Assembly (NCBI RefSeq): GCF_019968905.1
Contig: NZ_CP079946.1
Span: forward strand, 8,281,356-8,345,355
Direction of reading: 5' to 3'
DNA from: Corallococcus sp. EGB
GTDB lineage: Bacteria > Myxococcota > Myxococcia > Myxococcales > Myxococcaceae
Length of the DNA: 64,000 bases
Both the position numbers and the translations under genes were made by a program. Positions 1 through 64,000 of the stretch are shown here, piece by piece; within the stretch, counting starts at the first letter, position 1; every line of letters starts with the position of its first letter. The notes beneath the pieces are model-generated. The model searched no databases and had not been told where the DNA came from. It worked only from the letters and a program-made list of their open reading frames with translations.

Positions 1-93
1 ACGGGCGCGCCCCCGACGCAGTCGTGGAGCGCGGACGTCGAGGTCTGCGTGGGCGCCAAGGCGAGCGCCAACTACTTCGGCCTGCTGTTCTGA
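1..93 (+). CDS. C-terminal end of an unidentified protein (partial)
   Basis: An open frame runs in from the left edge and stops at TGA 91-93, giving the last 30 residues. They include VEVCVGAKASANYFGLLF, a hydrophobic and aromatic C-terminus. Codon third positions are almost all G or C, as in the neighbouring genes, which supports real coding. A terminal Phe is common in outer-membrane beta-barrels, but this fragment is too short to assign a family. Confidence 0.6.
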   Translation, partial: TGAPPTQSWSADVEVCVGAKASANYFGLLF

Positions 94-164
94 GGTTGCC
101 GCCGCCCGCCCCGGTGTCCACTGGGGCGGGCCGGAAGCTGGACGGGGACGCGCGGCGCCCTTAA

Positions 165-1052
165 GTGGGGAGGGTGGGACGCAAGCGGGCCGCGGGCGGC
201 ATCGAGATTCCGGGATGGGCGTGGCTGGTGCCGTGCGCGCTGGTGCCCGTGGTGCTGCTCAACCTGGGCGTGGCCTGGCTGGGCGGGACGCAGGTGTCGC
301 CCCTGTCCTTCTCCTTCCTCCCGACGAAGGCCCGCGCCCTGGGGGCCTACGTGGCGCACCGGCCCGCGTGCGTCCTGGACGAGCACCCACCGCTGGAGCC
401 GCTCATCACGGAAGCGGAGCGCCGGCACGGGATTCCGACGGGGCTCTTGCAGGCGCTCATCCAGGTGGAGTCGGAGACGCGGGTGCACCGCATCTCGCCG
501 GCGGGAGCCATGGGGCCCGGGCAGCTCATGCCGGACACGGCGGAGATGATGCGGGTGGAGGACCCCTTCGACCCGGCGCCGTCCGTCGACGCGAGCGGGC
601 GCTACCTGGCCGAACAGCTGCGGAGGTTCCGGGACGTGCGGCTCGCGGTGGCCGCGTACAACGCGGGGCCGGGGTCGGTGAACGGGCACGTGCCGCACAA
701 CGGGGAGACGGAGTTCTACGTGGCCAAGGTGCTCGCGGCCTATGAGCATACGAGGCCGAAGGCGCCAGCCGTGGCGAAGCGCCCGGTCATCCCCGAGGCG
801 CCGGTCAAGACCGCCGCCACCGTGAAGACTCCTGTCGCGCAGGCCCACGCGAAGGCGCCCGCGATGAAGGCATCCACCACCACGCAGGTGAGCGCGAAGG
901 CGTCCACCGCGCAGGCCGCGAGGAAGGCCCGTCCGCCCGATGCATCCACGAAGCAGCCATCTGCCCCGAAGGTGACGGCCCCCGTGAAGCCCGCGGCCCG
1001 TCCGGCCATGAGCGCCAAGCCTCCCGCGAGGGTCGCATCGGCGACGCGCTGA
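165..1052 (+). CDS. membrane-anchored lytic transglycosylase (SLT domain)
   Basis: The 295-residue product is a probable peptidoglycan lytic transglycosylase that cleaves the MurNAc-GlcNAc bond from the periplasmic side. A basic N-terminus (RVGRKR) precedes one hydrophobic segment at about residues 18-40, so it is probably anchored in the inner membrane. The SLT domain covers about 75-195: the VES motif holds the likely catalytic Glu102, followed by GAMGPGQLMPDTA (115-127) and AYNAGPG (164-170), all standard for family 1 enzymes. Residues 198-295 are Lys/Ala/Pro-rich with TVKTP and AKAP-like runs, a low-complexity tail that may bind the wall or DNA. The start is GTG at 165; a GTG at 174 is also possible. 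Convergent with nagB across a repeat cluster. Confidence 0.85.
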   Translation: MGRVGRKRAAGGIEIPGWAWLVPCALVPVVLLNLGVAWLGGTQVSPLSFSFLPTKARALGAYVAHRPACVLDEHPPLEPLITEAERRHGIPTGLLQALIQVESETRVHRISPAGAMGPGQLMPDTAEMMRVEDPFDPAPSVDASGRYLAEQLRRFRDVRLAVAAYNAGPGSVNGHVPHNGETEFYVAKVLAAYEHTRPKAPAVAKRPVIPEAPVKTAATVKTPVAQAHAKAPAMKASTTTQVSAKASTAQAARKARPPDASTKQPSAPKVTAPVKPAARPAMSAKPPARVASATR

Positions 1053-1147
1053 CGAACCCCGCGCCGGTCCGGACACGCCCGGCCCCGCCGGGACGACTGG
1101 GGCTCCAACCTCCAGGCCGGGCACCGCCTCCGGAGGCAGTGCTCGAG

Positions 1148-1310
1148 AACCTGTCCGACTGTCGGACAGGTTTCCCTCGGCTCCGCCGGACCGGCAGCCC
1201 CGAGCCACGGTCCTCCAAGCCTGTCCGACTGTCGGACAGGTTTCCGCGACCCGGCTTCAGCGGCGGCCCCAGCCATGCCTCTTCGAACCTGTCCGACTGT
1301 CGGACAGGTT
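1148..1310. repeat. array of three 25-bp palindromes, 68-70 bp period (cluster 1)
   Basis: Three copies lie at 1148-1172, 1218-1242 and 1286-1310. Each is an inverted repeat with left arm AACCTGTCCGAC, a central T, and the exact reverse complement as the right arm; the middle copy has one arm mismatch (AGCCTG). As RNA or single-stranded DNA each would fold into an 11-12 bp stem with a tiny loop. The array fills the 305-bp gap between the convergent slt and nagB genes, which holds no gene. Short T runs follow the copies (GGTTTCC, GGTTTCTT), so they could act as terminators, but the regular spacing is not explained by that. I do not recognise the family. Confidence 0.9.
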
Positions 1311-1315
1311 TCTTC

Positions 1316-1378
1316 GGTGCGCCGCCGACAGGGAGGTCCTTCGGGATTCTCTCCTTCTCATCCGTGGAGACGGACTTC
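1316..1378. repeat. module shared with the second palindrome cluster (copy A)
   Basis: This 63-bp stretch begins 5 bp after the last palindrome of cluster 1 and matches the reverse complement of 17348-17406: GGTGCGCCGCCG is identical, then after a 4-bp gap 36 of 47 positions agree, including CCTTCTCATCCGTG without mismatch. It overlaps the last codons of nagB, whose stop codon (1358-1360) falls inside the conserved CTTCTCATCC block. Confidence 0.75.
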
Positions 1379-2143
1379 AGGGTCGCGGATCCGGGCTGCC
1401 TCCAGCGTTCGCGCTGGCAGGCCGCTGGCGGCGCCCGTGTCCAGCCACAGCTCCACGTCGCGGTGGAGCTGCAGGAACGAGGCGGGACAGCGGGGCGTCA
1501 GCGGGCCGTGCACCATCGCCGTCACCGCCGCGGCCTTGTTCACGCCGAACGCCAGCACCACCACCTTGCGCGCCTGGAGCACCGCCGCCATGCCCAGCGT
1601 CAGCGCCGCCATGGGCACCTTCGACGGATCATCCCCGAACGCCATCACGTGCGACAGCCGCGTCTCCCGCGACAGGCGCGCGCGGTGGCTCGCCGCCGTC
1701 AGCACCTCGCCGGGCTCATTGAAGGCGATGTGCCCGTTGGGCCCCACGCCCAGCAGCAGCAGGTCCAGCCCTCCGGCCGCCGCGAGCGCCGCGTCATAGC
1801 GCGCGCATTCCGCCTCCGCGTCCGGCGCGCACCCGTCGAAGAAGTGGATCCGCTCCGTTGACAAATTCACATGACGGAACAGGTGCCGGTCCATGTACGC
1901 GCGGAAGCTGCCCGCGTCCTCCGGCGGCAGTCCCAGGAACTCGTCCATGTTGAACGTCGTCACCCGAGACAGGTCCAGCGCCCCCCGGGCCGCCAGCTCC
2001 ACGAGACTCCGGTACACGTTGAGCGGCGAACGCCCCGTGACGAGCCCCAGCACCTGCTTCGGGTTGTGCCGCACCACCTCGGCGATGCGCGCCGCGCAGG
2101 AGGAGGCCGCCTCCTGCTCCGTCGGGAACACCCGTAGGTTCAT
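1358..2143 (-). CDS. nagB: glucosamine-6-phosphate deaminase
   Basis: The 261-residue protein converts glucosamine-6-phosphate to fructose-6-phosphate plus ammonia, the step that feeds amino sugars from wall or chitin turnover into glycolysis. Family motifs are in order: VLGLVTGRSPLNVY (31-44, phosphate loop), NMDEF (66-70), and GVGPNGHIAFNEPG (132-145) with the ring-opening His138 and Glu143. The position of E. coli Asp141 is Asn here, as in Bacillus-type enzymes. The start is the ATG at 2143, which gives the MNLRVFPT opening typical of the family; an upstream in-frame ATG adds 25 residues with no homology. The length is usual for NagB. The pfkA gene upstream points the other way; the enzymes meet at fructose-6-phosphate. 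Confidence 0.92.
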   Translation of the reverse strand: MNLRVFPTEQEAASSCAARIAEVVRHNPKQVLGLVTGRSPLNVYRSLVELAARGALDLSRVTTFNMDEFLGLPPEDAGSFRAYMDRHLFRHVNLSTERIHFFDGCAPDAEAECARYDAALAAAGGLDLLLLGVGPNGHIAFNEPGEVLTAASHRARLSRETRLSHVMAFGDDPSKVPMAALTLGMAAVLQARKVVVLAFGVNKAAAVTAMVHGPLTPRCPASFLQLHRDVELWLDTGAASGLPARTLEAARIRDPEVRLHG

Positions 2144-2368
2144 GGGCTCGCCAGCATATGCCGGCCCCGCCCAGGTCGCTGGCCGCCCAGCCGCCCCGTG
2201 CGTGGCGCCGCGCGGCAAGCTGCTCGCGTCCGGGAATTACACGTGAACACTCCGCTCGATTGACAGGCCCGGTCCCCCGCACGCCCGGGGACCGGGGAGG
2301 GTTTCTCACGGGCGTTCCGTGCAATCCGTTCTCACGCGCGGAGGCGGGGTCGCGCTAGAACCGGAGAC

Positions 2369-3406
2369 ATGAAAGTCGCCGTGCTCACCGGCGGGGGTGA
2401 TTGCCCCGGCCTCAATGCGGTCATCCGCGCCATCGTCCGCCGTGCCAGCGAGCACGGCATCGAGATGATGGGCCTGCGTGATGGGTGGAAGGGCTTGCTG
2501 GACGACAACCACTTCCGCCTCACGCGGGAGACCACCTCCGGCATCCTCCACCGGGGTGGCACCATCCTGGGCACCTCGCGCGTCAACCCGTTCAAGGTGG
2601 AGAACGGCCTGGAGCGCGTGAAGCGCGCCGTGGAACGCAATGGCATCCACGCCGTCATCGCCATTGGCGGCGAGGGCACCCTGTCCGCCGCCACGCGCAT
2701 GTCCCAGGAGGGACTGCGCATCGTCGGCGTGCCGAAGACCATCGACAACGACCTCAACGGCACGGACTTCACCTTCGGCTTCGACACCGCCGTCGCCATC
2801 GCGACGGAGGCCGTGGACCGGCTGCACTCCACCGCCGAGTCCCACAAGCGCGTCATCGTGTGCGAGGTGATGGGCCGCCACGTCGGCTGGATTGCCACCT
2901 ACGCGGGCATCGCGGGCGGCGCGGACGTCATCCTCGTGCCGGAGAAGCCCGCGGACCTGGAGGCTGTCGCGCAGCACCTCCAGCGGCGGCACGCGTCCGG
3001 GCGCTCCTTCTCCATCGTGGTGGTGGCCGAGGGCACGCGCATCAAGCTGTCCGCGGACCAGAACGAGCAGCTGGTCACCACCGGCGCCCTGGATGAAGCG
3101 GGCCGTCCGCGCCTGGGCGGCGTGGGCAACATCGTCGCGGCGGAGATTGAACGGCGCACCGGCTTCGAGACGCGCGTCTCCGTGCTGGGCCACATCCAGC
3201 GCGGCGGCGCCCCCACGGCGCACGACCGGGTGCTCGCCACCCGGTACGGAGTGCATGCGTGCGACATGGTGGCCCGCGGCGAGTTCGGCAAGATGGCCGC
3301 CCTGCGCGGCAACGACATCGTCAGCGAGCACCTGGCCGAGGCCACCCGCGAGCTCAAGCGCGTCCCCGAGGAGTTCTTCAAGGTCGCCGAGGTTTTCTTC
3401 GGCTGA
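2369..3406 (+). CDS. pfkA: 6-phosphofructokinase
   Basis: This 345-residue PfkA-type enzyme phosphorylates fructose-6-phosphate to the 1,6-bisphosphate. Motifs seen: TGGGDCPGLNAVIRA (7-21), IGGEGT (99-104), PKTIDNDLNGTDFTFGFD (122-139) with the catalytic Asp127, EVMGRHVGWIA (166-176), and GHIQRGGAPTAHDR near residue 275. Gly103 at the donor-specificity site favours ATP, whereas the Lys in PKTIDND is also found in PPi-using enzymes, so the donor is likely but not certainly ATP. In Myxococcus xanthus a pfk gene is cotranscribed with the kinase gene pkn4; no kinase follows here. A GGAG lies only 2 nt before the ATG. The acyl-CoA ligase gene follows after about 100 bp. Confidence 0.9.
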   Translation: MKVAVLTGGGDCPGLNAVIRAIVRRASEHGIEMMGLRDGWKGLLDDNHFRLTRETTSGILHRGGTILGTSRVNPFKVENGLERVKRAVERNGIHAVIAIGGEGTLSAATRMSQEGLRIVGVPKTIDNDLNGTDFTFGFDTAVAIATEAVDRLHSTAESHKRVIVCEVMGRHVGWIATYAGIAGGADVILVPEKPADLEAVAQHLQRRHASGRSFSIVVVAEGTRIKLSADQNEQLVTTGALDEAGRPRLGGVGNIVAAEIERRTGFETRVSVLGHIQRGGAPTAHDRVLATRYGVHACDMVARGEFGKMAALRGNDIVSEHLAEATRELKRVPEEFFKVAEVFFG

Positions 3407-3509
3407 CAATGACGTAGTGCGCCATGCGTGCCCGCACCACGACTGGCGGGCATGGCGCCGCGCATCCGGTAGCATCCGGCCCTCCCCCTCTCCCGAAGGG
3501 ATGGTGTCG

Positions 3510-5144
<1,635 letters not shown>

Positions 5145-5230
5145 AGTGGTTGGAAGGACCGCCGGACACCCGACACTGGGAGTCCGGCGGCTCGCGCCGG
5201 GGCGGAGCTGGGGATAACCTGGGGGTCGTG

Positions 5231-5767
5231 ATGCCATCCGTCCAACAGCTCCGCCCGTTCGCGTTCGCGCCCGTGCAGGCGTTCCTGCAAGCCTCCGGAC
5301 CGGTGGTGCTGATCCAACAGCCGCCGGAGCCGGTGTTCCAGCAGGTGGCCCTGAGGCTGGCGGAGGCGCGCACGGTGGGGATGGCGCACCGGTCGCGGCT
5401 GGTGGACCGGCTGCTCGTCATGCTCCAGGCCTTTGATTCGCTGGAGGTCCACTTCCTGGGGCCCGAGCGGGACGGGCAGGAGCTGAAGGTGGGACGCATC
5501 GAGGGGTGCGCGCTGATGGTGCACGACCCTTCCGTGTCGAAGCAGCACGCGGTGCTGCGCTGGCACGCGGCGCAGGGGACGTGCTCCGTGCAGGACTTGA
5601 AGTCCATGAACGGCACCTGGCTGAACGCCGCGGAGCTGGGCGAAGGCGAGGTGCGGATGCTCGCGGACGGGGACGCGCTGGCCTTCGGCGACGCGCAGTT
5701 CCTGTACCTGCGCGCGGAGACGCTGCACTCGCACCTGCGGCTCGCGAGCCCGGGTGGAGGGATGTGA
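5231..5767 (+). CDS. FHA-domain protein
   Basis: A 178-residue cytosolic protein with a forkhead-associated domain in its C-terminal half. The FHA signature is complete: GR (88-89), SVSKQH (101-106) and MNGTWLN (126-132), the residues that contact a phosphothreonine peptide. The first 75 residues are a helical, uncharacterised region. FHA proteins of myxobacteria usually read signals from Ser/Thr kinases; the partner here is unknown and no kinase is adjacent. ATG 5231 is preceded by an in-frame GTG at 5228. It lies about 90 bp after the acyl-CoA ligase gene on the same strand and might share its transcript. Confidence 0.8.
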   Translation: MPSVQQLRPFAFAPVQAFLQASGPVVLIQQPPEPVFQQVALRLAEARTVGMAHRSRLVDRLLVMLQAFDSLEVHFLGPERDGQELKVGRIEGCALMVHDPSVSKQHAVLRWHAAQGTCSVQDLKSMNGTWLNAAELGEGEVRMLADGDALAFGDAQFLYLRAETLHSHLRLASPGGGM

Positions 5768-5911
5768 CGCCCCGGAGGGGAGCTCTCATTCCCCGCCATC
5801 CCATGTCCGGCCCCATGGAGCCAGGGAGGCGAGCGGCCCGGTGACGGGAGACAGCGCGCGGTCAGGGGGTCCGTTATCCTCGGGGCTCCTCACACCGAGA
5901 GTTCGCACATC

Positions 5912-7084
5912 ATGGGAAGGCTGCTGGTCCTGCTGTTCGTCTACCTGGGCGCGTACCTCGTGCTGCGCAGGATGGTGCCCGCGCTCACGCGGGGCTGGCG
6001 CCATGGCGTGCTGCTGGGCCTCTCCGTCTTCGCGTTCGCGGCCTGGACGGTGCCCGCGGTCACCGGCTACGGCCTGCACCACACGCCTCCGGCCCTCGTG
6101 CCGGTGAAGCTGTTCGCCGTGGTGTGGAGCATCGCCGCGCTGCTGGTGATGCTGATGGCCCCGCCGTTCCTCTTCCTCAAGGTGCGCGCGGAACGCAGGC
6201 AGAAGGCCGCGCCTGCGGGCGTGGACCTGGGGCGCCGGGACCTGCTGGTGAAGGCCGGACAGGCCATGCCCGTCTTCGCCATGGGCGCCAGCGCGGTGGG
6301 CGTCGTGAGCGGCAGCCTGGGCTTCACCGTGCGCGAGGTGGAGGTGAAGCTGCGCGGCCTTCCCGCGGCGCTCGACGGCTTCCGCATCGGGCAGATCACC
6401 GACGTGCACGTGGGGCCCTTCATCTCTCCCGAATACCTGCGCGGCGCCGTGGACGTCATGAACACCGCCGGCGTGGACCTCCAGGTGATGACCGGGGACC
6501 TCATCGACGACGTGAATCAGCTTGACGAGACGATGGCCGCCCTCGCCTCCACGACGGCCCGGCACGGCATGCTCGCGGTGCTCGGCAACCATGAGCACTG
6601 GCGCGGGCTCGACGAGGTCCTGGGCGGCTACGCGCAGCTGGCCGAGCGCGGCGCCCCGGTCCGGCTGCTGGTGGATGAAGCCCACGTGCTGGAGCACGGC
6701 GGCCAGCGCGTGCGCGTGGTGGGCGTGGACTTCCCCATGTCCGGTGCCAGCCGCGCCGGGCGCGACCGCAAGTGGCAGCGCTCCGCGGAGAAGTCCTTCA
6801 CGGAGGTGCATCCGGACGACGTGGTGCTCTGCCTCTCCCACCACCCGGACTTCTTCCCCTACGCCGCCGAGCGCGGCGCGCGCCTGACGCTCTCGGGCCA
6901 CACCCACGGCGGGCAGGTGGCCTTCCTGGGGGTGCCCCTGTTCGGCTTCGCCTTCAAGCACATGCTGGGCCGCTACCGCTTCCGCGACCACCACCTCTAC
7001 GTCTCCGGCGGCACGGGGCACTGGCTCCCCTTCCGCATCGGCGTCCCACCCGAGGTCACGCTGCTCACGCTGCGCAGCGTCTGA
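5912..7084 (+). CDS. membrane-bound metallophosphoesterase (YkuE-like)
   Basis: The 390-residue product has about three hydrophobic segments in its first 95 residues, then a calcineurin-like phosphoesterase domain. The binuclear metal motifs are all present: DVHVG (164-168), GDLIDD (195-200), GNHEHW (225-230), LSHHPD and SGHTHGGQ. An arginine pair at 108-109 (LGRRDLL) is followed by a second hydrophobic stretch to about 136, resembling a Tat-type sequence placed after membrane helices; B. subtilis YkuE, a Tat substrate, has the same kind of catalytic domain. The substrate is unknown; phosphodiester or UDP-sugar/lipid hydrolysis are options in the family. The ATG has no strong Shine-Dalgarno sequence. 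Confidence 0.85.
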   Translation: MGRLLVLLFVYLGAYLVLRRMVPALTRGWRHGVLLGLSVFAFAAWTVPAVTGYGLHHTPPALVPVKLFAVVWSIAALLVMLMAPPFLFLKVRAERRQKAAPAGVDLGRRDLLVKAGQAMPVFAMGASAVGVVSGSLGFTVREVEVKLRGLPAALDGFRIGQITDVHVGPFISPEYLRGAVDVMNTAGVDLQVMTGDLIDDVNQLDETMAALASTTARHGMLAVLGNHEHWRGLDEVLGGYAQLAERGAPVRLLVDEAHVLEHGGQRVRVVGVDFPMSGASRAGRDRKWQRSAEKSFTEVHPDDVVLCLSHHPDFFPYAAERGARLTLSGHTHGGQVAFLGVPLFGFAFKHMLGRYRFRDHHLYVSGGTGHWLPFRIGVPPEVTLLTLRSV

Positions 7085-7166
7085 AACAACTCGACGCGTG
7101 CGGACTTCCGCCAACGCACCCCGCCAGAAGACTCACACCCATCCGCCTTGTTTCACAGGTTTTACA

Positions 7167-7203
7167 TGGAACATGTTTTATAGTAGTTAAAACGTGTTTT
7201 CCA
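7167..7203. promoter_or_regulatory. AT-rich dyad upstream of the lipoprotein gene at 7220
   Basis: An AT-rich island in otherwise very GC-rich DNA. TGGAACATGTTTTA (7167-7180) is mirrored by TAAAACGTGTTTTCCA (7188-7203), with one mismatch and a 2-nt offset around TAGTAGT. It ends 16 bp before the start codon and precedes a good ribosome site (AAGGGGG, 7206-7212). This suits a regulator-binding site or promoter; no confident -35/-10 pair was identified. Confidence 0.45.
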
Positions 7204-7219
7204 TGAAGGGGGCGGATTA

Positions 7220-8242
7220 ATGGGAAGCATGAAGCAGTGGGCCTGCGTCGCGGGTGTGTTCTCGCTGTTGGCCGTGGGCTGTGGTCCGGAGGACTCGCCG
7301 TGGAATGACCCCACGAGCGGGCTCCAGGAGCTGGACAGCTGCAAGGGCGACAACAAGCTGCCGGATGGCGGCAAGTACTTCGTCAACAACGACTGGGGAG
7401 ACATGGGGGTGCAGGACCAGGGGGGCTACACCGGCATCGACACCAGCAACCCCAATGACAAGGGCGTCATCGACGCGGAGAAGAAGGCCGCGGCGGCGCT
7501 GGATGGTGGCGGCTGTATCTACGGCGCGCACGGAGGAAACCCCGCCGCCTGCGGAGGCCAGACGTCGGTGCAGGGGCTGCCCAACGACACGAGCCAGACC
7601 ATCTTCCACGGTGAGTACCACCCGGAATGCGGTGGCAAGCCGCTCATCCTGAGCGTCTGCTACTCGGGCGCGAAGGGGACGAACGGATATCAGCCCATCG
7701 CCTCGGTCATCAGCGGGAACTACAACGTCCCGCCGGACAAGATCATCGCGTGCACGGGCTCGGTGAGCCCGGGCGTCCCGATGCGGTGCTTCGGCACCCT
7801 CGTGGACGGCAACGGCAAGCCCATTGGCGACCAGAAGGTGGGCGGCGTGGACTTCGTGCAGGTCCGTGGCGAGCCGGGGCCCAATGACATCGTCCGGTGC
7901 AAGCAGGACGACTCGTGCCCGGTGTGCACGCCGGACGGGGGCGTGGATGCCGGCACCGACGCGGGCACGGATGGCGGCGTCCGTCCGGACGCAGGCACCG
8001 ACGCGGGCACGGACGGCGGCGTCCGTCCGGATGCGGGCACCGACGCGGGCACCGTGGATGCGGGCACGGACGGCGGCGTCCGTCCGGATGCGGGCATTGA
8101 CGCGGGCACCGTGGACGCGGGCACGGACGGCGGCGTCCGTCCGGATGCGGGCACCGACGCGGGGTCCCCGCCGTTCGACGCGGGCGTCATCATCCGCGAC
8201 GCGGGCATCATCACCGTCAACGCGCGCCCCGCCGCGCGTTAG
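7220..8242 (+). CDS. secreted lipoprotein with possible clan CD protease-like core and DAGT-repeat tail
   Basis: A 340-residue lipoprotein. The signal peptide ends in LLAVGC, making Cys21 the lipidated residue. The central region carries IYGAHGGNP with His104 and PLILSVCYSGAKG with Cys147; an HG dipeptide after a beta-strand, followed about 40 residues later by a beta-strand ending in CxxG, is the pattern of caspase/gingipain-type (clan CD) proteases. This is a motif reading only; the fold is not proven, and other cysteines nearby (99, 111, 137) could form disulfides instead. Residues 243-315 are DAGTDAGTDGGVRP-type repeats, a flexible acidic spacer common in myxobacterial surface proteins. 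The neighbouring convergent gene encodes a CHAT (also clan CD) lipoprotein. Confidence 0.7.
   Translation: MGSMKQWACVAGVFSLLAVGCGPEDSPWNDPTSGLQELDSCKGDNKLPDGGKYFVNNDWGDMGVQDQGGYTGIDTSNPNDKGVIDAEKKAAAALDGGGCIYGAHGGNPAACGGQTSVQGLPNDTSQTIFHGEYHPECGGKPLILSVCYSGAKGTNGYQPIASVISGNYNVPPDKIIACTGSVSPGVPMRCFGTLVDGNGKPIGDQKVGGVDFVQVRGEPGPNDIVRCKQDDSCPVCTPDGGVDAGTDAGTDGGVRPDAGTDAGTDGGVRPDAGTDAGTVDAGTDGGVRPDAGIDAGTVDAGTDGGVRPDAGTDAGSPPFDAGVIIRDAGIITVNARPAAR
7946..8164. repeat. in-frame tandem repeats encoding DAGTDAGTDGGVRP units
   Basis: Two 42-bp units (7946-7987, 7988-8029), two 57-bp units (8030-8086, 8087-8143) that carry five extra codons (TVDAG), and a partial fifth unit (to 8164). The nucleotide identity between units is high, so recent slippage or recombination is likely and length may vary between strains. 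Confidence 0.9.
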
Positions 8243-8313
8243 CGACCCGGCTCCCGCGCCCCCCGGAGCGGACCTCGGGGTGCGCGGCCACGGGCCCATG
8301 GCTGACGCCCCTT

Positions 8314-11300
8314 TCACAGGCCTGTCTCGAGCAGCCGCAGCGGCAGGTCCCGGCCCATGGCGATGAAGGGCGCCCAGTAGTGCGGATGGGGCTGGGCGCT
8401 CCTCAGCTCCCGCATCGCTTCCCGCAGCGCCGTGGCCAGGCCTTCGCCCCCGAGCAGGTGGCGATAGTAGGTCTCCATCAACGTGCGCGTGGTCGCGTCG
8501 TCCACCTTCCACAGGCTCATCACCACCGTCTCCGCGCCCGCCACCAGGAAGGCGCGGCGCAGACCGTAGACGCCTTGTCCGCGGCGCACGGCGCCCCGGC
8601 CCGTGTCGCAGGCGGACAGCACCACCAGCTGCGTGCCCCACAGGTCCAGCCCCGCCAGCTCCAGCGCCGTCACCAGCGCGCTGTCGGAAGCGCTCGCCTT
8701 CGCCGTCTCGCCCGCGAGGAGCAGGCCGGAGCGCAGCAGCGGATCCGGCGGACGCGCCGCCTGAGGATCCTCGCCCAGCGCCCCGAAGGTCGCGACGGCC
8801 CGCGCGCTCTCGGGCGCGGCGGCGTCCTCCAGGAAGAAGCCGTGGGTCGCCAGGTGCAGGATGCCCGGCGTGCTCAGGTGCAGCAGCCGCTCCTTCGTCG
8901 CCTTCGGCCCGAGGAACAGCTGCGCCTGCGGGAACAGCCGCTGGATGGCCTCCGCCTCCTCGCGTGAGCCCGGCAACGGAACCGGCGCCCAGTCTCGCGC
9001 CACCAGGTCCTCGCGCCGAGCCGACGGTGAGCGCTCCGCCACCACGGGCGCGCTCCCCGTGGAGGCCTTCAGCCCCGTGTTGAAGGCCGGATCCGCCAGC
9101 ACCACCACCGAGGACGCGGGCCTCGGTTGCCGCGGGCGCGGCAGCAGGTCCTTTCCGGAGGTGACGTAGGTGAAGTCGTAGCGGTCCACCAGGTACTGCT
9201 GCCCATCGTGCAACGCCGCGAAGGGCACCAGCGCCAGCTCACCATCCGGCGAGAGGAAGAGGCGGCGCGCCTTCCCCAACACCGGGAGCAGCGGCTGGAA
9301 GGCGAGCCGGTAGAGCGTGTGCGCGGTGTCCTCGAAGGCGGCGTCCCTGCGGGCCAGCGCGTCCCGCAGGCTGGAGGCCGCGGCCTCGATGGGCGCGGCG
9401 GGCCCCAGGTCCACCGCGCGGATGTCCCCGCCGGGCTGGAGCACCAATGCCAGACACCGGAGCCGGGCCGTGCCCGTCCCCGGCACGAGGGGCCGGTCCT
9501 CGTAGGTGATGAACTCCACGAGGGCGCCGTCCGCGGGCAGGGCCTCGGCGACACGTTCGACGATGTCCTCGGGCGAGGGCAGCGCGGCCAACGCCCGCAG
9601 CGGGGCGGAACGGCTGGCGAGCGTCGCCTCCAGCGCGTCGCCTTGCGCGGTCAGCGCCGTGAGCTGCCCCTGATACGCGGACGGCGTCAGCGCGCCGGGC
9701 CCGTGGAGCGACAGACTGGCCAGCTGGGTGCGCAGCTTGCGCAGCTGCTCGAAGGTGCCGCGCTCCTCCGCGCCCAGGCTCCGGTAGACCGCGCGGGAGA
9801 TGTCCGCCGTCTCCTCCACCGAGCGGCCCTTGAGCAGCAGCGCGGCGCTCAGGGCCAGCCGCCGGACGTCCTCGGAGTCCGGATGCGCGCGCGCGAGCGC
9901 GTAGAGCTGCTCCTCGTCCGCGCGCAGGTGCTGGAGGAAGCTGGCCAGCCGCGCCTCGGAGAACTCGAGCGCCTCGCGGCGCAGACGCCGCTCGGAGACC
10001 CCGAACGCCCGCGTGAACAGGGGCACCGCGTCGTTCAGACGGTGCTGCGCCAGGCGAAGCAGCGCCAGGTTGTTGAGCGACGCCGCGAGGTCCGGATGGT
10101 TCCGCCCCAGCACGGCCTCCCGGATGGCCAGCGCCCGCTCGTAGAGCGGCTCCGCCTGGCGGTACTTCCCCTGGTCCCGGTAGAGATTGGCCAGGTTGTT
10201 GAGCGACCCGGCGACGTCCGGATGGTTCTGGCCGAGCACCTCCTCCCAGAGGGCCAGCGCCCGCGCGTAGAGCGGCTCCGCCTGGCGGTACTTCCCCTGC
10301 TTCCGGTAGAGCGTGGCCAGGTTGTTGAGCGAAGCGGCGACGTGCGGATGGTGCGAGCCGAACGTCTTCTCCCAGAGGGCCAGCGCCCGCGCGTAGAGCG
10401 GCTCCGCCCGGTCGTACCTTCCCTGCGCCTGGTAGAGCGTGGCCAGGTTGTTGAGCGCGGCGGCCAGGTCCGAAGGGCTGCCGTCCGTCACCACCTCCCG
10501 GATGGCGAGGGCTCGCGCGTAGAGCGGCTCCGCGCGGTCATACAGCCCCTGGTCCTGATAGAGATTGGCCAGGTTGTTGAGCGAGTCCGCGACCAGCGGA
10601 TGCTTCTTGCCCAGCGCCTCCTCCCGGATGGAGAGCGCGCGCAGGCCCAGCGGCTCCGCGCGGCCGTACTGGCCCTGGTCCTGGTAGAGCGTGGCCAGCG
10701 TGTCGAGCGAGTCCGCGACCAGCGGATCCTCCTTGCCCAGCGCCGACTCGCGCAGGGCGAGCGCCCGCACGTAGAGCGGCTCCGCCCGGCTGTAGAGCCC
10801 CTGTTCCCGGTAGAGCAGCGCCAGGTTGTTGAGCGACTCCGCCACGGTGAGGTGGTGCTTGCCGAGCACCATCTCCCGCAAATCCAACGCGCGCGCGTAG
10901 AGCGGCTCCGCCCGGCTGTAGAGCCCCTGCTGCTGATAGAGATTGGCCAGGTTGTTGAGGGACTCGGCGTAGGCGGACTGGTTCTCGTTGAGGGTCGCCT
11001 CCTGGCTGGCGAACGCGCCCATGCGGCGGCGCTTGTCCATGCTGAACAGGTTGTTCGTCCGGCGGGACAACGCGTGACCGTGGTCGTAGTAGCCCCCGGC
11101 CTGCCGGTCCGTCTCCATCATGGGCGAGGCGGCGAAGCCGAGCAGCCGGGCCACCGTGACGGCCTTCACCGCGTCGTCGTTCACCACCGCTTCCCGGATG
11201 GCCAGCGCGCGCTCATGGAGCACGCCGGCCCGGGCGAAGTCCCCCTGGAGCCGGTACAGCTCCCCCAGCAGGTTCAGGCAATAGGCCACCTCCGGATGCG

Positions 11301-11508
11301 AGCCCCCGAGCGCGGCCTCCCGCAGCGCCAGCGCGTGCTCGCCGGGCGCCATGGCCTCGGCGTAACGGCCCTCGTCGTAGAGCGTCACGGCCTGCTCATA
11401 GGCCTGGAGCGCCTCCATCAGCCGAGGGTCCGCGGGCTCCCGCCCCGACGGCATGAGCGAGGCACACCCCAGTGCCATCATCACCATGCACCCGAGAACC
11501 CACCGCAT
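8314..11508 (-). CDS. TPR-CHAT lipoprotein (caspase-like protease candidate)
   Basis: The 1064-residue protein begins with a lipoprotein signal (MVMMALGC, Cys15). About ten 42-residue kinesin-light-chain-like TPR units follow to about residue 500 (consensus LNNLAxLYxxQGxYxxAEPLYxRALAL), then a linker and a C-terminal CHAT domain. In CHAT, LHLATHGFF holds His889 and VVLSACDTGRG holds Cys967, so the catalytic dyad of clan CD proteases is intact; MSLWKVDD and YGLRRAFLVAGA are further family motifs. Known TPR-CHAT proteins are proteases switched on by partner binding, for example with type III-E CRISPR; no cas genes are here, and the lipid anchor suggests an envelope role. The start at 11508 has GGAGGAG upstream; an earlier ATG would hide the signal peptide. 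Confidence 0.88.
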   Translation of the reverse strand: MRWVLGCMVMMALGCASLMPSGREPADPRLMEALQAYEQAVTLYDEGRYAEAMAPGEHALALREAALGGSHPEVAYCLNLLGELYRLQGDFARAGVLHERALAIREAVVNDDAVKAVTVARLLGFAASPMMETDRQAGGYYDHGHALSRRTNNLFSMDKRRRMGAFASQEATLNENQSAYAESLNNLANLYQQQGLYSRAEPLYARALDLREMVLGKHHLTVAESLNNLALLYREQGLYSRAEPLYVRALALRESALGKEDPLVADSLDTLATLYQDQGQYGRAEPLGLRALSIREEALGKKHPLVADSLNNLANLYQDQGLYDRAEPLYARALAIREVVTDGSPSDLAAALNNLATLYQAQGRYDRAEPLYARALALWEKTFGSHHPHVAASLNNLATLYRKQGKYRQAEPLYARALALWEEVLGQNHPDVAGSLNNLANLYRDQGKYRQAEPLYERALAIREAVLGRNHPDLAASLNNLALLRLAQHRLNDAVPLFTRAFGVSERRLRREALEFSEARLASFLQHLRADEEQLYALARAHPDSEDVRRLALSAALLLKGRSVEETADISRAVYRSLGAEERGTFEQLRKLRTQLASLSLHGPGALTPSAYQGQLTALTAQGDALEATLASRSAPLRALAALPSPEDIVERVAEALPADGALVEFITYEDRPLVPGTGTARLRCLALVLQPGGDIRAVDLGPAAPIEAAASSLRDALARRDAAFEDTAHTLYRLAFQPLLPVLGKARRLFLSPDGELALVPFAALHDGQQYLVDRYDFTYVTSGKDLLPRPRQPRPASSVVVLADPAFNTGLKASTGSAPVVAERSPSARREDLVARDWAPVPLPGSREEAEAIQRLFPQAQLFLGPKATKERLLHLSTPGILHLATHGFFLEDAAAPESARAVATFGALGEDPQAARPPDPLLRSGLLLAGETAKASASDSALVTALELAGLDLWGTQLVVLSACDTGRGAVRRGQGVYGLRRAFLVAGAETVVMSLWKVDDATTRTLMETYYRHLLGGEGLATALREAMRELRSAQPHPHYWAPFIAMGRDLPLRLLETGL

Positions 11509-11612
11509 ACCGACTCCTCCTGGGGACCGGGACGACCTCCCCGGGTCCCCCCTTGCCGACTTAGAGGCTGGGACCCGGAGAATCATGCAGGAACGTGTAC
11601 GCGGAGCGATTC

Positions 11613-12257
11613 CTACTGCCCATAGCCCCGGAATTGCCGGAACACGCGCTCCATCTCCGCGTCATCCAGCACCACGGGCTCGCCAAGCTGGAGCGCGCGC
11701 CAGTACATGGCCGCCAGCGTCTCCACCTCCACCGCCAGCTTCCAGGCCGAGGCCAGGTCCGCGCCCACGGCGACCATGCCGTGGTTGGCCAACAGGCACG
11801 CCTTGCGGCCCTCCAGGGCCACCATCATGTTGCGCGCCAACTCCGGCGTGCCGAACGTCGCGTACTCCGCGCACCGCACGTCCGTGCCGCCCGCCGCGGA
11901 CACCATGTAGTGGAAGGCGGGGATGCCCCGGCGCAGGCACGCCAGCGTGGTGCTGAACATGCTGTGCGCGTGCAGCACCGCGCCCACCTCCGGCCGGGCC
12001 TGGAGGAGGTCCCGGTGCAGCTGCCACTCGGTGGACGGCTTGCGGTGGCCCTCGTGCGAGCCGTCGAAGCGCATGAGGACCAGGTCCTCCGGCGTCATCG
12101 TCTCGTAGTTCATGCCGGACGGCGTGAGGAGGAAGCCGCCGTCCACCCGCTGGCTCAGGTTGCCGGACGTGCCCTGGTTCAGCCCGGACGTGTTCATCCG
12201 CCGCGCGGTGGCCACCATCGCCTCGCGCAATGCCTGGTGGCCCCCCACCCCGCTCAC
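11613..12257 (-). CDS. class II aldolase, FucA-like, in the mtn operon
   Basis: A 214-residue zinc aldolase of the AraD/FucA family. Glu77, His96, His98 and His159 have the same spacing as E. coli FucA Glu73, His92, His94 and His155, and TSGNLS (30-35) and PSG (46-48) form the phosphate site. It is the last gene of the mtn operon: its GTG start overlaps the mtnA stop as GTGA, so translation is probably coupled. A true mtnB dehydratase is present at the other end of the operon, so this is a second, different family member. In the DHAP shunt a class II aldolase (Ald2) cleaves 5-methylthioribulose-1-P or 5-deoxyribulose-1-P to DHAP and an aldehyde; that role is inferred from position. L-fuculose-phosphate aldolase is the alternative. 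Confidence 0.85.
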
Positions 12258-13369
12258 TTCGCCGGGCTCCGCTGCGCGCGCCGCTCCGGGAAGAGCGACA
12301 GCATCCCCTCCTCCGTCGCCGGGCACACGCCGCGCTCCGTGACGAGCGCCGTGACCAGCCGCGCGGGCGTCACGTCGAACGCGAAGTTCGCGGCGGGGCT
12401 CCCCGGAGGCGTAATGCGCACCGTGGCGATGTCCCCCGACGGCAGCCGGCCCGTCACGTCGCTGAGCTCCGCGCCGTCGCGCTGTTCGATGGGAATCTCC
12501 CTCACACCGTCCTGGAGGGTCCAGTCGATGGTGGGCGACGGCAGCGCCACGTAGAACGGCACGCCGTTGTCCTTCGCGGCCAGCGCCTTCAGGTACGTGC
12601 CAATCTTGTTCGCCACGTCCCCGCGCGCGGTCGTGCGGTCCGTGCCGACGATGCACAGGTCCACCTCGCCGTGCTGCATGAGGTGGCCGCCGACGTTGTC
12701 CGCGATGACCGTGTGCGGGACGCCGTGCTGTCCCAGCTCCCACGCCGTCAGCACCGCGCCCTGGTTGCGGGGGCGCGTCTCATCCACCCAGACATGCAGG
12801 GGGATGCCCGCGTCGTGCGCCAGGTACATGGGCGCCAGCGCCGTGCCCCAGTCCACCGTGGCCAGCCAGCCGGCGTTGCAGTGCGTGAGCACGTTGAGCC
12901 GCCCCTTGCGGCCCTTCTTGTCCCACGCCTCCTGGAAGAGCTTCAGCGCGTGCTCGCCGATGGCGCGGTTGATGGCCACGTCCTCGTCGCACAGCGCCGC
13001 CGCCTGCCGGTAGGCCGCGGCCACGCGCTCGGACGGCTTCAGCGGCGCGAGCACCTGGCGCATCCCGTCCAGCGCCCAGTGCAGGTTCACCGCCGTGGGC
13101 CGCGTGGCGCGGAGCATGGTCAGCGCCTGCTCCAGCGCGCCGTCGGACGCGTCCTGCCGCATGGCCAGGCACACGCCATACGCCGCCGTGGCGCCGATGA
13201 GCGGCGCGCCCCGCACCAGCATGCTGCGGATGGCATGCCCCGCTTCGTCCGCCGTGGACAGCTTCACCTTCACGAACGCGTGCGGCAGGCGCGTCTGGTC
13301 GATGACGCCGACGCTCCAGCCGTCGGGCTCGACCCAGATGGAGCGCATCGGAACGCCTTGGACTTTCAT
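12254..13369 (-). CDS. mtnA: methylthioribose-1-phosphate isomerase
   Basis: The 371-residue enzyme isomerises 5-methylthioribose-1-phosphate to methylthioribulose-1-phosphate. Characteristic motifs: [45 protein letters not shown] with the catalytic Cys, [18 protein letters not shown], and [19 protein letters not shown] with the acid/base Asp; the C-terminal part PSPTIDW also matches. It is related to eIF2B-alpha but the catalytic residues and length mark it as MtnA. AAGGAAG lies 8 nt upstream of the ATG. It follows mtnP by 25 bp and overlaps the aldolase gene downstream by 4 bp. Confidence 0.93.
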
Positions 13370-13394
13370 CGCCGTGTCTTCCTTGTTCGGCCGC

Positions 13395-14279
13395 TCAGCG
13401 CTTGAGGACGCGGCCCGCCACCGCGGAGAGCTTCTCCACCATGGCCGGGTCGCGCGCGTCGGGCGGGGTCATGATGGCGTGCTCCAGCGCCGTCTGGCAG
13501 CCGGCGTGGCACGGGGTGGAGTGCTGGGCCACGAGCGGCGCGATGTTCTTCACCAGCCCGCGCGCCTTGCCCGCGTTGCCCAGCAGCACCGCGACGACCT
13601 GGTCCACCGTCACCGCGTCGTGGTCCGGATGCCAGCAGTCGTAGTCCGTGACCATCGACACGCTCGCGTAGCAGATCTCCGCCTCCCGGGCGAGCTTGGC
13701 CTCCGGCATGTTGGTCATGCCAATCACGTCGCAGCCCCACTGCCGGTACAGCTTGCTCTCCGCCAGCGTGGAGAACTGCGGGCCCTCCATCACCAGGTAC
13801 GTGCCGCCGCGCACGACCTTGATGTCCAGGCCCTCGCACGCGGACATCACCGCGTCGCCCAGGCGCGAGCACACCGGCTTCGCCATGGACACGTGCGCCA
13901 CCAACCCCTGCGAGAAGAAGCTCTTCACGCGCGCGAAGGTGCGGTCCACGAACTGATCCACCACCACGAAGGTGCCCGGCGGCAGGTCCTCCCGCAGGCT
14001 GCCCACCGCGGAGACGGAGAGGATGTCCGTCACGCCGCTGCGCTTGAGCGCGTCGATGTTGGCGCGGAAGTTCAGCTCCGACGGCGGAATCTTGTGCCCG
14101 CGACCGTGGCGCGGCAGGAACACCACCGGCTGGTCGCCGATGCGGCCGAAGCAGAACTCGTCCGACGTCTCGCCGAACGGCGATGACACCCGGCGCCACG
14201 TGACATCCGTCAGGCCGTCAATCTGATACAGGCCGCTGCCGCCGATGATGCCCAGCACGGGCTTGTTGGAACTCGACAT
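13395..14279 (-). CDS. mtnP: 5'-methylthioadenosine phosphorylase
   Basis: The 294-residue enzyme splits methylthioadenosine with phosphate into adenine and methylthioribose-1-phosphate, the entry step of the pathway. Evidence: [14 protein letters not shown] near the N-terminus (phosphate loop), [53 protein letters not shown] and TDYDCWH, in which the Asp pair specifies an adenine rather than a hypoxanthine base. Start at 14279 is preceded by GGAG with an 8-nt gap. Because MtnP and MtnA are both encoded here, no MtnN/MtnK route is needed. Confidence 0.93.
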
Positions 14280-14322
14280 GGGGGAGGCTCCGCTCCGGGA
14301 AAGCTCGGGATGAAGGATCAAT

Positions 14323-15024
14323 TCAAGACACGCGCGCGAGCGGGTCGAGCGACGTGAAGTCGTGGAACACCGGGTGCCCGTGGCCGGGCGGCAGGGCCAC
14401 CTCGCCCCGGTCCAGCGCCGCGGTGCGGAAGCCGGCCTGCTTCGCGGCGTCCAGCTCCGCCACGTTGTCGGAGAGGAACAGGATGTCGCCGGGCGCAAGC
14501 TCCAGCGCCCGGGCAATCTTCGTGTACGACGCTGGCTCCACCTTGGGCCCGGTGGTGGTGTCGAAGTAGCCGGAGAACACCGGCGTCAGGTCGCCCTCCA
14601 CGCTGTAGCCAAAAATCAGCTTCTGCGCGGCGATGCTGCCGGACGAATAGACATACAGCCGCAGCCCCTTCGCGTGCCACTCGCGCAGGGCCCGGGCCGC
14701 GTCCGCGTGGACGTGGCCCTTGAGCTCGCCGCGCGCGTAGCCGTCCGCCCAGATGAGCCCCTGGAGCGCCTTGAGCGGCGTGGCCTTGCGGTCCTCGTCC
14801 AGCCAGCGCTGGAGCAGCGCGACGGTGCCCACGTCGTCCAGCGCCGGCTCGCCCGCGAGCGTGCGGGCGTCCGACAGACACTGGCGCACGGTGGCATCCT
14901 GGCCGTGCGTGGCGACGTACTCCGCCAGGTGCTTCCGGGCGAAGGGGAAGAGCACGTCCTTCACGAAGGCGATGGAGCTGGTGGTGCCTTCGATGTCCGT
15001 GACGACCGCCTGGGGGGCACTCAC
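14323..15024 (-). CDS. mtnC: enolase-phosphatase E1 (acireductone synthase)
   Basis: A 233-residue HAD-family enzyme that enolises and dephosphorylates diketomethylthiopentyl-1-phosphate to acireductone. The nucleophile motif is VVTDIEGTTSSI with Asp10 and Glu12 (DxEGT, the MtnC variant of DxDGT); YSSGSIAAQKLIFG holds motif II and LFLSDNVAELDAAKQAG holds motif IV. It starts with GTG in a GTGA overlap with the mtnD stop, which excludes the longer upstream frame. About 43 bp separate it from mtnP. Confidence 0.92.
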   Translation of the reverse strand: MSAPQAVVTDIEGTTSSIAFVKDVLFPFARKHLAEYVATHGQDATVRQCLSDARTLAGEPALDDVGTVALLQRWLDEDRKATPLKALQGLIWADGYARGELKGHVHADAARALREWHAKGLRLYVYSSGSIAAQKLIFGYSVEGDLTPVFSGYFDTTTGPKVEPASYTKIARALELAPGDILFLSDNVAELDAAKQAGFRTAALDRGEVALPPGHGHPVFHDFTSLDPLARVS

Positions 15025-15566
15025 GGCGCGTACTTCGGGAAGCGCTCGGCGATGGTCTCGCCGGTGAAGTGGCCCACCCAGCCGTCCGGGCGGATGAAGA
15101 AGCGGATGGCCGCGAACCGGGGCTTCTCGCCCATGTCGAACCAGTGCTTCATGCCCTCTGGAACGCTGATGAGGTCGCCGCGCGTGCACTCCACCTGGAA
15201 GACCTTGTCGCCGGCGTGCAGGTAGAAGCAGCCGCTGCCCTCCACCATGATGCGCGACTCGTCCTCCGTGTGCTTGTGCTCGGAGAGGAACTTCTGGCGG
15301 GCGGCCTCCACGTTGGGGGCGTCCGGCTTGATGCGCGCCACGTCCACGGTGTTGTAGCCGTGGGCCTTCATCTCCGCGTCCACGATGTGCTTGTAGGCCG
15401 CGAGCACCTCCTCCTGGCCCGCGCCCTCCGGCAGGTCCACGGACGCATCCACGCGCTCGAAGCGCACGCCAACGGGCTTCAGCTCGCGGCGGATGTCCTC
15501 GGGGTGGGTGTAGACGCCCAACGGCGTCTCCGGCTGGTGGTCGTTGTAGACAATCAGCTTGCTCAT
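15021..15566 (-). CDS. mtnD: acireductone dioxygenase
   Basis: A 181-residue cupin that oxidises acireductone to the methionine precursor KMTB (iron form) or to an off-pathway product (nickel form). Metal ligands His97, His99, Glu103 and His141 have the same spacing as Klebsiella ARD His96, His98, Glu102 and His140. The gene overlaps mtnB upstream (ATGA) and mtnC downstream (GTGA), so the three are almost certainly translated together. No transaminase gene for the last step (KMTB to methionine) is in the operon. Confidence 0.94.
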   Translation of the reverse strand: MSKLIVYNDHQPETPLGVYTHPEDIRRELKPVGVRFERVDASVDLPEGAGQEEVLAAYKHIVDAEMKAHGYNTVDVARIKPDAPNVEAARQKFLSEHKHTEDESRIMVEGSGCFYLHAGDKVFQVECTRGDLISVPEGMKHWFDMGEKPRFAAIRFFIRPDGWVGHFTGETIAERFPKYAP

Positions 15567-16192
15567 CGCCGCACCTTCATCTTCTCGAGTTCGTACGTCA
15601 GCAGGTGTTCCAGCGCCACCACGTGGCGGCGGGCCTCGGCCATGCTCCGGCCCCAGGTGTACAGCCCGTGGCCGGCAATGAGATACGCGACCAGGTCCGT
15701 GCGCTTCGCGAGCATCGCGGTCACCTTGTCCGCGAGCCGGGGGATGTCCTGGTCATTGGGGAAGATGGGGATGGACACCGCCACCTCGTGCGTGCGGGTG
15801 TCGCCCAGGGCCTTGAGCAATTCGAAGTCCTGGAGCACCAGCTCCCCTTCGGAGAGCCGCAGGTTCGACAGGAGCGCGGCCACCACGGAGTGCGTGTGCA
15901 GCACGGCCTGCGCCTCCGGGCGGTCCCGGTACAGCTGCAGGTGCAGGGGCGTCTCCGCGGACGAGCCCCTGGGTGGCGGCGCGTGGATGTCCGCCACCAG
16001 GATGTCCGCCTCCACCAGCTCGCCCTTGTCCACGCCGGAGCGGGTGACCGCGGCGGTGCGCGCATCCAGCCTGCGGGAGAAGTTGCCGCTGGTGGCGGGC
16101 ACGAAGTTGCGCACGCTGAGGAAGCGGCCCACTTCGACGATTTCACGGGCCGCTTCGGACAACGTCGCGGCGGGGACCGGTTCGATGCTCAT
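15563..16192 (-). CDS. mtnB: methylthioribulose-1-phosphate dehydratase
   Basis: The first gene of the operon, 209 residues, of the class II aldolase/MtnB fold. VPATSGNFSRR (31-41) replaces the TSGNLS loop of sugar aldolases, SAETPLHLQLY (78-88) and VLHTHSV (97-103) give the Glu and two His metal ligands, and YLIAGHGLYTWG the third. GHGLYTWG is typical of MtnB. It dehydrates methylthioribulose-1-phosphate for MtnC. The ATG at 16192 is chosen because MSIEP starts the conserved region and GAGGG lies just upstream. Confidence 0.92.
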   Translation of the reverse strand: MSIEPVPAATLSEAAREIVEVGRFLSVRNFVPATSGNFSRRLDARTAAVTRSGVDKGELVEADILVADIHAPPPRGSSAETPLHLQLYRDRPEAQAVLHTHSVVAALLSNLRLSEGELVLQDFELLKALGDTRTHEVAVSIPIFPNDQDIPRLADKVTAMLAKRTDLVAYLIAGHGLYTWGRSMAEARRHVVALEHLLTYELEKMKVRR

Positions 16193-16216
16193 CCATCCCT
16201 CGAGGGAGCTTGAGGA

Positions 16217-16233
16217 CGCGATGAAACATCGCG
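16217..16233. promoter_or_regulatory. perfect 17-bp inverted repeat in the mtn operon leader
   Basis: CGCGATG, AAA, CATCGCG: a 7-bp perfect stem with a 3-nt centre, 25-41 nt upstream of the mtnB start. It could be a dimeric-repressor operator or a leader hairpin. It does not look like a SAM riboswitch, which needs a longer conserved core. Confidence 0.5.
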
Positions 16234-16246
16234 TTGATGACACGGA

Positions 16247-16276
16247 GCATAATCCGGGGGTCGCCGGTAGGCGCAA
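16247..16276 (-). promoter_or_regulatory. possible sigma-70-type promoter of mtnB operon
   Basis: On the minus strand TTGCGC (16276-16271) and TTATGC (16252-16247) are separated by 18 bp, and the predicted transcription start would fall just before the inverted repeat at 16217-16233. Matches to the consensus are partial. Confidence 0.3.
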
Positions 16277-16315
16277 GGGAACGCAACGCAGGACGTCATG
16301 CGTCCTCCCGGTTCC

Positions 16316-17128
16316 TCAGGTCCCGTCGAGCGCGAACGTGGCCATCCGCGCGAGCGCCTCCTGGCCGTTCCGCTCCAGCACGTCGTTGTGGTGGGCGCCG
16401 GGCACGGTCACCACCCGGGCGTGCGGGAAGCGCTGGCCCAGCGTGCGGCCCATCTCCACGGGGACCACCTCGTCCTCCTCGCCGTGGAGGATGAGGACGG
16501 GGATGGGGATGTCCCGGGCCTTGTCGAGCGACTGGAAGCGGTCGCGCATCAGCAGCGACGCGGGCAGGAAGGGCACGATGCGCTGGCCCATGGCGACCAT
16601 GGATGTGTAAGGGGCCACCAGCACCATGCGCGCGCCATATCCGCGCTGGGCCATCTCCACGGCGACGCCGGTGCCCAGGCTGCGTCCGCTGAGCACGATG
16701 TCCTCCGGCTTCACGCCCTGGTCGCGCAGGAACTGGAGCGCGGCCTCCGCGGACGCGTAGAGCCCCGCCTCCGAAGGACTGCCCGGTGAAGCGCCGTAGC
16801 CGGGGTACTCCACCGCGAGGAAGCCCAGGCCCGCGTCACCCAGCGCCTGGCCCAGCTCCCGCTGCCACAGGAGCTGCTCTCCGTTGCCGTGGAAGTGCAC
16901 CACCGTGGGAGCCCCCGGCGGCGCGGGCAGGTAGAAGCGGTCCACGTTGAGGCCGCTCGCCAGCGGCACCACGCCGAAGCCGGGCTGGTCGCGCAGGTTC
17001 GCGGGCTCCGTGTGGGGCGCGGGGTAGATGAGCGAGCGCTGCGCGGCGAAGAGGACCGCGCACAGCGCGAGGTACAGCATGCCGACGAGGAGGAGGAAGG
17101 CCATGAGGAAGCGGCGGGAGCGTTGCAC
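16316..17128 (-). CDS. membrane-anchored alpha/beta hydrolase (ABHD13/YfhR-like)
   Basis: A 270-residue serine hydrolase. A short basic N-terminus (VQRSRR) and a hydrophobic segment at 8-30 anchor it in the membrane. The domain has the oxyanion motif HFHGNGE (78-84), nucleophile elbow GRSLGTG with Ser150, Asp219 in HGEEDEVVP, and His246/His247 in PGAHHND. This arrangement fits the ABHD12/13 (BEM46, YfhR) group, which hydrolyses acyl esters or thioesters; substrate unknown. GTG at 17128 is taken as start; ATG at 17104 is possible but would cut the basic residues before the helix. The first repeat sequence of cluster 2 lies about 220 bp upstream. Confidence 0.82.
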   Translation of the reverse strand: MQRSRRFLMAFLLLVGMLYLALCAVLFAAQRSLIYPAPHTEPANLRDQPGFGVVPLASGLNVDRFYLPAPPGAPTVVHFHGNGEQLLWQRELGQALGDAGLGFLAVEYPGYGASPGSPSEAGLYASAEAALQFLRDQGVKPEDIVLSGRSLGTGVAVEMAQRGYGARMVLVAPYTSMVAMGQRIVPFLPASLLMRDRFQSLDKARDIPIPVLILHGEEDEVVPVEMGRTLGQRFPHARVVTVPGAHHNDVLERNGQEALARMATFALDGT

Positions 17129-17347
17129 GCCGCCAGTCCACCACACCGGGTACTGATGGGGCGACAACCGGGCGTTGCAGGGGGAAGAACGTGAGCCGGG
17201 GCCAGCTCGGAGCGCCGCACGAGGCCGCAACGTCATCGTTGACGCCTGCGCCATCGAGGCAAGCACGCTTCACGCCAGCAAAGGTCCCGGCGCGCGAAGG
17301 ATGCATCTGCATCCCGCTTCTTCCAGGCGCTCCCAATCCCCGGAACC

Positions 17348-17406
17348 GAATCCAGTCCTCACGGATGAGAAGGTGAGAACCCCACGGGGCCTCCCGGCGG
17401 CGCACC
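17348..17406. repeat. module shared with the first palindrome cluster (copy B, inverted)
   Basis: The reverse complement of this 59-bp stretch aligns with 1316-1378 at 48 of 59 positions plus one 4-bp gap. It again lies exactly 5 bp from the nearest palindrome (17412-17436), so palindrome, spacer and module form one unit. Here it sits in intergenic DNA upstream of the alpha/beta hydrolase gene and is not part of a recognisable gene. Confidence 0.75.
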
Positions 17407-17411
17407 TCGCG

Positions 17412-17640
17412 AACCTGTCCGACTGTCCGACAAGTTGGGAGGAACACGGCGGAGGGACTCCGCCCCATCCCCCCGCGAAACCTGTCCGACTGTCGGACAA
17501 GTTGGGAGAACACGGCGGAGGGACTCCGCCCCATCGCCCCCGCGAAACCTGTCCGACTGTCGGACAAGTTCGAAAACAGCGGCCGGGAGCGGGACGGGTC
17601 CATCCACGCAGCGGAAACCTGTCCGACTGTCGGACAGGTT
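17412..17640. repeat. array of four 25-bp palindromes, 67-70 bp period (cluster 2)
   Basis: Copies at 17412-17436, 17479-17503, 17546-17570 and 17616-17640 carry the same left arm as cluster 1 (AACCTGTCCGAC plus T). The last is perfect; the first three end CAAGTT instead of CAGGTT, and the first also has one changed base in the right arm. The two spacers between the first three copies are near-identical and each contains a second hairpin, GGCGGAG-GGA-CTCCGCC (17448-17464, 17514-17530), so 17412-17545 is effectively a 67-bp tandem repeat. The 600 bp between the hydrolase and DUF1501 genes (17129-17729) hold no gene that I can support, only this element. Confidence 0.9.
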
Positions 17641-17729
17641 TTGGGAATTTGTTTCGGGCTGGGGTCCGCGTGGAGGCTCGGCGCTTGGAACGCAGCGGAC
17701 TTCAGCCCTGTGAATGGCGCACGTGGGGC

Positions 17730-18968
17730 TCAGGTGAACATCCCGAGGGCCCCGTTCTCCTGATAGCCGGGGAACACCTTCGCGAGGGTCACTCCGGGGC
17801 GCCAGGCTCGCAGGGCTTCGGACAAGGGGGCGCGGATGTCGGTCCAGGAGGGCACGTCGCGGCCGTCCTGGAGGCGCTCCACCGTGAGCGCGTCGAAGCG
17901 GCCGTGCACGCCGCCCTTCACTCCGCCGCCCAACGCGAACATCACGCCGCCCACGCCGTGGTCCGTGCCCTGGTTGCCGTTCTCCTTCACGGTGCGGCCG
18001 AACTCCGTCATCACCAGCACCGTCACGGTGTCGAGCTTCGGCCCCAGGTCCGCCGTGAACGCGGCCAGCGCGTTGCCCAGCTCCTCGCAGCGCTTCGCGA
18101 ACACGCCCTGCGTGACGCCCTGGGCGACGTGCGTGTCCCAGCCGCCCATCTCCGTCGCCGCGACCTCCAGGCCCACGTCGCCCTTGATGAGGCGCGCGAT
18201 GTCCTGGAGACGGCGGGCCAGTGGCGTCCCCGGGTACGTCACGCCGGGCGACACGGGCAGCTTCGCGAGGCGCGCGCCATCCAGCTTCGACATGGCTTCA
18301 AAGGCGTCCGCGCCCGCGCCCTTCAGGGCTTGATCCACCGCGCCGGCATAGAGCGCGGAGAAGCCCTGGCGTGCGCCCCCATGCTGGCGTCCGGTGCGCA
18401 GCCGGAAGTCCTCCAGCCGGCCCATGGCGATGGCTCCCGCGCTGCCATAGAGCGCACGGGGGAGCGTGGGTTGCAGCGCCACGGCGCGCAGGGGTGCGTC
18501 GTCCTTCGCGTCCGCCAGCGCTCGGTTGAGCCAGCCGTCCGCGGTGGACTTGCGGCCCGGCGTGCCGGACTCCAGGAAGTCCTGCGCGTCGAAGTGCGAG
18601 CGCGGCGCGACGGACAGGCCCACGCCGGGGAGCACCGCGAGCCTTCCCTCCGACCACAGCGGCATCAGCGCGCCGAGCGACGGGTGCAGGCCGAAGGTTC
18701 CCTTGAGCTTGAGCGCGGCGTGGTCTCCCTGGAACTTGAGCGCCAGCGTGGGCCGTGCGCGCTGATAGGCGTCGTCCTCCACGGGTGGCACCAGGGACAG
18801 GCCATCCGCGCCTCCGCGCAGGAAGACCGTGACCAGTGCGCGGCGGGCGGGCGTATCGCTGGGACTCGCGGCCCAGGCTCGGGCGAGGAAGGACGGTGCC
18901 AGCACGAGGCCCGCGCCGGTCACGCCCAGTGCCTGGAGGAGCTGCCTGCGGGAGGGGCGTGTCGTCAT
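17730..18968 (-). CDS. DUF1501 protein, Tat-exported
   Basis: A 412-residue DUF1501 protein, a family related to sulfatases/alkaline phosphatases whose function is poorly known. The N-terminus PSRRQLLQALGVTGAGLVLAP is a twin-arginine (Tat) signal (Arg7-Arg8), so it folds in the cytoplasm before export. Family hallmarks: LVTVFLRGGADGLSLVPP, VLPGVGL, HFDAQDFLESGTP, DTHVAQG and VLVMTEFGRTVKENGNQGTDHG near the C-terminus. Its ATG overlaps the DUF1800 stop as ATGA. DUF1800-DUF1501 pairs recur in Myxococcota and Planctomycetota, and the overlap supports a joint function, probably in the envelope. Confidence 0.88.
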   Translation of the reverse strand: MTTRPSRRQLLQALGVTGAGLVLAPSFLARAWAASPSDTPARRALVTVFLRGGADGLSLVPPVEDDAYQRARPTLALKFQGDHAALKLKGTFGLHPSLGALMPLWSEGRLAVLPGVGLSVAPRSHFDAQDFLESGTPGRKSTADGWLNRALADAKDDAPLRAVALQPTLPRALYGSAGAIAMGRLEDFRLRTGRQHGGARQGFSALYAGAVDQALKGAGADAFEAMSKLDGARLAKLPVSPGVTYPGTPLARRLQDIARLIKGDVGLEVAATEMGGWDTHVAQGVTQGVFAKRCEELGNALAAFTADLGPKLDTVTVLVMTEFGRTVKENGNQGTDHGVGGVMFALGGGVKGGVHGRFDALTVERLQDGRDVPSWTDIRAPLSEALRAWRPGVTLAKVFPGYQENGALGMFT

Positions 18969-20584
18969 TGTTTCTGGAACTCCGGCGAGCCGAGCAGCAG
19001 CCCCGCGATGAGTGGCACGTCCACGGGTGGCGCTTCGTCCACGGCGCCCGCGGCTTCGCGCTTCTCCGCCAGCGCCGCGAGGATGGTGGCCCGTGTCTCC
19101 TCCGACGGCTTCGTCCCCAGCAGCGCCTGCCCCAGGCCGTCCACCCACTCCACCGCCGTGGGCGCCTGCCTCGGTGCGAACGCGTCCACTGACACACGCG
19201 CTCCGGGCAGCCGGCCGCCCACGAGGTCCAGGCCGAAGTTGAGCCTCGCCACCAACGCTCCGCTGTTCACCCACGGCTCGGCCACCTCCGGGAAGCCCGT
19301 GGGCGCGGGGGCCCGGTAGAGCGGCTCGCCCATCAAGGCCAGATGGCGCAGGAGCCGGGGCGTCACCTCCACCTGCGCGTTCGTCGCCCGCAGCGCGGAC
19401 ACCACGTACTCGAACGGCGTCTTCACCTTCCCGGCCCGCACTTCCGGCGACTGGAACTCCGGCGACTGGAACAGCGCGCGATACACCGCGCGCAGGTCTC
19501 CCTTCGTGTCGAGGAACACCTTCGCCACCCGGTCCACCAACTCTGGCGCGGGGTCGTCCGCGACGAAGCGCTGCGCGAGCTTCAGCGCCACGTGGTGCGC
19601 TGTCGCGGGGTGGTTCGCCAGCAGGTCCAGCACCCGCTCCCCGTCCCTCTCCCCTCCCCCCGTGGGAATCGCCTGCCCCAGCACCACCTTCGCATCGGTG
19701 TCGTGCGCCACCTTGCGGAAGACGAACGCGGGCTCCTTTCGCGGCTGGCGGATGCTCCAGCCCGTGAAGCAGCGCGCGACCTCGCGCACGTCGTCCTGCG
19801 TGTAGCCGCCGTCCACGCCCAGCGTGTGCAGCTCCAGCAGCTCGCGCGCGTAGTTCTCGTTGAGGCCCAGCTTCGGCTTCGCGTCTTCTTCGTCCTCCGC
19901 GTCCTCCATCATCGCGGCCTGGCGACGGAAGCGGCGCGGGTGGCGCAGCTCCTCCTGGCTCAACCCCTCACGCGTGCTGCGCCAGTTGTCCAGGTAGAAG
20001 AGCATCGCCGGGTGGTGCGCCGTCGCGCCCAGCAGCTCCCGGAAGGTGCCGAAGACGTGCGGCCGGATGGCGTCGCGCTCGTAGGACGTGGCCAGCCACC
20101 TCACTGCGCCTTTGTCCTCGGAGACGTTGAAGTGGTTGAACCAGAAGTCGACCAGCACCTCCTCCAACTGGCGCGGACTCTCCACCGCGCGCAGCACCCG
20201 GGCGGAGGAGCGCTCGAAGACGACGCGCGCCGGGCCCCGCTCGCGCTTCTCCTCTGCGGGCATCTCCGGCGGCGGCCTCGGGTAGTCCTCCACGAGCTGC
20301 GCCATGGACATTCCCAGCGTGGGGAACGCCTGGAGCTTCGCCTCCAGACCGGATGGCAGCGGGGCACCGGACGCGGGCTGGAGCTGGGCCTCCACCCACC
20401 CGTCCACGCCCAGCCGCTTCATCTCCGCCAGGTCCCTCCCCGAGGGCCCATACGCCAGCCGCTGAAGCACGTGCACCGCGCGCGCCTCGTCGAAGGGCGC
20501 GGGCGCCCCAGGTGCCGTGAGCTGCGACCGGGACGCACACGACAGGCACACGGCCACCAGGGGCCAGACAGGGAGGGCGCGCAT
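18965..20584 (-). CDS. DUF1800 exported protein
   Basis: A 539-residue DUF1800 family protein. The N-terminus MRALPVWPLVAVCLSC is a signal peptide, possibly a lipoprotein one with an atypical box. The family opening ARAVHVLQRLAYGPSGRDL (35-53) is followed by LVDFWFNHFNVSEDKGAVRW, LNENYARELLELHTLGVDGGYTQDDVREVARCFTGW and RPRARAGKVKTPFEYVVSALRA-like segments that define DUF1800. Molecular function is unknown. It is the first gene of a two-gene unit with DUF1501, read leftward. Confidence 0.88.
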   Translation of the reverse strand: MRALPVWPLVAVCLSCASRSQLTAPGAPAPFDEARAVHVLQRLAYGPSGRDLAEMKRLGVDGWVEAQLQPASGAPLPSGLEAKLQAFPTLGMSMAQLVEDYPRPPPEMPAEEKRERGPARVVFERSSARVLRAVESPRQLEEVLVDFWFNHFNVSEDKGAVRWLATSYERDAIRPHVFGTFRELLGATAHHPAMLFYLDNWRSTREGLSQEELRHPRRFRRQAAMMEDAEDEEDAKPKLGLNENYARELLELHTLGVDGGYTQDDVREVARCFTGWSIRQPRKEPAFVFRKVAHDTDAKVVLGQAIPTGGGERDGERVLDLLANHPATAHHVALKLAQRFVADDPAPELVDRVAKVFLDTKGDLRAVYRALFQSPEFQSPEVRAGKVKTPFEYVVSALRATNAQVEVTPRLLRHLALMGEPLYRAPAPTGFPEVAEPWVNSGALVARLNFGLDLVGGRLPGARVSVDAFAPRQAPTAVEWVDGLGQALLGTKPSEETRATILAALAEKREAAGAVDEAPPVDVPLIAGLLLGSPEFQKQ

Positions 20585-20637
20585 GGTGATGCATTGAACC
20601 CCGGACGCGCCCGGAAGTTACTTGGCGACTCGAAAGC

Positions 20638-21876
20638 TCAGTGCAGCAGCGTTCCGAAGTACGTCATGCCCAGGTGCACCGCCGACGCGATGACCAGTCC
20701 CGCGCCCACCAGGCCCGCCGCCGTGAGGGCCATGGGATTGCGGTCCGCGATGCGCAGGCCCTGGTGCAGGGTCTTCTTCAGCATCGTGCGCTGGCACTGC
20801 ACGTGGATGCGGCCCTCCAGCGCGGCGTGGAGCTGCGACACCATGTCGTCCACGGACTTGAAGCGGTCCTCGGGGGCCTTGCTCATCCCCTTCTTCACGA
20901 ACCACATCAGCTCCGCGGGCACCGGGCCCTGGGCGCTGTTCGCGTGCATGGAGTGCATGTCCAGCGTGCGCGCCTGCACCGCCGTCATGATGTCCGACAC
21001 CGACTGGAGGCCCTCCAGGTAGTGCGTCAGCGACAGGAACTCGTGGAAGAGCACGGAGAGGCTGTAGACGTCGCTGCGCGCGTCCATCGTGTCGTGCTCG
21101 CCGCGCGCCTGCTCCGGGGACATGTAGAGCGGCGTGCCCACCACCGAGCCCAGCTCCGTCTGGAGCGGCCGCGCCGAGTGCAGGTCCTTGGGCGCACCGT
21201 CCGGGAGGCTCGGAGTGGAGGGCGTGCCCACGCGGCGCGCCAGGCCCCAGTCCAGCACCGTCACCTCGCCGAAGGGGCCCACCATGATGTTCGCGGGCTT
21301 CAGGTCGCGGTGGATGAAGCCCTTGCCGTGCGCGTACGCCACCGCGTGCAGCACGCCCAGGAAGATCTGCACCCGCACCTGGAACGGGTAGCGCACCAGC
21401 GCGTCCAGCTCCGAGCGGCGCAGCCGGGCGATGATGGACTCCAGCGTCTCGCCCTTCAGGTGCTTCATCAGGAAGTAGTACCGGCCCTGCTCATCCACGC
21501 CCACGTCGTGCACGGGCGCGATGTTCGGGTGGTCCAGCATGCCCACCGTGCGGATCTCCTCCACGAAGCGCAGCACGCGGTCCAGGTCCGCGCCCGGGGG
21601 CAGCCGCTTGAGCGCGACCTCCCGCTCGATGTCGTGGTCGCGGATGAGCACCACCTCGCCCATGCCGCCCTGCCCCAGCGGGCGCACCTCTTCGAAGCGC
21701 TCGCGCTGAAGCGGAATCACGCTGGGCTGCTGCCCCTTCCACTCCACGCGCGGAAGCACCGTGTTGCGCCGCTGGAGGGTGGACGCACCAGGAGTCAGGG
21801 TGGGCGCCAGCTGCTGCGCCCCCGAGTTCGGAGAAATGAGCGTGTTTTCCAGGCCGGCCGCGAGCGTTTGACTCAT
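20638..21876 (-). CDS. eukaryote-like Ser/Thr protein kinase
   Basis: A 412-residue membrane kinase. Catalytic domain about 60-350: glycine loop GQGGMGEV (68-75), Lys90, catalytic HRDLKPAN (189-196), and DWG (209-211) in place of DFG, a substitution often seen in myxobacterial kinases and still providing the metal-binding Asp. GTPLYMSPEQARGE marks the activation segment end. One hydrophobic helix lies near residues 378-400 with only a few residues after it, so there is no large sensor domain outside; input is probably cytosolic. The first 60 residues are disordered and Ser/Thr-rich, a possible autophosphorylation region. Confidence 0.9.
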   Translation of the reverse strand: MSQTLAAGLENTLISPNSGAQQLAPTLTPGASTLQRRNTVLPRVEWKGQQPSVIPLQRERFEEVRPLGQGGMGEVVLIRDHDIEREVALKRLPPGADLDRVLRFVEEIRTVGMLDHPNIAPVHDVGVDEQGRYYFLMKHLKGETLESIIARLRRSELDALVRYPFQVRVQIFLGVLHAVAYAHGKGFIHRDLKPANIMVGPFGEVTVLDWGLARRVGTPSTPSLPDGAPKDLHSARPLQTELGSVVGTPLYMSPEQARGEHDTMDARSDVYSLSVLFHEFLSLTHYLEGLQSVSDIMTAVQARTLDMHSMHANSAQGPVPAELMWFVKKGMSKAPEDRFKSVDDMVSQLHAALEGRIHVQCQRTMLKKTLHQGLRIADRNPMALTAAGLVGAGLVIASAVHLGMTYFGTLLH

Positions 21877-21974
21877 GGGACGCCAGGAATAGCAGGCACT
21901 CCCCGCGCGCGCCCACCTACGCGCAGTCCATGACGCAACTGCGCGAAACCACTGGGATAGCAGCCAGCCAGGCG

Positions 21975-22628
21975 TCACCCGTTCGGGGTGAAGGGCACGT
22001 CCAGCACCGGCAACTTCGTAGCGCCGGGCAGGTCGTAGTGCCACCACTCCATCCGGTTGCGCTGGAAGCCGGCGCCCTCCATGGCCTTGCGCAGCACCTC
22101 CCGGTGTTCGCGCGAGGCGGGGGTGCCGCCGGTGTAGCCGTGGTGCGCAGCGGGGGTGAAGTCGTCGAAGGGGGTGGGCATCTCCACCTCCGCGCCGTCC
22201 TTCGTCACCAGGGTGAGGTCCACCGCCCCGCCCCGGTTGTGGTTGGAGCCCTTGCGCGGGTCCGCCACGTAGCCGGGCTTGGGCATGATCTTCCACATCT
22301 CGTACTGCACCGCGCGCGGCCGGTAGCAGTCGTAGACCTTCAGCCGGTAGCCCTGGGCACGCAGCGCTTCCGCGGCCTGCTTCAGGCGCTTCACCGAGTC
22401 CGGCAACAGCAGGCACCGCGCGCCATCCGGGTACACCTGCCGCTTGAGGAAGTTGTCCTTCGTCGCGTAGCGCAGGTCCTGCACCAGGTCCGGGATGACG
22501 GTGGCCGCGTCCACCAGCTCCGCCTTGGGCGCGGCGGGCTTCGGCTTCGCGGCCTTCGCATCCTCCGCGAGGGCCGGTGCGCCCCCGAGCAGCGCCAGGG
22601 TCAGCGTGAGGCCCACCGCGGCGCGCAT
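21975..22628 (-). CDS. exported D-Ala-D-Ala dipeptidase (VanX/DdpX family)
   Basis: A 217-residue zinc dipeptidase with a cleavable signal ([22 protein letters not shown]). The zinc and catalytic residues match VanX in spacing: His130 and Asp137 in SNHNRGGAVD, Glu194 and His197 in EWWHY; VKRLKQAAEAL and YDCYRPRAVQ carry the usual arginine. It should cleave D-Ala-D-Ala or related wall dipeptides in the periplasm, more likely for wall recycling or predation than vancomycin resistance, as no vanA or vanH is adjacent. Its ATG overlaps the queC stop by one base (TGATG), implying coupled translation. Confidence 0.87.
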   Translation of the reverse strand: MRAAVGLTLTLALLGGAPALAEDAKAAKPKPAAPKAELVDAATVIPDLVQDLRYATKDNFLKRQVYPDGARCLLLPDSVKRLKQAAEALRAQGYRLKVYDCYRPRAVQYEMWKIMPKPGYVADPRKGSNHNRGGAVDLTLVTKDGAEVEMPTPFDDFTPAAHHGYTGGTPASREHREVLRKAMEGAGFQRNRMEWWHYDLPGATKLPVLDVPFTPNG

Positions 22629-23323
22629 CAGCGCACCCCGTCCGTGTACACGGTGGGGTCCGCCACGCCCGCTTCCTGGAAGCCCCTGGCGCGCAGCAGG
22701 CAGCTGTCGCAGCGGCCACACGCGCGGCCCTGCGCGTCCGGGTCGTAGCAGGAGTGCGTCATCCCGTAGTCCACGCCCAGCTTCACGCCGGCCTGGATGA
22801 TCTGCGCCTTGGTGAGGCCGGACAGCGGCGCGTGCACCTTGAAGGTCGCGCCCTCCACGCCCGCCTTGGTGGCCAGCTGGGCCATGGACTCGAAGGAGCG
22901 GATGAACTCCGGGCGGCAGTCCGGATAGCCGCTGTAGTCCACCGCGTTGACGCCGATGTAGATGTCCGTGGCGCCCACCACCTCCGCCAGCCCCAGCGCC
23001 ATGGAGAGGAAGAGCGCGTTGCGCGCGGGCACGTAGGTGATGGGGACGTCGTGGGACATGGCGTCCTCGGTGCGGTCCTTGGGGACCGGGATGTCGTCCG
23101 TGAGGGCGGAACCGCCCACCTGCCGCAGGTCCACCGTCACCACGCGCACGTCCCGCACGCCCATGGTGGCGGCGACCTTCTTCGCGCGCTCCAGCTCCAC
23201 CGAGTGGCGCTGTCCGTAGGCGATGGACAGGCACACCGGCTCGAAGCCGTCCGCCTTCGCCATCGCCAGGCACGTCGTTGAGTCCAGGCCTCCGGACAGG
23301 AGCACCACCGCACGCTTCGCCAT
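22628..23323 (-). CDS. queC: 7-cyano-7-deazaguanine synthase
   Basis: The 231-residue ATP-pyrophosphatase converts 7-carboxy-7-deazaguanine to preQ0 in queuosine biosynthesis. SGGLDST (10-16) is the PP-loop; [26 protein letters not shown] and [15 protein letters not shown] are QueC signatures, and the C-terminal zinc site [18 protein letters not shown] has its four cysteines. The start is the ATG at 23323 with GGAGG 5 nt upstream; an earlier ATG is 27 bp further. No queD, queE or queF lies in the window, so the pathway is scattered. Confidence 0.93.
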
Positions 23324-23380
23324 TCCATCCTCCACTTCGGGGCGGCGCACGTTACACGACGGGGGCAGGTCCCGGGTGTT

Positions 23381-23989
23381 TCAGTCGATGCGGTCGCCGC
23401 TCACCGTGTACACGGTGGTGCAGGTGGACGGGTTGCATCTGCACGCCGAGCCCTTGCCCGGCAGGAAGATGTCCTGGAGCGTGCCGCACGCGAGCGACAC
23501 GTCGTAGCCGTTCTCCGTGGGGGCCGGGATGTCGCCCTCCGGCACGCCGCCGTCCAGGCGCTTGCAGTCGCGCGCCACGTTGCGTGACTGGCTGTCGCTC
23601 AGGAGCATCACGTTCAGTGACTCCTCGATTTCGGAGTCCTCGCAGCCGGTGCCGCACGAGTCGCGGCGCGCGGTGGCGCGGTGGGTGGAGGACACGCTCT
23701 GGCCGGTGTAGCCCGCGTCTCGCGAGAAGCCCTGCACGGTGAAGAAGCCCGTGCCCGCGTCGGTGTCTCGGGAGAAGGTGCCCTCGAAGTAGAAGCTGCC
23801 CGCGTCGTCCAGTTGGGCGAAGTCGCGCGAGCCCGCGTCGCACGTGGTGCGCGCCGCGTCCAGCTTCGCCTGGAAGCGGAACGTCCCCATCACCTGGTTG
23901 CCCGGGTAGACGGGGTCGGAGAAACAGCCCACCGCCACGGCCAGGGCCGCCGCGGGGAAGAGCGCCACTGCCAGTCGCTTCAGGTGCAT
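23381..23989 (-). CDS. lipoprotein of unknown function
   Basis: A 202-residue lipoprotein: MHLKRLAVALFPAAALAVAVGC with Cys22 as the lipid site. The mature part has about a dozen cysteines, rising towards the C-terminus (GSACRCNPSTC), and several DAG tripeptides (CDAGSRDF, DDAGSFYF, DTDAGTGFF), which suggests a disulfide-stabilised extracytoplasmic domain. No family recognised. It starts 13 bp after the stop of the giant TPR gene on the same strand, so the two probably share a transcript. Confidence 0.75.
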   Translation of the reverse strand: MHLKRLAVALFPAAALAVAVGCFSDPVYPGNQVMGTFRFQAKLDAARTTCDAGSRDFAQLDDAGSFYFEGTFSRDTDAGTGFFTVQGFSRDAGYTGQSVSSTHRATARRDSCGTGCEDSEIEESLNVMLLSDSQSRNVARDCKRLDGGVPEGDIPAPTENGYDVSLACGTLQDIFLPGKGSACRCNPSTCTTVYTVSGDRID

Positions 23990-24002
23990 GACGCGTCCCA
24001 GG

Positions 24003-27000
24003 TTAGGCGTCCAGCGACGCCAGGGCCAATTGGCGGAAGGCCTCGCTGCGAGCGAGCACCGCACCCACATCCACGCCCGCGGGGTCACCGCCGCGCACGT
24101 CCGAGTCCAGCCGCGCCAGCACGCGCCCCGCCGCCAGCGACGCGGGCATCGCGCGCCAGGCCGCCACCGCCGCGGCCTCCCACGCCAGCACCGCGCCGGG
24201 GCGGGTGAGCTCCACGCCCTCCGAGCCCAGCGCCAGCGCCAGCGCGCACAGCCACCCCAGCTCCACCGCGCCGAAGCAGCCGAGCGCGCCCGCGCCCAGC
24301 ACCAGCGCGTCCGGCGACGTGAGGTATGCCTCCACACCCCCGCGAGGATCCACGGACACGCGCACGCCTTCCGCGCCCAGCGACTGGAGCACCGGCCTCA
24401 GCGCGACGTGCAGCCGCGCGAGGCTCGCCTCCGTCACCGGCACCAGGCCCGCAGGCTCCGGGTGCTGGAAGTCCTGCGCGGGGCGCTCCAGCCGGGACAC
24501 GGGGGCGCGCGGCGCGGGGGCATCGCTGCCGACGAGCGCGGCGCCAATGCCATCCGTGCGCTCCGCCTCCGGGCGGCCCAGGGCGTGCAGCGCCTCCGCG
24601 TACAGCGTCCAGCCATCCACGTCCGGCCACTTCTCGCGCAGGAGCGCGGGCCAGAAGCGCACCGCGAGCACCGCCCCGTCCGGGGACGGAGAGAGGCGCT
24701 CGGTCACCCACCGGGTCAGCGCGGGCGTGAGCTGCCCGGCGTCCGCGAGCCGCTCCGCCAGGCGCACCGCCGGGCCCACCAGCTGCGCGTCCATGTAGCC
24801 GCGCAGGATGCCCTCCAGCTCCGCGGGGTCCTGCGTGAGGCGCTCGCGCAGCCGCAGCGCTTCGCCCACCAGGCCGCGCGCCTCGGCGAGCTTCACGCGG
24901 CGGGCCAGCCGCTCGTCCGTGTCCGCGAGCTGCTCCAGCTGCGTGGCCGCTTCCGCCCAGCGCTGCTGCGCCTCGAAGGCGTCCGCCAGGCGCTCGCGGT
25001 ACGGCGCCCACGCGTCGGGGCCCGCGAGCTTCGCGAGGGTGTCCGCCAGCGTGAGGAACACCGTGGACTCGCGCGCCTCGTCCACCAGCGCGAGCAGCGC
25101 CTGCACGGCGGCGAGGTTGTCCGCGTCGTCGGAGAGGGCCGCCTCGAAGGCCTCGCGCGCCTCGGCGGGCTGGGCCAGCGGCCCCTGCAGCAGCTCACCG
25201 CGCTCCAGGTGCAGCAGCGCGCGCGCCTTCGCGTCGTTCGTGTCCTGGGCGATGAGCGCCAGCGTGCGCTCCGCGGACTCCAGGCGGCCCAGCTCGAGTT
25301 CCAGGGCGTAGCGCTCGCGCAGCAGCTCCTCGCGGCGCGCGGGCCAGCCGTCCGCGGCGAAGGCCAGCGACTCCAGCCGCGCGTTCCCCGGCAGCGCGCG
25401 CACGCGCGTGAGCACCTCTTCCGCCAGGGACTCCGGCTCCAGGCCCAGCTCCGGCAACAGGAGCATCAGGCGCGCGGCGAGGCCGGGCTCCCCGCCCAGC
25501 TCCTCCAGGGCGCGCAGGCGCGCGAGCACCGGGGCCGGACGGGCGCGCAGCACCTCGTCTCGCAGCGCCACGGCGGAGGCGGCGTCGCGCTCGTAGGACA
25601 GGGCCGCCAGCTCCAGCAGGCCCTCCCACTCCGCGTCCTCGCGCAGGCCGTCCGCCAGGGCGTGGGCGTGGGCGGGGTCCGCGTCCGGCTGCGCGGACAG
25701 GGCCCAGAGGGCCACGCGCGTGCGGGGCACGTCGCCCGCCTGCGCGGCCATGGCCAGCGCGTCGGTGTATTCGCCCGCGGCCATGGCGGGCGCGAAGCCC
25801 ACGTCCACGGCGCGCGCGAAGGCGCCCAGGCGGGCGAAGCGCTCGGACAGCTCCGACGCGGACAGCATGTCCGGCGCGTCGGTGGCGATGCGCTCGATGA
25901 CCTCCAGCGCCTCGCCCATCTCCCCCGCCTTCTCCCAGAGGCCGGCGGCCTCCAGCAGCAGAGGCGGACGCTCCTCCGGGGCGGCGAGCCGCGCGGCCTG
26001 CAGCAGCGCCCGGGCCGCACGGGGCGCGTCTCCAGAGGCGCGGTGCAGGTGCGCGACGAGCAGCGCGGCGCGCAGGTCCGGCTCCGTGGCGACGGCGGCC
26101 TTCGCGGCCTTGAGCGCGTCTTCCAGCAGACCGGCCTTCTCGAAGGCGCGCGCGGCGGCCACCAGCAGCGACACCCGCTGCTCACCCGACGCGAGCTCCG
26201 CGCGGGCCACGCGCACCTCGGCGCGCCGCGCGTGCGCATCACCGAGCAGCGGCTCCAGGGCCTCCAGCGCGTCGGCGTAGCCGGCACCGGAAGCGCCCCG
26301 CGCCACCACGGCCTCCAGCGCGTCGCGAGCGGCGTCCTCGCGGCCCGCGTCCCTCGCCAGCCCCGCGAACTCCAGCCGGAGCACCGCGGACTCGTCCGCG
26401 TCGTCCGTGAGGGAGATCAGCCGCTCCAGCGCGGCGAGCAGCTCCGTGGACGCCTTGCGCGCACGCAGGCCGTCCACCAGCGCGCGCAGGGCGGACGGGT
26501 TCTCTGGATCCGCTTCCGCCGCGCGGCGCGTGAGGGCCCAGGCCGTGTCCGCGTCCGACAGGGACTCGTTCGCCACGGACGCGGCGGCGAGCAGCAGCTC
26601 CGCGGCGCGCGAGCCTCCCGCGGCCTCCGCGCCCGCTTCGTAGATGCCCAGCAGGTCGCCGTGGCGGCCCAGGGCGCGCAGGCCCTCCACCGCACGGTCG
26701 ATGACGCCCGCGTCCGCCGGGCGCAGCCGCGCCAGGGGCACCAGCGCGTCAATGGCCTCTCGCGGGTCGTCGAAGAGGTCGGCCGCGCGGCGCAGCAGCA
26801 CCTCTTCCGTCGCCGCGTCCGGGGCCCTGCGCGCCAGCTGCAACGACGCCCGGTACAGGCCGGGGCCATTGCCCGTGCGCGAGTGCACCTCCGCGAGCAG
26901 CGACAGCGCCTCACCGCCGCGCGCGCCCTCCGGCTCCAGCGACACCACCGCCTCGAAGGCGTCCGCCGCGTCGTGGAACGCGCCCGACGCGAGCGACGCA

Positions 27001-30000
27001 TGGCCCAGCCGCAGCCACGTGCGCACGCGCACCGGCACCGGCAGCGAGTCGCCGCCCAGCGCCAGCACCCGGCGGTCATACGGCTGCGCGGCGGCGGGGC
27101 CTCCGCCCTGGGCGGCCAGCTCCGCGCGAGCGCAGAGGGCGTCCACGTCGCCGCCCGCGCGGCCCAGATAGTCATCGAAGGCCTCGGCGGCCCTGAGCGC
27201 TTCACCCGCGTCCAGCAGGCGCTGGGCCCGCTCCCGCAGCAGGGGCAGCGCCTCCGTGGGCGACACGGCCTCCGCGCGCTGGCCCAGCAGGTCCGCCAGC
27301 CGGCGCACGTCTCCGGCGGCGCGCTCGCGCACGTGCTGGAAGGCCTCCGCGTTGGCGGGGTCCAGCTCGAAGGCGCGGTCCTCGCAGAGGATGGCGCGCT
27401 CGCGGGCCCCCTCTTCGCGGAAGGCGCGCGCGGCGGCCAGGTAGCTCCTGGCGGCCTCGGTGGGCGTCTGGCGCTCGGCGCGGCGGAGCATCAGCTCGGC
27501 CAGGGCCTGGCGCTCGTCGTTCTCCTCCAGGAAGGCGCGGTGGCGCGTGAAGACGGGCTCCTGGAATGGATCCGCCTCCAGGAGGATGGCGTCGAACTCC
27601 GCGGCGTCCGCGGGGCGGCGCACCTGGTGCAACAGCTCCGCCGCCTGCGCGGTCAGGTTCAGGTCGTCCGGCTTCGCGGCGCGCGCGGCGATGAGCGCGG
27701 CGGCGGCGGCCTCCGGCTTGTTCGCGCGGTCGCGGTAGAGGACCGCGGCCTGCAGGAGCAGCGCGGCGTGACGGTCGGCGTCGAGCTCCGACTCCGCGCA
27801 CTCCTCGTACCACGCGGCCAGCTCCGCGAGCCGGCCGTCCCGCTCCAGCAGCTCCGCGAGCAGGTTCTCCGCTTCGGTGAGCCACCGGTCCTGGCGCAGG
27901 GCCTGGCGCAGGAAGCCCTCCGCCTTCGGCGCGTCCGCGAGCTCCCCCAGGTGCAGACGGGCCAGGCGCAGCAGCACCGCCGCGCCCTCGCGCGTGCCCG
28001 TCATCCGGGGCAGCGCGCGCTCCCACCAGCGCGCTTCGGCGGAGGCGTCGTCGCGGCGCTCGGCCAGGGCCGCGCCCATGCGCGCGGTGTCCAGCTCCGC
28101 GGCGAACCCGAAGGCGCGCTCCAGCGAGGCCTCGGCCGCGTTCAGGTCCAGCTTCACGTCGCGCAGCAGCTCCGCGCGGCGGCGCTCGCACGCGGCGGCC
28201 TCCGCGTTGCGGTCTTCATCGGCCAGCAGGTCGCGGGCGTTGGCGAGCGCGCGCAGCGCCTCGTCCGCGCGGCCCAGCGACTCGGCGAGCCGGGCCTCCT
28301 CGTCGTAGGCCGTGAGCGCGGCGTCCACGTCCCCGGCCTGGAGGCTGAGCGCGGCCACCGGCTGGAGCTCCGCCAGCAGCTCCGACGTGCGGCCCGTCTC
28401 GCGGTAGAGCGCGACGAGCCGGCGGCGCAGCGGGAGCGGCTCCTTCGCCATCTTCGCCGCGTGCGAGAGCAGCGACGCCGCGATGCCCGCGTCCGCCAGC
28501 GCCGCGCGCGCCTGCTCCGCCAGCGACACCAGCCGCGCGACGGTGTCCTCGGACGGCGCCAGCACGCGCGCGTGGGCGACGCGCACCTCGAAGGCGCCGC
28601 GCGGGTCGTCGCGCTCCAGCAGCGCGGCGAGCCGCTCCACGGCGCGCTCGCACAGCGGACGCTGCGTGAGCAGATACCGGTACGCGGCCACCGCGCGCTT
28701 CACGTCGCCGGCCTGCTCCGCCAGGTCGCCCAGGCGAAGGCTCATGGCCTCCGCCACCTCCGGAGCCGCGCGGAAGTCCGCCGCCTGGACCAGGGCCTCC
28801 TGCAACGGCAGGGCTTCGCGGACCGCGCCGCGCAGGTAGAGCAGGTCCGCCAGCGTGGCCAGGTCCTCGCCCTTCGCGGGCACCCGCTCATGCGCGCGAC
28901 GCGCCAGGGCCAGCGCCCGGTCCAGCTCCTGGGCCTGCCGCGCGTAGGTGACGCCTTCGCGCAGCAGCGCCGCGGCCTCGGCGGCTTCGGCGTCCTCCGC
29001 CGCGGCCTCGAGCAGCCCCGCGGCTTCCAGCAGCTCGCCGCGACCGGCCACCAGCGACACCAGCCGGCGGCGCACCGCCGCGTCCGCCGGGGTCAGCCGC
29101 AGCGCCTGTCGCAGCGCGGCCTCGGCGGGCGCGCCGTGCCCCAGCCGGTCGAGATAGAGGCTCGCCAGCTCCGAGTACAGCGACGCGGCGACGGCGGGCG
29201 ACGCGTGGGGCGCCTCGGCGGCGAGCAACTCCGCGAGCCGGGCCCAGTCCTCCAGGTCGCGCAGCACGCGCTGCAACGCCTGCGTGGCTTCCTCGTGGCG
29301 CGGCGCCAGGGTGAGCGCGGCTTCCAGGTCGCTCGCGGCGGCCTCGCGCTCGCCACGGCCTTCCAACAGGGAGGCGCGCAGGAGGAGCGCCTCCACGCGG
29401 CGGGCGGTGGGCCCCTGGCGCGCGGCCTCGGCCAGCGCGGCGGCTTCGTCCGCGGGATTGCCTTCGCGGCGGGCCAGCTCCGCCAGTTGGAAGAAGGCAT
29501 CGCACCGCGCGTCGGCGGACGGCTCCAGCGCGATGGCGGCACGCAGCGCGTCCCCAGCGGAGGCGCGCTCGTCCTTCTCCAGCAGGACGGTGGCCAGGGC
29601 CAGCAGCCGCTCCCGGGCGCGGGCGCCCAGGCTGGCGTCGGCGGCGACGGCGCGGCGCCACGCGTCCAGTTCGGCGGGCGCGTCCGACGCCTCGCGCGCC
29701 AGCTCCGCCAGCATCAGGAGCAGCGGCGCGGGACGGCGCGACAGCTTCGCGGCCTGGGCGCAATCGTCGCGCGCTGGCCCCGTGCGGCCAGCGCTCCGGT
29801 GCAACGCGGCCCGGCGCGCGAGCAGCTCGGCGCGAGCCTCACCCGCCGCGGCGGACACCAGCGTGCCCAGGAGCTCCAGCCGCTCGGACTCCTCTTCCGG
29901 CGTGCCCGTGCCGGGCGGAGGCAGCAGCTCCAGCAGCGCCTGCGCCGCCCACGCGTCCTGCGATTCCTCCGCCAGCAGGCTGCGCAGCGAATCCGCCGCG

Positions 30001-33000
30001 GCGCTCGCGCGGCCCAGGGCGAGGCACAGCTCGGACAGCTCGCGGCGGGCCTGACGGCGGGCGTCGCCGGAGAGGCGCGGCCACAGCTCCACCAGCAGGT
30101 CCGCCAGGGCCTCGCGGGCGCCGGCCTTGCGGTGCAGCGCGGCCAGCTCCAGCCGCGCGTCCAGGTCCTCCGGCGTGCGGGCGCAGTACTCCGCGAGCAG
30201 GCGCCGGGCCGCGTCCGTGCGGTTCGCGCGCACGGCGGCGGTGGCGGCCTTGCGCGTGAGGGCCACGCGCTCGGCCTCGCGCGGGGCATCCACGTCCGCG
30301 GGCGGCAGCGACAGCACCGCTTCGAAATCCTCCAACGCGGCGCGGGCGTCCGTGGGCAGCCGCAGCTCGCCCCGGCGGATGCGCGCGGGCGCGAACGTCG
30401 CGTCGCGCTCCAGCGCCTCGGCGAGGAAGGCCTCTTCGCGGCTCGTGCCCGCGGCCAGCAGCGACGCGCGGAAGAGCAGCTTCGCGCCCGCCCGGGCATC
30501 CGGCACCAGCGTGGCCCGCCGCGCGTACAGCCGCGCCGCCTCCAGCTTCTCGCCGCGCTCCAGCTCCAGCTCGGCCAGCGCCTCCAGCACCTCCGCGGCG
30601 AGCGGCCCCTCGGGGCTGGCCTCCAGCGCGGAGGCCAGGCGCATCAACGCGGCGGCCTTCTCCCCGCGCTCCAGCAGCGCGCGAGCACTCTGGAGGAACA
30701 GCGGCGCCGCCTCCTCCGCCCGGTCCGCGCCCGCCAGCGCCTGCGCGCGCGTGGCCCACAGCTCGGCCAGCGCCTGCGTCTCACCGGCCTCCGTGTAGAG
30801 GGCCTCCAGCCGCGTGGCGAGCTGGTCGTCCAGCCGCCGCAGCGGGAACGCCTGCGCGTACGCTGCGATGGCGCCCTCGCGGTCTCCCAGGAGCTCACAC
30901 GCACGGCCCAGCCGCGCGCGCACGTCCGCCAGCTTCTCCGGGGCCGCGGTGCGCGGCAGCGTGGCCAGCAGCGACTCCAGCGCGCGCCGGGCGTGCTCGG
31001 GCCGCTCGCAGCGCAGGCTCAGGTCCGCCAGGTCCAGCAGCACCGCCGCGTCCGGAGCCAGCCGGGCGGCCTTCTCCAGCGCCACCAGCGCGTCGCCCAC
31101 GCGACCCAGCCGCGCTTCCAGCACGCCGGCCAGCTCCCGCAGCGCCGCCGCCGCCAGCCGCTTGTCGCCCTGCGCCTCCGCGACCCGCGCGCGGTCCTCC
31201 AGCGCCGTAGCGAGTCCCGCCAGGTCGGAGCGCTTGCGCTGCAACGCGCACAGCTCGCCCAGCGACGGCAGGTCGTCCGGCTCCGCGCGCAGCACCTCCT
31301 GCAACGCGTGCACGGCGAGGTCCAGATCGAACGCGAGGTCGCGCGCGGCCACCGCGAGCCGGCGGTACTTCTGCGCCCGCTCCTTCGGCTCCACCGTCAG
31401 CCGCGCCAGCGCCGCGAGGCAGCGGGTCAGCTGCGCGCCGTCGCGTCGAGCCTCGGCCAGCGCGAGCAGCGACTCCAGCGCGGGCCGGTGGTCGCCGTCC
31501 GCCTCCAGCGCGAGCGTGAGCAGCTTGTCGGCCTTGTCCGCCTGCTGGAGCTTGCCCCGGTACAGCTCGCCCGCCTCGGCCCACAGCGCGGCGCGGGCCT
31601 TCGGCTCCTCCTTGAGGGCGGCGGCCTTCTCCAGCGCCTCGGCCAGCTCCTGCGAGCGGCCGGTGACGCGGAAGTACGGGATCAGCTCATCCAGCGCCAC
31701 CGCGTCGCGCGGATCCAACGCGAGCGCCGCTTCCAGGTGCTCGCGCGCGCGCGCCGGGTCCCCCAGCTTCGTGCGCGACAGCCGCGCCAGCGCGTGGTGG
31801 CTCTCATGCGCGGCGTGACGCACGCTCTCCGAGCGCGGCGCCGGCCCCGCCAGCTCCAACGCCTGCTGATAGCCGCTCAGGGCCTCCTGCAACCGGCCCA
31901 GCCCTTCCGCCACCCGCGCGGAGGCGAACAGCGGCTCCGGCTCACCGGGCAGCAGCGACACGGCCTCGCGGTAGCGCAGCAGCGCGTTCTCCGGCTGCTT
32001 CAGGCCCTCTTCCCACACGCGGCCCGCGAGCAGGTCCGCCTGCCCCACGCGGTCCAGCTCGTGGCGCGCCATGGACACTTCGCGCAGCCGGTCCAGCGCC
32101 TTCAACGCGCGCAGGTGCTCACCGCCGCGGTGGCACAGCTCCCCGAGCAACAGCAGCGCGTCCGGCTGATCCGGCGACAGGCGCAGCGCGGCCTCGCAGT
32201 GCAGCCGGGCCCCCGCGATGTCGTCCTCCGTCTGCGCGCACAGCCGCGCCAGGTGCACGTGCGCGTCCGCGGCCTCCAACGGGTCGCGCGCCAGCGCCGC
32301 GAGCCGCCGGTACGCCCGCACCGCGCCCGCCCGGTCGCGCGCCTGGTCCGACGCGCGCGCCAGCGCCTTCAACGACGGCAGGTGGTCCGGCTTGAGCCCC
32401 AGCAGCTCATGCAGCGCCTTCACCGCCACCTGGGGCGCGGTGTCCCGCGAGGAGCGCGCGGCGGCCTCGGCGGCGAAGAACGCGGCGGCCTCTTCCGACG
32501 TGCGGCGGGCCAGCGCGCACAGCGCCAGGTAGCGCTCCGCCGCGCGGGCCCCCTCGCCCCGGCGCTCGCGCACCACGGCCTCACCCCACAGCGCCGCGGG
32601 GCTGCGGTCGCGACGGCGCGACAGCGTGGCCGCCACATCCAGCGCCAGGTCATGCGCCTGCGGATCCGCCACGAGCAGCGCCAGCAAACGCTCCGCCGCG
32701 AACGGGTGCGCGTCCTGCGCGTCACCGGCCTGGAGGTACGCCTGCCGCGCCTCCGCGAGCCGTCCCTGCGCGACCAGTCCTTCCGCGTCCGCGAAGGCCC
32801 GCGCGCCCTCCAGCGCCAGCATCAGCTCTTCATCCGGCGCGGCGGGCGGCGGCAAGCCTCCGGCGGCGAAGCGCAGCCGCAGGCCGGTGCTGGAGACCTC
32901 CGCCGCGGACAGGCGCGCGGTGTCCAGCGTGGGCACCTTGTAGCCCCGGCTCAGCGCGGCCAGCTCGCACAGCGCGGGCAGCACGCGCGTGGAGAAGCCG

Positions 33001-33542
33001 GTGGCGCCGCGCACCTCCACGTCCGGCAACAGGCCCAGCGCGCCCACGGCCTCCGACAACAGGCCCGGCAGCTGCACCGACGGCGTGGCGGAGAAGCCAT
33101 ACAGCCGCACGTCGTAGAGATAGACGGCCAGCTTGTCCCCGTCCGCGTCGAAGGCGATCTTGAACGTGAACGGCGTGCGCTCGGGCGCGGGCAGCCGGCC
33201 CTGGCCCTCCAGGTAGCCGGGGCGGAAGTGCAGCCGCAGCTCCTCCACGCCCGCGAGCCGCCCGGCCAGCTCCGCCACCTTGCGCGTGACGAGGTCCGCG
33301 TCGACCGTCAGCTCCAGGAAGCCGAAGAGCAGCTTCTTGCGCTGGTAGCGCGTGGCGCCCGCGCTGACGTTGAACGGGAAGCTGACGTCCGGAATCTGCA
33401 GCGCGAAGTCCGCGATGCGCAGCCCGGGCTGGACCTCCAAGGCCGGAAAGCCCACGAACGCACGCCGATCCAACAGGCGCAGCTCGGGGGCGGCGCCGGA
33501 TGCGGGCGCGGCGGGCTTGGGGGACTCGCTATCGGTGGCCAT
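24003..33542 (-). CDS. giant TPR-repeat protein (3179 aa)
   Basis: A single 9.5-kb frame without interruption. Residues from about 20 to 260 form a beta-rich domain (LRIADFALQIPDVSFPFNV, LELTVDADLVTRKVAELAG, FTFKIAFDADGDKLAVYLY), followed by roughly 2700 residues of helical TPR-type repeats (for example LRYREAVSLLPGEPEPLFAS, YRETGRTSELLAELQPVA), strongly enriched in Ala, Leu, Arg and Glu. The final 150 residues differ again (DALVLGAGALGCFGAVELGW). No signal peptide or membrane helix was seen, so it is probably cytosolic, a large scaffold. The opposite strand is open across the whole gene (see rejected items). It is divergent from the kinase-cyclase gene at 33711. Function unknown. Confidence 0.88.
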   Translation of the reverse strand: MATDSESPKPAAPASGAAPELRLLDRRAFVGFPALEVQPGLRIADFALQIPDVSFPFNVSAGATRYQRKKLLFGFLELTVDADLVTRKVAELAGRLAGVEELRLHFRPGYLEGQGRLPAPERTPFTFKIAFDADGDKLAVYLYDVRLYGFSATPSVQLPGLLSEAVGALGLLPDVEVRGATGFSTRVLPALCELAALSRGYKVPTLDTARLSAAEVSSTGLRLRFAAGGLPPPAAPDEELMLALEGARAFADAEGLVAQGRLAEARQAYLQAGDAQDAHPFAAERLLALLVADPQAHDLALDVAATLSRRRDRSPAALWGEAVVRERRGEGARAAERYLALCALARRTSEEAAAFFAAEAAARSSRDTAPQVAVKALHELLGLKPDHLPSLKALARASDQARDRAGAVRAYRRLAALARDPLEAADAHVHLARLCAQTEDDIAGARLHCEAALRLSPDQPDALLLLGELCHRGGEHLRALKALDRLREVSMARHELDRVGQADLLAGRVWEEGLKQPENALLRYREAVSLLPGEPEPLFASARVAEGLGRLQEALSGYQQALELAGPAPRSESVRHAAHESHHALARLSRTKLGDPARAREHLEAALALDPRDAVALDELIPYFRVTGRSQELAEALEKAAALKEEPKARAALWAEAGELYRGKLQQADKADKLLTLALEADGDHRPALESLLALAEARRDGAQLTRCLAALARLTVEPKERAQKYRRLAVAARDLAFDLDLAVHALQEVLRAEPDDLPSLGELCALQRKRSDLAGLATALEDRARVAEAQGDKRLAAAALRELAGVLEARLGRVGDALVALEKAARLAPDAAVLLDLADLSLRCERPEHARRALESLLATLPRTAAPEKLADVRARLGRACELLGDREGAIAAYAQAFPLRRLDDQLATRLEALYTEAGETQALAELWATRAQALAGADRAEEAAPLFLQSARALLERGEKAAALMRLASALEASPEGPLAAEVLEALAELELERGEKLEAARLYARRATLVPDARAGAKLLFRASLLAAGTSREEAFLAEALERDATFAPARIRRGELRLPTDARAALEDFEAVLSLPPADVDAPREAERVALTRKAATAAVRANRTDAARRLLAEYCARTPEDLDARLELAALHRKAGAREALADLLVELWPRLSGDARRQARRELSELCLALGRASAAADSLRSLLAEESQDAWAAQALLELLPPPGTGTPEEESERLELLGTLVSAAAGEARAELLARRAALHRSAGRTGPARDDCAQAAKLSRRPAPLLLMLAELAREASDAPAELDAWRRAVAADASLGARARERLLALATVLLEKDERASAGDALRAAIALEPSADARCDAFFQLAELARREGNPADEAAALAEAARQGPTARRVEALLLRASLLEGRGEREAAASDLEAALTLAPRHEEATQALQRVLRDLEDWARLAELLAAEAPHASPAVAASLYSELASLYLDRLGHGAPAEAALRQALRLTPADAAVRRRLVSLVAGRGELLEAAGLLEAAAEDAEAAEAAALLREGVTYARQAQELDRALALARRAHERVPAKGEDLATLADLLYLRGAVREALPLQEALVQAADFRAAPEVAEAMSLRLGDLAEQAGDVKRAVAAYRYLLTQRPLCERAVERLAALLERDDPRGAFEVRVAHARVLAPSEDTVARLVSLAEQARAALADAGIAASLLSHAAKMAKEPLPLRRRLVALYRETGRTSELLAELQPVAALSLQAGDVDAALTAYDEEARLAESLGRADEALRALANARDLLADEDRNAEAAACERRRAELLRDVKLDLNAAEASLERAFGFAAELDTARMGAALAERRDDASAEARWWERALPRMTGTREGAAVLLRLARLHLGELADAPKAEGFLRQALRQDRWLTEAENLLAELLERDGRLAELAAWYEECAESELDADRHAALLLQAAVLYRDRANKPEAAAAALIAARAAKPDDLNLTAQAAELLHQVRRPADAAEFDAILLEADPFQEPVFTRHRAFLEENDERQALAELMLRRAERQTPTEAARSYLAAARAFREEGARERAILCEDRAFELDPANAEAFQHVRERAAGDVRRLADLLGQRAEAVSPTEALPLLRERAQRLLDAGEALRAAEAFDDYLGRAGGDVDALCARAELAAQGGGPAAAQPYDRRVLALGGDSLPVPVRVRTWLRLGHASLASGAFHDAADAFEAVVSLEPEGARGGEALSLLAEVHSRTGNGPGLYRASLQLARRAPDAATEEVLLRRAADLFDDPREAIDALVPLARLRPADAGVIDRAVEGLRALGRHGDLLGIYEAGAEAAGGSRAAELLLAAASVANESLSDADTAWALTRRAAEADPENPSALRALVDGLRARKASTELLAALERLISLTDDADESAVLRLEFAGLARDAGREDAARDALEAVVARGASGAGYADALEALEPLLGDAHARRAEVRVARAELASGEQRVSLLVAAARAFEKAGLLEDALKAAKAAVATEPDLRAALLVAHLHRASGDAPRAARALLQAARLAAPEERPPLLLEAAGLWEKAGEMGEALEVIERIATDAPDMLSASELSERFARLGAFARAVDVGFAPAMAAGEYTDALAMAAQAGDVPRTRVALWALSAQPDADPAHAHALADGLREDAEWEGLLELAALSYERDAASAVALRDEVLRARPAPVLARLRALEELGGEPGLAARLMLLLPELGLEPESLAEEVLTRVRALPGNARLESLAFAADGWPARREELLRERYALELELGRLESAERTLALIAQDTNDAKARALLHLERGELLQGPLAQPAEAREAFEAALSDDADNLAAVQALLALVDEARESTVFLTLADTLAKLAGPDAWAPYRERLADAFEAQQRWAEAATQLEQLADTDERLARRVKLAEARGLVGEALRLRERLTQDPAELEGILRGYMDAQLVGPAVRLAERLADAGQLTPALTRWVTERLSPSPDGAVLAVRFWPALLREKWPDVDGWTLYAEALHALGRPEAERTDGIGAALVGSDAPAPRAPVSRLERPAQDFQHPEPAGLVPVTEASLARLHVALRPVLQSLGAEGVRVSVDPRGGVEAYLTSPDALVLGAGALGCFGAVELGWLCALALALGSEGVELTRPGAVLAWEAAAVAAWRAMPASLAAGRVLARLDSDVRGGDPAGVDVGAVLARSEAFRQLALASLDA

Positions 33543-33710
33543 CGGTGAGGGTTCGGGAGGCTACCATGACCCCTAAGCCCTGGAATTTTTAGGCAAACCC
33601 TTGCCTGGGAGGCAGGCGGCGGGGCACGGCATACCCAGGCGTTTCCCAGGTGATTCCGTCCCAGAGGAACGTCATGCGCCCAAGGCGGAAGCCGTGCAAG
33701 ATGCCGCGCC

Positions 33711-36167
33711 GTGCTGGCCCCCGACGCACTGGTCCTCGACGGTCGATTCCGGGTTCTCAAGCCCCTGGGCTCTGGGGGCATGGGTGAGGTGTACCTGGGC
33801 GAACAGGTCTCCCTGGGCCGCAAGGTCGCCATCAAGGTCCTCCACCACGACCTGCACGCACAGGCCGGCATGGCCGAGCGTTTCAAACGCGAAGCCCGCC
33901 TCCTCTCCGCGGTGGAGCACCCGGCGGTGGTGCGCATCGTGGACTTCGGCCAGTCCGGTGACGCCGCGTGCCTGGTCATGGAGTTCGTGGAGGGGCAGAG
34001 CCTCCATGACGCGCTCCAGGGCGGCCCGCTGTTCGCGCCCCGGGCGCTGGCGCTGCTCCAGCAGCTGGCGGAAGGCCTGGCCGCCATCCACGACAAGGGC
34101 ATCATCCACCGCGACCTGAAGCCGGAGAACGTCCTCATCTCCCCGTCCGCGCGAGGGGAGCAGGCGCGGCTGTTGGACTTCGGCATCGCGCGGCTGGTGG
34201 AGCCCGAGGCGGGCAGCGCGCTCAGCCAGGTGGGCGTGGTGCTGGGCACGCCGGAGTACCTGTCCCCGGAGCAGGCCGTGGGCGCGAAGGTGGACACGCG
34301 CAGCGACCTGTACTCCTTCGGGGTGCTGGCCTACCGCGTGCTGTCCGGACGGCTGCCGTTCGACGGGCCCTCGCCGCGCCACTTCCTGTCGCAGCACGCC
34401 TCGCACGCGCCGCTGCCGCTGGACCGCGCGGCCCCGCAGCTGTCGCGCTACGTGGGGCTGCTGTCGCTGGTGATGCGGCTGTTGGACAAGGACCCGGCGA
34501 AGCGTCCGCAGACGGCGAACGAGCTGGCGGACGCGCTGGGGCTGGCGCACGCGGCGCTGATGGCGTTCACCCCCAGTCAGGGCACGCCGGTGGTCTCCAC
34601 GAACCTGACGCCCTCCAGCGGGACGGCGGCGTTCGGCGTGAACCCCGCGGCGCCGGCGGTCCCCGGTTCGGGCACGGCGGCGTTCGGCGTGCCCCCCGCG
34701 GCGCCCGCGAGCCCGGGCTCCGGCACGGCGGCGTTCGGCGTGGCGCAGGCGCCGGGGGGCCCTTCCGTGACGGCGCCCCCGGCGCAGTCGGCGCCGCGCA
34801 CGGGCACGGCGGCGTTCGGCACGGCCCGCATCTCGGGCTCGCTGGGGGCGGTGACGGGCGGCGCGGCGGTGACGAAGGCCCAGAACGTGACGGTGATGCT
34901 CACCGACATCCAGGGCTTCACCGACCGGATGAGCCGGCAGACGCACGAGGAGAACGCGCGGATGCTGGACACGCACGACCGGCTGCTGATGCCGCTGGTG
35001 CGCGAGCACGACGGACGGCTGGTGCAGAAGCGCGGCGACGCGCTGCTCGCGGTCTTCCGCGCCCCTTCCGCCTCCATCCGCTGCGGCATGGCCATGCAGC
35101 AGGCGCTGTGGCGCTACAACCAGACGGTGCCGGACGAGCACCAGCTCCACATCCGCGTGTGCCTGCACTCGGGCGAGGTGCTGGTGACCAACGACGCGGT
35201 GCTCGGCGAGCCGATGGAGGTCGTGAAGGCGGTGGAGCACGTGGCCGCCGCCGACGAGGTGACCTTCACCGAGGCCGTGAACATGGTGCGCAACCGCGCC
35301 GAGGCCCCCGCCGAGCCCTGTGGCACCATTCCCCTGCCCGGACGCGATGAGAAGGTGCAGTTGTACCGGGTGACGCGCGCGACGGAGGGCTCGCCGTTCG
35401 GCGCGGTGCTGGGCCTCCCCGAGCCTGGGACCCGGGTGTCGCCGCTCGCGGGCCTGCGCACGAAGGCGAGCCAGGGCGTGGCCTTCCTTCGGCAGCGTCC
35501 GCGCGTGATGGCGGGTGCCGGCGGAGCGCTGGCGCTGGTGGTCGCGGGTGCCGCCTGGATGGCGCACGCGAATGATCCACGGGTGCAGGCGCGAGCCCTG
35601 CTGAAGGACGGCAAGCCCAGGGAAGCGCTTCAGCGGTTGGATGCGCCCGGCGCGCCGAAGGACGCGGAGACGACCCGGCTGCGCGCGGCGGCGAAGCACA
35701 TGGCGGGCGCGCACAACGACGAGCACGCCCTCATCCAGGGCCTGGACAAGGAAGGCCGGGACGCCGTGGAGGCGCAGCTCCTGGACGGGCTGGCCGAGGA
35801 CTTCGGAGACAACGAGAAGGACCTCTCCGCGCGCCGGGCCCTGGAGGCGCTGCCCGTCACGACGGTGCGCGCCCACTTCGAGTCCCTGGCCCGGGGAGCA
35901 CCCTCGACGAAGCAGTGGGGCGCGCTGCGCTATCTGGACTCGAAGGCCACCGAGGGCCTGGACTGGGTGCGGCTCTACTCCGCGTCGTTGGCCTCCAGCG
36001 ACTGCGCCGTGCGCACGAAGTCCGCCTTGCGGCTGGCGAGCCTGGGCGACCCCAGCGCCCTGCCCGCCCTCACGCGCGCGGCGGAGACCCCTCCAAGCGG
36101 CAAGGCCTGCAACCCGCAGACGTTCAACCGGGCCGTCGAGGAACTGAAGAAGAAGTCCGCGCCCTGA
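33711..36167 (+). CDS. Ser/Thr kinase fused to a class III nucleotide-cyclase-like domain
   Basis: An 818-residue fusion. Kinase (about 12-278): GSGGMGEV (20-27), Lys42, HRDLKPEN (133-140), DFG (157-159), GTPEYLSPEQA. Linker (300-390): four copies of GTAAFG. Cyclase homology domain (391-560): metal-binding Asp399 in LTDIQGF and Asp443 in KRGDALLAVF, and Lys440, which fits adenine, are kept. But the Asn-x-x-x-Arg pair that stabilises the transition state is replaced (GEPMEVVKAVE: Glu503, Ala507), so catalysis is doubtful; it may bind nucleotide only. A membrane helix lies near 595-615, then an Ala-rich TPR/HEAT-like tail. Start is GTG at 33711. Its promoter is shared with the divergent giant gene in a 168-bp gap. 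Confidence 0.88.
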   Translation: MLAPDALVLDGRFRVLKPLGSGGMGEVYLGEQVSLGRKVAIKVLHHDLHAQAGMAERFKREARLLSAVEHPAVVRIVDFGQSGDAACLVMEFVEGQSLHDALQGGPLFAPRALALLQQLAEGLAAIHDKGIIHRDLKPENVLISPSARGEQARLLDFGIARLVEPEAGSALSQVGVVLGTPEYLSPEQAVGAKVDTRSDLYSFGVLAYRVLSGRLPFDGPSPRHFLSQHASHAPLPLDRAAPQLSRYVGLLSLVMRLLDKDPAKRPQTANELADALGLAHAALMAFTPSQGTPVVSTNLTPSSGTAAFGVNPAAPAVPGSGTAAFGVPPAAPASPGSGTAAFGVAQAPGGPSVTAPPAQSAPRTGTAAFGTARISGSLGAVTGGAAVTKAQNVTVMLTDIQGFTDRMSRQTHEENARMLDTHDRLLMPLVREHDGRLVQKRGDALLAVFRAPSASIRCGMAMQQALWRYNQTVPDEHQLHIRVCLHSGEVLVTNDAVLGEPMEVVKAVEHVAAADEVTFTEAVNMVRNRAEAPAEPCGTIPLPGRDEKVQLYRVTRATEGSPFGAVLGLPEPGTRVSPLAGLRTKASQGVAFLRQRPRVMAGAGGALALVVAGAAWMAHANDPRVQARALLKDGKPREALQRLDAPGAPKDAETTRLRAAAKHMAGAHNDEHALIQGLDKEGRDAVEAQLLDGLAEDFGDNEKDLSARRALEALPVTTVRAHFESLARGAPSTKQWGALRYLDSKATEGLDWVRLYSASLASSDCAVRTKSALRLASLGDPSALPALTRAAETPPSGKACNPQTFNRAVEELKKKSAP

Positions 36168-36330
36168 TCCGCCGGACCTCTCGAGGACCTCGGCGTGGCT
36201 TCACGGACGCGTGTGTGTCACGCAGACCACGCGCTGCACGGGACATCCCTGCCAGCGCGCGGCGGATCCGTTGTGCATACCGCTTGCACTCGCGACGGGC
36301 CTTCCCTGCTGTTCCCCTCACAGGAACCCC

Positions 36331-37077
36331 ATGAATCCCTTTCGCCTCGGCATCCTCCTGTTCTTCGTCACGGCCTGCGCCTCCACGCCCTCCGTGCCTC
36401 CTCCCCCTTCCCAGGAGGAGTTCGTGCTCGCGAAGGACGTGCGTGTGAAACGCATGGCCCCGGGCGTGTGGATGCATGTCACGGAAGCGGGCGGGGACTG
36501 GGCGGGCGTGACCGCGAACGGGCTCCTCGTGGAGGACGGTGACACGTCCATCCTCGTCGACACGGGCTGGACGCCGGAGCACTCCCGGGCGCTGCTCACC
36601 TGGGCCCGGGACACGCTTCATCATCCCGTGCGCGCCGCGCTGGTGACGCACTTCCACCTCGACCGCACGGGCGGCATCCCCACGCTCGACGCGCAGGGCA
36701 TCCCCGTCCACGCTCGCGAGGACACGGCGCTCCGCGCGAGCAAGCAGGGCAACCCCGTCCCCTCGCAGCGGCTGAAGGATGCGCAGGACTTCGGACCGCT
36801 GTCGGTATTCTTCCCCGGCGCGGGGCACTCGCCCGACAACCTCGTCGTCATGCACCCGGCGTCGGGCATCCTCTACGGTGGCTGCTTCATCAAGGATGCC
36901 CACGCGAAGAACCTGGGCAACCTGGAGGACGCGGACGTCGCCGCATGGCCCTTGAGTCTCCAGCGCGAGCGCGAGCACTTCCCCAACGCCCGCGTCATCA
37001 TCCCCGGCCATGAGCAGCCCGGTGGAACGGAGCTGCTCGACCACACCGAGGCCCTGCTGGAGGAGGCCTCGCGCTGA
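36331..37077 (+). CDS. lipoprotein subclass B1 metallo-beta-lactamase
   Basis: A 248-residue zinc beta-lactamase with a lipoprotein signal ending FFVTAC (Cys16), so it is probably held in a membrane, as NDM-1 is. All subclass B1 zinc ligands are present: His107, His109 and Asp111 in THFHLDRTGG, His166 in GAGHSPDN, Cys185 in LYGGCFIK, and His227 in IIPGHEQP. Lys188, three residues after the Cys, is the B1 substrate-binding lysine, and AKNLGNLEDAD matches the following loop of B1 enzymes. It should hydrolyse penicillins, cephalosporins and carbapenems in the periplasm. Subclass B1 genes are known from myxobacteria (MYX-1 in Myxococcus), so it may be native. The ATG at 36331 is chosen for the signal peptide; a longer frame has none. 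No mobility gene is adjacent. Confidence 0.92.
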   Translation: MNPFRLGILLFFVTACASTPSVPPPPSQEEFVLAKDVRVKRMAPGVWMHVTEAGGDWAGVTANGLLVEDGDTSILVDTGWTPEHSRALLTWARDTLHHPVRAALVTHFHLDRTGGIPTLDAQGIPVHAREDTALRASKQGNPVPSQRLKDAQDFGPLSVFFPGAGHSPDNLVVMHPASGILYGGCFIKDAHAKNLGNLEDADVAAWPLSLQREREHFPNARVIIPGHEQPGGTELLDHTEALLEEASR

Positions 37078-37083
37078 AGCGCC

Positions 37084-37488
37084 TCAGTCGTCCCGGTGCG
37101 CGTGGCCCTTCTTCTTGCCACGCCCCGGGCCGTCCCAGTCGTCATCGTCGTCCCAGTCGCGGCCCCGCCGGTCCTTCACCTTGTCGTTCACGCTGATGAG
37201 CTGGCGCGAGAACGCGTCGTAGTCCAGGTGCAGGTGGCCCTTCTCGCCCCGGCCATCCACGCGCATCTTCACCTTCCACACGTTGTTGCCGGTGAGGTGC
37301 GCCTCCTTCAGCTCGCAGCGGTAGCCGCGGGCGCGGCACTGGTCGAACCCGCGCCGCACGGCTTCGTCGTAGCTCATCGCCACGGGGCGGGACGGCGGCG
37401 GCCTTGGAGGCGGACGCGAAGGACGCGTCTCCGCCACGATGCAGCCGGACGACAGCAACAGGCTTCCCAGGAGCAGGGGCAGTCTCAT
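37084..37488 (-). CDS. small lipoprotein of unknown function
   Basis: A 134-residue lipoprotein: MRLPLLLGSLLLSSGC gives Cys16. A proline-rich spacer (PSRPPPRPPPSRP) leads to a compact domain of about 70 residues (SYDEAVRRGFDQCRARGYRCELKE, VWKVKMRVDGRGEKGHLHLDYD) with two cysteines that may pair, and a tail that is first acidic (DWDDDDDWD) and then basic (GKKKGHAH). The domain resembles small periplasmic PepSY/YcfJ-like folds only loosely; no family assigned. It is convergent with the beta-lactamase gene, their stops 6 bp apart. Confidence 0.72.
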   Translation of the reverse strand: MRLPLLLGSLLLSSGCIVAETRPSRPPPRPPPSRPVAMSYDEAVRRGFDQCRARGYRCELKEAHLTGNNVWKVKMRVDGRGEKGHLHLDYDAFSRQLISVNDKVKDRRGRDWDDDDDWDGPGRGKKKGHAHRDD

Positions 37489-37559
37489 GCACGGGATGAC
37501 GCCACACCCGCGCAAGGATTCAAACAGGCGCCCCGTATGCCTTTGCGGCTGCGGTGAGA

Positions 37560-38486
37560 CTACAAACCTCCAGGCGAGGCGAACGCGACGAACAGCTCAC
37601 CCGCGAGGTACGCGCGCATCCCCTTGCTCGCCGGACGGATGAAATCGTTGAGCAGCGCACCGGAGCTCAGCCTGTGGACCGTGGGGAACGCCAGGTTCAT
37701 GCGGCTGCGCGCCACGCCCTTGCCGCCCCGGTGGATGAACGTCACGGTGCCATCCGGCGCCACGGACTCCACGACCGCGATGTGCGTCATGCCGTCGTTG
37801 CGCTTGCCGTCGCGGTTGCGGTCGTAGGTCTCCTTGAAGAACGCCAGGTCGCCCGGACGCGGGTTCAGCCGGTGCACGGCGCCCGCGGCCTGCGCGCGGC
37901 GGAAGATGCCCGTCACCGCGTTCTCGCCCGCGAGGAAGCCGTGCGCCACCAGGTCGATGCCGGCCTGCAGGTACGCCAGCCGCACCAGCCCTGAACAGTC
38001 ATTGGGCACCGAGCGGTCCAACCGCCGCGAGCCCACCAGCTGCGCCGCGCGCGCCACGATGCCGCGCGCCAGCTTCGACGGCGGCGGCAGCAGCTCGTCC
38101 CAGAAGCCGCCCGGCCCCTGCGTGGGTCCGGTGAGGAGCGCCGCCGCCTCCAGCGCCGCCGCGATGACGCCCGCCTCCTCCGGCACCGGGGGCGGCTCCG
38201 CCTCCAGCAACGCCGCCAGACCCTCGCTGCCCTCCGGCGTCACGAAGGCCAGTGGCGGGGGCGCTTCAGCCTTCACCCCGAGTGCGCCCTCCGCGCCCAC
38301 CGGCGCGACACTCGGTGCTTCAACGACGGGCGGCGTGACGGAGGCCGCGCCTGGGAGTTCCACCGCCACGTGGGGCGCGCGGTCCGGGACGTGCGCACAA
38401 CCCACCAGGCAGCCCAACGACATCAGGGTGACGAGCGACGAACGGCGCAGCAGCAACAAGTCCTCCGGGGGTGAAGACGGGCGCAT
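37560..38486 (-). CDS. NlpC/P60- or CHAP-type cell-wall amidase lipoprotein
   Basis: A 308-residue exported protein. The N-terminus contains LRRSSLVTLMSLGCLVGCAH with a likely lipoprotein cysteine at residue 30. Residues 30-125 are a Pro/Ala/Val-rich spacer. The catalytic domain follows: NDCSGLVRLAYLQAG holds the nucleophile Cys, PRPGDLAFFKET is the typical segment before it pairs with His, and MTHIAVVESVAPDGTVTFIHRGG holds the His. This order is that of NlpC/P60 and CHAP peptidases, which cut stem peptides or cross-links. A calcium-loop-like DRNRDGKRNDG stretch precedes the His. ATG 38486 has a GGGG ahead; M22 is a possible alternative. Confidence 0.82.
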   Translation of the reverse strand: MRPSSPPEDLLLLRRSSLVTLMSLGCLVGCAHVPDRAPHVAVELPGAASVTPPVVEAPSVAPVGAEGALGVKAEAPPPLAFVTPEGSEGLAALLEAEPPPVPEEAGVIAAALEAAALLTGPTQGPGGFWDELLPPPSKLARGIVARAAQLVGSRRLDRSVPNDCSGLVRLAYLQAGIDLVAHGFLAGENAVTGIFRRAQAAGAVHRLNPRPGDLAFFKETYDRNRDGKRNDGMTHIAVVESVAPDGTVTFIHRGGKGVARSRMNLAFPTVHRLSSGALLNDFIRPASKGMRAYLAGELFVAFASPGGL

Positions 38487-38519
38487 TCAACCCCGGAATC
38501 GTTTTACTTCAAACAGGGA

Positions 38520-41500
38520 TCATCCTTCCCAGGTCGCGAGCAGGTCGCGCACCCGGGCGTACTTCTGGAGCAGGGTGGCGCGGTGGGCGCTGAGCACCAC
38601 CATGAATCCCACCACCGCCAGGCCGAGCAGCGACAGGAACGCGGCGCCCATGCGGTGGTCGCGCATGCCGAAGCGCACCAGGTTGGCGGCCACCGCCGTC
38701 ACCAGGAAGGCCGAGCCCAGGTACACGTAGGAGCGGATCCGCAGCGCGATGCCCGCCCCCACGCCGACCAGACAGAGGAACACGCACAGGAGCATCGCCC
38801 CGCCGTCGTTGAAGAGCAGCGGCTTCCACGCGCCGGCCACGTAGATGCCCGTGACCGCCAGGGCGCGCAGCTGCGCGTAGGCGTCCCTCGACAGGCTCTT
38901 GCGGAAGACGCGCAGGAGCAGGAGCAGGGAGAGGCCCGCGGGGATGGCGTAGTACTGCGGCTCGCCGGAGCCGGTGCCCAGCCAGACGAAGTACAGCGCC
39001 GTGTTGAAGGCCGCGACGGACACCAGCGACGCGAGCCCCTTGCGCTGCGTCAGCGCCCCGAGCGCCGCGAAGTGCGCCGCGTAGCCCACGAGCAGCGCCA
39101 CCGCCACGAACGGCTGGCTCCAGGGCACCGTCAGCAGGCCCGCCAGCGGGAAGAACCACGCGCCCGCGATGGCGGGGCGGCGGAAGGCCTGACGGCCCGC
39201 GCCCTCACGCCGCACGAAGAGGTACAGGCCGGTGAAGGCCGCCCCCCCGAGGATGGACACCAGGCTGTCCGCGGCGTCGGGGCGCGCGTCCAGGCCGATG
39301 AAGCGCACGCAGAAGTAGCCCATCGCCACGGCCGCCTGAGCAAGCCACGCGGCGGCTTCGTCCTCCTCGCGCGCCGCGTGGCGCACCAGGGCGAACAGCA
39401 GGACCGCGAGCCCGCCGCACGCCACCCACGCCTCGCGCGACGCGCCGCCCGGCAGGCGCACCGCCAGCACCGCGAACAGCACCTCCACGAGCGCGACGAG
39501 GGAGAACGCCCGCCCCATGCGCCCGCGCACCGCCTTGCCCGCCACGGACAGCACCAGCGTGGCGAGCAGCGCCGTCGCCGCGCCGAAGTACGGGAGGATG
39601 AACTCCGCGCCCCGGCCGGTGGAGTGCGTCGCGGCGTAGTGGAGGAGGAAGGCGTGCACGGCGAAGAGGGACGCCAGCCACCCCACCCACTCGCGGTCCC
39701 GGCGGCGCAGCACCACCACCCACGCGGTGGCCCACGCGAAGAACACGCACAGCGGCATGCCCGGATGCGTGAGCGAGCGCAGGCCCCCCAGCGACACCAG
39801 CGCCATCAGCGCGCCCCCCTGGTGCAGGGCCGCGCCCACCTCCACGCCGCGCTTGTCCAGCGCGAAGCCCGCGACGGCCAGCAGCAGGCCCGTGCCCGCC
39901 ACCGCCGCCGGAGCCCACAGCGGCGGCACGGCGGCGACCAGCACCAGGCCGAGCAGCGCCGTGGCGACGTTCATCATCCAGCGCTCGCGCGTCACCATCA
40001 GCGTGAGCGACGCGGCGCCCGCGACCAGCGCCACCGGCAGGGTCAGCTCGCCCGGCCCCATCTCCAACAGCCGCACGCCCACGAGCAGCGCCACGGTGCC
40101 AGCGCCGCCGGCCCACAGCGGTTCGCTCCAGGTGCCCTCGATGCCCGGCGTCAGACGCGCGGTGGCGTTCGTCAGCGCGCGCTGCACGGCGCCGGACTGG
40201 CACAGCGCGGACAGCAGCGCGGCGGCCAGCCCCACGGCCGCGACGAGCAGCGCGCCCTCGGGACGCCACATGCCCACCGGCAGGGTCTCCGTCTGACCCA
40301 GCGGCGCCAGCGCGAACGCCGCCACCGCCGCCGTGAGCAGCCAGCGCTGCGACAGCAGGAACGCGGCCACCAGCAGCACCGCGCCCAGCACGGCCAGCGA
40401 GCCCGGCGTCGGCGACACCAAGGTGGAGATGGCCGCCACGCCCAGCGCCGAGCCCGTGGCGCAAGCACGCAGCGCCTGGTCACGCGGGCCGCGGAAGAAG
40501 GTGGCCAGGGCCTGGGGCGCGTGATGCTCCGCGAGCGCCAGGGCCAGCAGCAGGCCGGTGGCCCAGGGCCGCGCCTCCGGGATGAACAGCGCCAGCAGGG
40601 ACGCGGCGATGACGCGCACGGAAGGCAGCGGGCCTGTCATGGGCACCAGCGCGATGGCGCAGAGGAGGGCCGTGCGCTGACTCAGCCAGTGCTCCGAGAA
40701 CGCCAGCACCAGTACGCCCAGGCACGCGACCGCCACCTGCATCCCCTTGGACAACTCGTGGCGGGGGCCCTCTTCGCGCGAGCGCAGGAGCAGCGAGGCC
40801 ACGGCGGGCACGTGCTCCACGACGCGCACCACGAGCAGCGGGAAGAGCGGCAGCAGCGCGGTCCACAGGGGCGGCGGGCTCCAGGCCGTCAGGGTGAGCG
40901 CGCCGTAGAGCACCATCAGCGCCGCGACGAAGGGCTGGCGCAGCGCGCGCGTCCACACCAGAGGCAGCAGCGCGGGCCCGATGAGCGCGAGCGGAATGGC
41001 GCCGTGGACCTGGGACAGCGCGTGCCCGTGCCATGCGTAGGAGGAGAGCGCCAGCACCGTCATCGCGCCCAGCGAGGAGACGCTGACGAAGGACTCGCCG
41101 CCCGAGGCCATGCGCCGCACTGCGGGCACGTCGTCCAGGAGCGCCAGGAGGCTGAGGAACGCGGCGAGCCCCAGCAGGGCCAGCGGGCCGGCCGTGTGCA
41201 CCGCGACGGCGGCCTCGATGGTGGCCAGCACCATCCCCAGCGCCACGGGCAGCGTGCGGGCGGTGAAGAGCGCCGCCAGCGCCGCGCCCATCAGGAACAG
41301 GGAATGATCACCGGAGCGGGCCAGGCCCAGGGGCACCAGCGGCAGGATGAGCGCGAGGATGCCCGCGACGGTGGTGCTGCCGCTGCGGCCCTTGCGCGCG
41401 GCGACGACGGAGCCCAGGAGCGAAGCGGTGATGAGCAGCACCACCGACAGTCCCGGCGACAGGCCCCACGCCGTGTAGAGGTCCGGGATGTCCGGCAGGA

Positions 41501-44216
41501 GCGCCAGGCCCACGAACACGACCGCGAACGGCCGCACGCCCGGGATGCCGCGGGAGGCCACCGCCACCGTCGCGGCGGCAGTGACGAGCACGGGCCCCAT
41601 GAAGGTCTTGTCGGACAGGCCCCACACCACCGCGAGCCCCGCGTACAGGAGGCCCGGCACGCCGAACCGCTTGAGCAGACCGCCGCGCTCGCCCAGGAGC
41701 GCCAGCACCAGCGAGCCGCCCACCATCGCCGCGACCAGCGCCTGCGTGGAGTGGGCTCCGGCGAGCTTCGGAAGGATGGCACCCGCGAGGAAGGCGCCGT
41801 AGGCCAGGTATCGCTCGTCGCGCAGCCGGAACGCGACCAGGAGGACGCCCGTGCTCCCCAGCGTCATGCCCACGACGGGCGCGGCGACAACAGAAGACGT
41901 TCCGAGCGCGATGGCGAACCCGCATGTCGCGATGACGCCGACGACGGCGGAGACGAAGCGCTGCGTGCGTTCATCAACGAGGCGCCAGGCAATCCCCGCC
42001 AGCCCCAGGGCCAGTACGCCCGCCACGACGGCCGCGGTGCCCATGTCGAAGAGGCGGAGGGCGGAGAAGGGCAGCACGGCGAAGAGCACCGAGCCCACGG
42101 CCGACAGCGGGAAGCGCTTGAACAGCAAGCCCGCGCCCAGGGACATCACGGCCAGCGCGAGCGTGGCGAAGAAGGCCGGGCGCGAGTCGGGGCCCAGGTG
42201 TCCGAAGAGGGCGAACGCGGGCGCGGCCCAGGTGGTGGCGCGCAGCAGCACGTCGGCGATGCCCAGGGAACGCGCGTCACCGGCGCGCTCGCCGCGCTTC
42301 TGGCAGAAGAACGCGAGCACGAGCCCCGCGAGCACGAACGGCAGGGCCGTCAGCGCGCCATACTGGAAGGGCAGCGGCGCCGAGGGCGGGTAGCCCATGC
42401 GCGTCTTGATGGCGTTGATGAGCAGGGTGAGGGCATGCGGAACCAACTGCGCGCTGGTCGCATAGCTGAAGTACGCGCCCGCGTACGCCGGGTAGAGCCA
42501 CGGCAGGCGGTTCACGGGGCCGCGAGACAGCGACACGAGCGTGCCGGTGAAGATGGCGGCGGTGAAGAAGAAGGCCGGCTTGGTGCCAACGATGGCGCCC
42601 GCGAGGCAGGCCACCTGGAGCGCGATGGTGATGACCGCGAGCGGATCCGCGGCGCGCTTCTCCTCGAGCGTGCGGAAGCGCAGGCAGGTGGCGAGCAGGA
42701 ACGCCGCGAAGGGCGCGTAGGTTCCCGGAGGAACAGAGGTGCCCGCGGCGCTCAGCCCCAGGTGCAACCGGATGGCGAACAGCGCGGTGAGGTACAGGGG
42801 CGCGGCGAGCGTGAAGGCGAGCACCCTGCTCTTGCGAGGCGTGGAGGGGGCCTTGCTCGACAGCAGGAAGAAGAGGATGCACGGCAGGGTGTTGAGCCAC
42901 ACCGCCGGAGCGCCCAGCCGCGCGGCCAGCGGAGCCAGCCCCATGATCAGCGTGGCGCCGACGAGGCCCAGCTGGATGAACGGGCGGGAGGGAGCATCGA
43001 AGAAGTCGACGGGCTTTCGGGCGAGCCAGGCGGCGGCGCCGGCCCAGACGAAGAGCAGCGGCACGAGCAGCAGGGGGCTCACGCCGTCGAGCTGGAGGGC
43101 GTCGCCCAATCCCAGGGGCCCCAGCGCGACGCCGCCGAGCGGAGCCACGGCGGCGCCGATGAGGCCGAGGATGTGGCCCGGCTTGCGGAGCGAGTCGCGG
43201 CGGGCGAGGTAGCCGCCCCACACGGAGAAGCCGGCGGAGTAGCCCACGGTCATCAGGAAGACGGTGAGCGAGCGGGTGACGGACGTCATCCCGTCCCAGG
43301 ACTCGAAGACGAAGTAGAGCGTGCCGGAGAGGATGAGGAACGCGCCGATGAACCACGCGATGCTCTCGTAGAGGAACGGCCGCCACACGCGGCTCCACGA
43401 GGAGGTCTCCTCGACGAGGCGGGCGGTGCGGCTCTTCGGAGCAGGAGGCTCCATGAACGGCTCGCCCGGGTTCGGAGGCAGCCGGCGGGCCGAGGACGCG
43501 CGTGCCGCGCTCACGGCCTCCGAGCTGGACTCGGCGGACACCCGCGCGGCGGTCAGCCGGCGAGCCGCCGAACCATCCGACAGCGAGGCGATGCCCAGAC
43601 ACGCGATGAGGTCGAGCGAGTTGAAGTGGAACGAGGAGCCCGTGGCGGCAGGAGTCGAGGAAGCGTCAGGGACAGCGGCGAAAGCATTCGAAGCGGCGAC
43701 AGCGTCAGTGGCGACAACGTGAGCAGAGTGCGCGACGGCAGCGACATCAGGAGCGGCAGTTTGATCAGCGGGAGCCTCCGCGACGGCGACGTGCGCGGCA
43801 GGGACGGAGTCCTCCGCGGTGTCGGAGGTCACGGTCTGCGCGACAGGGGGCTCGGTGGAAGCGGCATCCACGGAGGGAATCGTCACGGGGCCGAGGGCGA
43901 CAGCGCCCTCCCCCGTTGACGGAGCCGCCACGGCTTCACGAGGCTCGACGGGCGCGGAGGCCAGCGCCTCGACGGGCGTCTCGGTGAGGATGGAGAGGAG
44001 GACGCGGGCCTGTCGCTCGTAGCGCTCGGTGAGGCGGCGGCCGACGTGGATCGGCACATCGTGCGGGTCCCAGCGTCGCACCTCATCCAGGAGGAAGTGG
44101 ACGTGCGCGAGCTCGGCCTCGACGGCGGCTCTGGCGCGGGCGGCGAGACGATTGCCACAGACGACGCACTGGGACGCGCTTCCCAGGCGTTCTTGTCGGC
44201 AGGCGGAACAGTACAT
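38520..44216 (-). CDS. 1898-aa polytopic membrane protein with N-terminal zinc ribbon
   Basis: One of the largest genes here. The first 20 residues carry a zinc ribbon (Cys3, Cys6, Cys17, Cys20), then a helical segment and a 150-residue Ala/Val/Thr-rich linker with many VA, SA and AV steps. From about residue 290 to the end the chain is almost continuous hydrophobic helices, probably more than 40 (IAWFIGAFLILSGTLYFVF is the first). Short polar loops separate them, and no known catalytic motif stands out. It resembles the predicted membrane proteins DUF2157/DUF2339 in the first helices, but is far longer. Start at 44216 has GAGGGGGAAG upstream. Function unknown; a transporter, lipid or glycan enzyme or a mechanosensor cannot be told apart. 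Confidence 0.85.
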   Translation of the reverse strand: MYCSACRQERLGSASQCVVCGNRLAARARAAVEAELAHVHFLLDEVRRWDPHDVPIHVGRRLTERYERQARVLLSILTETPVEALASAPVEPREAVAAPSTGEGAVALGPVTIPSVDAASTEPPVAQTVTSDTAEDSVPAAHVAVAEAPADQTAAPDVAAVAHSAHVVATDAVAASNAFAAVPDASSTPAATGSSFHFNSLDLIACLGIASLSDGSAARRLTAARVSAESSSEAVSAARASSARRLPPNPGEPFMEPPAPKSRTARLVEETSSWSRVWRPFLYESIAWFIGAFLILSGTLYFVFESWDGMTSVTRSLTVFLMTVGYSAGFSVWGGYLARRDSLRKPGHILGLIGAAVAPLGGVALGPLGLGDALQLDGVSPLLLVPLLFVWAGAAAWLARKPVDFFDAPSRPFIQLGLVGATLIMGLAPLAARLGAPAVWLNTLPCILFFLLSSKAPSTPRKSRVLAFTLAAPLYLTALFAIRLHLGLSAAGTSVPPGTYAPFAAFLLATCLRFRTLEEKRAADPLAVITIALQVACLAGAIVGTKPAFFFTAAIFTGTLVSLSRGPVNRLPWLYPAYAGAYFSYATSAQLVPHALTLLINAIKTRMGYPPSAPLPFQYGALTALPFVLAGLVLAFFCQKRGERAGDARSLGIADVLLRATTWAAPAFALFGHLGPDSRPAFFATLALAVMSLGAGLLFKRFPLSAVGSVLFAVLPFSALRLFDMGTAAVVAGVLALGLAGIAWRLVDERTQRFVSAVVGVIATCGFAIALGTSSVVAAPVVGMTLGSTGVLLVAFRLRDERYLAYGAFLAGAILPKLAGAHSTQALVAAMVGGSLVLALLGERGGLLKRFGVPGLLYAGLAVVWGLSDKTFMGPVLVTAAATVAVASRGIPGVRPFAVVFVGLALLPDIPDLYTAWGLSPGLSVVLLITASLLGSVVAARKGRSGSTTVAGILALILPLVPLGLARSGDHSLFLMGAALAALFTARTLPVALGMVLATIEAAVAVHTAGPLALLGLAAFLSLLALLDDVPAVRRMASGGESFVSVSSLGAMTVLALSSYAWHGHALSQVHGAIPLALIGPALLPLVWTRALRQPFVAALMVLYGALTLTAWSPPPLWTALLPLFPLLVVRVVEHVPAVASLLLRSREEGPRHELSKGMQVAVACLGVLVLAFSEHWLSQRTALLCAIALVPMTGPLPSVRVIAASLLALFIPEARPWATGLLLALALAEHHAPQALATFFRGPRDQALRACATGSALGVAAISTLVSPTPGSLAVLGAVLLVAAFLLSQRWLLTAAVAAFALAPLGQTETLPVGMWRPEGALLVAAVGLAAALLSALCQSGAVQRALTNATARLTPGIEGTWSEPLWAGGAGTVALLVGVRLLEMGPGELTLPVALVAGAASLTLMVTRERWMMNVATALLGLVLVAAVPPLWAPAAVAGTGLLLAVAGFALDKRGVEVGAALHQGGALMALVSLGGLRSLTHPGMPLCVFFAWATAWVVVLRRRDREWVGWLASLFAVHAFLLHYAATHSTGRGAEFILPYFGAATALLATLVLSVAGKAVRGRMGRAFSLVALVEVLFAVLAVRLPGGASREAWVACGGLAVLLFALVRHAAREEDEAAAWLAQAAVAMGYFCVRFIGLDARPDAADSLVSILGGAAFTGLYLFVRREGAGRQAFRRPAIAGAWFFPLAGLLTVPWSQPFVAVALLVGYAAHFAALGALTQRKGLASLVSVAAFNTALYFVWLGTGSGEPQYYAIPAGLSLLLLLRVFRKSLSRDAYAQLRALAVTGIYVAGAWKPLLFNDGGAMLLCVFLCLVGVGAGIALRIRSYVYLGSAFLVTAVAANLVRFGMRDHRMGAAFLSLLGLAVVGFMVVLSAHRATLLQKYARVRDLLATWEG

Positions 44217-44382
44217 GGAACTTCCCCCTCTACAACGACCGTGCCACGCAGGATGCCCTGGAAGGACAAGGGATTGGAAATCACCGGGGTGTATCAGGCG
44301 CGTGGCGGTTGTGCAGGGCGCTGCACACGTGCACACCCGGCGCCGCTGGCCGGCGGGCTTGAGTCATGGGACGGTGCGCGCC

Positions 44383-44883
44383 ATGAGCACGGAACTGACG
44401 TTGAGGCCCATCGAGGCCCGGGACGACGCGGCGATGGCGGCGGTCATCCGCGCGGTGATGCCGGAGTTCGGAGCGGACGGTCCGGGGTTCGCGATCCACG
44501 ACCCGGAGGTGAACGCGATGAGCGCGGCCTACAGCCGTCCCCGGCACGCGTATTTCGTGGTGGAGCATGGGGGCCAGGTGGTGGGAGGCGCGGGCATCGC
44601 GCCGCTGGACGGAGGAGCGCCGGACGTCTGCGAGCTGCGCAAGATGTACTTCCTGCCCACGGCCCGAGGCCACGGCATGGGTGAGCGCTTGTTGAGACAC
44701 TGTCTGGAGTTCGCGCGAAGCGCTGGCTTCCGGCAGTGCTACCTGGAGACGCTCGCGGGCATGGAGCAGGCCCAGAAGCTCTACCGCAAGGTCGGCTTCG
44801 AACCGCTCTGCGCCCCCATGGGCCGCACCGGCCACTTCGGCTGCGACCGCTGGTATGCGCTGAACCTGCCCCAGTCCGCCTGA
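44383..44883 (+). CDS. GNAT-family N-acetyltransferase
   Basis: A 166-residue acetyl-CoA-dependent transferase. Motif A is KMYFLPTARGHGMGERLLRHCLEFAR, where RGHGMG binds the pyrophosphate of acetyl-CoA; YLETLAGMEQAQKLYRKVGFEPL is motif B with the conserved Tyr/Phe. The substrate (small amine or protein) cannot be predicted. ATG 44383 starts the conserved opening MSTELTLRPIEARDDAAM; the frame extends upstream without support. It is divergent from the large membrane gene. Confidence 0.85.
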   Translation: MSTELTLRPIEARDDAAMAAVIRAVMPEFGADGPGFAIHDPEVNAMSAAYSRPRHAYFVVEHGGQVVGGAGIAPLDGGAPDVCELRKMYFLPTARGHGMGERLLRHCLEFARSAGFRQCYLETLAGMEQAQKLYRKVGFEPLCAPMGRTGHFGCDRWYALNLPQSA

Positions 44884-44961
44884 CCGCCCGCCCACCGGCC
44901 CGGCAGGTGCGCTCGGCCGGTCACGCCCTCCGGACCCAACTTCCCAGGTCAGGAGGCCCGC

Positions 44962-45732
44962 ATGGCGGTCAAGAAGCAGTCCCGGTCCACGACGACGGCA
45001 GGTCCACGGCGGGCGCCGCGCGCCCAGAGCGCCCGCACCGCGCACGCCGCGCCCTCACGCACGGACACGGACAAGCGCCCCTTCGACATCGAAGAAGTCC
45101 TCCGCCGCGTGCGCCATGAGGTCCGCGCCTTCGCCGACGCGGCCATGTTCGAGCTCGCCGCGAAGGGCCATGGCTCCCTCTTCGAACAGCTCATCGCGTG
45201 CATCCTCTCCATCCGCACGCTCGATGAGGTCAGCCTCCCCGCGGCCCTCCGGCTCCTCGGCCGCGCCCACACACCCGAAGCCCTCGCGCGCCTCACTCCC
45301 GCGGAGATCGACGAACTCATCCGCCCCGTCACCTTCCACGAAGGCAAGGCCCACCAGGTCCACGCCATCGCCGTGCGCACGCGTGACGAGTTCAACGGCC
45401 AGCTCCCCGCGGATCCGGACGTGCTCCAGTCCTTCAAGGGCGTGGGCCCCAAGTGCGCGCACCTGGCGCTCGGCATCGCCTGCGGCCATGAGGTCATCAG
45501 CGTGGACATCCACGTCCACCGCGTCACCAACCGCTGGGGCTACGTGAACGCCTCCACCCCGGAACGCACGCTCGCCGCGCTCGAAGCCGTCCTCCCCCGC
45601 CCCTACTGGGTGGAGCTCAACCGGCTCCTCGTCCCCTTCGGCAAGCACGTGTGCACCGGCTCGCGGCCCAAGTGCTCCACCTGTCCCGTCCTCCCCTACT
45701 GCCGGCAGGTGGGCGTCACCTCCCACCGCTGA
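44962..45732 (+). CDS. nth: endonuclease III-family DNA glycosylase
   Basis: The 256-residue protein is a helix-hairpin-helix base-excision-repair enzyme. The HhH segment is LQSFKGVGPKCAHLALG with the catalytic Lys164; Asp182 in VDIHVHRVTNRWG activates it. The iron-sulfur cluster motif C-x6-C-x2-C-x5-C is present at 231, 238, 241 and 247. The N-terminal 38 residues are basic and disordered, an extension absent from E. coli Nth. VDIHVHRV differs slightly from the usual VDTHV, so a diverged Nth paralogue is possible. AGGAGG lies 5 nt before the ATG. It is convergent with the cardiolipin synthase gene, stops 3 bp apart. Confidence 0.88.
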   Translation: MAVKKQSRSTTTAGPRRAPRAQSARTAHAAPSRTDTDKRPFDIEEVLRRVRHEVRAFADAAMFELAAKGHGSLFEQLIACILSIRTLDEVSLPAALRLLGRAHTPEALARLTPAEIDELIRPVTFHEGKAHQVHAIAVRTRDEFNGQLPADPDVLQSFKGVGPKCAHLALGIACGHEVISVDIHVHRVTNRWGYVNASTPERTLAALEAVLPRPYWVELNRLLVPFGKHVCTGSRPKCSTCPVLPYCRQVGVTSHR

Positions 45733-45735
45733 GGC

Positions 45736-47004
45736 CTACCGGTCGTGCCCCGCCCACTGCGTGGCCCTTCGCGCGAACCTGCGCCACGGGTTCGTCCGGC
45801 CGCCGTTCTCCAGCGAAATCTCCTTCGAGTGCCGCACGTCCTTCTCCCAGCACTTCTCCATCTTCGCGGCGATCTCCTTGTCCTCGAACACCAGCGACCC
45901 TTCACTCAACTTGTTGAGCGACAGTGAGTCCAGGTTCGTGGAACCCACGACGCACAACCCGTCGTCCACCAGCATCGTCTTCGAATGCAGCATCGCCGGC
46001 TGGTACTCCCAGATGCGGACGCCCGCCGCCAGCAGCCGCTCATACGTGGACCGCTGCGACGCGCGCACCACCGGCACGTCGTGATTGGGCCCCGGCCCCA
46101 TCACCCGCACGTCCACGCCCTGCCGGACCTTCTCCTCCAACTGCTCCAGGATGTCGTTGGGCGGCGTGAAGTACGCGTTGGCGATCCACAACCGCTTCGT
46201 CGCCGCCGCGATCACCACCCGCATCATCCGCTCCGCCTCGGTGATGCCCAACCGCCCGGAGCTGTCGATGAACGCCGCGCACCCGCCCCCGTCCGCCTTC
46301 AGCTCCGGGAAGCACTCGCGCGGCAGGAACCCCCCGCCTGATTCAATCCAGTGCTTGGAGAACGTCACCTGGATGCGGCGCACCTCTGGCCCCTCCACGC
46401 GGATGTGCGTGTCGCGCCAGTTGTCCGGCCTCAGCCCGTCCCCCTCCCACACCTTCCAGATGCCGAAGCCGCCCGTGTACGCGATGCGCCCGTCCACCAC
46501 GACGATCTTCTGGTGCGACCGGCTGAACAGCCGTCCCAGCACCTTGCCCGCGAGCAGCCGGTAGTAGTGCACCTCCACGCCCGCATCCGTCAGCCGCCCT
46601 TCAATCTGCTGATCGAAGTCCTTGTCCCCGGACGTCTCCTCGCTGCCAATCGGATCCACCACCACGCGGCACTGCACGCCCGCGCGCGAGCGCTCCGTCA
46701 GCGCCTCCACGAACCGGTCCGACAGCTCACACGGCCGCCAGATGTACACGAGCATGTGCACGCTGTGCTTCGCCGCGCGGATGTCCTCCAACATCCGGTC
46801 GAAGACCTGGCTGTTCTCCAGCAGGTGCATCCGGTGTCCCGGCGACAGCCCCACGCCCGTGGACTGGTAGAGCGCGAACGAGAAGCCCTCCGGCCCCGGT
46901 GGCAGCTCGAACGGCCCCTGCATCTCATGCTTGCGCGTCTCGTCACTGCCGTCGAACCCGTGGGCTCCCGGCTGGGGCAGCAATGCGTCCATCAGCTCGC
47001 TCAT
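45736..47004 (-). CDS. cls: cardiolipin synthase / phospholipase D family
   Basis: A 422-residue protein with two HKD motifs: SHQKIVVVD (His164, Lys166, Asp171) and LHSKTMLVD (His340, Lys342, Asp347), each followed by a conserved G-S/G-x-N/F segment (YTGGFG, VGSTNLD). This pair defines the PLD fold used for cardiolipin synthesis from phosphatidylglycerol; RSRAGVQCRVVVD and YFTPPNDILEQLE also match. No membrane helix at the N-terminus was seen, as in ClsB-type enzymes, so it is probably peripheral. It is divergent from the acyl-CoA oxidase gene. Confidence 0.88.
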   Translation of the reverse strand: MSELMDALLPQPGAHGFDGSDETRKHEMQGPFELPPGPEGFSFALYQSTGVGLSPGHRMHLLENSQVFDRMLEDIRAAKHSVHMLVYIWRPCELSDRFVEALTERSRAGVQCRVVVDPIGSEETSGDKDFDQQIEGRLTDAGVEVHYYRLLAGKVLGRLFSRSHQKIVVVDGRIAYTGGFGIWKVWEGDGLRPDNWRDTHIRVEGPEVRRIQVTFSKHWIESGGGFLPRECFPELKADGGGCAAFIDSSGRLGITEAERMMRVVIAAATKRLWIANAYFTPPNDILEQLEEKVRQGVDVRVMGPGPNHDVPVVRASQRSTYERLLAAGVRIWEYQPAMLHSKTMLVDDGLCVVGSTNLDSLSLNKLSEGSLVFEDKEIAAKMEKCWEKDVRHSKEISLENGGRTNPWRRFARRATQWAGHDR

Positions 47005-47157
47005 GGCACCCGCAAGCTAGGGACGCCGGACGGCCTGCGGCAGCCATCGCCTGCCCGCCCGCTCCATCCGGTGAACAGGTGCCCATTCCACCGTTGCCGG
47101 AGCCTTCCACGGTGGCAACACTGCCGTCTTTTCGGCCCGTCGCCTGGAGAGACCCGC

Positions 47158-49572
47158 ATGCTCGACGCCCCTTCTCGCCCCTCCGCCCGGGAGCTCCTGT
47201 CCCTGCCCAGCCTCGCGCCGCTGGTCCCCATGCTCTACATCGCGTGGACGGACGGCGAGCTGACCAGCGATGAGCTCCGGGCCCTGGGCGCCGCCGCCCG
47301 TTCCCAGCCGTGGCTGGACCTCAAGTCCAGCTCCGTCCTGGCCCTCTGGGTGGATCCGCTGCGTCCGCCGCCGCCCCGCGAGCTCTCCATCGTGCGCGAG
47401 CACATCCGCGCCACCGCGGAGAAGCTGGCCACCAGCCCACGGCAGAACCTGGCGGAGCTGGGCGTGCAGCTGGCCCAGGCGCTCGCGGGCGAGGCGCCCC
47501 TGAGCATCTCCCCGGCGGAGCTGGCCCAGGCCCTGGCCTCCATCGAGGCCACCCTGGGCGTGGATGGCAAGGAAGCGGTGCGCTCGCTGGTGCCCAAGGC
47601 GTCGCGCGTCCCGCGCGCGGAGCCCCGCTCGCACACGGCCTCCTTCGACCCCGCCGCGATGAACGCCGTGCTGGAGCGCACCTACGCGAACGTGCGGCAG
47701 CAGGTGCGCGGTTGGCTGGAGGACGCGGACTTCCGCTACAAGGAAGGGCTGTCCACCACCGCCTACCGCGACCAGGTCTTCGACTGGCTCAAGCACCTGG
47801 CCCATGACGGCCTGGGCCTGCTCGCCTACCCCAAGGGGCGCGAGGGCGGCGGAGACCTGGGCGCGTTCATCGCGGCCTTCGAGACGATGGCCTTCTTCGA
47901 CCTGAGCCTCGTCATCAAGGCGGGCGTGCACTTCGGCCTGTTCGGCTCCAGCATCCTGTTCCTCGGCACCCGGCGGCACCACCAGCAGTACCTGCCCAAG
48001 GTCGCCACCCTGGAGCTGCCCGGCTGCTTCGCGATGAGCGAGCTGGGCCACGGCTCCAACGTGCGCGACTGCGAGACGGTGGCCCGCTACGACGCGGCCA
48101 CGCGCGAGTTCATCCTCCACACGCCGTCGGAGACCGCTCGCAAGGAGTGGATCGGCAACGCCGCCCGCCACGCGCGCATCGCCACTGTGTTCGCGCAGCT
48201 GGAGGTGGACGGTGAACGGCTGGGCGTGCACGCGCTGCTCGTGCCGCTGCGCGATGAGCACGGCAAGGTCCTGCCGAACATCCGCATCGAGGACTGCGGC
48301 GAGAAGATGGGCCTCAACGGCGTGGACAACGGCCGGCTGTGGTTCGACCACGTGCGCGTGCCGCGCGAGAACCTGCTCGACCGCTACGGACAGGTGACGG
48401 AGGCCGGGGAATACACCTCCGCCATCACCGGCGACTCCAAGCGCTTCTTCACCATGCTGGGCGCGCTGGTGGCGGGCCGCGTGAGCGTGGCGTGCGCGTC
48501 CCTGAGCGCGGCCAAGAGCGCGCTGACCATCGCCGTGCGCTACGGCGACCTGCGCCGCCAGTTCGGCCCCCAGGGCGCGCCCGAGGTTCGCCTCCTGGAC
48601 CACCAGGCGCATCAGCTGCGGCTCCTGCCGCTCGTGGCCAAGGCGTACGCGGTGGACTTCGCGCTGGAGTACCTGGTGGACCGCTACGTCCACCGCACGG
48701 AGGACGACGCGCGCGAGGTGGAGGCGCTGGCCGCGGGCCTCAAGGCCTACGCGTCATGGAACGCCACCGCCACCATCCAGGAGTGCCGCGAGGCGTGCGG
48801 CGGCCAGGGCTACCTCACCGCGAACCGGTTCTCCTCGCTCAAGGCGGACACGGACGTGTTCACCACCTTCGAGGGCGACAACACCGTGCTCATGCAGCTG
48901 GTGGCCAAGGGCCTGCTCACCGGCTACCGCCAGCGCTTCGAGGACGACCGCGTGTTCGCCGTGCTGCGCCTGCTCGTGGATCAGGCCACCACGGTGCTCA
49001 CGGACCGCAACCCCATCGCGGGCCGGCGCACGGACTCGGACCACCTGCGCGACAGCGACTTCCAGCTTCGCGCCCTGCGCTTCCGCGAGGAGGCCCTGCT
49101 CGCGTCGGTGTCCAAGCGCATCCGCAAGCGGCTCACCGCGGGCGTGGAGGCCTTCGACGCCTTCAACCAGGTGCAGGCGCACCTGCTGGCCCTCGCGCAC
49201 GCGAGCGTGGAGCGCATCGTGCTGGAGCAGTTCCTGCGCGGCGTGGCGGACGTGCAGGACGAGTCCCTCAAGCCGGTGCTGGGGCGCATGGCGGACCTCT
49301 TCGGCCTGTCCTGCCTGGAGTCCGCCAGCGGCTGGTTCCTGGAGCACGGCTGGCTCACCGCCCCCAAGGCCCAGGCCATCCGCAAGGAGCGCGTGAAGCT
49401 GTGCGAGGAGCTGCGCCCGGACGCCGTGGGACTGGTGGACGCGTTCGGCATCCCCGACACGTGCCTGGCGGCGCCCATCGGCCTGGGGCGGCTGGCGCCC
49501 GGCGGTGAACGGTTCGACGACACGGAGGGTGACAGCGCCCGCGCGGCCCCGGCAGATTCCCGCGCGTCATGA
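47158..49572 (+). CDS. acyl-CoA oxidase/dehydrogenase with TerB-like N-terminus
   Basis: An 804-residue flavoprotein. Residues about 15-145 resemble a TerB-like helical domain (LYIAWTDGELTSDELRAL, then a second helical block), and from about 165 the chain matches peroxisomal-type acyl-CoA oxidase: FAMSELGHGSNVRDCET (FAD/substrate contact), IGNAARHARIATVFAQL, GVDNGRLWFDHVRVPRENLLD, SAAKSALTIAVRYGDLRRQFG, ACGGQGYL and TFEGDNTVL with the catalytic Glu572. It should oxidise acyl-CoA to the 2-enoyl-CoA; whether it passes electrons to O2 or to another acceptor is not visible. ATG 47158 has GGAGAG 6 nt upstream, and the much longer upstream frame lacks homology. Its stop overlaps the next gene (ATGA). 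Confidence 0.88.
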   Translation: MLDAPSRPSARELLSLPSLAPLVPMLYIAWTDGELTSDELRALGAAARSQPWLDLKSSSVLALWVDPLRPPPPRELSIVREHIRATAEKLATSPRQNLAELGVQLAQALAGEAPLSISPAELAQALASIEATLGVDGKEAVRSLVPKASRVPRAEPRSHTASFDPAAMNAVLERTYANVRQQVRGWLEDADFRYKEGLSTTAYRDQVFDWLKHLAHDGLGLLAYPKGREGGGDLGAFIAAFETMAFFDLSLVIKAGVHFGLFGSSILFLGTRRHHQQYLPKVATLELPGCFAMSELGHGSNVRDCETVARYDAATREFILHTPSETARKEWIGNAARHARIATVFAQLEVDGERLGVHALLVPLRDEHGKVLPNIRIEDCGEKMGLNGVDNGRLWFDHVRVPRENLLDRYGQVTEAGEYTSAITGDSKRFFTMLGALVAGRVSVACASLSAAKSALTIAVRYGDLRRQFGPQGAPEVRLLDHQAHQLRLLPLVAKAYAVDFALEYLVDRYVHRTEDDAREVEALAAGLKAYASWNATATIQECREACGGQGYLTANRFSSLKADTDVFTTFEGDNTVLMQLVAKGLLTGYRQRFEDDRVFAVLRLLVDQATTVLTDRNPIAGRRTDSDHLRDSDFQLRALRFREEALLASVSKRIRKRLTAGVEAFDAFNQVQAHLLALAHASVERIVLEQFLRGVADVQDESLKPVLGRMADLFGLSCLESASGWFLEHGWLTAPKAQAIRKERVKLCEELRPDAVGLVDAFGIPDTCLAAPIGLGRLAPGGERFDDTEGDSARAAPADSRAS

Positions 49573-50084
49573 GGACCAGTGTGTCGTGGGTGGTGTTGGG
49601 GCTCGTGGGACTGACCGGATGCGCGGCCATGTCCCCAGCGGAGCGGGCCCGGCGGGTGGGTGAGTCCAACAAGGAACGCACCCGCCTGTTCACCGAGGAG
49701 ATCTACAACCAGAAGCGCCTGGAGCGGCTTCCGGAGTACGTCGCACCCGACTTCGTGGACCGCTCCGAGGGCGCGCCCCAGCACCTGCGCGGCCCGGAGG
49801 TGGTGCGAACCCAGGCGGAATCCGGGTTCACCCTCTTCCCCGACCTGAGGTTCGAGCTGCTCCACGTGATGGCCGAGGACGACTGGGTGCTGGTGCGCTG
49901 GCGCGCGACGGGCACGGACACCCAGGGCCCGCCCACCGTGGACGGCAGGTCCCGCCCGCTCACGTTCCACGGCGATTCGCTGTACCGGCTGCGCGACGGC
50001 CGGCTGGTGGAGGCGTGGGACCTCACGGACCGGTTGGATCCGCTGCTCCAGCGCGGGTTCAAGGTCGTCCCGCCGGAGTCCTGA
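49569..50084 (+). CDS. SnoaL-like lipoprotein
   Basis: A 171-residue lipoprotein (LVGLTGC, Cys18). The mature domain follows a SnoaL/NTF2-like pattern: RLFTEEIYNQKRLERLPEYVAPDFVDR, GPEVVRTQAESGFTLFPDLRFELLHVMAEDDWVLVRWRATGT, HGDSLYRLRDGRLVEAWDLTD. In this family the barrel either holds a small hydrophobic ligand or catalyses aldol-type cyclisation; a role in envelope lipid handling is a guess. The 4-bp ATGA overlap with the acyl-CoA oxidase gene shows cotranscription and suggests a link. Confidence 0.83.
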   Translation: MRTSVSWVVLGLVGLTGCAAMSPAERARRVGESNKERTRLFTEEIYNQKRLERLPEYVAPDFVDRSEGAPQHLRGPEVVRTQAESGFTLFPDLRFELLHVMAEDDWVLVRWRATGTDTQGPPTVDGRSRPLTFHGDSLYRLRDGRLVEAWDLTDRLDPLLQRGFKVVPPES

Positions 50085-50203
50085 CCCCGCCCGCGCGAAA
50101 CGGCCACGGGTCGGGCTCGACGCTGCTGAAGTCGGGAAAAACCGGGACGTAGCAGGACGTCTTCCCATTGACACTGGGACACCGGACCCATCAGGGTCCG
50201 GGG

Positions 50204-51592
50204 ATGGGGATCTTCGCCGGACGCTCGCTGGCCGCGGACAAGGCCCGCCAGAAGGCCTTCCGCACGGCCTTTCCCTCCTACGGCCCCCAGCGGTCCTGGG
50301 GCGGCAGGCTGCTGCGCCTGTGCGGGTGGGGCCTGCTCCTGCTGGGCGCCTTCGCGCTGGTGGTCGTCATCGACGGGTGGCGTGCGTTCGGCCAGGGAGC
50401 GGAAGGCGCGCGGCTGGAGCGGATGGCGCGCTCGCCGCAGTGGCACGACGGCGGGTTCGAGAACCCGCAGCCCATCCTGAACAACTGGGAGCGGACGCTG
50501 ACGGACCTGTTCCACTCGAGCCCGGAGAGCTCGCCCCGGATGCCGGTGGTGGTGGACCGCATCGACCCGAAGCGCTTCGCCACGCCGCCCGAGGACGGGC
50601 TGCGCGTCACGTGGATGGGGCACTCGTCCACGCTGGTGGAGGTGGACGGGCACCGCGTGCTCACCGACCCCGTGTGGGGCGAGCGCACGTCGCCGCTGGA
50701 GTGGATTGGCCCCAAGCGCTGGTTCCCGGCGCCCATCGCGCTGGACGCGCTGCCGCCCATCGACGCGGTGGTCATCTCGCACGACCACTATGACCACCTG
50801 GACTTCGCCACCATCGAGGCGATGAAGGATTGGAACACCACGTTCGTGGTGCCGCTGGGCGTGGGCGCGCACCTGGAATACTGGGGCGTGCCGGCCGACC
50901 ACATCGTGGAGCTGGACTGGTGGGAGCGCACGAAGGTGAAGGGGCTGGAGATCGTGTGCACGCCCGCGCGGCATGCGTCAGGCCGGTTCCTGCATCAGAA
51001 CAAGACGCTGTGGGCAGGTTGGGCGCTGGTGGGGCCGCAGCACCGCGTCTACTACTCCGGCGACACGGGCCTGTTCCCCGCGATGGAGGAGATTGGCGCC
51101 AAGCTGGGGCCGTTCGATTTGACGATGATCGAGACGGGCCAGTACGGCGCGGGCTGGCCGGACTGGCACCTGGGGCCGGAGCAGGCGGTGCTGGCCCACC
51201 GGCTGGTGCAGGGCCGGCTGTTCCTGCCGGTGCACTGGGGGCTGTTGACGCTGGCGTACCACGGCTGGACGGAGCCGATTGAGCGCTCGCTGGTGGCCGC
51301 GAAGCACGACGGCGTGGGCATCACCGCGCCCCGGCCCGGGCAGGACTTCCTCGCGCTGGCGCCGCCCCCCGTGGAGCGCTGGTGGCCGGAGCGGCCCTGG
51401 AAGACCGCGGAGGAGGCGCCCATCGTGGCCAGCCAGATTCCGCCCAAGCTGCGGGAAGGACACCCGGCGCTCCCGCTGCTCCCGGCCCCCGCGGCCGTGA
51501 GCCCGCAGACGCAGGCTCCGAAGCCGCAGGCCGGGAAGCCACCAACCCCGCCGCCGGGCACAGGGCCGGCGGTCGCGACGCCGCATGAGTGA
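50204..51592 (+). CDS. UlaG/NAPE-PLD-like metallo-hydrolase, membrane-anchored
   Basis: A 462-residue metallo-beta-lactamase-fold protein of the UlaG/NAPE-PLD branch (not a lactam hydrolase). After an Arg-rich start a hydrophobic helix at about 39-57 anchors it. Metal motifs: TWMGHSSTLVEVDGHRVLTDPVW, SHDHYDHLD (HxHxDH), TPARHASGR, YSGDTGLF and PVHWG. NAPE-PLD releases phosphatidic acid from N-acyl-phosphatidylethanolamine, so lipid turnover is possible; lactonase activity is the alternative. The last 60 residues are Pro/Ala-rich. ATG at 50204 is preceded by GGGTCCGGGG. The next gene begins 8 bp before this stop. Confidence 0.83.
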   Translation: MGIFAGRSLAADKARQKAFRTAFPSYGPQRSWGGRLLRLCGWGLLLLGAFALVVVIDGWRAFGQGAEGARLERMARSPQWHDGGFENPQPILNNWERTLTDLFHSSPESSPRMPVVVDRIDPKRFATPPEDGLRVTWMGHSSTLVEVDGHRVLTDPVWGERTSPLEWIGPKRWFPAPIALDALPPIDAVVISHDHYDHLDFATIEAMKDWNTTFVVPLGVGAHLEYWGVPADHIVELDWWERTKVKGLEIVCTPARHASGRFLHQNKTLWAGWALVGPQHRVYYSGDTGLFPAMEEIGAKLGPFDLTMIETGQYGAGWPDWHLGPEQAVLAHRLVQGRLFLPVHWGLLTLAYHGWTEPIERSLVAAKHDGVGITAPRPGQDFLALAPPPVERWWPERPWKTAEEAPIVASQIPPKLREGHPALPLLPAPAAVSPQTQAPKPQAGKPPTPPPGTGPAVATPHE

Positions 51593-52034
51593 CGGGCGGC
51601 GGGCCACGCTGCTCGCGGCCTTCCGGGCCACGGGCTACGTCGTGCGCCCGCACCCGCTCGTTGGAGGCCGCAAGCACGTGCTGCGCGTGGGCGCCTTGCA
51701 TCCAGCGCTCGACGCCGCGCTCACCGCGCATGGCCTCACCACCTGGGCCTTCATCACCGCGTGGAATCCCCACGCGCATCGGCGTCCGCCTCGCACCAAC
51801 GCGCGGCTCCAGCAGCGCCTGCTCGCGCTGCTCGAAGCGTGGGGACACCCCGCTGTCTCCGCGGTGGGCGTGGCGGAGGACCGGCGCTGGTTCGAGGAGA
51901 GCCTCTTCGTCCCCGGCCTGCCCCGCGACGAAGCGCTGCGCATCGGCCGCCTGTTCGACCAGGAGGCCGTGCTCTGGGGCGCCGTGAGCGGCGCCGCGGA
52001 GCTGGTGCTGTGCCGTGAGGGCGCCGGCTCCTGA
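51585..52034 (+). CDS. DUF3293 protein
   Basis: A 149-residue cytosolic protein that matches DUF3293: TTWAFITAWNPHAHRRPPRTNARLQQRLLALLEAWG (about 52-87) is the family signature, followed by SAVGVAEDRRWFEESLFVPGL and DQEAVLWGAVSGAAELVLCR. Function is unknown. It overlaps the UlaG-like gene by 8 bp, so both are read from one message. Confidence 0.82.
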   Translation: MSDGRRATLLAAFRATGYVVRPHPLVGGRKHVLRVGALHPALDAALTAHGLTTWAFITAWNPHAHRRPPRTNARLQQRLLALLEAWGHPAVSAVGVAEDRRWFEESLFVPGLPRDEALRIGRLFDQEAVLWGAVSGAAELVLCREGAGS

Positions 52035-52168
52035 GCCCGCGCCGGGTGTCGGTCCGGTCACATCCACCGGGCCGACACCCATTCGGAACCCGGCCCTCAC
52101 ATCCGCGCCACGAGACGATGCCAGGGTCCCGCACCTCGCCGCGCCCCCCTGCCCCAGGAGCCGCCTCG

Positions 52169-54103
52169 ATGCAGCCTTCCGTCCCCCGCCGCGCGCGTGA
52201 AGTCGCGCGCCCCAGTGCCTTCCTCCTCGCCGGAGCCTTCGTCACCGGCCTGCTGCTCGCCTTCCACGGCGGCTGCGGCAACAACGAGTGCACCAACGCC
52301 TTCGACTGCCAGGAACAGAACGCCGCGCCGGAAGGCCAGGGCTGGACCTGCGTGGACCATGTCTGCAAGGCGGTCACCTTCCAGCCTCCGCCCGGCAACC
52401 ACGACGCGGGCACCGGCACGGAGGACGCGGGCACGGAGGACGCGGGCACCGGCACCGGGGACGGCGGCACCGTCGCCTTGAAGCTCATCGCCTTCAATGA
52501 CTTCCACGGGCAGTTGGAGCCCGCGGCCGGCAGTGGCGGACAGATTGTCCAGGCCCTGCTGCCGGACGGCGGCGTGGACACCAACAGCCGCGTGAACGCG
52601 GGCGGCGCGGTGTACCTCGCGCGCCACATCGCGGACCTGCGCGCGAAGAACCCGAACTCCATCGTGGTGTCCGCCGGTGACCTCATCGGCGCCACGCCGC
52701 TGCTGTCCGCGCTCTTCCACGACGAGCCCACCATCGAGGCCATGAACCACATCGGCCTGGACCTGAGCGCCGTGGGCAACCACGAGTTCGACGAGGGCGG
52801 CACGGAGCTCTTGCGCATGCAGTCCGGCGGCTGCCACCCGGTGGACGGCTGCCAGGACGGCACCGGCTTCTCCGGCGCGAAGTTCAAGTTCCTCGCGGCC
52901 AACGTCGCGACCGGCCCCAACAGCACCCTCTTCCCGCGCTACGACGTGCGCACCTTCCAGGGTGTGAAGGTCGCCTTCATCGGCATGACCCTGGAGGGCA
53001 CGCCGAACATCGTCACGCCCACCGGCATCCGCGGCCTGGAGTTCAAGGACGAGGTGCAGACCGTCAACGCGCTCGTCCCGGAGCTGAGGTCGCAGGGCGT
53101 GAACGCCATCGTCGTCATCGTGCACGAGGGCGGCATCCCCGCCCTCGACTCGCTCTACAACGAGTGCAAGGGCATCACCGGCCCCATCGTGGACATCGCC
53201 GCGCAGCTGGACCCCGCCGTGAGCGTCATCGTCAGCGGCCACACGCACAACGCCTACAACTGCACGCTGAGCGGCAAGCTCGTCACCAGCGCCGCGTCGG
53301 TGGGCCGGCTCGTCACGGACATCGACCTGACGCTGGACGCCACCTCCGGCCAGGTCGTGAAGGCCCAGGCCCAGAACGTCATCGTCACCCGCACGGTGGC
53401 GCCCGACCCGGAAGTGGCGGAGCTCATCACCCGCTACAAGGGCATCAGCTCCCCGCTGGAGAACCGCGTCATCGGCTGGATTGAGCAGACGCTCACGCGC
53501 AGCAACATCCAGACGGACCCCACCGGCCAGTCCACCATGGGCTTCGTCATCGCGGACGCGCAGCTGGAGGCCACCCGGCCCGCGAACCTGGGCGGCGCCC
53601 AGATTGCCTTCATGAACCCGGGCGGCGTGCGCGCGGACCTGGTGCGCGACCCGGCCGACCCCAACGACAAGGGCGCCGTCACCTACGGCGAGGCCTTCAC
53701 CGTGCAGCCCTTCGGCAACAGCCTGGTCACCCTGACGCTGACGGGCGCGCAGATCGAGCGCCTGCTGGAGCAGCAGTGGCCCAACGCCACCACCACCCGC
53801 ATCCTCCTGCCGTCCGCGGGCTTCAGCTACGCGTTCAGCGAGTCCGCGCCCGTGGGCTCCAAGGTGGACCCCGCCAGCATCAAGCTCAACGGGACGGTCA
53901 TCGACCCGGCCGCCACCTACCGCGTCACCGTGAACAGCTTCCTGGCTCCCGGCGGCGACGGCTTCAGCGTCCTGCCGGAGGGCACGAACCCGCTGGGCGG
54001 CGCGGTGGACTCGGACGCGCTGGAGGCGTACCTCGCCAGGCACAGCTCGGAGGCCTCGCCGTTGCCGGCCCCGGCGCTCGACCGCATCACCCGGCTGCCT
54101 TGA
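52169..54103 (+). CDS. secreted 5'-nucleotidase / cyclic phosphodiesterase
   Basis: A 644-residue exported UshA-like enzyme that releases phosphate from nucleotides. The signal helix (FLLAGAFVTGLLLAFHGGC) ends in a possible but atypical lipoprotein cysteine. A short Cys-rich region and a DAGTGTEDAGT spacer follow, then the metallophosphatase domain: FNDFHGQLE (about 109-117), SAGDLIGATP, VGNHEFDEGG, VHEGG and SGHTHNAY. The C-terminal substrate domain has NPGGVRADL and TYGEAFTVQPFGNSLVTL. AGGAG is 8 nt upstream of the ATG at 52169. Phosphate or nucleoside scavenging from prey is a plausible use. Confidence 0.88.
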   Translation: MQPSVPRRAREVARPSAFLLAGAFVTGLLLAFHGGCGNNECTNAFDCQEQNAAPEGQGWTCVDHVCKAVTFQPPPGNHDAGTGTEDAGTEDAGTGTGDGGTVALKLIAFNDFHGQLEPAAGSGGQIVQALLPDGGVDTNSRVNAGGAVYLARHIADLRAKNPNSIVVSAGDLIGATPLLSALFHDEPTIEAMNHIGLDLSAVGNHEFDEGGTELLRMQSGGCHPVDGCQDGTGFSGAKFKFLAANVATGPNSTLFPRYDVRTFQGVKVAFIGMTLEGTPNIVTPTGIRGLEFKDEVQTVNALVPELRSQGVNAIVVIVHEGGIPALDSLYNECKGITGPIVDIAAQLDPAVSVIVSGHTHNAYNCTLSGKLVTSAASVGRLVTDIDLTLDATSGQVVKAQAQNVIVTRTVAPDPEVAELITRYKGISSPLENRVIGWIEQTLTRSNIQTDPTGQSTMGFVIADAQLEATRPANLGGAQIAFMNPGGVRADLVRDPADPNDKGAVTYGEAFTVQPFGNSLVTLTLTGAQIERLLEQQWPNATTTRILLPSAGFSYAFSESAPVGSKVDPASIKLNGTVIDPAATYRVTVNSFLAPGGDGFSVLPEGTNPLGGAVDSDALEAYLARHSSEASPLPAPALDRITRLP

Positions 54104-54107
54104 GCCC

Positions 54108-54527
54108 TCAGTGGCCGCCCGAGCCCCCCGAAGCGGGGCTCGCGATGCTGGGCCGGAAGGCGCTGTCGGTGGTGGGGGTGGGCGTGATGTCCAGGCGCCG
54201 CGCCCCCGTCACCCGCTGCGCGAGCTCATCGAAGTTGAGCGCCAGGAGGCTCCCGGAGCCCTCCTCCGGGAGCCCGAAGCGGACCCGCCAGTAGTTGGGA
54301 TGGAACCGCACCTCCTCCGTGTCACCGCGGTCCACCTGCACGATGGCGCTCTGCCGCGCGTACTCGGGTCCTCCCTGGACGACGTCGCGCTCGCCCAACT
54401 CCTCCTGCACCGATTGGGAGTTGGGCGGCACGGGTGGGCGGCCCGTGGGGCCAAGGCCAACGGAGGCGCAACCCACCCCTGTCAGGAGGGCAGGCAGCAG
54501 AGCGGCGGCAAGGAAGCGGGAGACCAT
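54108..54527 (-). CDS. small lipoprotein of unknown function
   Basis: A 139-residue lipoprotein (LLTGVGC, Cys20). A disordered Pro/Gly stretch is followed by a compact domain (RQSAIVQVDRGDTEEVRFHPNYWRVRFGLPEEGSGSLLALNFDEL) and a Ser/Gly/Pro-rich tail. No known family. It is convergent with the 5'-nucleotidase gene with 4 bp between the stops. Confidence 0.7.
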   Translation of the reverse strand: MVSRFLAAALLPALLTGVGCASVGLGPTGRPPVPPNSQSVQEELGERDVVQGGPEYARQSAIVQVDRGDTEEVRFHPNYWRVRFGLPEEGSGSLLALNFDELAQRVTGARRLDITPTPTTDSAFRPSIASPASGGSGGH

Positions 54528-54653
54528 ACCCGAACGCTGGGCACGTCCCCGTCAAGCTGCACCCAGGGGCGGCTTGCGGCACCACCACCCGTCGCGTGCC
54601 CGCCCGGAGCAATGGCGCGGGGCCTGCGCCTGCGGGCCCCGCTGGAATGAAAG

Positions 54654-55253
<600 letters not shown>

Positions 55254-55510
55254 GGCCCCCGTACCCTAATCGTCCCCTCTTCCGCGCGCTGCCCCCTTCT
55301 TGCCGGAGCGTGCGCTGTCCCACGCTTGGGCGCGCGGGAACGCTGTCTCCCGTTGCGCGGCCGGGCCGGCCTCCCAATCCCCCCCTCGCCGACACGCCCC
55401 CACCGTCGGGGCGAGCGGCGCGTCAGGCGGGGGATGGGGCCCGGGGTTGAAGCGGCCATCGGGCGCAGGAGCCGCCGGACCCGGGGGTGATGCCTTGAAG
55501 GAGGGGCGGC

Positions 55511-56908
55511 CTACAGGTTCCCGGTCATCTTCTCCGGGCGCACCCACTGGTCGAACTGCTCGGCGGTGACGAGCCCCAGCTCCACCGCCACCTCCTTCAG
55601 CGTCTTGCCCTGCTTGTGCGCCGTCTTGGCGATCTTCGCCGCGTTGTCGTAGCCGATGTGCGGGTTGAGCGCGGTGACGAGCATCAGGCTGCGCTGGAGG
55701 TTCTCCTGGAGGCGCGGGAGGTTCGGCTCGATGCCCACCGCGCAGTTCAGGCGGAAGCTGCGCATGCCGTCCGCGAGCAGGCGGCAGCTCTGCAGGAAGT
55801 TCTGGATGATGAGCGGCTTGAAGACGTTGAGCTCGAAGTTGCCGGACGCGCCGCCCAGGGAGATGGCCACGTCGTTGCCCATCACCTGGGCGGACAGCAT
55901 GGTGAGCGCCTCGCTCTGCGTGGGGTTCACCTTGCCCGGCATGATGGAGCTGCCCGGCTCGTTCTCCGGGATGTTGATTTCGCCAATGCCCGAGCGCGGC
56001 CCGGACGACAGCCACCGGATGTCATTGGCCACCTTGAACAGCACCGCCGCCAGGCCCTTGAGCGCGCCGTGCCCCTGCACCAGCGCGTCGTTGGCGGCCA
56101 GCGCCTCGAACTTGTTGGGGGCGGTGACGAAGGCGTGGCCGGTGAGCTTCGCGATCTCCGCCGCCACGCGCTCGGCGTAGCCCGGGGGCGCGTTGAGGCC
56201 GGTGCCCACGGCGGTGCCGCCCAGCGCCAGCTCCAGCATGTGCGGCAGCGCGGCCTCGATGTGCCCCTTCGCGCGGTCCAATTGCGCCACGTAGCCGCTG
56301 AACTCCTGGCCCAGCGTGAGCGGCGTCGCGTCCTGGAGGTGCGTGCGGCCAATCTTCACGATGGACTGGAAGGTCTGGGACTTTCGCGCCAGCACGTCGC
56401 GCAGGGCCTGAAGCTCCGGCAGCACGTGCTTCACCACGGCCTCCACGGCGGCCACGCTCATCGCGGTGGGGAAGACGTCGTTGGAGCTCTGGCCCTTGTT
56501 GACGTCGTCGTTGGGGTGGACCTTGCGGCCCTCGCCGCGCTCGCCGCCCAACAGCTCCGAGGCGCGGTTGGCCAGCACCTCGTTGCAGTTCATGTTCGTC
56601 TGGGTGCCGCTGCCCGTCTGCCACACCAGCAGGGGGAACTCCTCGTCGTGCTGGCCGGCGAGCACCTCGTCCGCGGCCTTCACGATGGCCTGGGCCTTCT
56701 CCTGGGAGAGCGAGCCGTTCTCCTGATTCACCAGCGCGGCGGCCTTCTTCACCAGCACCAGCGCGTGCACGAGCGCCAGCGGCATGCGCTCCGAGGAGAT
56801 GGCGAAGTTCTGGCGGCTGCGCTGGGTCTGCGCGCCCCAGAGCCGGTCGGCGGGGACTTCGATGGGACCAAAGGTGTCCTTCTCGATGCGAACGTTCTTC
56901 GAGCTCAC
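55511..56908 (-). CDS. fumC: fumarate hydratase class II
   Basis: The 465-residue TCA-cycle enzyme interconverts fumarate and malate. [16 protein letters not shown] is the fumarase/aspartase signature loop with the catalytic Ser; [37 protein letters not shown] and [20 protein letters not shown] fit class II (iron-free) fumarase. Start is GTG at 56908 with GGAGAGG 8 nt upstream. It is a single gene here, divergent from the MOSC gene. Confidence 0.95.
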
Positions 56909-57076
56909 GGTGGGGCCTCTCCAAGGCAGGAACGATGTCCCCGCGCGATTAACACCGCCGCGCCGCCACGGCAGGCCCGAGTGAAGGACGGATGCCGGGT
57001 CCCCAACGCTCGGCGAGCGGGGGAACGGCCGAAGTCCCCGCTCACCGAAGACGCCCGGGCGTTAGTGTGTCGCGTC

Positions 57077-57556
57077 GTGAGCACCCCGGGAGTCATCAAG
57101 GCCCTCTTCCTGGCCCAGGAGCGCGGCACGCCCATGCGCCGCGTCCCGGAGGCCCGCGCCGTGGAGCAGCACGGCTTCGAGGGCGACCGCCACCAGCGCA
57201 GGACCGTGGGCCACAAGCGCCAGCTCCTCCTCATGGATGAAGCCCAGCGCGAGGCGCTGGACGTGCCGGAAGGCGCGCTCAAGGAGAACGTGCTGGTGCA
57301 GGGGCTGCCCCTGGACGCGCTGCCGCCGGGGCAGCGGCTGGCGTTGGGGGACGCGGTGGTGGTGGAGCTGACCGAACCCTGCGTGCCCTGCTGGAAGCTG
57401 GACGCGCTGAGGCCCGGCCTCTTGAAGGAGAGCTGGGGCCGGAGGGGTCAGCTCGCGCGAGTGCTGAAGGCCGGCACCGTGCAGGAAGGCGACCCCGTGC
57501 GCCTGTTGGATGTGAATCCGGACGCGCCCCGCATCATCCGGCCCAAGCTGCCCTGA
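57077..57556 (+). CDS. MOSC-domain protein
   Basis: A 159-residue protein made of one MOSC domain: VEQHGFEGDRHQRR, RQLLLMDEAQREAL, LKENVLVQGLPLDALPPGQRLALGDAVVVELTEPCVPCWKL, RRGQLARVLKAGTVQEGDPV. The invariant Cys in EPCVPC is present. MOSC proteins handle molybdenum cofactor sulfur or reduce N-hydroxylated compounds (YiiM type); the stand-alone form fits the second, but without a partner this is open. Start is GTG at 57077, since the upstream frame lies antisense to fumC. Confidence 0.8.
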   Translation: MSTPGVIKALFLAQERGTPMRRVPEARAVEQHGFEGDRHQRRTVGHKRQLLLMDEAQREALDVPEGALKENVLVQGLPLDALPPGQRLALGDAVVVELTEPCVPCWKLDALRPGLLKESWGRRGQLARVLKAGTVQEGDPVRLLDVNPDAPRIIRPKLP

Positions 57557-57587
57557 GCCACCAGACAGCATCGCCCCGGGGTGGCGC

Positions 57588-57947
57588 TCAGACGCGCTTC
57601 TCCCAGCGGGGCGTGTCGTCGTCCACCGGCGTGTTCGCGACCTTGGACACCCAGTCCAGCGTCCCCTGCAGCGGAGCCCGGCCGTAGGGCTTCGCCGGGA
57701 CGAACGCCCAGAGCAGCAGGTAGAGCGCCGCGCCCATCCCCGCGGACGCGAACAGCATCAGCACGAACGCCACCCGCACCAGCGAGACCTCCACGCCCAA
57801 CTCACGGGCCAGCGCCGCGCAGACGCCCAGCAGCGCCCGCCCCTCGCCCCGGTTCATGGGCACCGTCCGCGCACGGCAGTGCGGGCAGCGCAGCGCCTCC
57901 CCGGACAGCTCCCTCGAACAAGCCCTGCAGCGTGTCGTGACGTCCAT
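57588..57947 (-). CDS. PspC-domain protein with zinc ribbon
   Basis: A 119-residue protein. Residues 1-30 contain CRACSRELSGEALRCPHC, a zinc ribbon. A PspC domain follows (RGEGRALLGVCAALARELGVEVSLVRVAFVLMLFASAGMGAALYLLLWAFVPAKP) with one membrane-spanning part. PspC regulates or senses membrane stress in phage-shock systems; no pspA or pspF is adjacent. GGAGG is 8 nt before the ATG. It is convergent with the MOSC gene and divergent from aceB. Confidence 0.84.
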   Translation of the reverse strand: MDVTTRCRACSRELSGEALRCPHCRARTVPMNRGEGRALLGVCAALARELGVEVSLVRVAFVLMLFASAGMGAALYLLLWAFVPAKPYGRAPLQGTLDWVSKVANTPVDDDTPRWEKRV

Positions 57948-58104
57948 GAGGTGACCTCCCGGTCAGGCCCCCGCTTGGCACATGGGGGTCTCATTCCTAC
58001 CTACGGAGACCCACGGCCCTGATTGCGCCACCCCCTCCGGACCGTGATTCCGGGGGTTTGTGTCTCGCTGCGTCAGTCGATTTACAGATTTAATCCCGGT
58101 GATG

Positions 58105-58135
58105 TTGACAGCCTTACAGGCAAGCAGCTTCTAAT
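58105..58135 (+). promoter_or_regulatory. candidate sigma-70-type promoter for aceBA
   Basis: TTGACA (58105-58110) and TCTAAT (58130-58135) with a 19-bp spacer, in an AT-richer stretch (58077-58150) about 86 bp before the aceB ATG. The -35 is a perfect match; the spacer is longer than ideal. The rest of the 273-bp gap shows only a bulged stem near 58030-58055. Confidence 0.4.
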
Positions 58136-58220
58136 TCACCAAGGCTTCCCATCCACAGACGGCGGGGACATCTTTCAGCCCGTTGAGCCGCTTTTACAAC
58201 GCACTTAGTCAGGAGCCACC

Positions 58221-59843
<1,623 letters not shown>

Positions 59844-59907
59844 CGCACTTCCAACCCGCTTCACCGAAGTCTTTTCAACCCTTCACCGCAGCCCGAGGAG
59901 TCCTGGC

Positions 59908-61194
<1,287 letters not shown>

Positions 61195-61223
61195 GCCGGG
61201 CGGATCATCCCGAGGGCCGCTGA

Positions 61224-61279
61224 GGCCTTCGGAAGGCCGCGGCGTCCAGGGGAAAATTCCCCGGGATTCCGCGGCCTTC
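61224..61279. other. multi-arm stem-loop with overlapping alternative pairing after aceA
   Basis: GGCCTTC (61224-61230) and GAAGGCC (61232-61238) form one palindrome. GAAGGCCGCGG (61232-61242) also pairs with CCGCGGCCTTC (61269-61279), 11 bp perfect, with an inner stem GGGGAA (61249-61254) / TTCCCC (61257-61262) and symmetric 6-nt internal loops. The middle arm is common to both, so only one stem can form. No T run follows, so it is not a standard terminator. Confidence 0.6.
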
Positions 61280-61409
61280 GCCGTTCTCGAGGCGAAAGAG
61301 GCAACTTCCCTCGGGCCCTGGCGATAATGGGGAGAACGAACTTGAAGCCCCACGGGTCCGCCTTCGGGTGAGCCTTCCGGTTGACCGGGGCCTTTTGACG
61401 GGAGCCGCC

Positions 61410-61820
61410 ATGAACCGCATCACGTCCCTCTCCGGTCCGCGGGTGCAGCCGGCCACGACGACGACCACCACCTCCGTGGCGGGCAGCCGCTTCGGCTCGC
61501 TGCTGTCGGGCGCGGCCTCGCAGCAGCCGAAGCCGGGCACGCAGCTGACGGGCGGTTCGGTGGTGTCGTCGGCGCTGGCGCAGATGGGGGCCGCGCCGCA
61601 CGGCTCGCTGCTGGGCACCTACACCGCGGGCGCCACCTCCACGCCCATCAACGTCACGGGCCAGCAGCCCCGGCAGCAGGCCGCGGCCTCGCAGACGGGC
61701 GCGGAGCCCAAGAGCGAGGAGATGCAGGCGCTGGAGGACCTGGCCACCATGTCCGCGGTGTCCATGTCCCAGTCCATCCTGCACATGGGCGGCATGAAGC
61801 TGGACCTGGAGCGCGAGTAG
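61410..61820 (+). CDS. small Ala/Ser/Thr-rich protein of unknown function
   Basis: A 136-residue protein preceded by GGGAG. It is low in complexity: ATTTTTTSVAG and QPRQQAAASQTG runs, with a helical C-terminus (EEMQALEDLATMSAVSMSQSILHMGGMKLDLERE) that could form an amphipathic or coiled-coil helix. No signal peptide or family recognised. The disordered body with a terminal helix is common for secreted or filament-associated small proteins, but that is only a resemblance. A good terminator follows, so it is probably a one-gene unit. Confidence 0.65.
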   Translation: MNRITSLSGPRVQPATTTTTTSVAGSRFGSLLSGAASQQPKPGTQLTGGSVVSSALAQMGAAPHGSLLGTYTAGATSTPINVTGQQPRQQAAASQTGAEPKSEEMQALEDLATMSAVSMSQSILHMGGMKLDLERE

Positions 61821-61863
61821 TCCCCTCGCCCCAGGCCGCGTCCACCGCACCTGCTTCCACGTG

Positions 61864-61894
61864 AGCCCTGGGGGAGACCTCAGGGCTTTTTCTT
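61864..61894 (+). terminator. rho-independent terminator
   Basis: AGCCCTG (61864-61870), a 10-nt loop, CAGGGCT (61881-61887), then TTTTT as part of 61887-61891. It ends the 61410 gene on the plus strand. Its right arm and T run overlap the last codons of the minus-strand gene at 61880. Confidence 0.75.
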
Positions 61895-62125
61895 GTCGCT
61901 GTCGTCGCTGTACTTGTCGCGGATGCCGGCGTGCCGGTGCCGCGTGTCGTTCCAGGGCTCGTCCACGTCGGTGCGCTGCCCGCCGTTCTGCCCGGTGACG
62001 TCGTTGAGCTCCTCGGGGCGGCCTTCGGCGGGCACCCGGTCGCCCTCCTCGTCCGGGTCCTTCTGCTTGCTGGGGTCCAGCGGGATGCCGGCGCTCTTCT
62101 TGAGGTAGTCATCCTTGGGGTCCAT
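61880..62125 (-). CDS. small acidic hydrophilic protein
   Basis: An 81-residue protein, rich in Asp, Lys, Glu and Arg (MDPKDDYLKKSAGIPLDPS, DPDEEGDRVP, SDDSDKKKP), with no hydrophobic core and probably disordered. GGAGGG lies 9 nt before the ATG. The lysine/aspartate-rich make-up and small size resemble stress or DNA-bound small proteins, but there is no match to assign. Confidence 0.6.
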   Translation of the reverse strand: MDPKDDYLKKSAGIPLDPSKQKDPDEEGDRVPAEGRPEELNDVTGQNGGQRTDVDEPWNDTRHRHAGIRDKYSDDSDKKKP

Positions 62126-62206
62126 GCCGTCATTCCTCCCTTGAGCCCTCAAGGTGGTGACGGCGCACCGTTCCGGGAGCGGCCGGGCGGCCGGGGGCCC
62201 CGCTCC

Positions 62207-62545
62207 TCAGTTGAGGTACTGCGGCTTCCTGGCGACTGGCGCCGGGGGCTGGGCCTTCATCATCTCCAGGCCCTGGCGGGTGAGGACGAAGCGGACGACG
62301 CCGGAGCCGCGCTCGGTCTCGATTTCGGCCTCGAAGGCGGGCCCGGCGATGCCGCCCAGGGACACGTCCCTGCGCAGGTTGTTCACCCGGCCGGAGAGCA
62401 GATCGCCCGCCACCTCGCGCGAGCCCTCGCCGCGCGTGTACAGCTCATAGGCGGCCTCGTGCAGCGTCATGGCCAGCGCCGGGGTGAGGGGCTGGGAGCT
62501 GAAGAGCACGGAGATGAGGAGCCAGTAGGGCGTCTGTTCAGCCAT
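62207..62545 (-). CDS. conserved-looking small protein of unknown function
   Basis: A 112-residue protein. Predicted helices: YWLLISVLFSSQPLTPALAMTLHEAAYELYTRGE, followed by a mixed part VVRFVLTRQGLEMMKAQ that looks like the end of a winged-helix fold. It has no signal peptide and codon use like its neighbours. It lies 22 bp before the stop-to-start region of the radical SAM gene on the same strand and may be cotranscribed with it. Function unknown. Confidence 0.6.
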   Translation of the reverse strand: MAEQTPYWLLISVLFSSQPLTPALAMTLHEAAYELYTRGEGSREVAGDLLSGRVNNLRRDVSLGGIAGPAFEAEIETERGSGVVRFVLTRQGLEMMKAQPPAPVARKPQYLN

Positions 62546-62567
62546 CGCTGGAGTGTAACGGGTGCGG

Positions 62568-63854
62568 CTAGCGGGCGCGCGGCTGTCTGCGGGCGGCGAT
62601 GGCCTCCGCGAGCACGCCCTGGGCCTTCCAGTGGCCATACAGGCGGCCCTGGGACGCGAGGAAGTCCAGCCGCTGCCGGGTGCGCGCGTCCAGACGCCCG
62701 GGGGCCGCGTCGCGGAAGGGCGTGCCGGGCAGCGGCATGAAGGTGTGGCCATGCACGCGGGCGCCCAGGTCCGACAGCCGCTGCATGAGGTCCAACGTGG
62801 CGTCCACGTCCGAGGGCTCTTCCCCGGGCAGGCCCAGGATGAAGTCCACGTTGGGCACGAAGCCGCCCTCCACCGCGAGCCGGGCGGCGCGCACCACGGT
62901 CTCCACGTCATGGCCGCGCCGGGTGGACTGGAGGATGCGTTCGGAGCCGGACTGGCCGCCGATGATGAGGTTGTCGTTGGCCACGTAGCGCTTGAGCAGC
63001 GCCAGGGCCTCGGGCGTGACGTGCTCCGGGCGCACCTCCGAGGGGAAGGTGCCGTAGAAGATGCGCCCGTCCGGGGCCGTGGCCTCCTTCACGGCGGCGA
63101 GCAGCTCCTCCACGGCGGCCAGGTTCACGGTCTCGTCGGCGGTGCCGTAGGACAGGGACGTGGGGGTGATGAAGCGCACGTCGCGCCGGCCCATGCGCAG
63201 CAGCTCGCGGGCCCAGTGGGCGATGTTGGGGACGGTGCGGTGCCGGAAGCGCGCCTTGGACATGAAGGGCGTCTGGCAGAAGCGGCACGCGTAGATGCAG
63301 CCGCGGGTGATTTCGATGGCGCCGTACTTCACGTGCTTCACGGCGAACGCGGGGAAGTCGTCCAGGCGCACGCCCTCGCCGTGGCCGTGCTGCACGAGCT
63401 TGCCGTCCTTGAGGTGCGCGGTGCCGTGCGTGGCGCGCGGGTCTTCGCCCTTGAGGACGCGAAGGAGGATGGCGCGCAGGGTGTGCTCGCCCTCGCCCAC
63501 GGCGACGAGATCGAAGCCGGCCTGGAGCGTCTGGAGCGTCTCCGCGGTGGCGTGCACGCCGCCGGCGATGCAGAGGACGTCGCGGCCCTCCAGGCGTTCG
63601 CGCACCCAGTTCAGCTCCTCCACGGAGGGGCCGAAGCTGGCGGAGTAGAAGGACCACGCGGCGACGACGGTGTCGCCCGCGTCCACGCGCTGGCGAAGGG
63701 TGTCCAGCAGGGCCTCGCGGCTGCGAGGGAAGTGCAGCGACACCTCCGCGAGCGCGGGGTCCGACTCCACGGCGCCGGCGAGCACGGTGAAGGCGTACTT
63801 GCCGGGGTACTGGAAGCTCAGGACGAGCGAGACCTTGCGAGGCGTCTGCGACAT
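62568..63854 (-). CDS. B12-binding-domain radical SAM protein (MJ_1487-like)
   Basis: A 428-residue protein. N-terminal half: a cobalamin-binding-like Rossmann region (VVAAWSFYSASFGPSVEEL, IAGGVHATAETLQTLQAGFDLVAVGEGEHTL). Then the radical SAM core with RGCIYACRFCQTPF (CxxxCxxC, about 185-195), SLSYGTADETVNLA, GQSGSERILQSTRRGHDVE and LPGEEPSDVDATLDLM. The architecture fits the B12/radical SAM family typified by MJ_1487, whose reaction is unknown; methyl transfer or a modification of tRNA or lipid is possible. Start at 63854 is chosen by the domain opening; an upstream extension has no match. The partial gene at the right edge precedes it. Confidence 0.85.
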   Translation of the reverse strand: MSQTPRKVSLVLSFQYPGKYAFTVLAGAVESDPALAEVSLHFPRSREALLDTLRQRVDAGDTVVAAWSFYSASFGPSVEELNWVRERLEGRDVLCIAGGVHATAETLQTLQAGFDLVAVGEGEHTLRAILLRVLKGEDPRATHGTAHLKDGKLVQHGHGEGVRLDDFPAFAVKHVKYGAIEITRGCIYACRFCQTPFMSKARFRHRTVPNIAHWARELLRMGRRDVRFITPTSLSYGTADETVNLAAVEELLAAVKEATAPDGRIFYGTFPSEVRPEHVTPEALALLKRYVANDNLIIGGQSGSERILQSTRRGHDVETVVRAARLAVEGGFVPNVDFILGLPGEEPSDVDATLDLMQRLSDLGARVHGHTFMPLPGTPFRDAAPGRLDARTRQRLDFLASQGRLYGHWKAQGVLAEAIAARRQPRAR

Positions 63855-63915
63855 GGCGGCCGGGGATACTGCCACAGGGCCTGTCTCCAGCGGGGCACGC
63901 CTGCCCGGTGCGCGG

Positions 63916-64000
63916 TCAGAGGAAGCGGCGCTCCCACTGGCGGGGCTCTTCTTCGGTGAAGAAGCCCCATTCGCCCGTGTGCGCACAGCACGCCCCGCTT
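63916..64000 (-). CDS. C-terminal end of an unidentified protein (partial)
   Basis: The right edge cuts a minus-strand frame that ends with TGA at 63916-63918. The visible 27 residues are SGACCAHTGEWGFF followed by TEEEPRQWERRFL. Third codon positions are G or C almost throughout, as in real genes here. The Cys pair and acidic, aromatic end are not enough for an assignment. Confidence 0.5.
   Translation of the reverse strand, partial: SGACCAHTGEWGFFTEEEPRQWERRFL

Follow-up and report, generated by a model that had tools for sequence, protein, structure and literature searches.

A BOX-like interspersed palindromic element in Corallococcus and its candidate link to a co-amplified GntR regulator family

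In the genome of the soil bacterium Corallococcus sp. EGB, two neighboring loci carry clusters of a palindrome that end in a shared module, in opposite orientation. This arrangement raises the question of whether palindrome and module were copied as one unit, as a preliminary description had proposed, and what kind of element this would be. Both loci lie in the window, the whole stretch of 64,000 nucleotides that was analyzed (bases 8,281,356–8,345,355 of the 9.43-Mb single-contig genome). A search of the window with the 19-mer CTGTCCGACWGTCGGACAG, allowing up to 2 mismatches, yielded 7 matches compared to 0.01 expected from shuffles. Together with an alignment of the modules, this search placed all seven palindromes and the two modules where they had been described. 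The features are as follows, with the 19-mer matches given as cores and the genes named by recognition of their sequence, the DUF1501-like gene following the preliminary description.

165–1052, plus strand: lytic transglycosylase-like open reading frame (slt), left flank of array 1
1148–1172, no strand: array 1, palindrome unit 1 (core 1151–1169)
1218–1242, no strand: array 1, palindrome unit 2 (core 1221–1239)
1286–1310, no strand: array 1, palindrome unit 3, adjoining the module (core 1289–1307)
1311–1389, minus strand: array 1 leader module, delimited by model search and empty-site alignment, including the nagB stop codon (1358–1360)
1358–2143, minus strand: NagB-like glucosamine-6-phosphate deaminase (nagB), right flank of array 1
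17337–17411, plus strand: array 2 leader module, delimited by model search
17412–17436, no strand: array 2, palindrome unit 1, adjoining the module (core 17415–17433, 2 mismatches)
17479–17503, no strand: array 2, palindrome unit 2 (core 17482–17500)
17546–17570, no strand: array 2, palindrome unit 3 (core 17549–17567)
17616–17640, no strand: array 2, palindrome unit 4 (core 17619–17637)
17730–18923, minus strand: DUF1501-like gene beside array 2

In array 1, 98 bp separate the end of slt, a gene with orthologs in sister species, from the nearest palindrome core. On the other side, the 3′ end of nagB reaches into the module in this genome. Aligned with each other, the two modules (1316–1378 and the reverse complement of 17348–17406) agree in 48 of 59 positions, which confirms the earlier count, and their alignment has one 4-base gap.

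The palindrome belongs to a large family. The exact 17-mer TGTCCGACWGTCGGACA occurs 89 times in the genome at about 48 loci and not once in the reversed control, and a BLAST query gave 164 matches. We fetched 45 further loci; locus-level counts below refer to 47 loci. The arrays comprise 1–15 palindrome units, nearly all of them intergenic, at spacings of mostly 67–73, 48–52 or 36–40 bp. These spacings peak near 39, 51 and 69 bp, and no helical phasing (10.5-bp periodicity) of the array sites was found. Each unit has the palindrome AAACCTGTCCGACWGTCGGACAGGTTT at its center, flanked by outer arms rich in GC, and follows the consensus GAAACCTGTCCGACWGTCGGACAGGTT.TGGAGGACCG.GGC..GGGGGC.CCG..CCA.CCGGGCCGC. 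The spacers between the palindromes are homologous units that all have one polarity relative to the module, and therefore not the unique spacers of a CRISPR array, an assignment that we rejected. We also considered a 1.28-kb segment repeated between arrays at two loci as part of the element and discarded it, as it looks like an insertion of an IS4-type transposase element (L146, 9199–10475; L141, 5763–7039, reverse). Its two copies, located within or beside palindrome arrays, are 94% identical and have the ends CTGAAG..ATCCCCTCAT.

For the module, we built a model of 79 positions from 38 module copies that included both window copies, and it found these two far above chance in the genome (8282668–8282743, E = 3e-17; 8298693–8298763, E = 6e-15). 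Altogether, 21 copies of the ~80-bp module were detected in the genome at E < 1e-4, with TGAGAAGGTGAGAACCC as the conserved core. All 21 adjoin a palindrome, at the same end of every array, including a lone module beyond the fetched loci (8,704,521), which also lies beside a degenerate array. According to the preliminary description, palindromes lacking the module would make the composite a coincidence. Such palindromes exist at 27 of the 47 loci, yet every module has its palindrome. Because over half of the arrays have no module, the module is an optional leader at one array end. The composite thus stands as a repeatedly dispersed unit, but with an optional, one-sided module and with the palindrome unit as its basic element.

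Other details of the proposed unit did not extend beyond the two window loci. The 5 bases between palindrome and module had been regarded as unrelated; the family consensus extends the palindrome outward as GAAAC/GTTT. Their number had been taken as constant, which fails genome-wide: the distance from the module to the TGAGAAGGTGAGA core is near-constant but not fixed (36–41 bp, mostly 40). The similar distance of 90–95 bp from the stop codon of the neighboring gene turned out to be a coincidence, the nearest gene being from about 25 to more than 300 bp away across the 47 loci.

To follow the element through related taxa, we compared palindrome copies and orthologous sites. The palindrome was present in 16 of 16 genomes searched of the host genus, with 3–135 exact copies. 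Elsewhere in the order, a few copies were found in three of six genomes of one genus (g3) and in one of seven genomes of another (g7), and none in the remaining genera of the order searched. The preliminary description had advised looking for empty sites in sister strains, and these exist: at the slt–nagB site of array 1, five species (G070, G060, G064, G065, and G067) have a short intergenic gap with no palindrome. Using 21 anchors, orthologous sites could be placed in three species. The site of a 12-unit array (L083) is empty in all three, and empty sites were also observed at L063, L068, L052, and L057. Where the site is occupied, the module is conserved and the number of units behind it varies: array 2 counts 4 palindromes in this genome vs 2 in G070, and in sister species we counted 3, 3, and 12 units at L048 (8 here), 11, 14, and 7 at L065 (13 here), and 1 and 1 at L073 (5 here). 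From the empty sites and the differing unit numbers, it therefore follows that elements appear at new sites and that units multiply or shrink in place, while at any single site a loss in the sister species instead of a gain is possible. A dispersed, non-autonomous element, as suggested previously, is hence the right kind, given that all 21 modules lie beside palindromes and that orthologous sites are empty or filled among sister species.

Candidate target-site duplications of 9 bp (L057) and 4 bp (L063 and L068) lie in flanks that are too diverged for any to be established, in the two genera where this was attempted. Inverted outer arms are present around the palindrome; a matching autonomous element was not found. 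In genus g3 (G047 and G046; L260–L270), there is a parallel family made up of solo palindromes, whose inverted arms CCTCCGG...CCGGAGG are conserved; one of its sites (L269) is empty in G048 and G045. Some low-copy species (L296 and L301 in G062, L298 in G065, L305 in G067) have a further, longer repeat that is centered on the same palindrome and has the outer ends GTCGCCGG/CCGGCGAC, possibly another wrapper around the same core.

The symmetry of the palindrome could reflect a hairpin or a protein-binding site. If the palindromes were bidirectional intrinsic terminators (AAAACC...GGTTTT), spread as cassettes behind genes, this would agree with their symmetric hairpin potential, their short A/T runs, and their location: 40 of the 47 classified arrays adjoin at least one gene 3′ end, and arrays between convergent genes show a twofold but marginal enrichment (p = 0.057). 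The pattern of substitutions, however, argues against it. In 250 oriented copies, most GTC/GAC positions are conserved to 93–99%, and position 14, the hairpin partner of position 6, varies between G (169 copies) and C (73 copies). At this pair we counted 90 one-sided and 0 compensatory changes, and few compensatory changes at other pairs. In an arm-swap test, exchanging the partners of the outer arms did not worsen their pairing, indicating no pairing beyond the shared consensus. Compensatory stem changes combined with a U tract, which characterize intrinsic terminators, were not seen here, the T runs beside the palindrome being only 2–4 long. Moreover, termination needs no arrays of up to 15 units, and the palindrome is also found upstream of GntR genes and in frame in their coding tails. 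A maintained hairpin or terminator was rejected based on the covariation counts and the arm-swap test, and we consider terminator cassettes a very improbable explanation.

The conservation of GTC/GAC, the freedom of position 14, and the lack of compensatory change therefore fit a protein-binding site and not a hairpin. In orthologous arrays, the 15-bp core diverges by 10% vs 21% at other positions, in alignments that are not independent and may be biased by copy-number differences. The palindrome consists of two overlapping GT-N3-AC boxes (TGTC-S-GACA) and thus contains the GT-N3-AC operator core. The consensus for the FadR subfamily of GntR regulators is GT-M-N-K-AC, within NyGTM-N0-1-KACNy and with 3 nt between GT and AC (PMC4494728), and the GT-C-S-G-AC boxes found here fit it. 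They differ from operators of this subfamily in that two boxes overlap in each 19-mer and that up to 15 follow in tandem at intergenic positions genome-wide. Overall, we regard the palindrome unit as a probable GntR operator.

Missing from the first reading was a GntR gene family whose members have this palindrome upstream. It reaches up to 15 copies per genome, with nine to ten paralogs in this genome. The proteins contain an N-terminal GntR winged helix (PF00392, E = 2e-10) and an all-helical C-terminal domain; PDB profile matches point to FadR, and the best folds for the predicted model (mean pLDDT 78) are FadR/FCD. By Pfam, PDB profile, and predicted fold, we class the family as FadR-like. 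In the paralogs of this genome, the palindrome lies at a near-fixed place, and the DNA similarity between paralogs starts near it. Relative to a conserved TGTCAG element, its position is −87 to −94 in 19 of 20 GntR copies examined from 12 genomes of the host genus, and −57 in the remaining copy. Some GntR genes have a second palindrome that is read in frame within the coding tail, namely those of three single-copy genomes and two of nine copies in this genome; it yields GNLSDCRTG-like peptides. GntR genes, together with their arrays, are insertion-polymorphic as well, with clean empty sites; in one example, two species lack 1.9 kb between the same boundaries. The numbers of GntR genes and palindromes are correlated (Spearman rho 0.82, p = 1e-4, 16 genomes, not phylogenetically corrected).

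Apparent N-terminal "frameshifts" in GntR genes were considered as phase variation, a reading rejected because the start is better placed downstream at the invariant M19. GntR loci of G000 (L135–L143; e.g., L136, 6665–7918) encode a conserved core with long, variable, probably disordered tails, several of which end in a W.ARLWR...LG-like motif. At the GntR copies examined in genera g7 and g8 the palindrome is absent, and in G120 it is degenerate. One g7 genome (G078; L158, L160–L162) has 28 GntR matches, eight of which were examined and have no palindrome; several share upstream DNA starting with GAACTCCTAAC, which suggests their own way of spreading.

Some observations count against an operator of this family. 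Most arrays are located at gene 3′ ends and not at promoters. Palindromes also exist in genomes without this family: the low-copy genome G066 contains 5 of them but lacks the FadR-like GntR genes, and in G047 of genus g3, 11 solo palindromes occur without any close GntR homolog. Because of these two genomes and the solo version of g3, a binder other than GntR is possible. The palindrome might then be an operator for some other protein of wide conservation, either a regulator or a nucleoid protein, that has the GntR family as only one target, and the mostly intergenic positions would agree with that as well. However, palindrome number co-expands with GntR copy number, the position is near-fixed at every GntR gene examined in the host genus, and the box structure fits GntR, so that we regard another regulator as unlikely.

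The palindromes in genomes without this GntR family, together with clean empty sites, variation in unit copies, and outer inverted arms around the palindrome also in g3, would suit purely selfish MITE- or BOX-like DNA, in which a transposase would move the arrays and recognize the palindrome, leaving the GntR genes as hitch-hikers or victims. But the palindrome occupies the middle of the unit rather than the ends, old orthologous copies retain a conserved core, and its position at GntR genes is fixed even in very-low-copy genomes. There is also no clear target-site duplication, and Y1_Tnp (PF01797, RAYT) was detected in none of ten genomes tested, with positive controls. Overall, purely selfish arrays appear somewhat unlikely to us.

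The lack of a Y1/RAYT transposase in these ten genomes also led us to reject an assignment to REP/RAYT (IS200) elements. Like the present element, RAYT-mobilized REP/BIME repeats are short and palindromic, form clusters in intergenic regions, and adjoin the members of one gene family; the differences are the perfect, long palindrome and the GntR regulator as the flanked gene. In Rickettsia palindromic elements, a palindromic repeat is found in frame inside coding regions. The palindrome described here is likewise found in frame, but only in the GntR tails (GNLSDCRTG), whereas nearly all other copies are intergenic. BOX elements of Streptococcus pneumoniae (boxA-boxBn-boxC) are modular and intergenic, combine a distinct module at the end with internal units repeated in tandem in variable number, and favor convergent gene pairs (PMC3049150). 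The palindrome element is also modular, with variable tandem units and an end module, a likeness in build by which we do not claim membership. In contrast to BOX, the module has no predicted RNA structure (0 pairs; an Rfam search for a known RNA family gave just two sub-threshold miRNA chance matches), and the conserved palindrome that forms the internal unit does not show the hairpin covariation expected of a conserved RNA stem-loop. Furthermore, no boxC-like second end module was found, each array having one end module, and the same palindrome is located upstream of an amplified regulator gene.

With moderate confidence, we favor a non-autonomous, BOX-like interspersed element consisting of an optional leader and 1–15 units, mostly of 67–73 bp, whose palindrome is the predicted operator of the co-amplified FadR-like GntR family. 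The whole element, presumably moved by a recombinase, would arrive at a site, as the empty sites in sister species support. Thereafter its internal units expand or contract at that site behind a persistent module, as the arrays compared show. The palindrome, which lies upstream of each GntR gene examined in the host genus, most probably acts as a double operator, with two overlapping TGTC-S-GACA boxes for FadR-like GntR dimers to bind. Dispersed arrays could provide a pool of binding sites that ties GntR to intergenic regions, and might titrate GntR or silence or insulate neighboring transcription. More tentatively, and with clearly less confidence, we suggest that the regulator gene and its own operator were amplified together as a coupled system, with the operator upstream of the gene and, in several copies, in frame in its tail, and with mobile operator arrays spread in the same genomes, such that factor and site pool would co-expand and vary by species.

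In the titles, abstracts, and hit counts of literature searches on myxobacterial palindromic, MITE, or dispersed repeats and on Corallococcus GntR, nothing on this family appeared. Small bacterial interspersed repeats rarely have an assigned binding partner. For the repeat core described here, the genomes that contain it also encode a candidate binder, a recognition sequence is predicted, and its presence or absence varies naturally from species to species, which therefore makes the choice between selfish DNA and a dispersed regulatory network directly testable. Should the pairing hold, it would provide a natural example of a regulator whose operators spread alongside it in mobile arrays.
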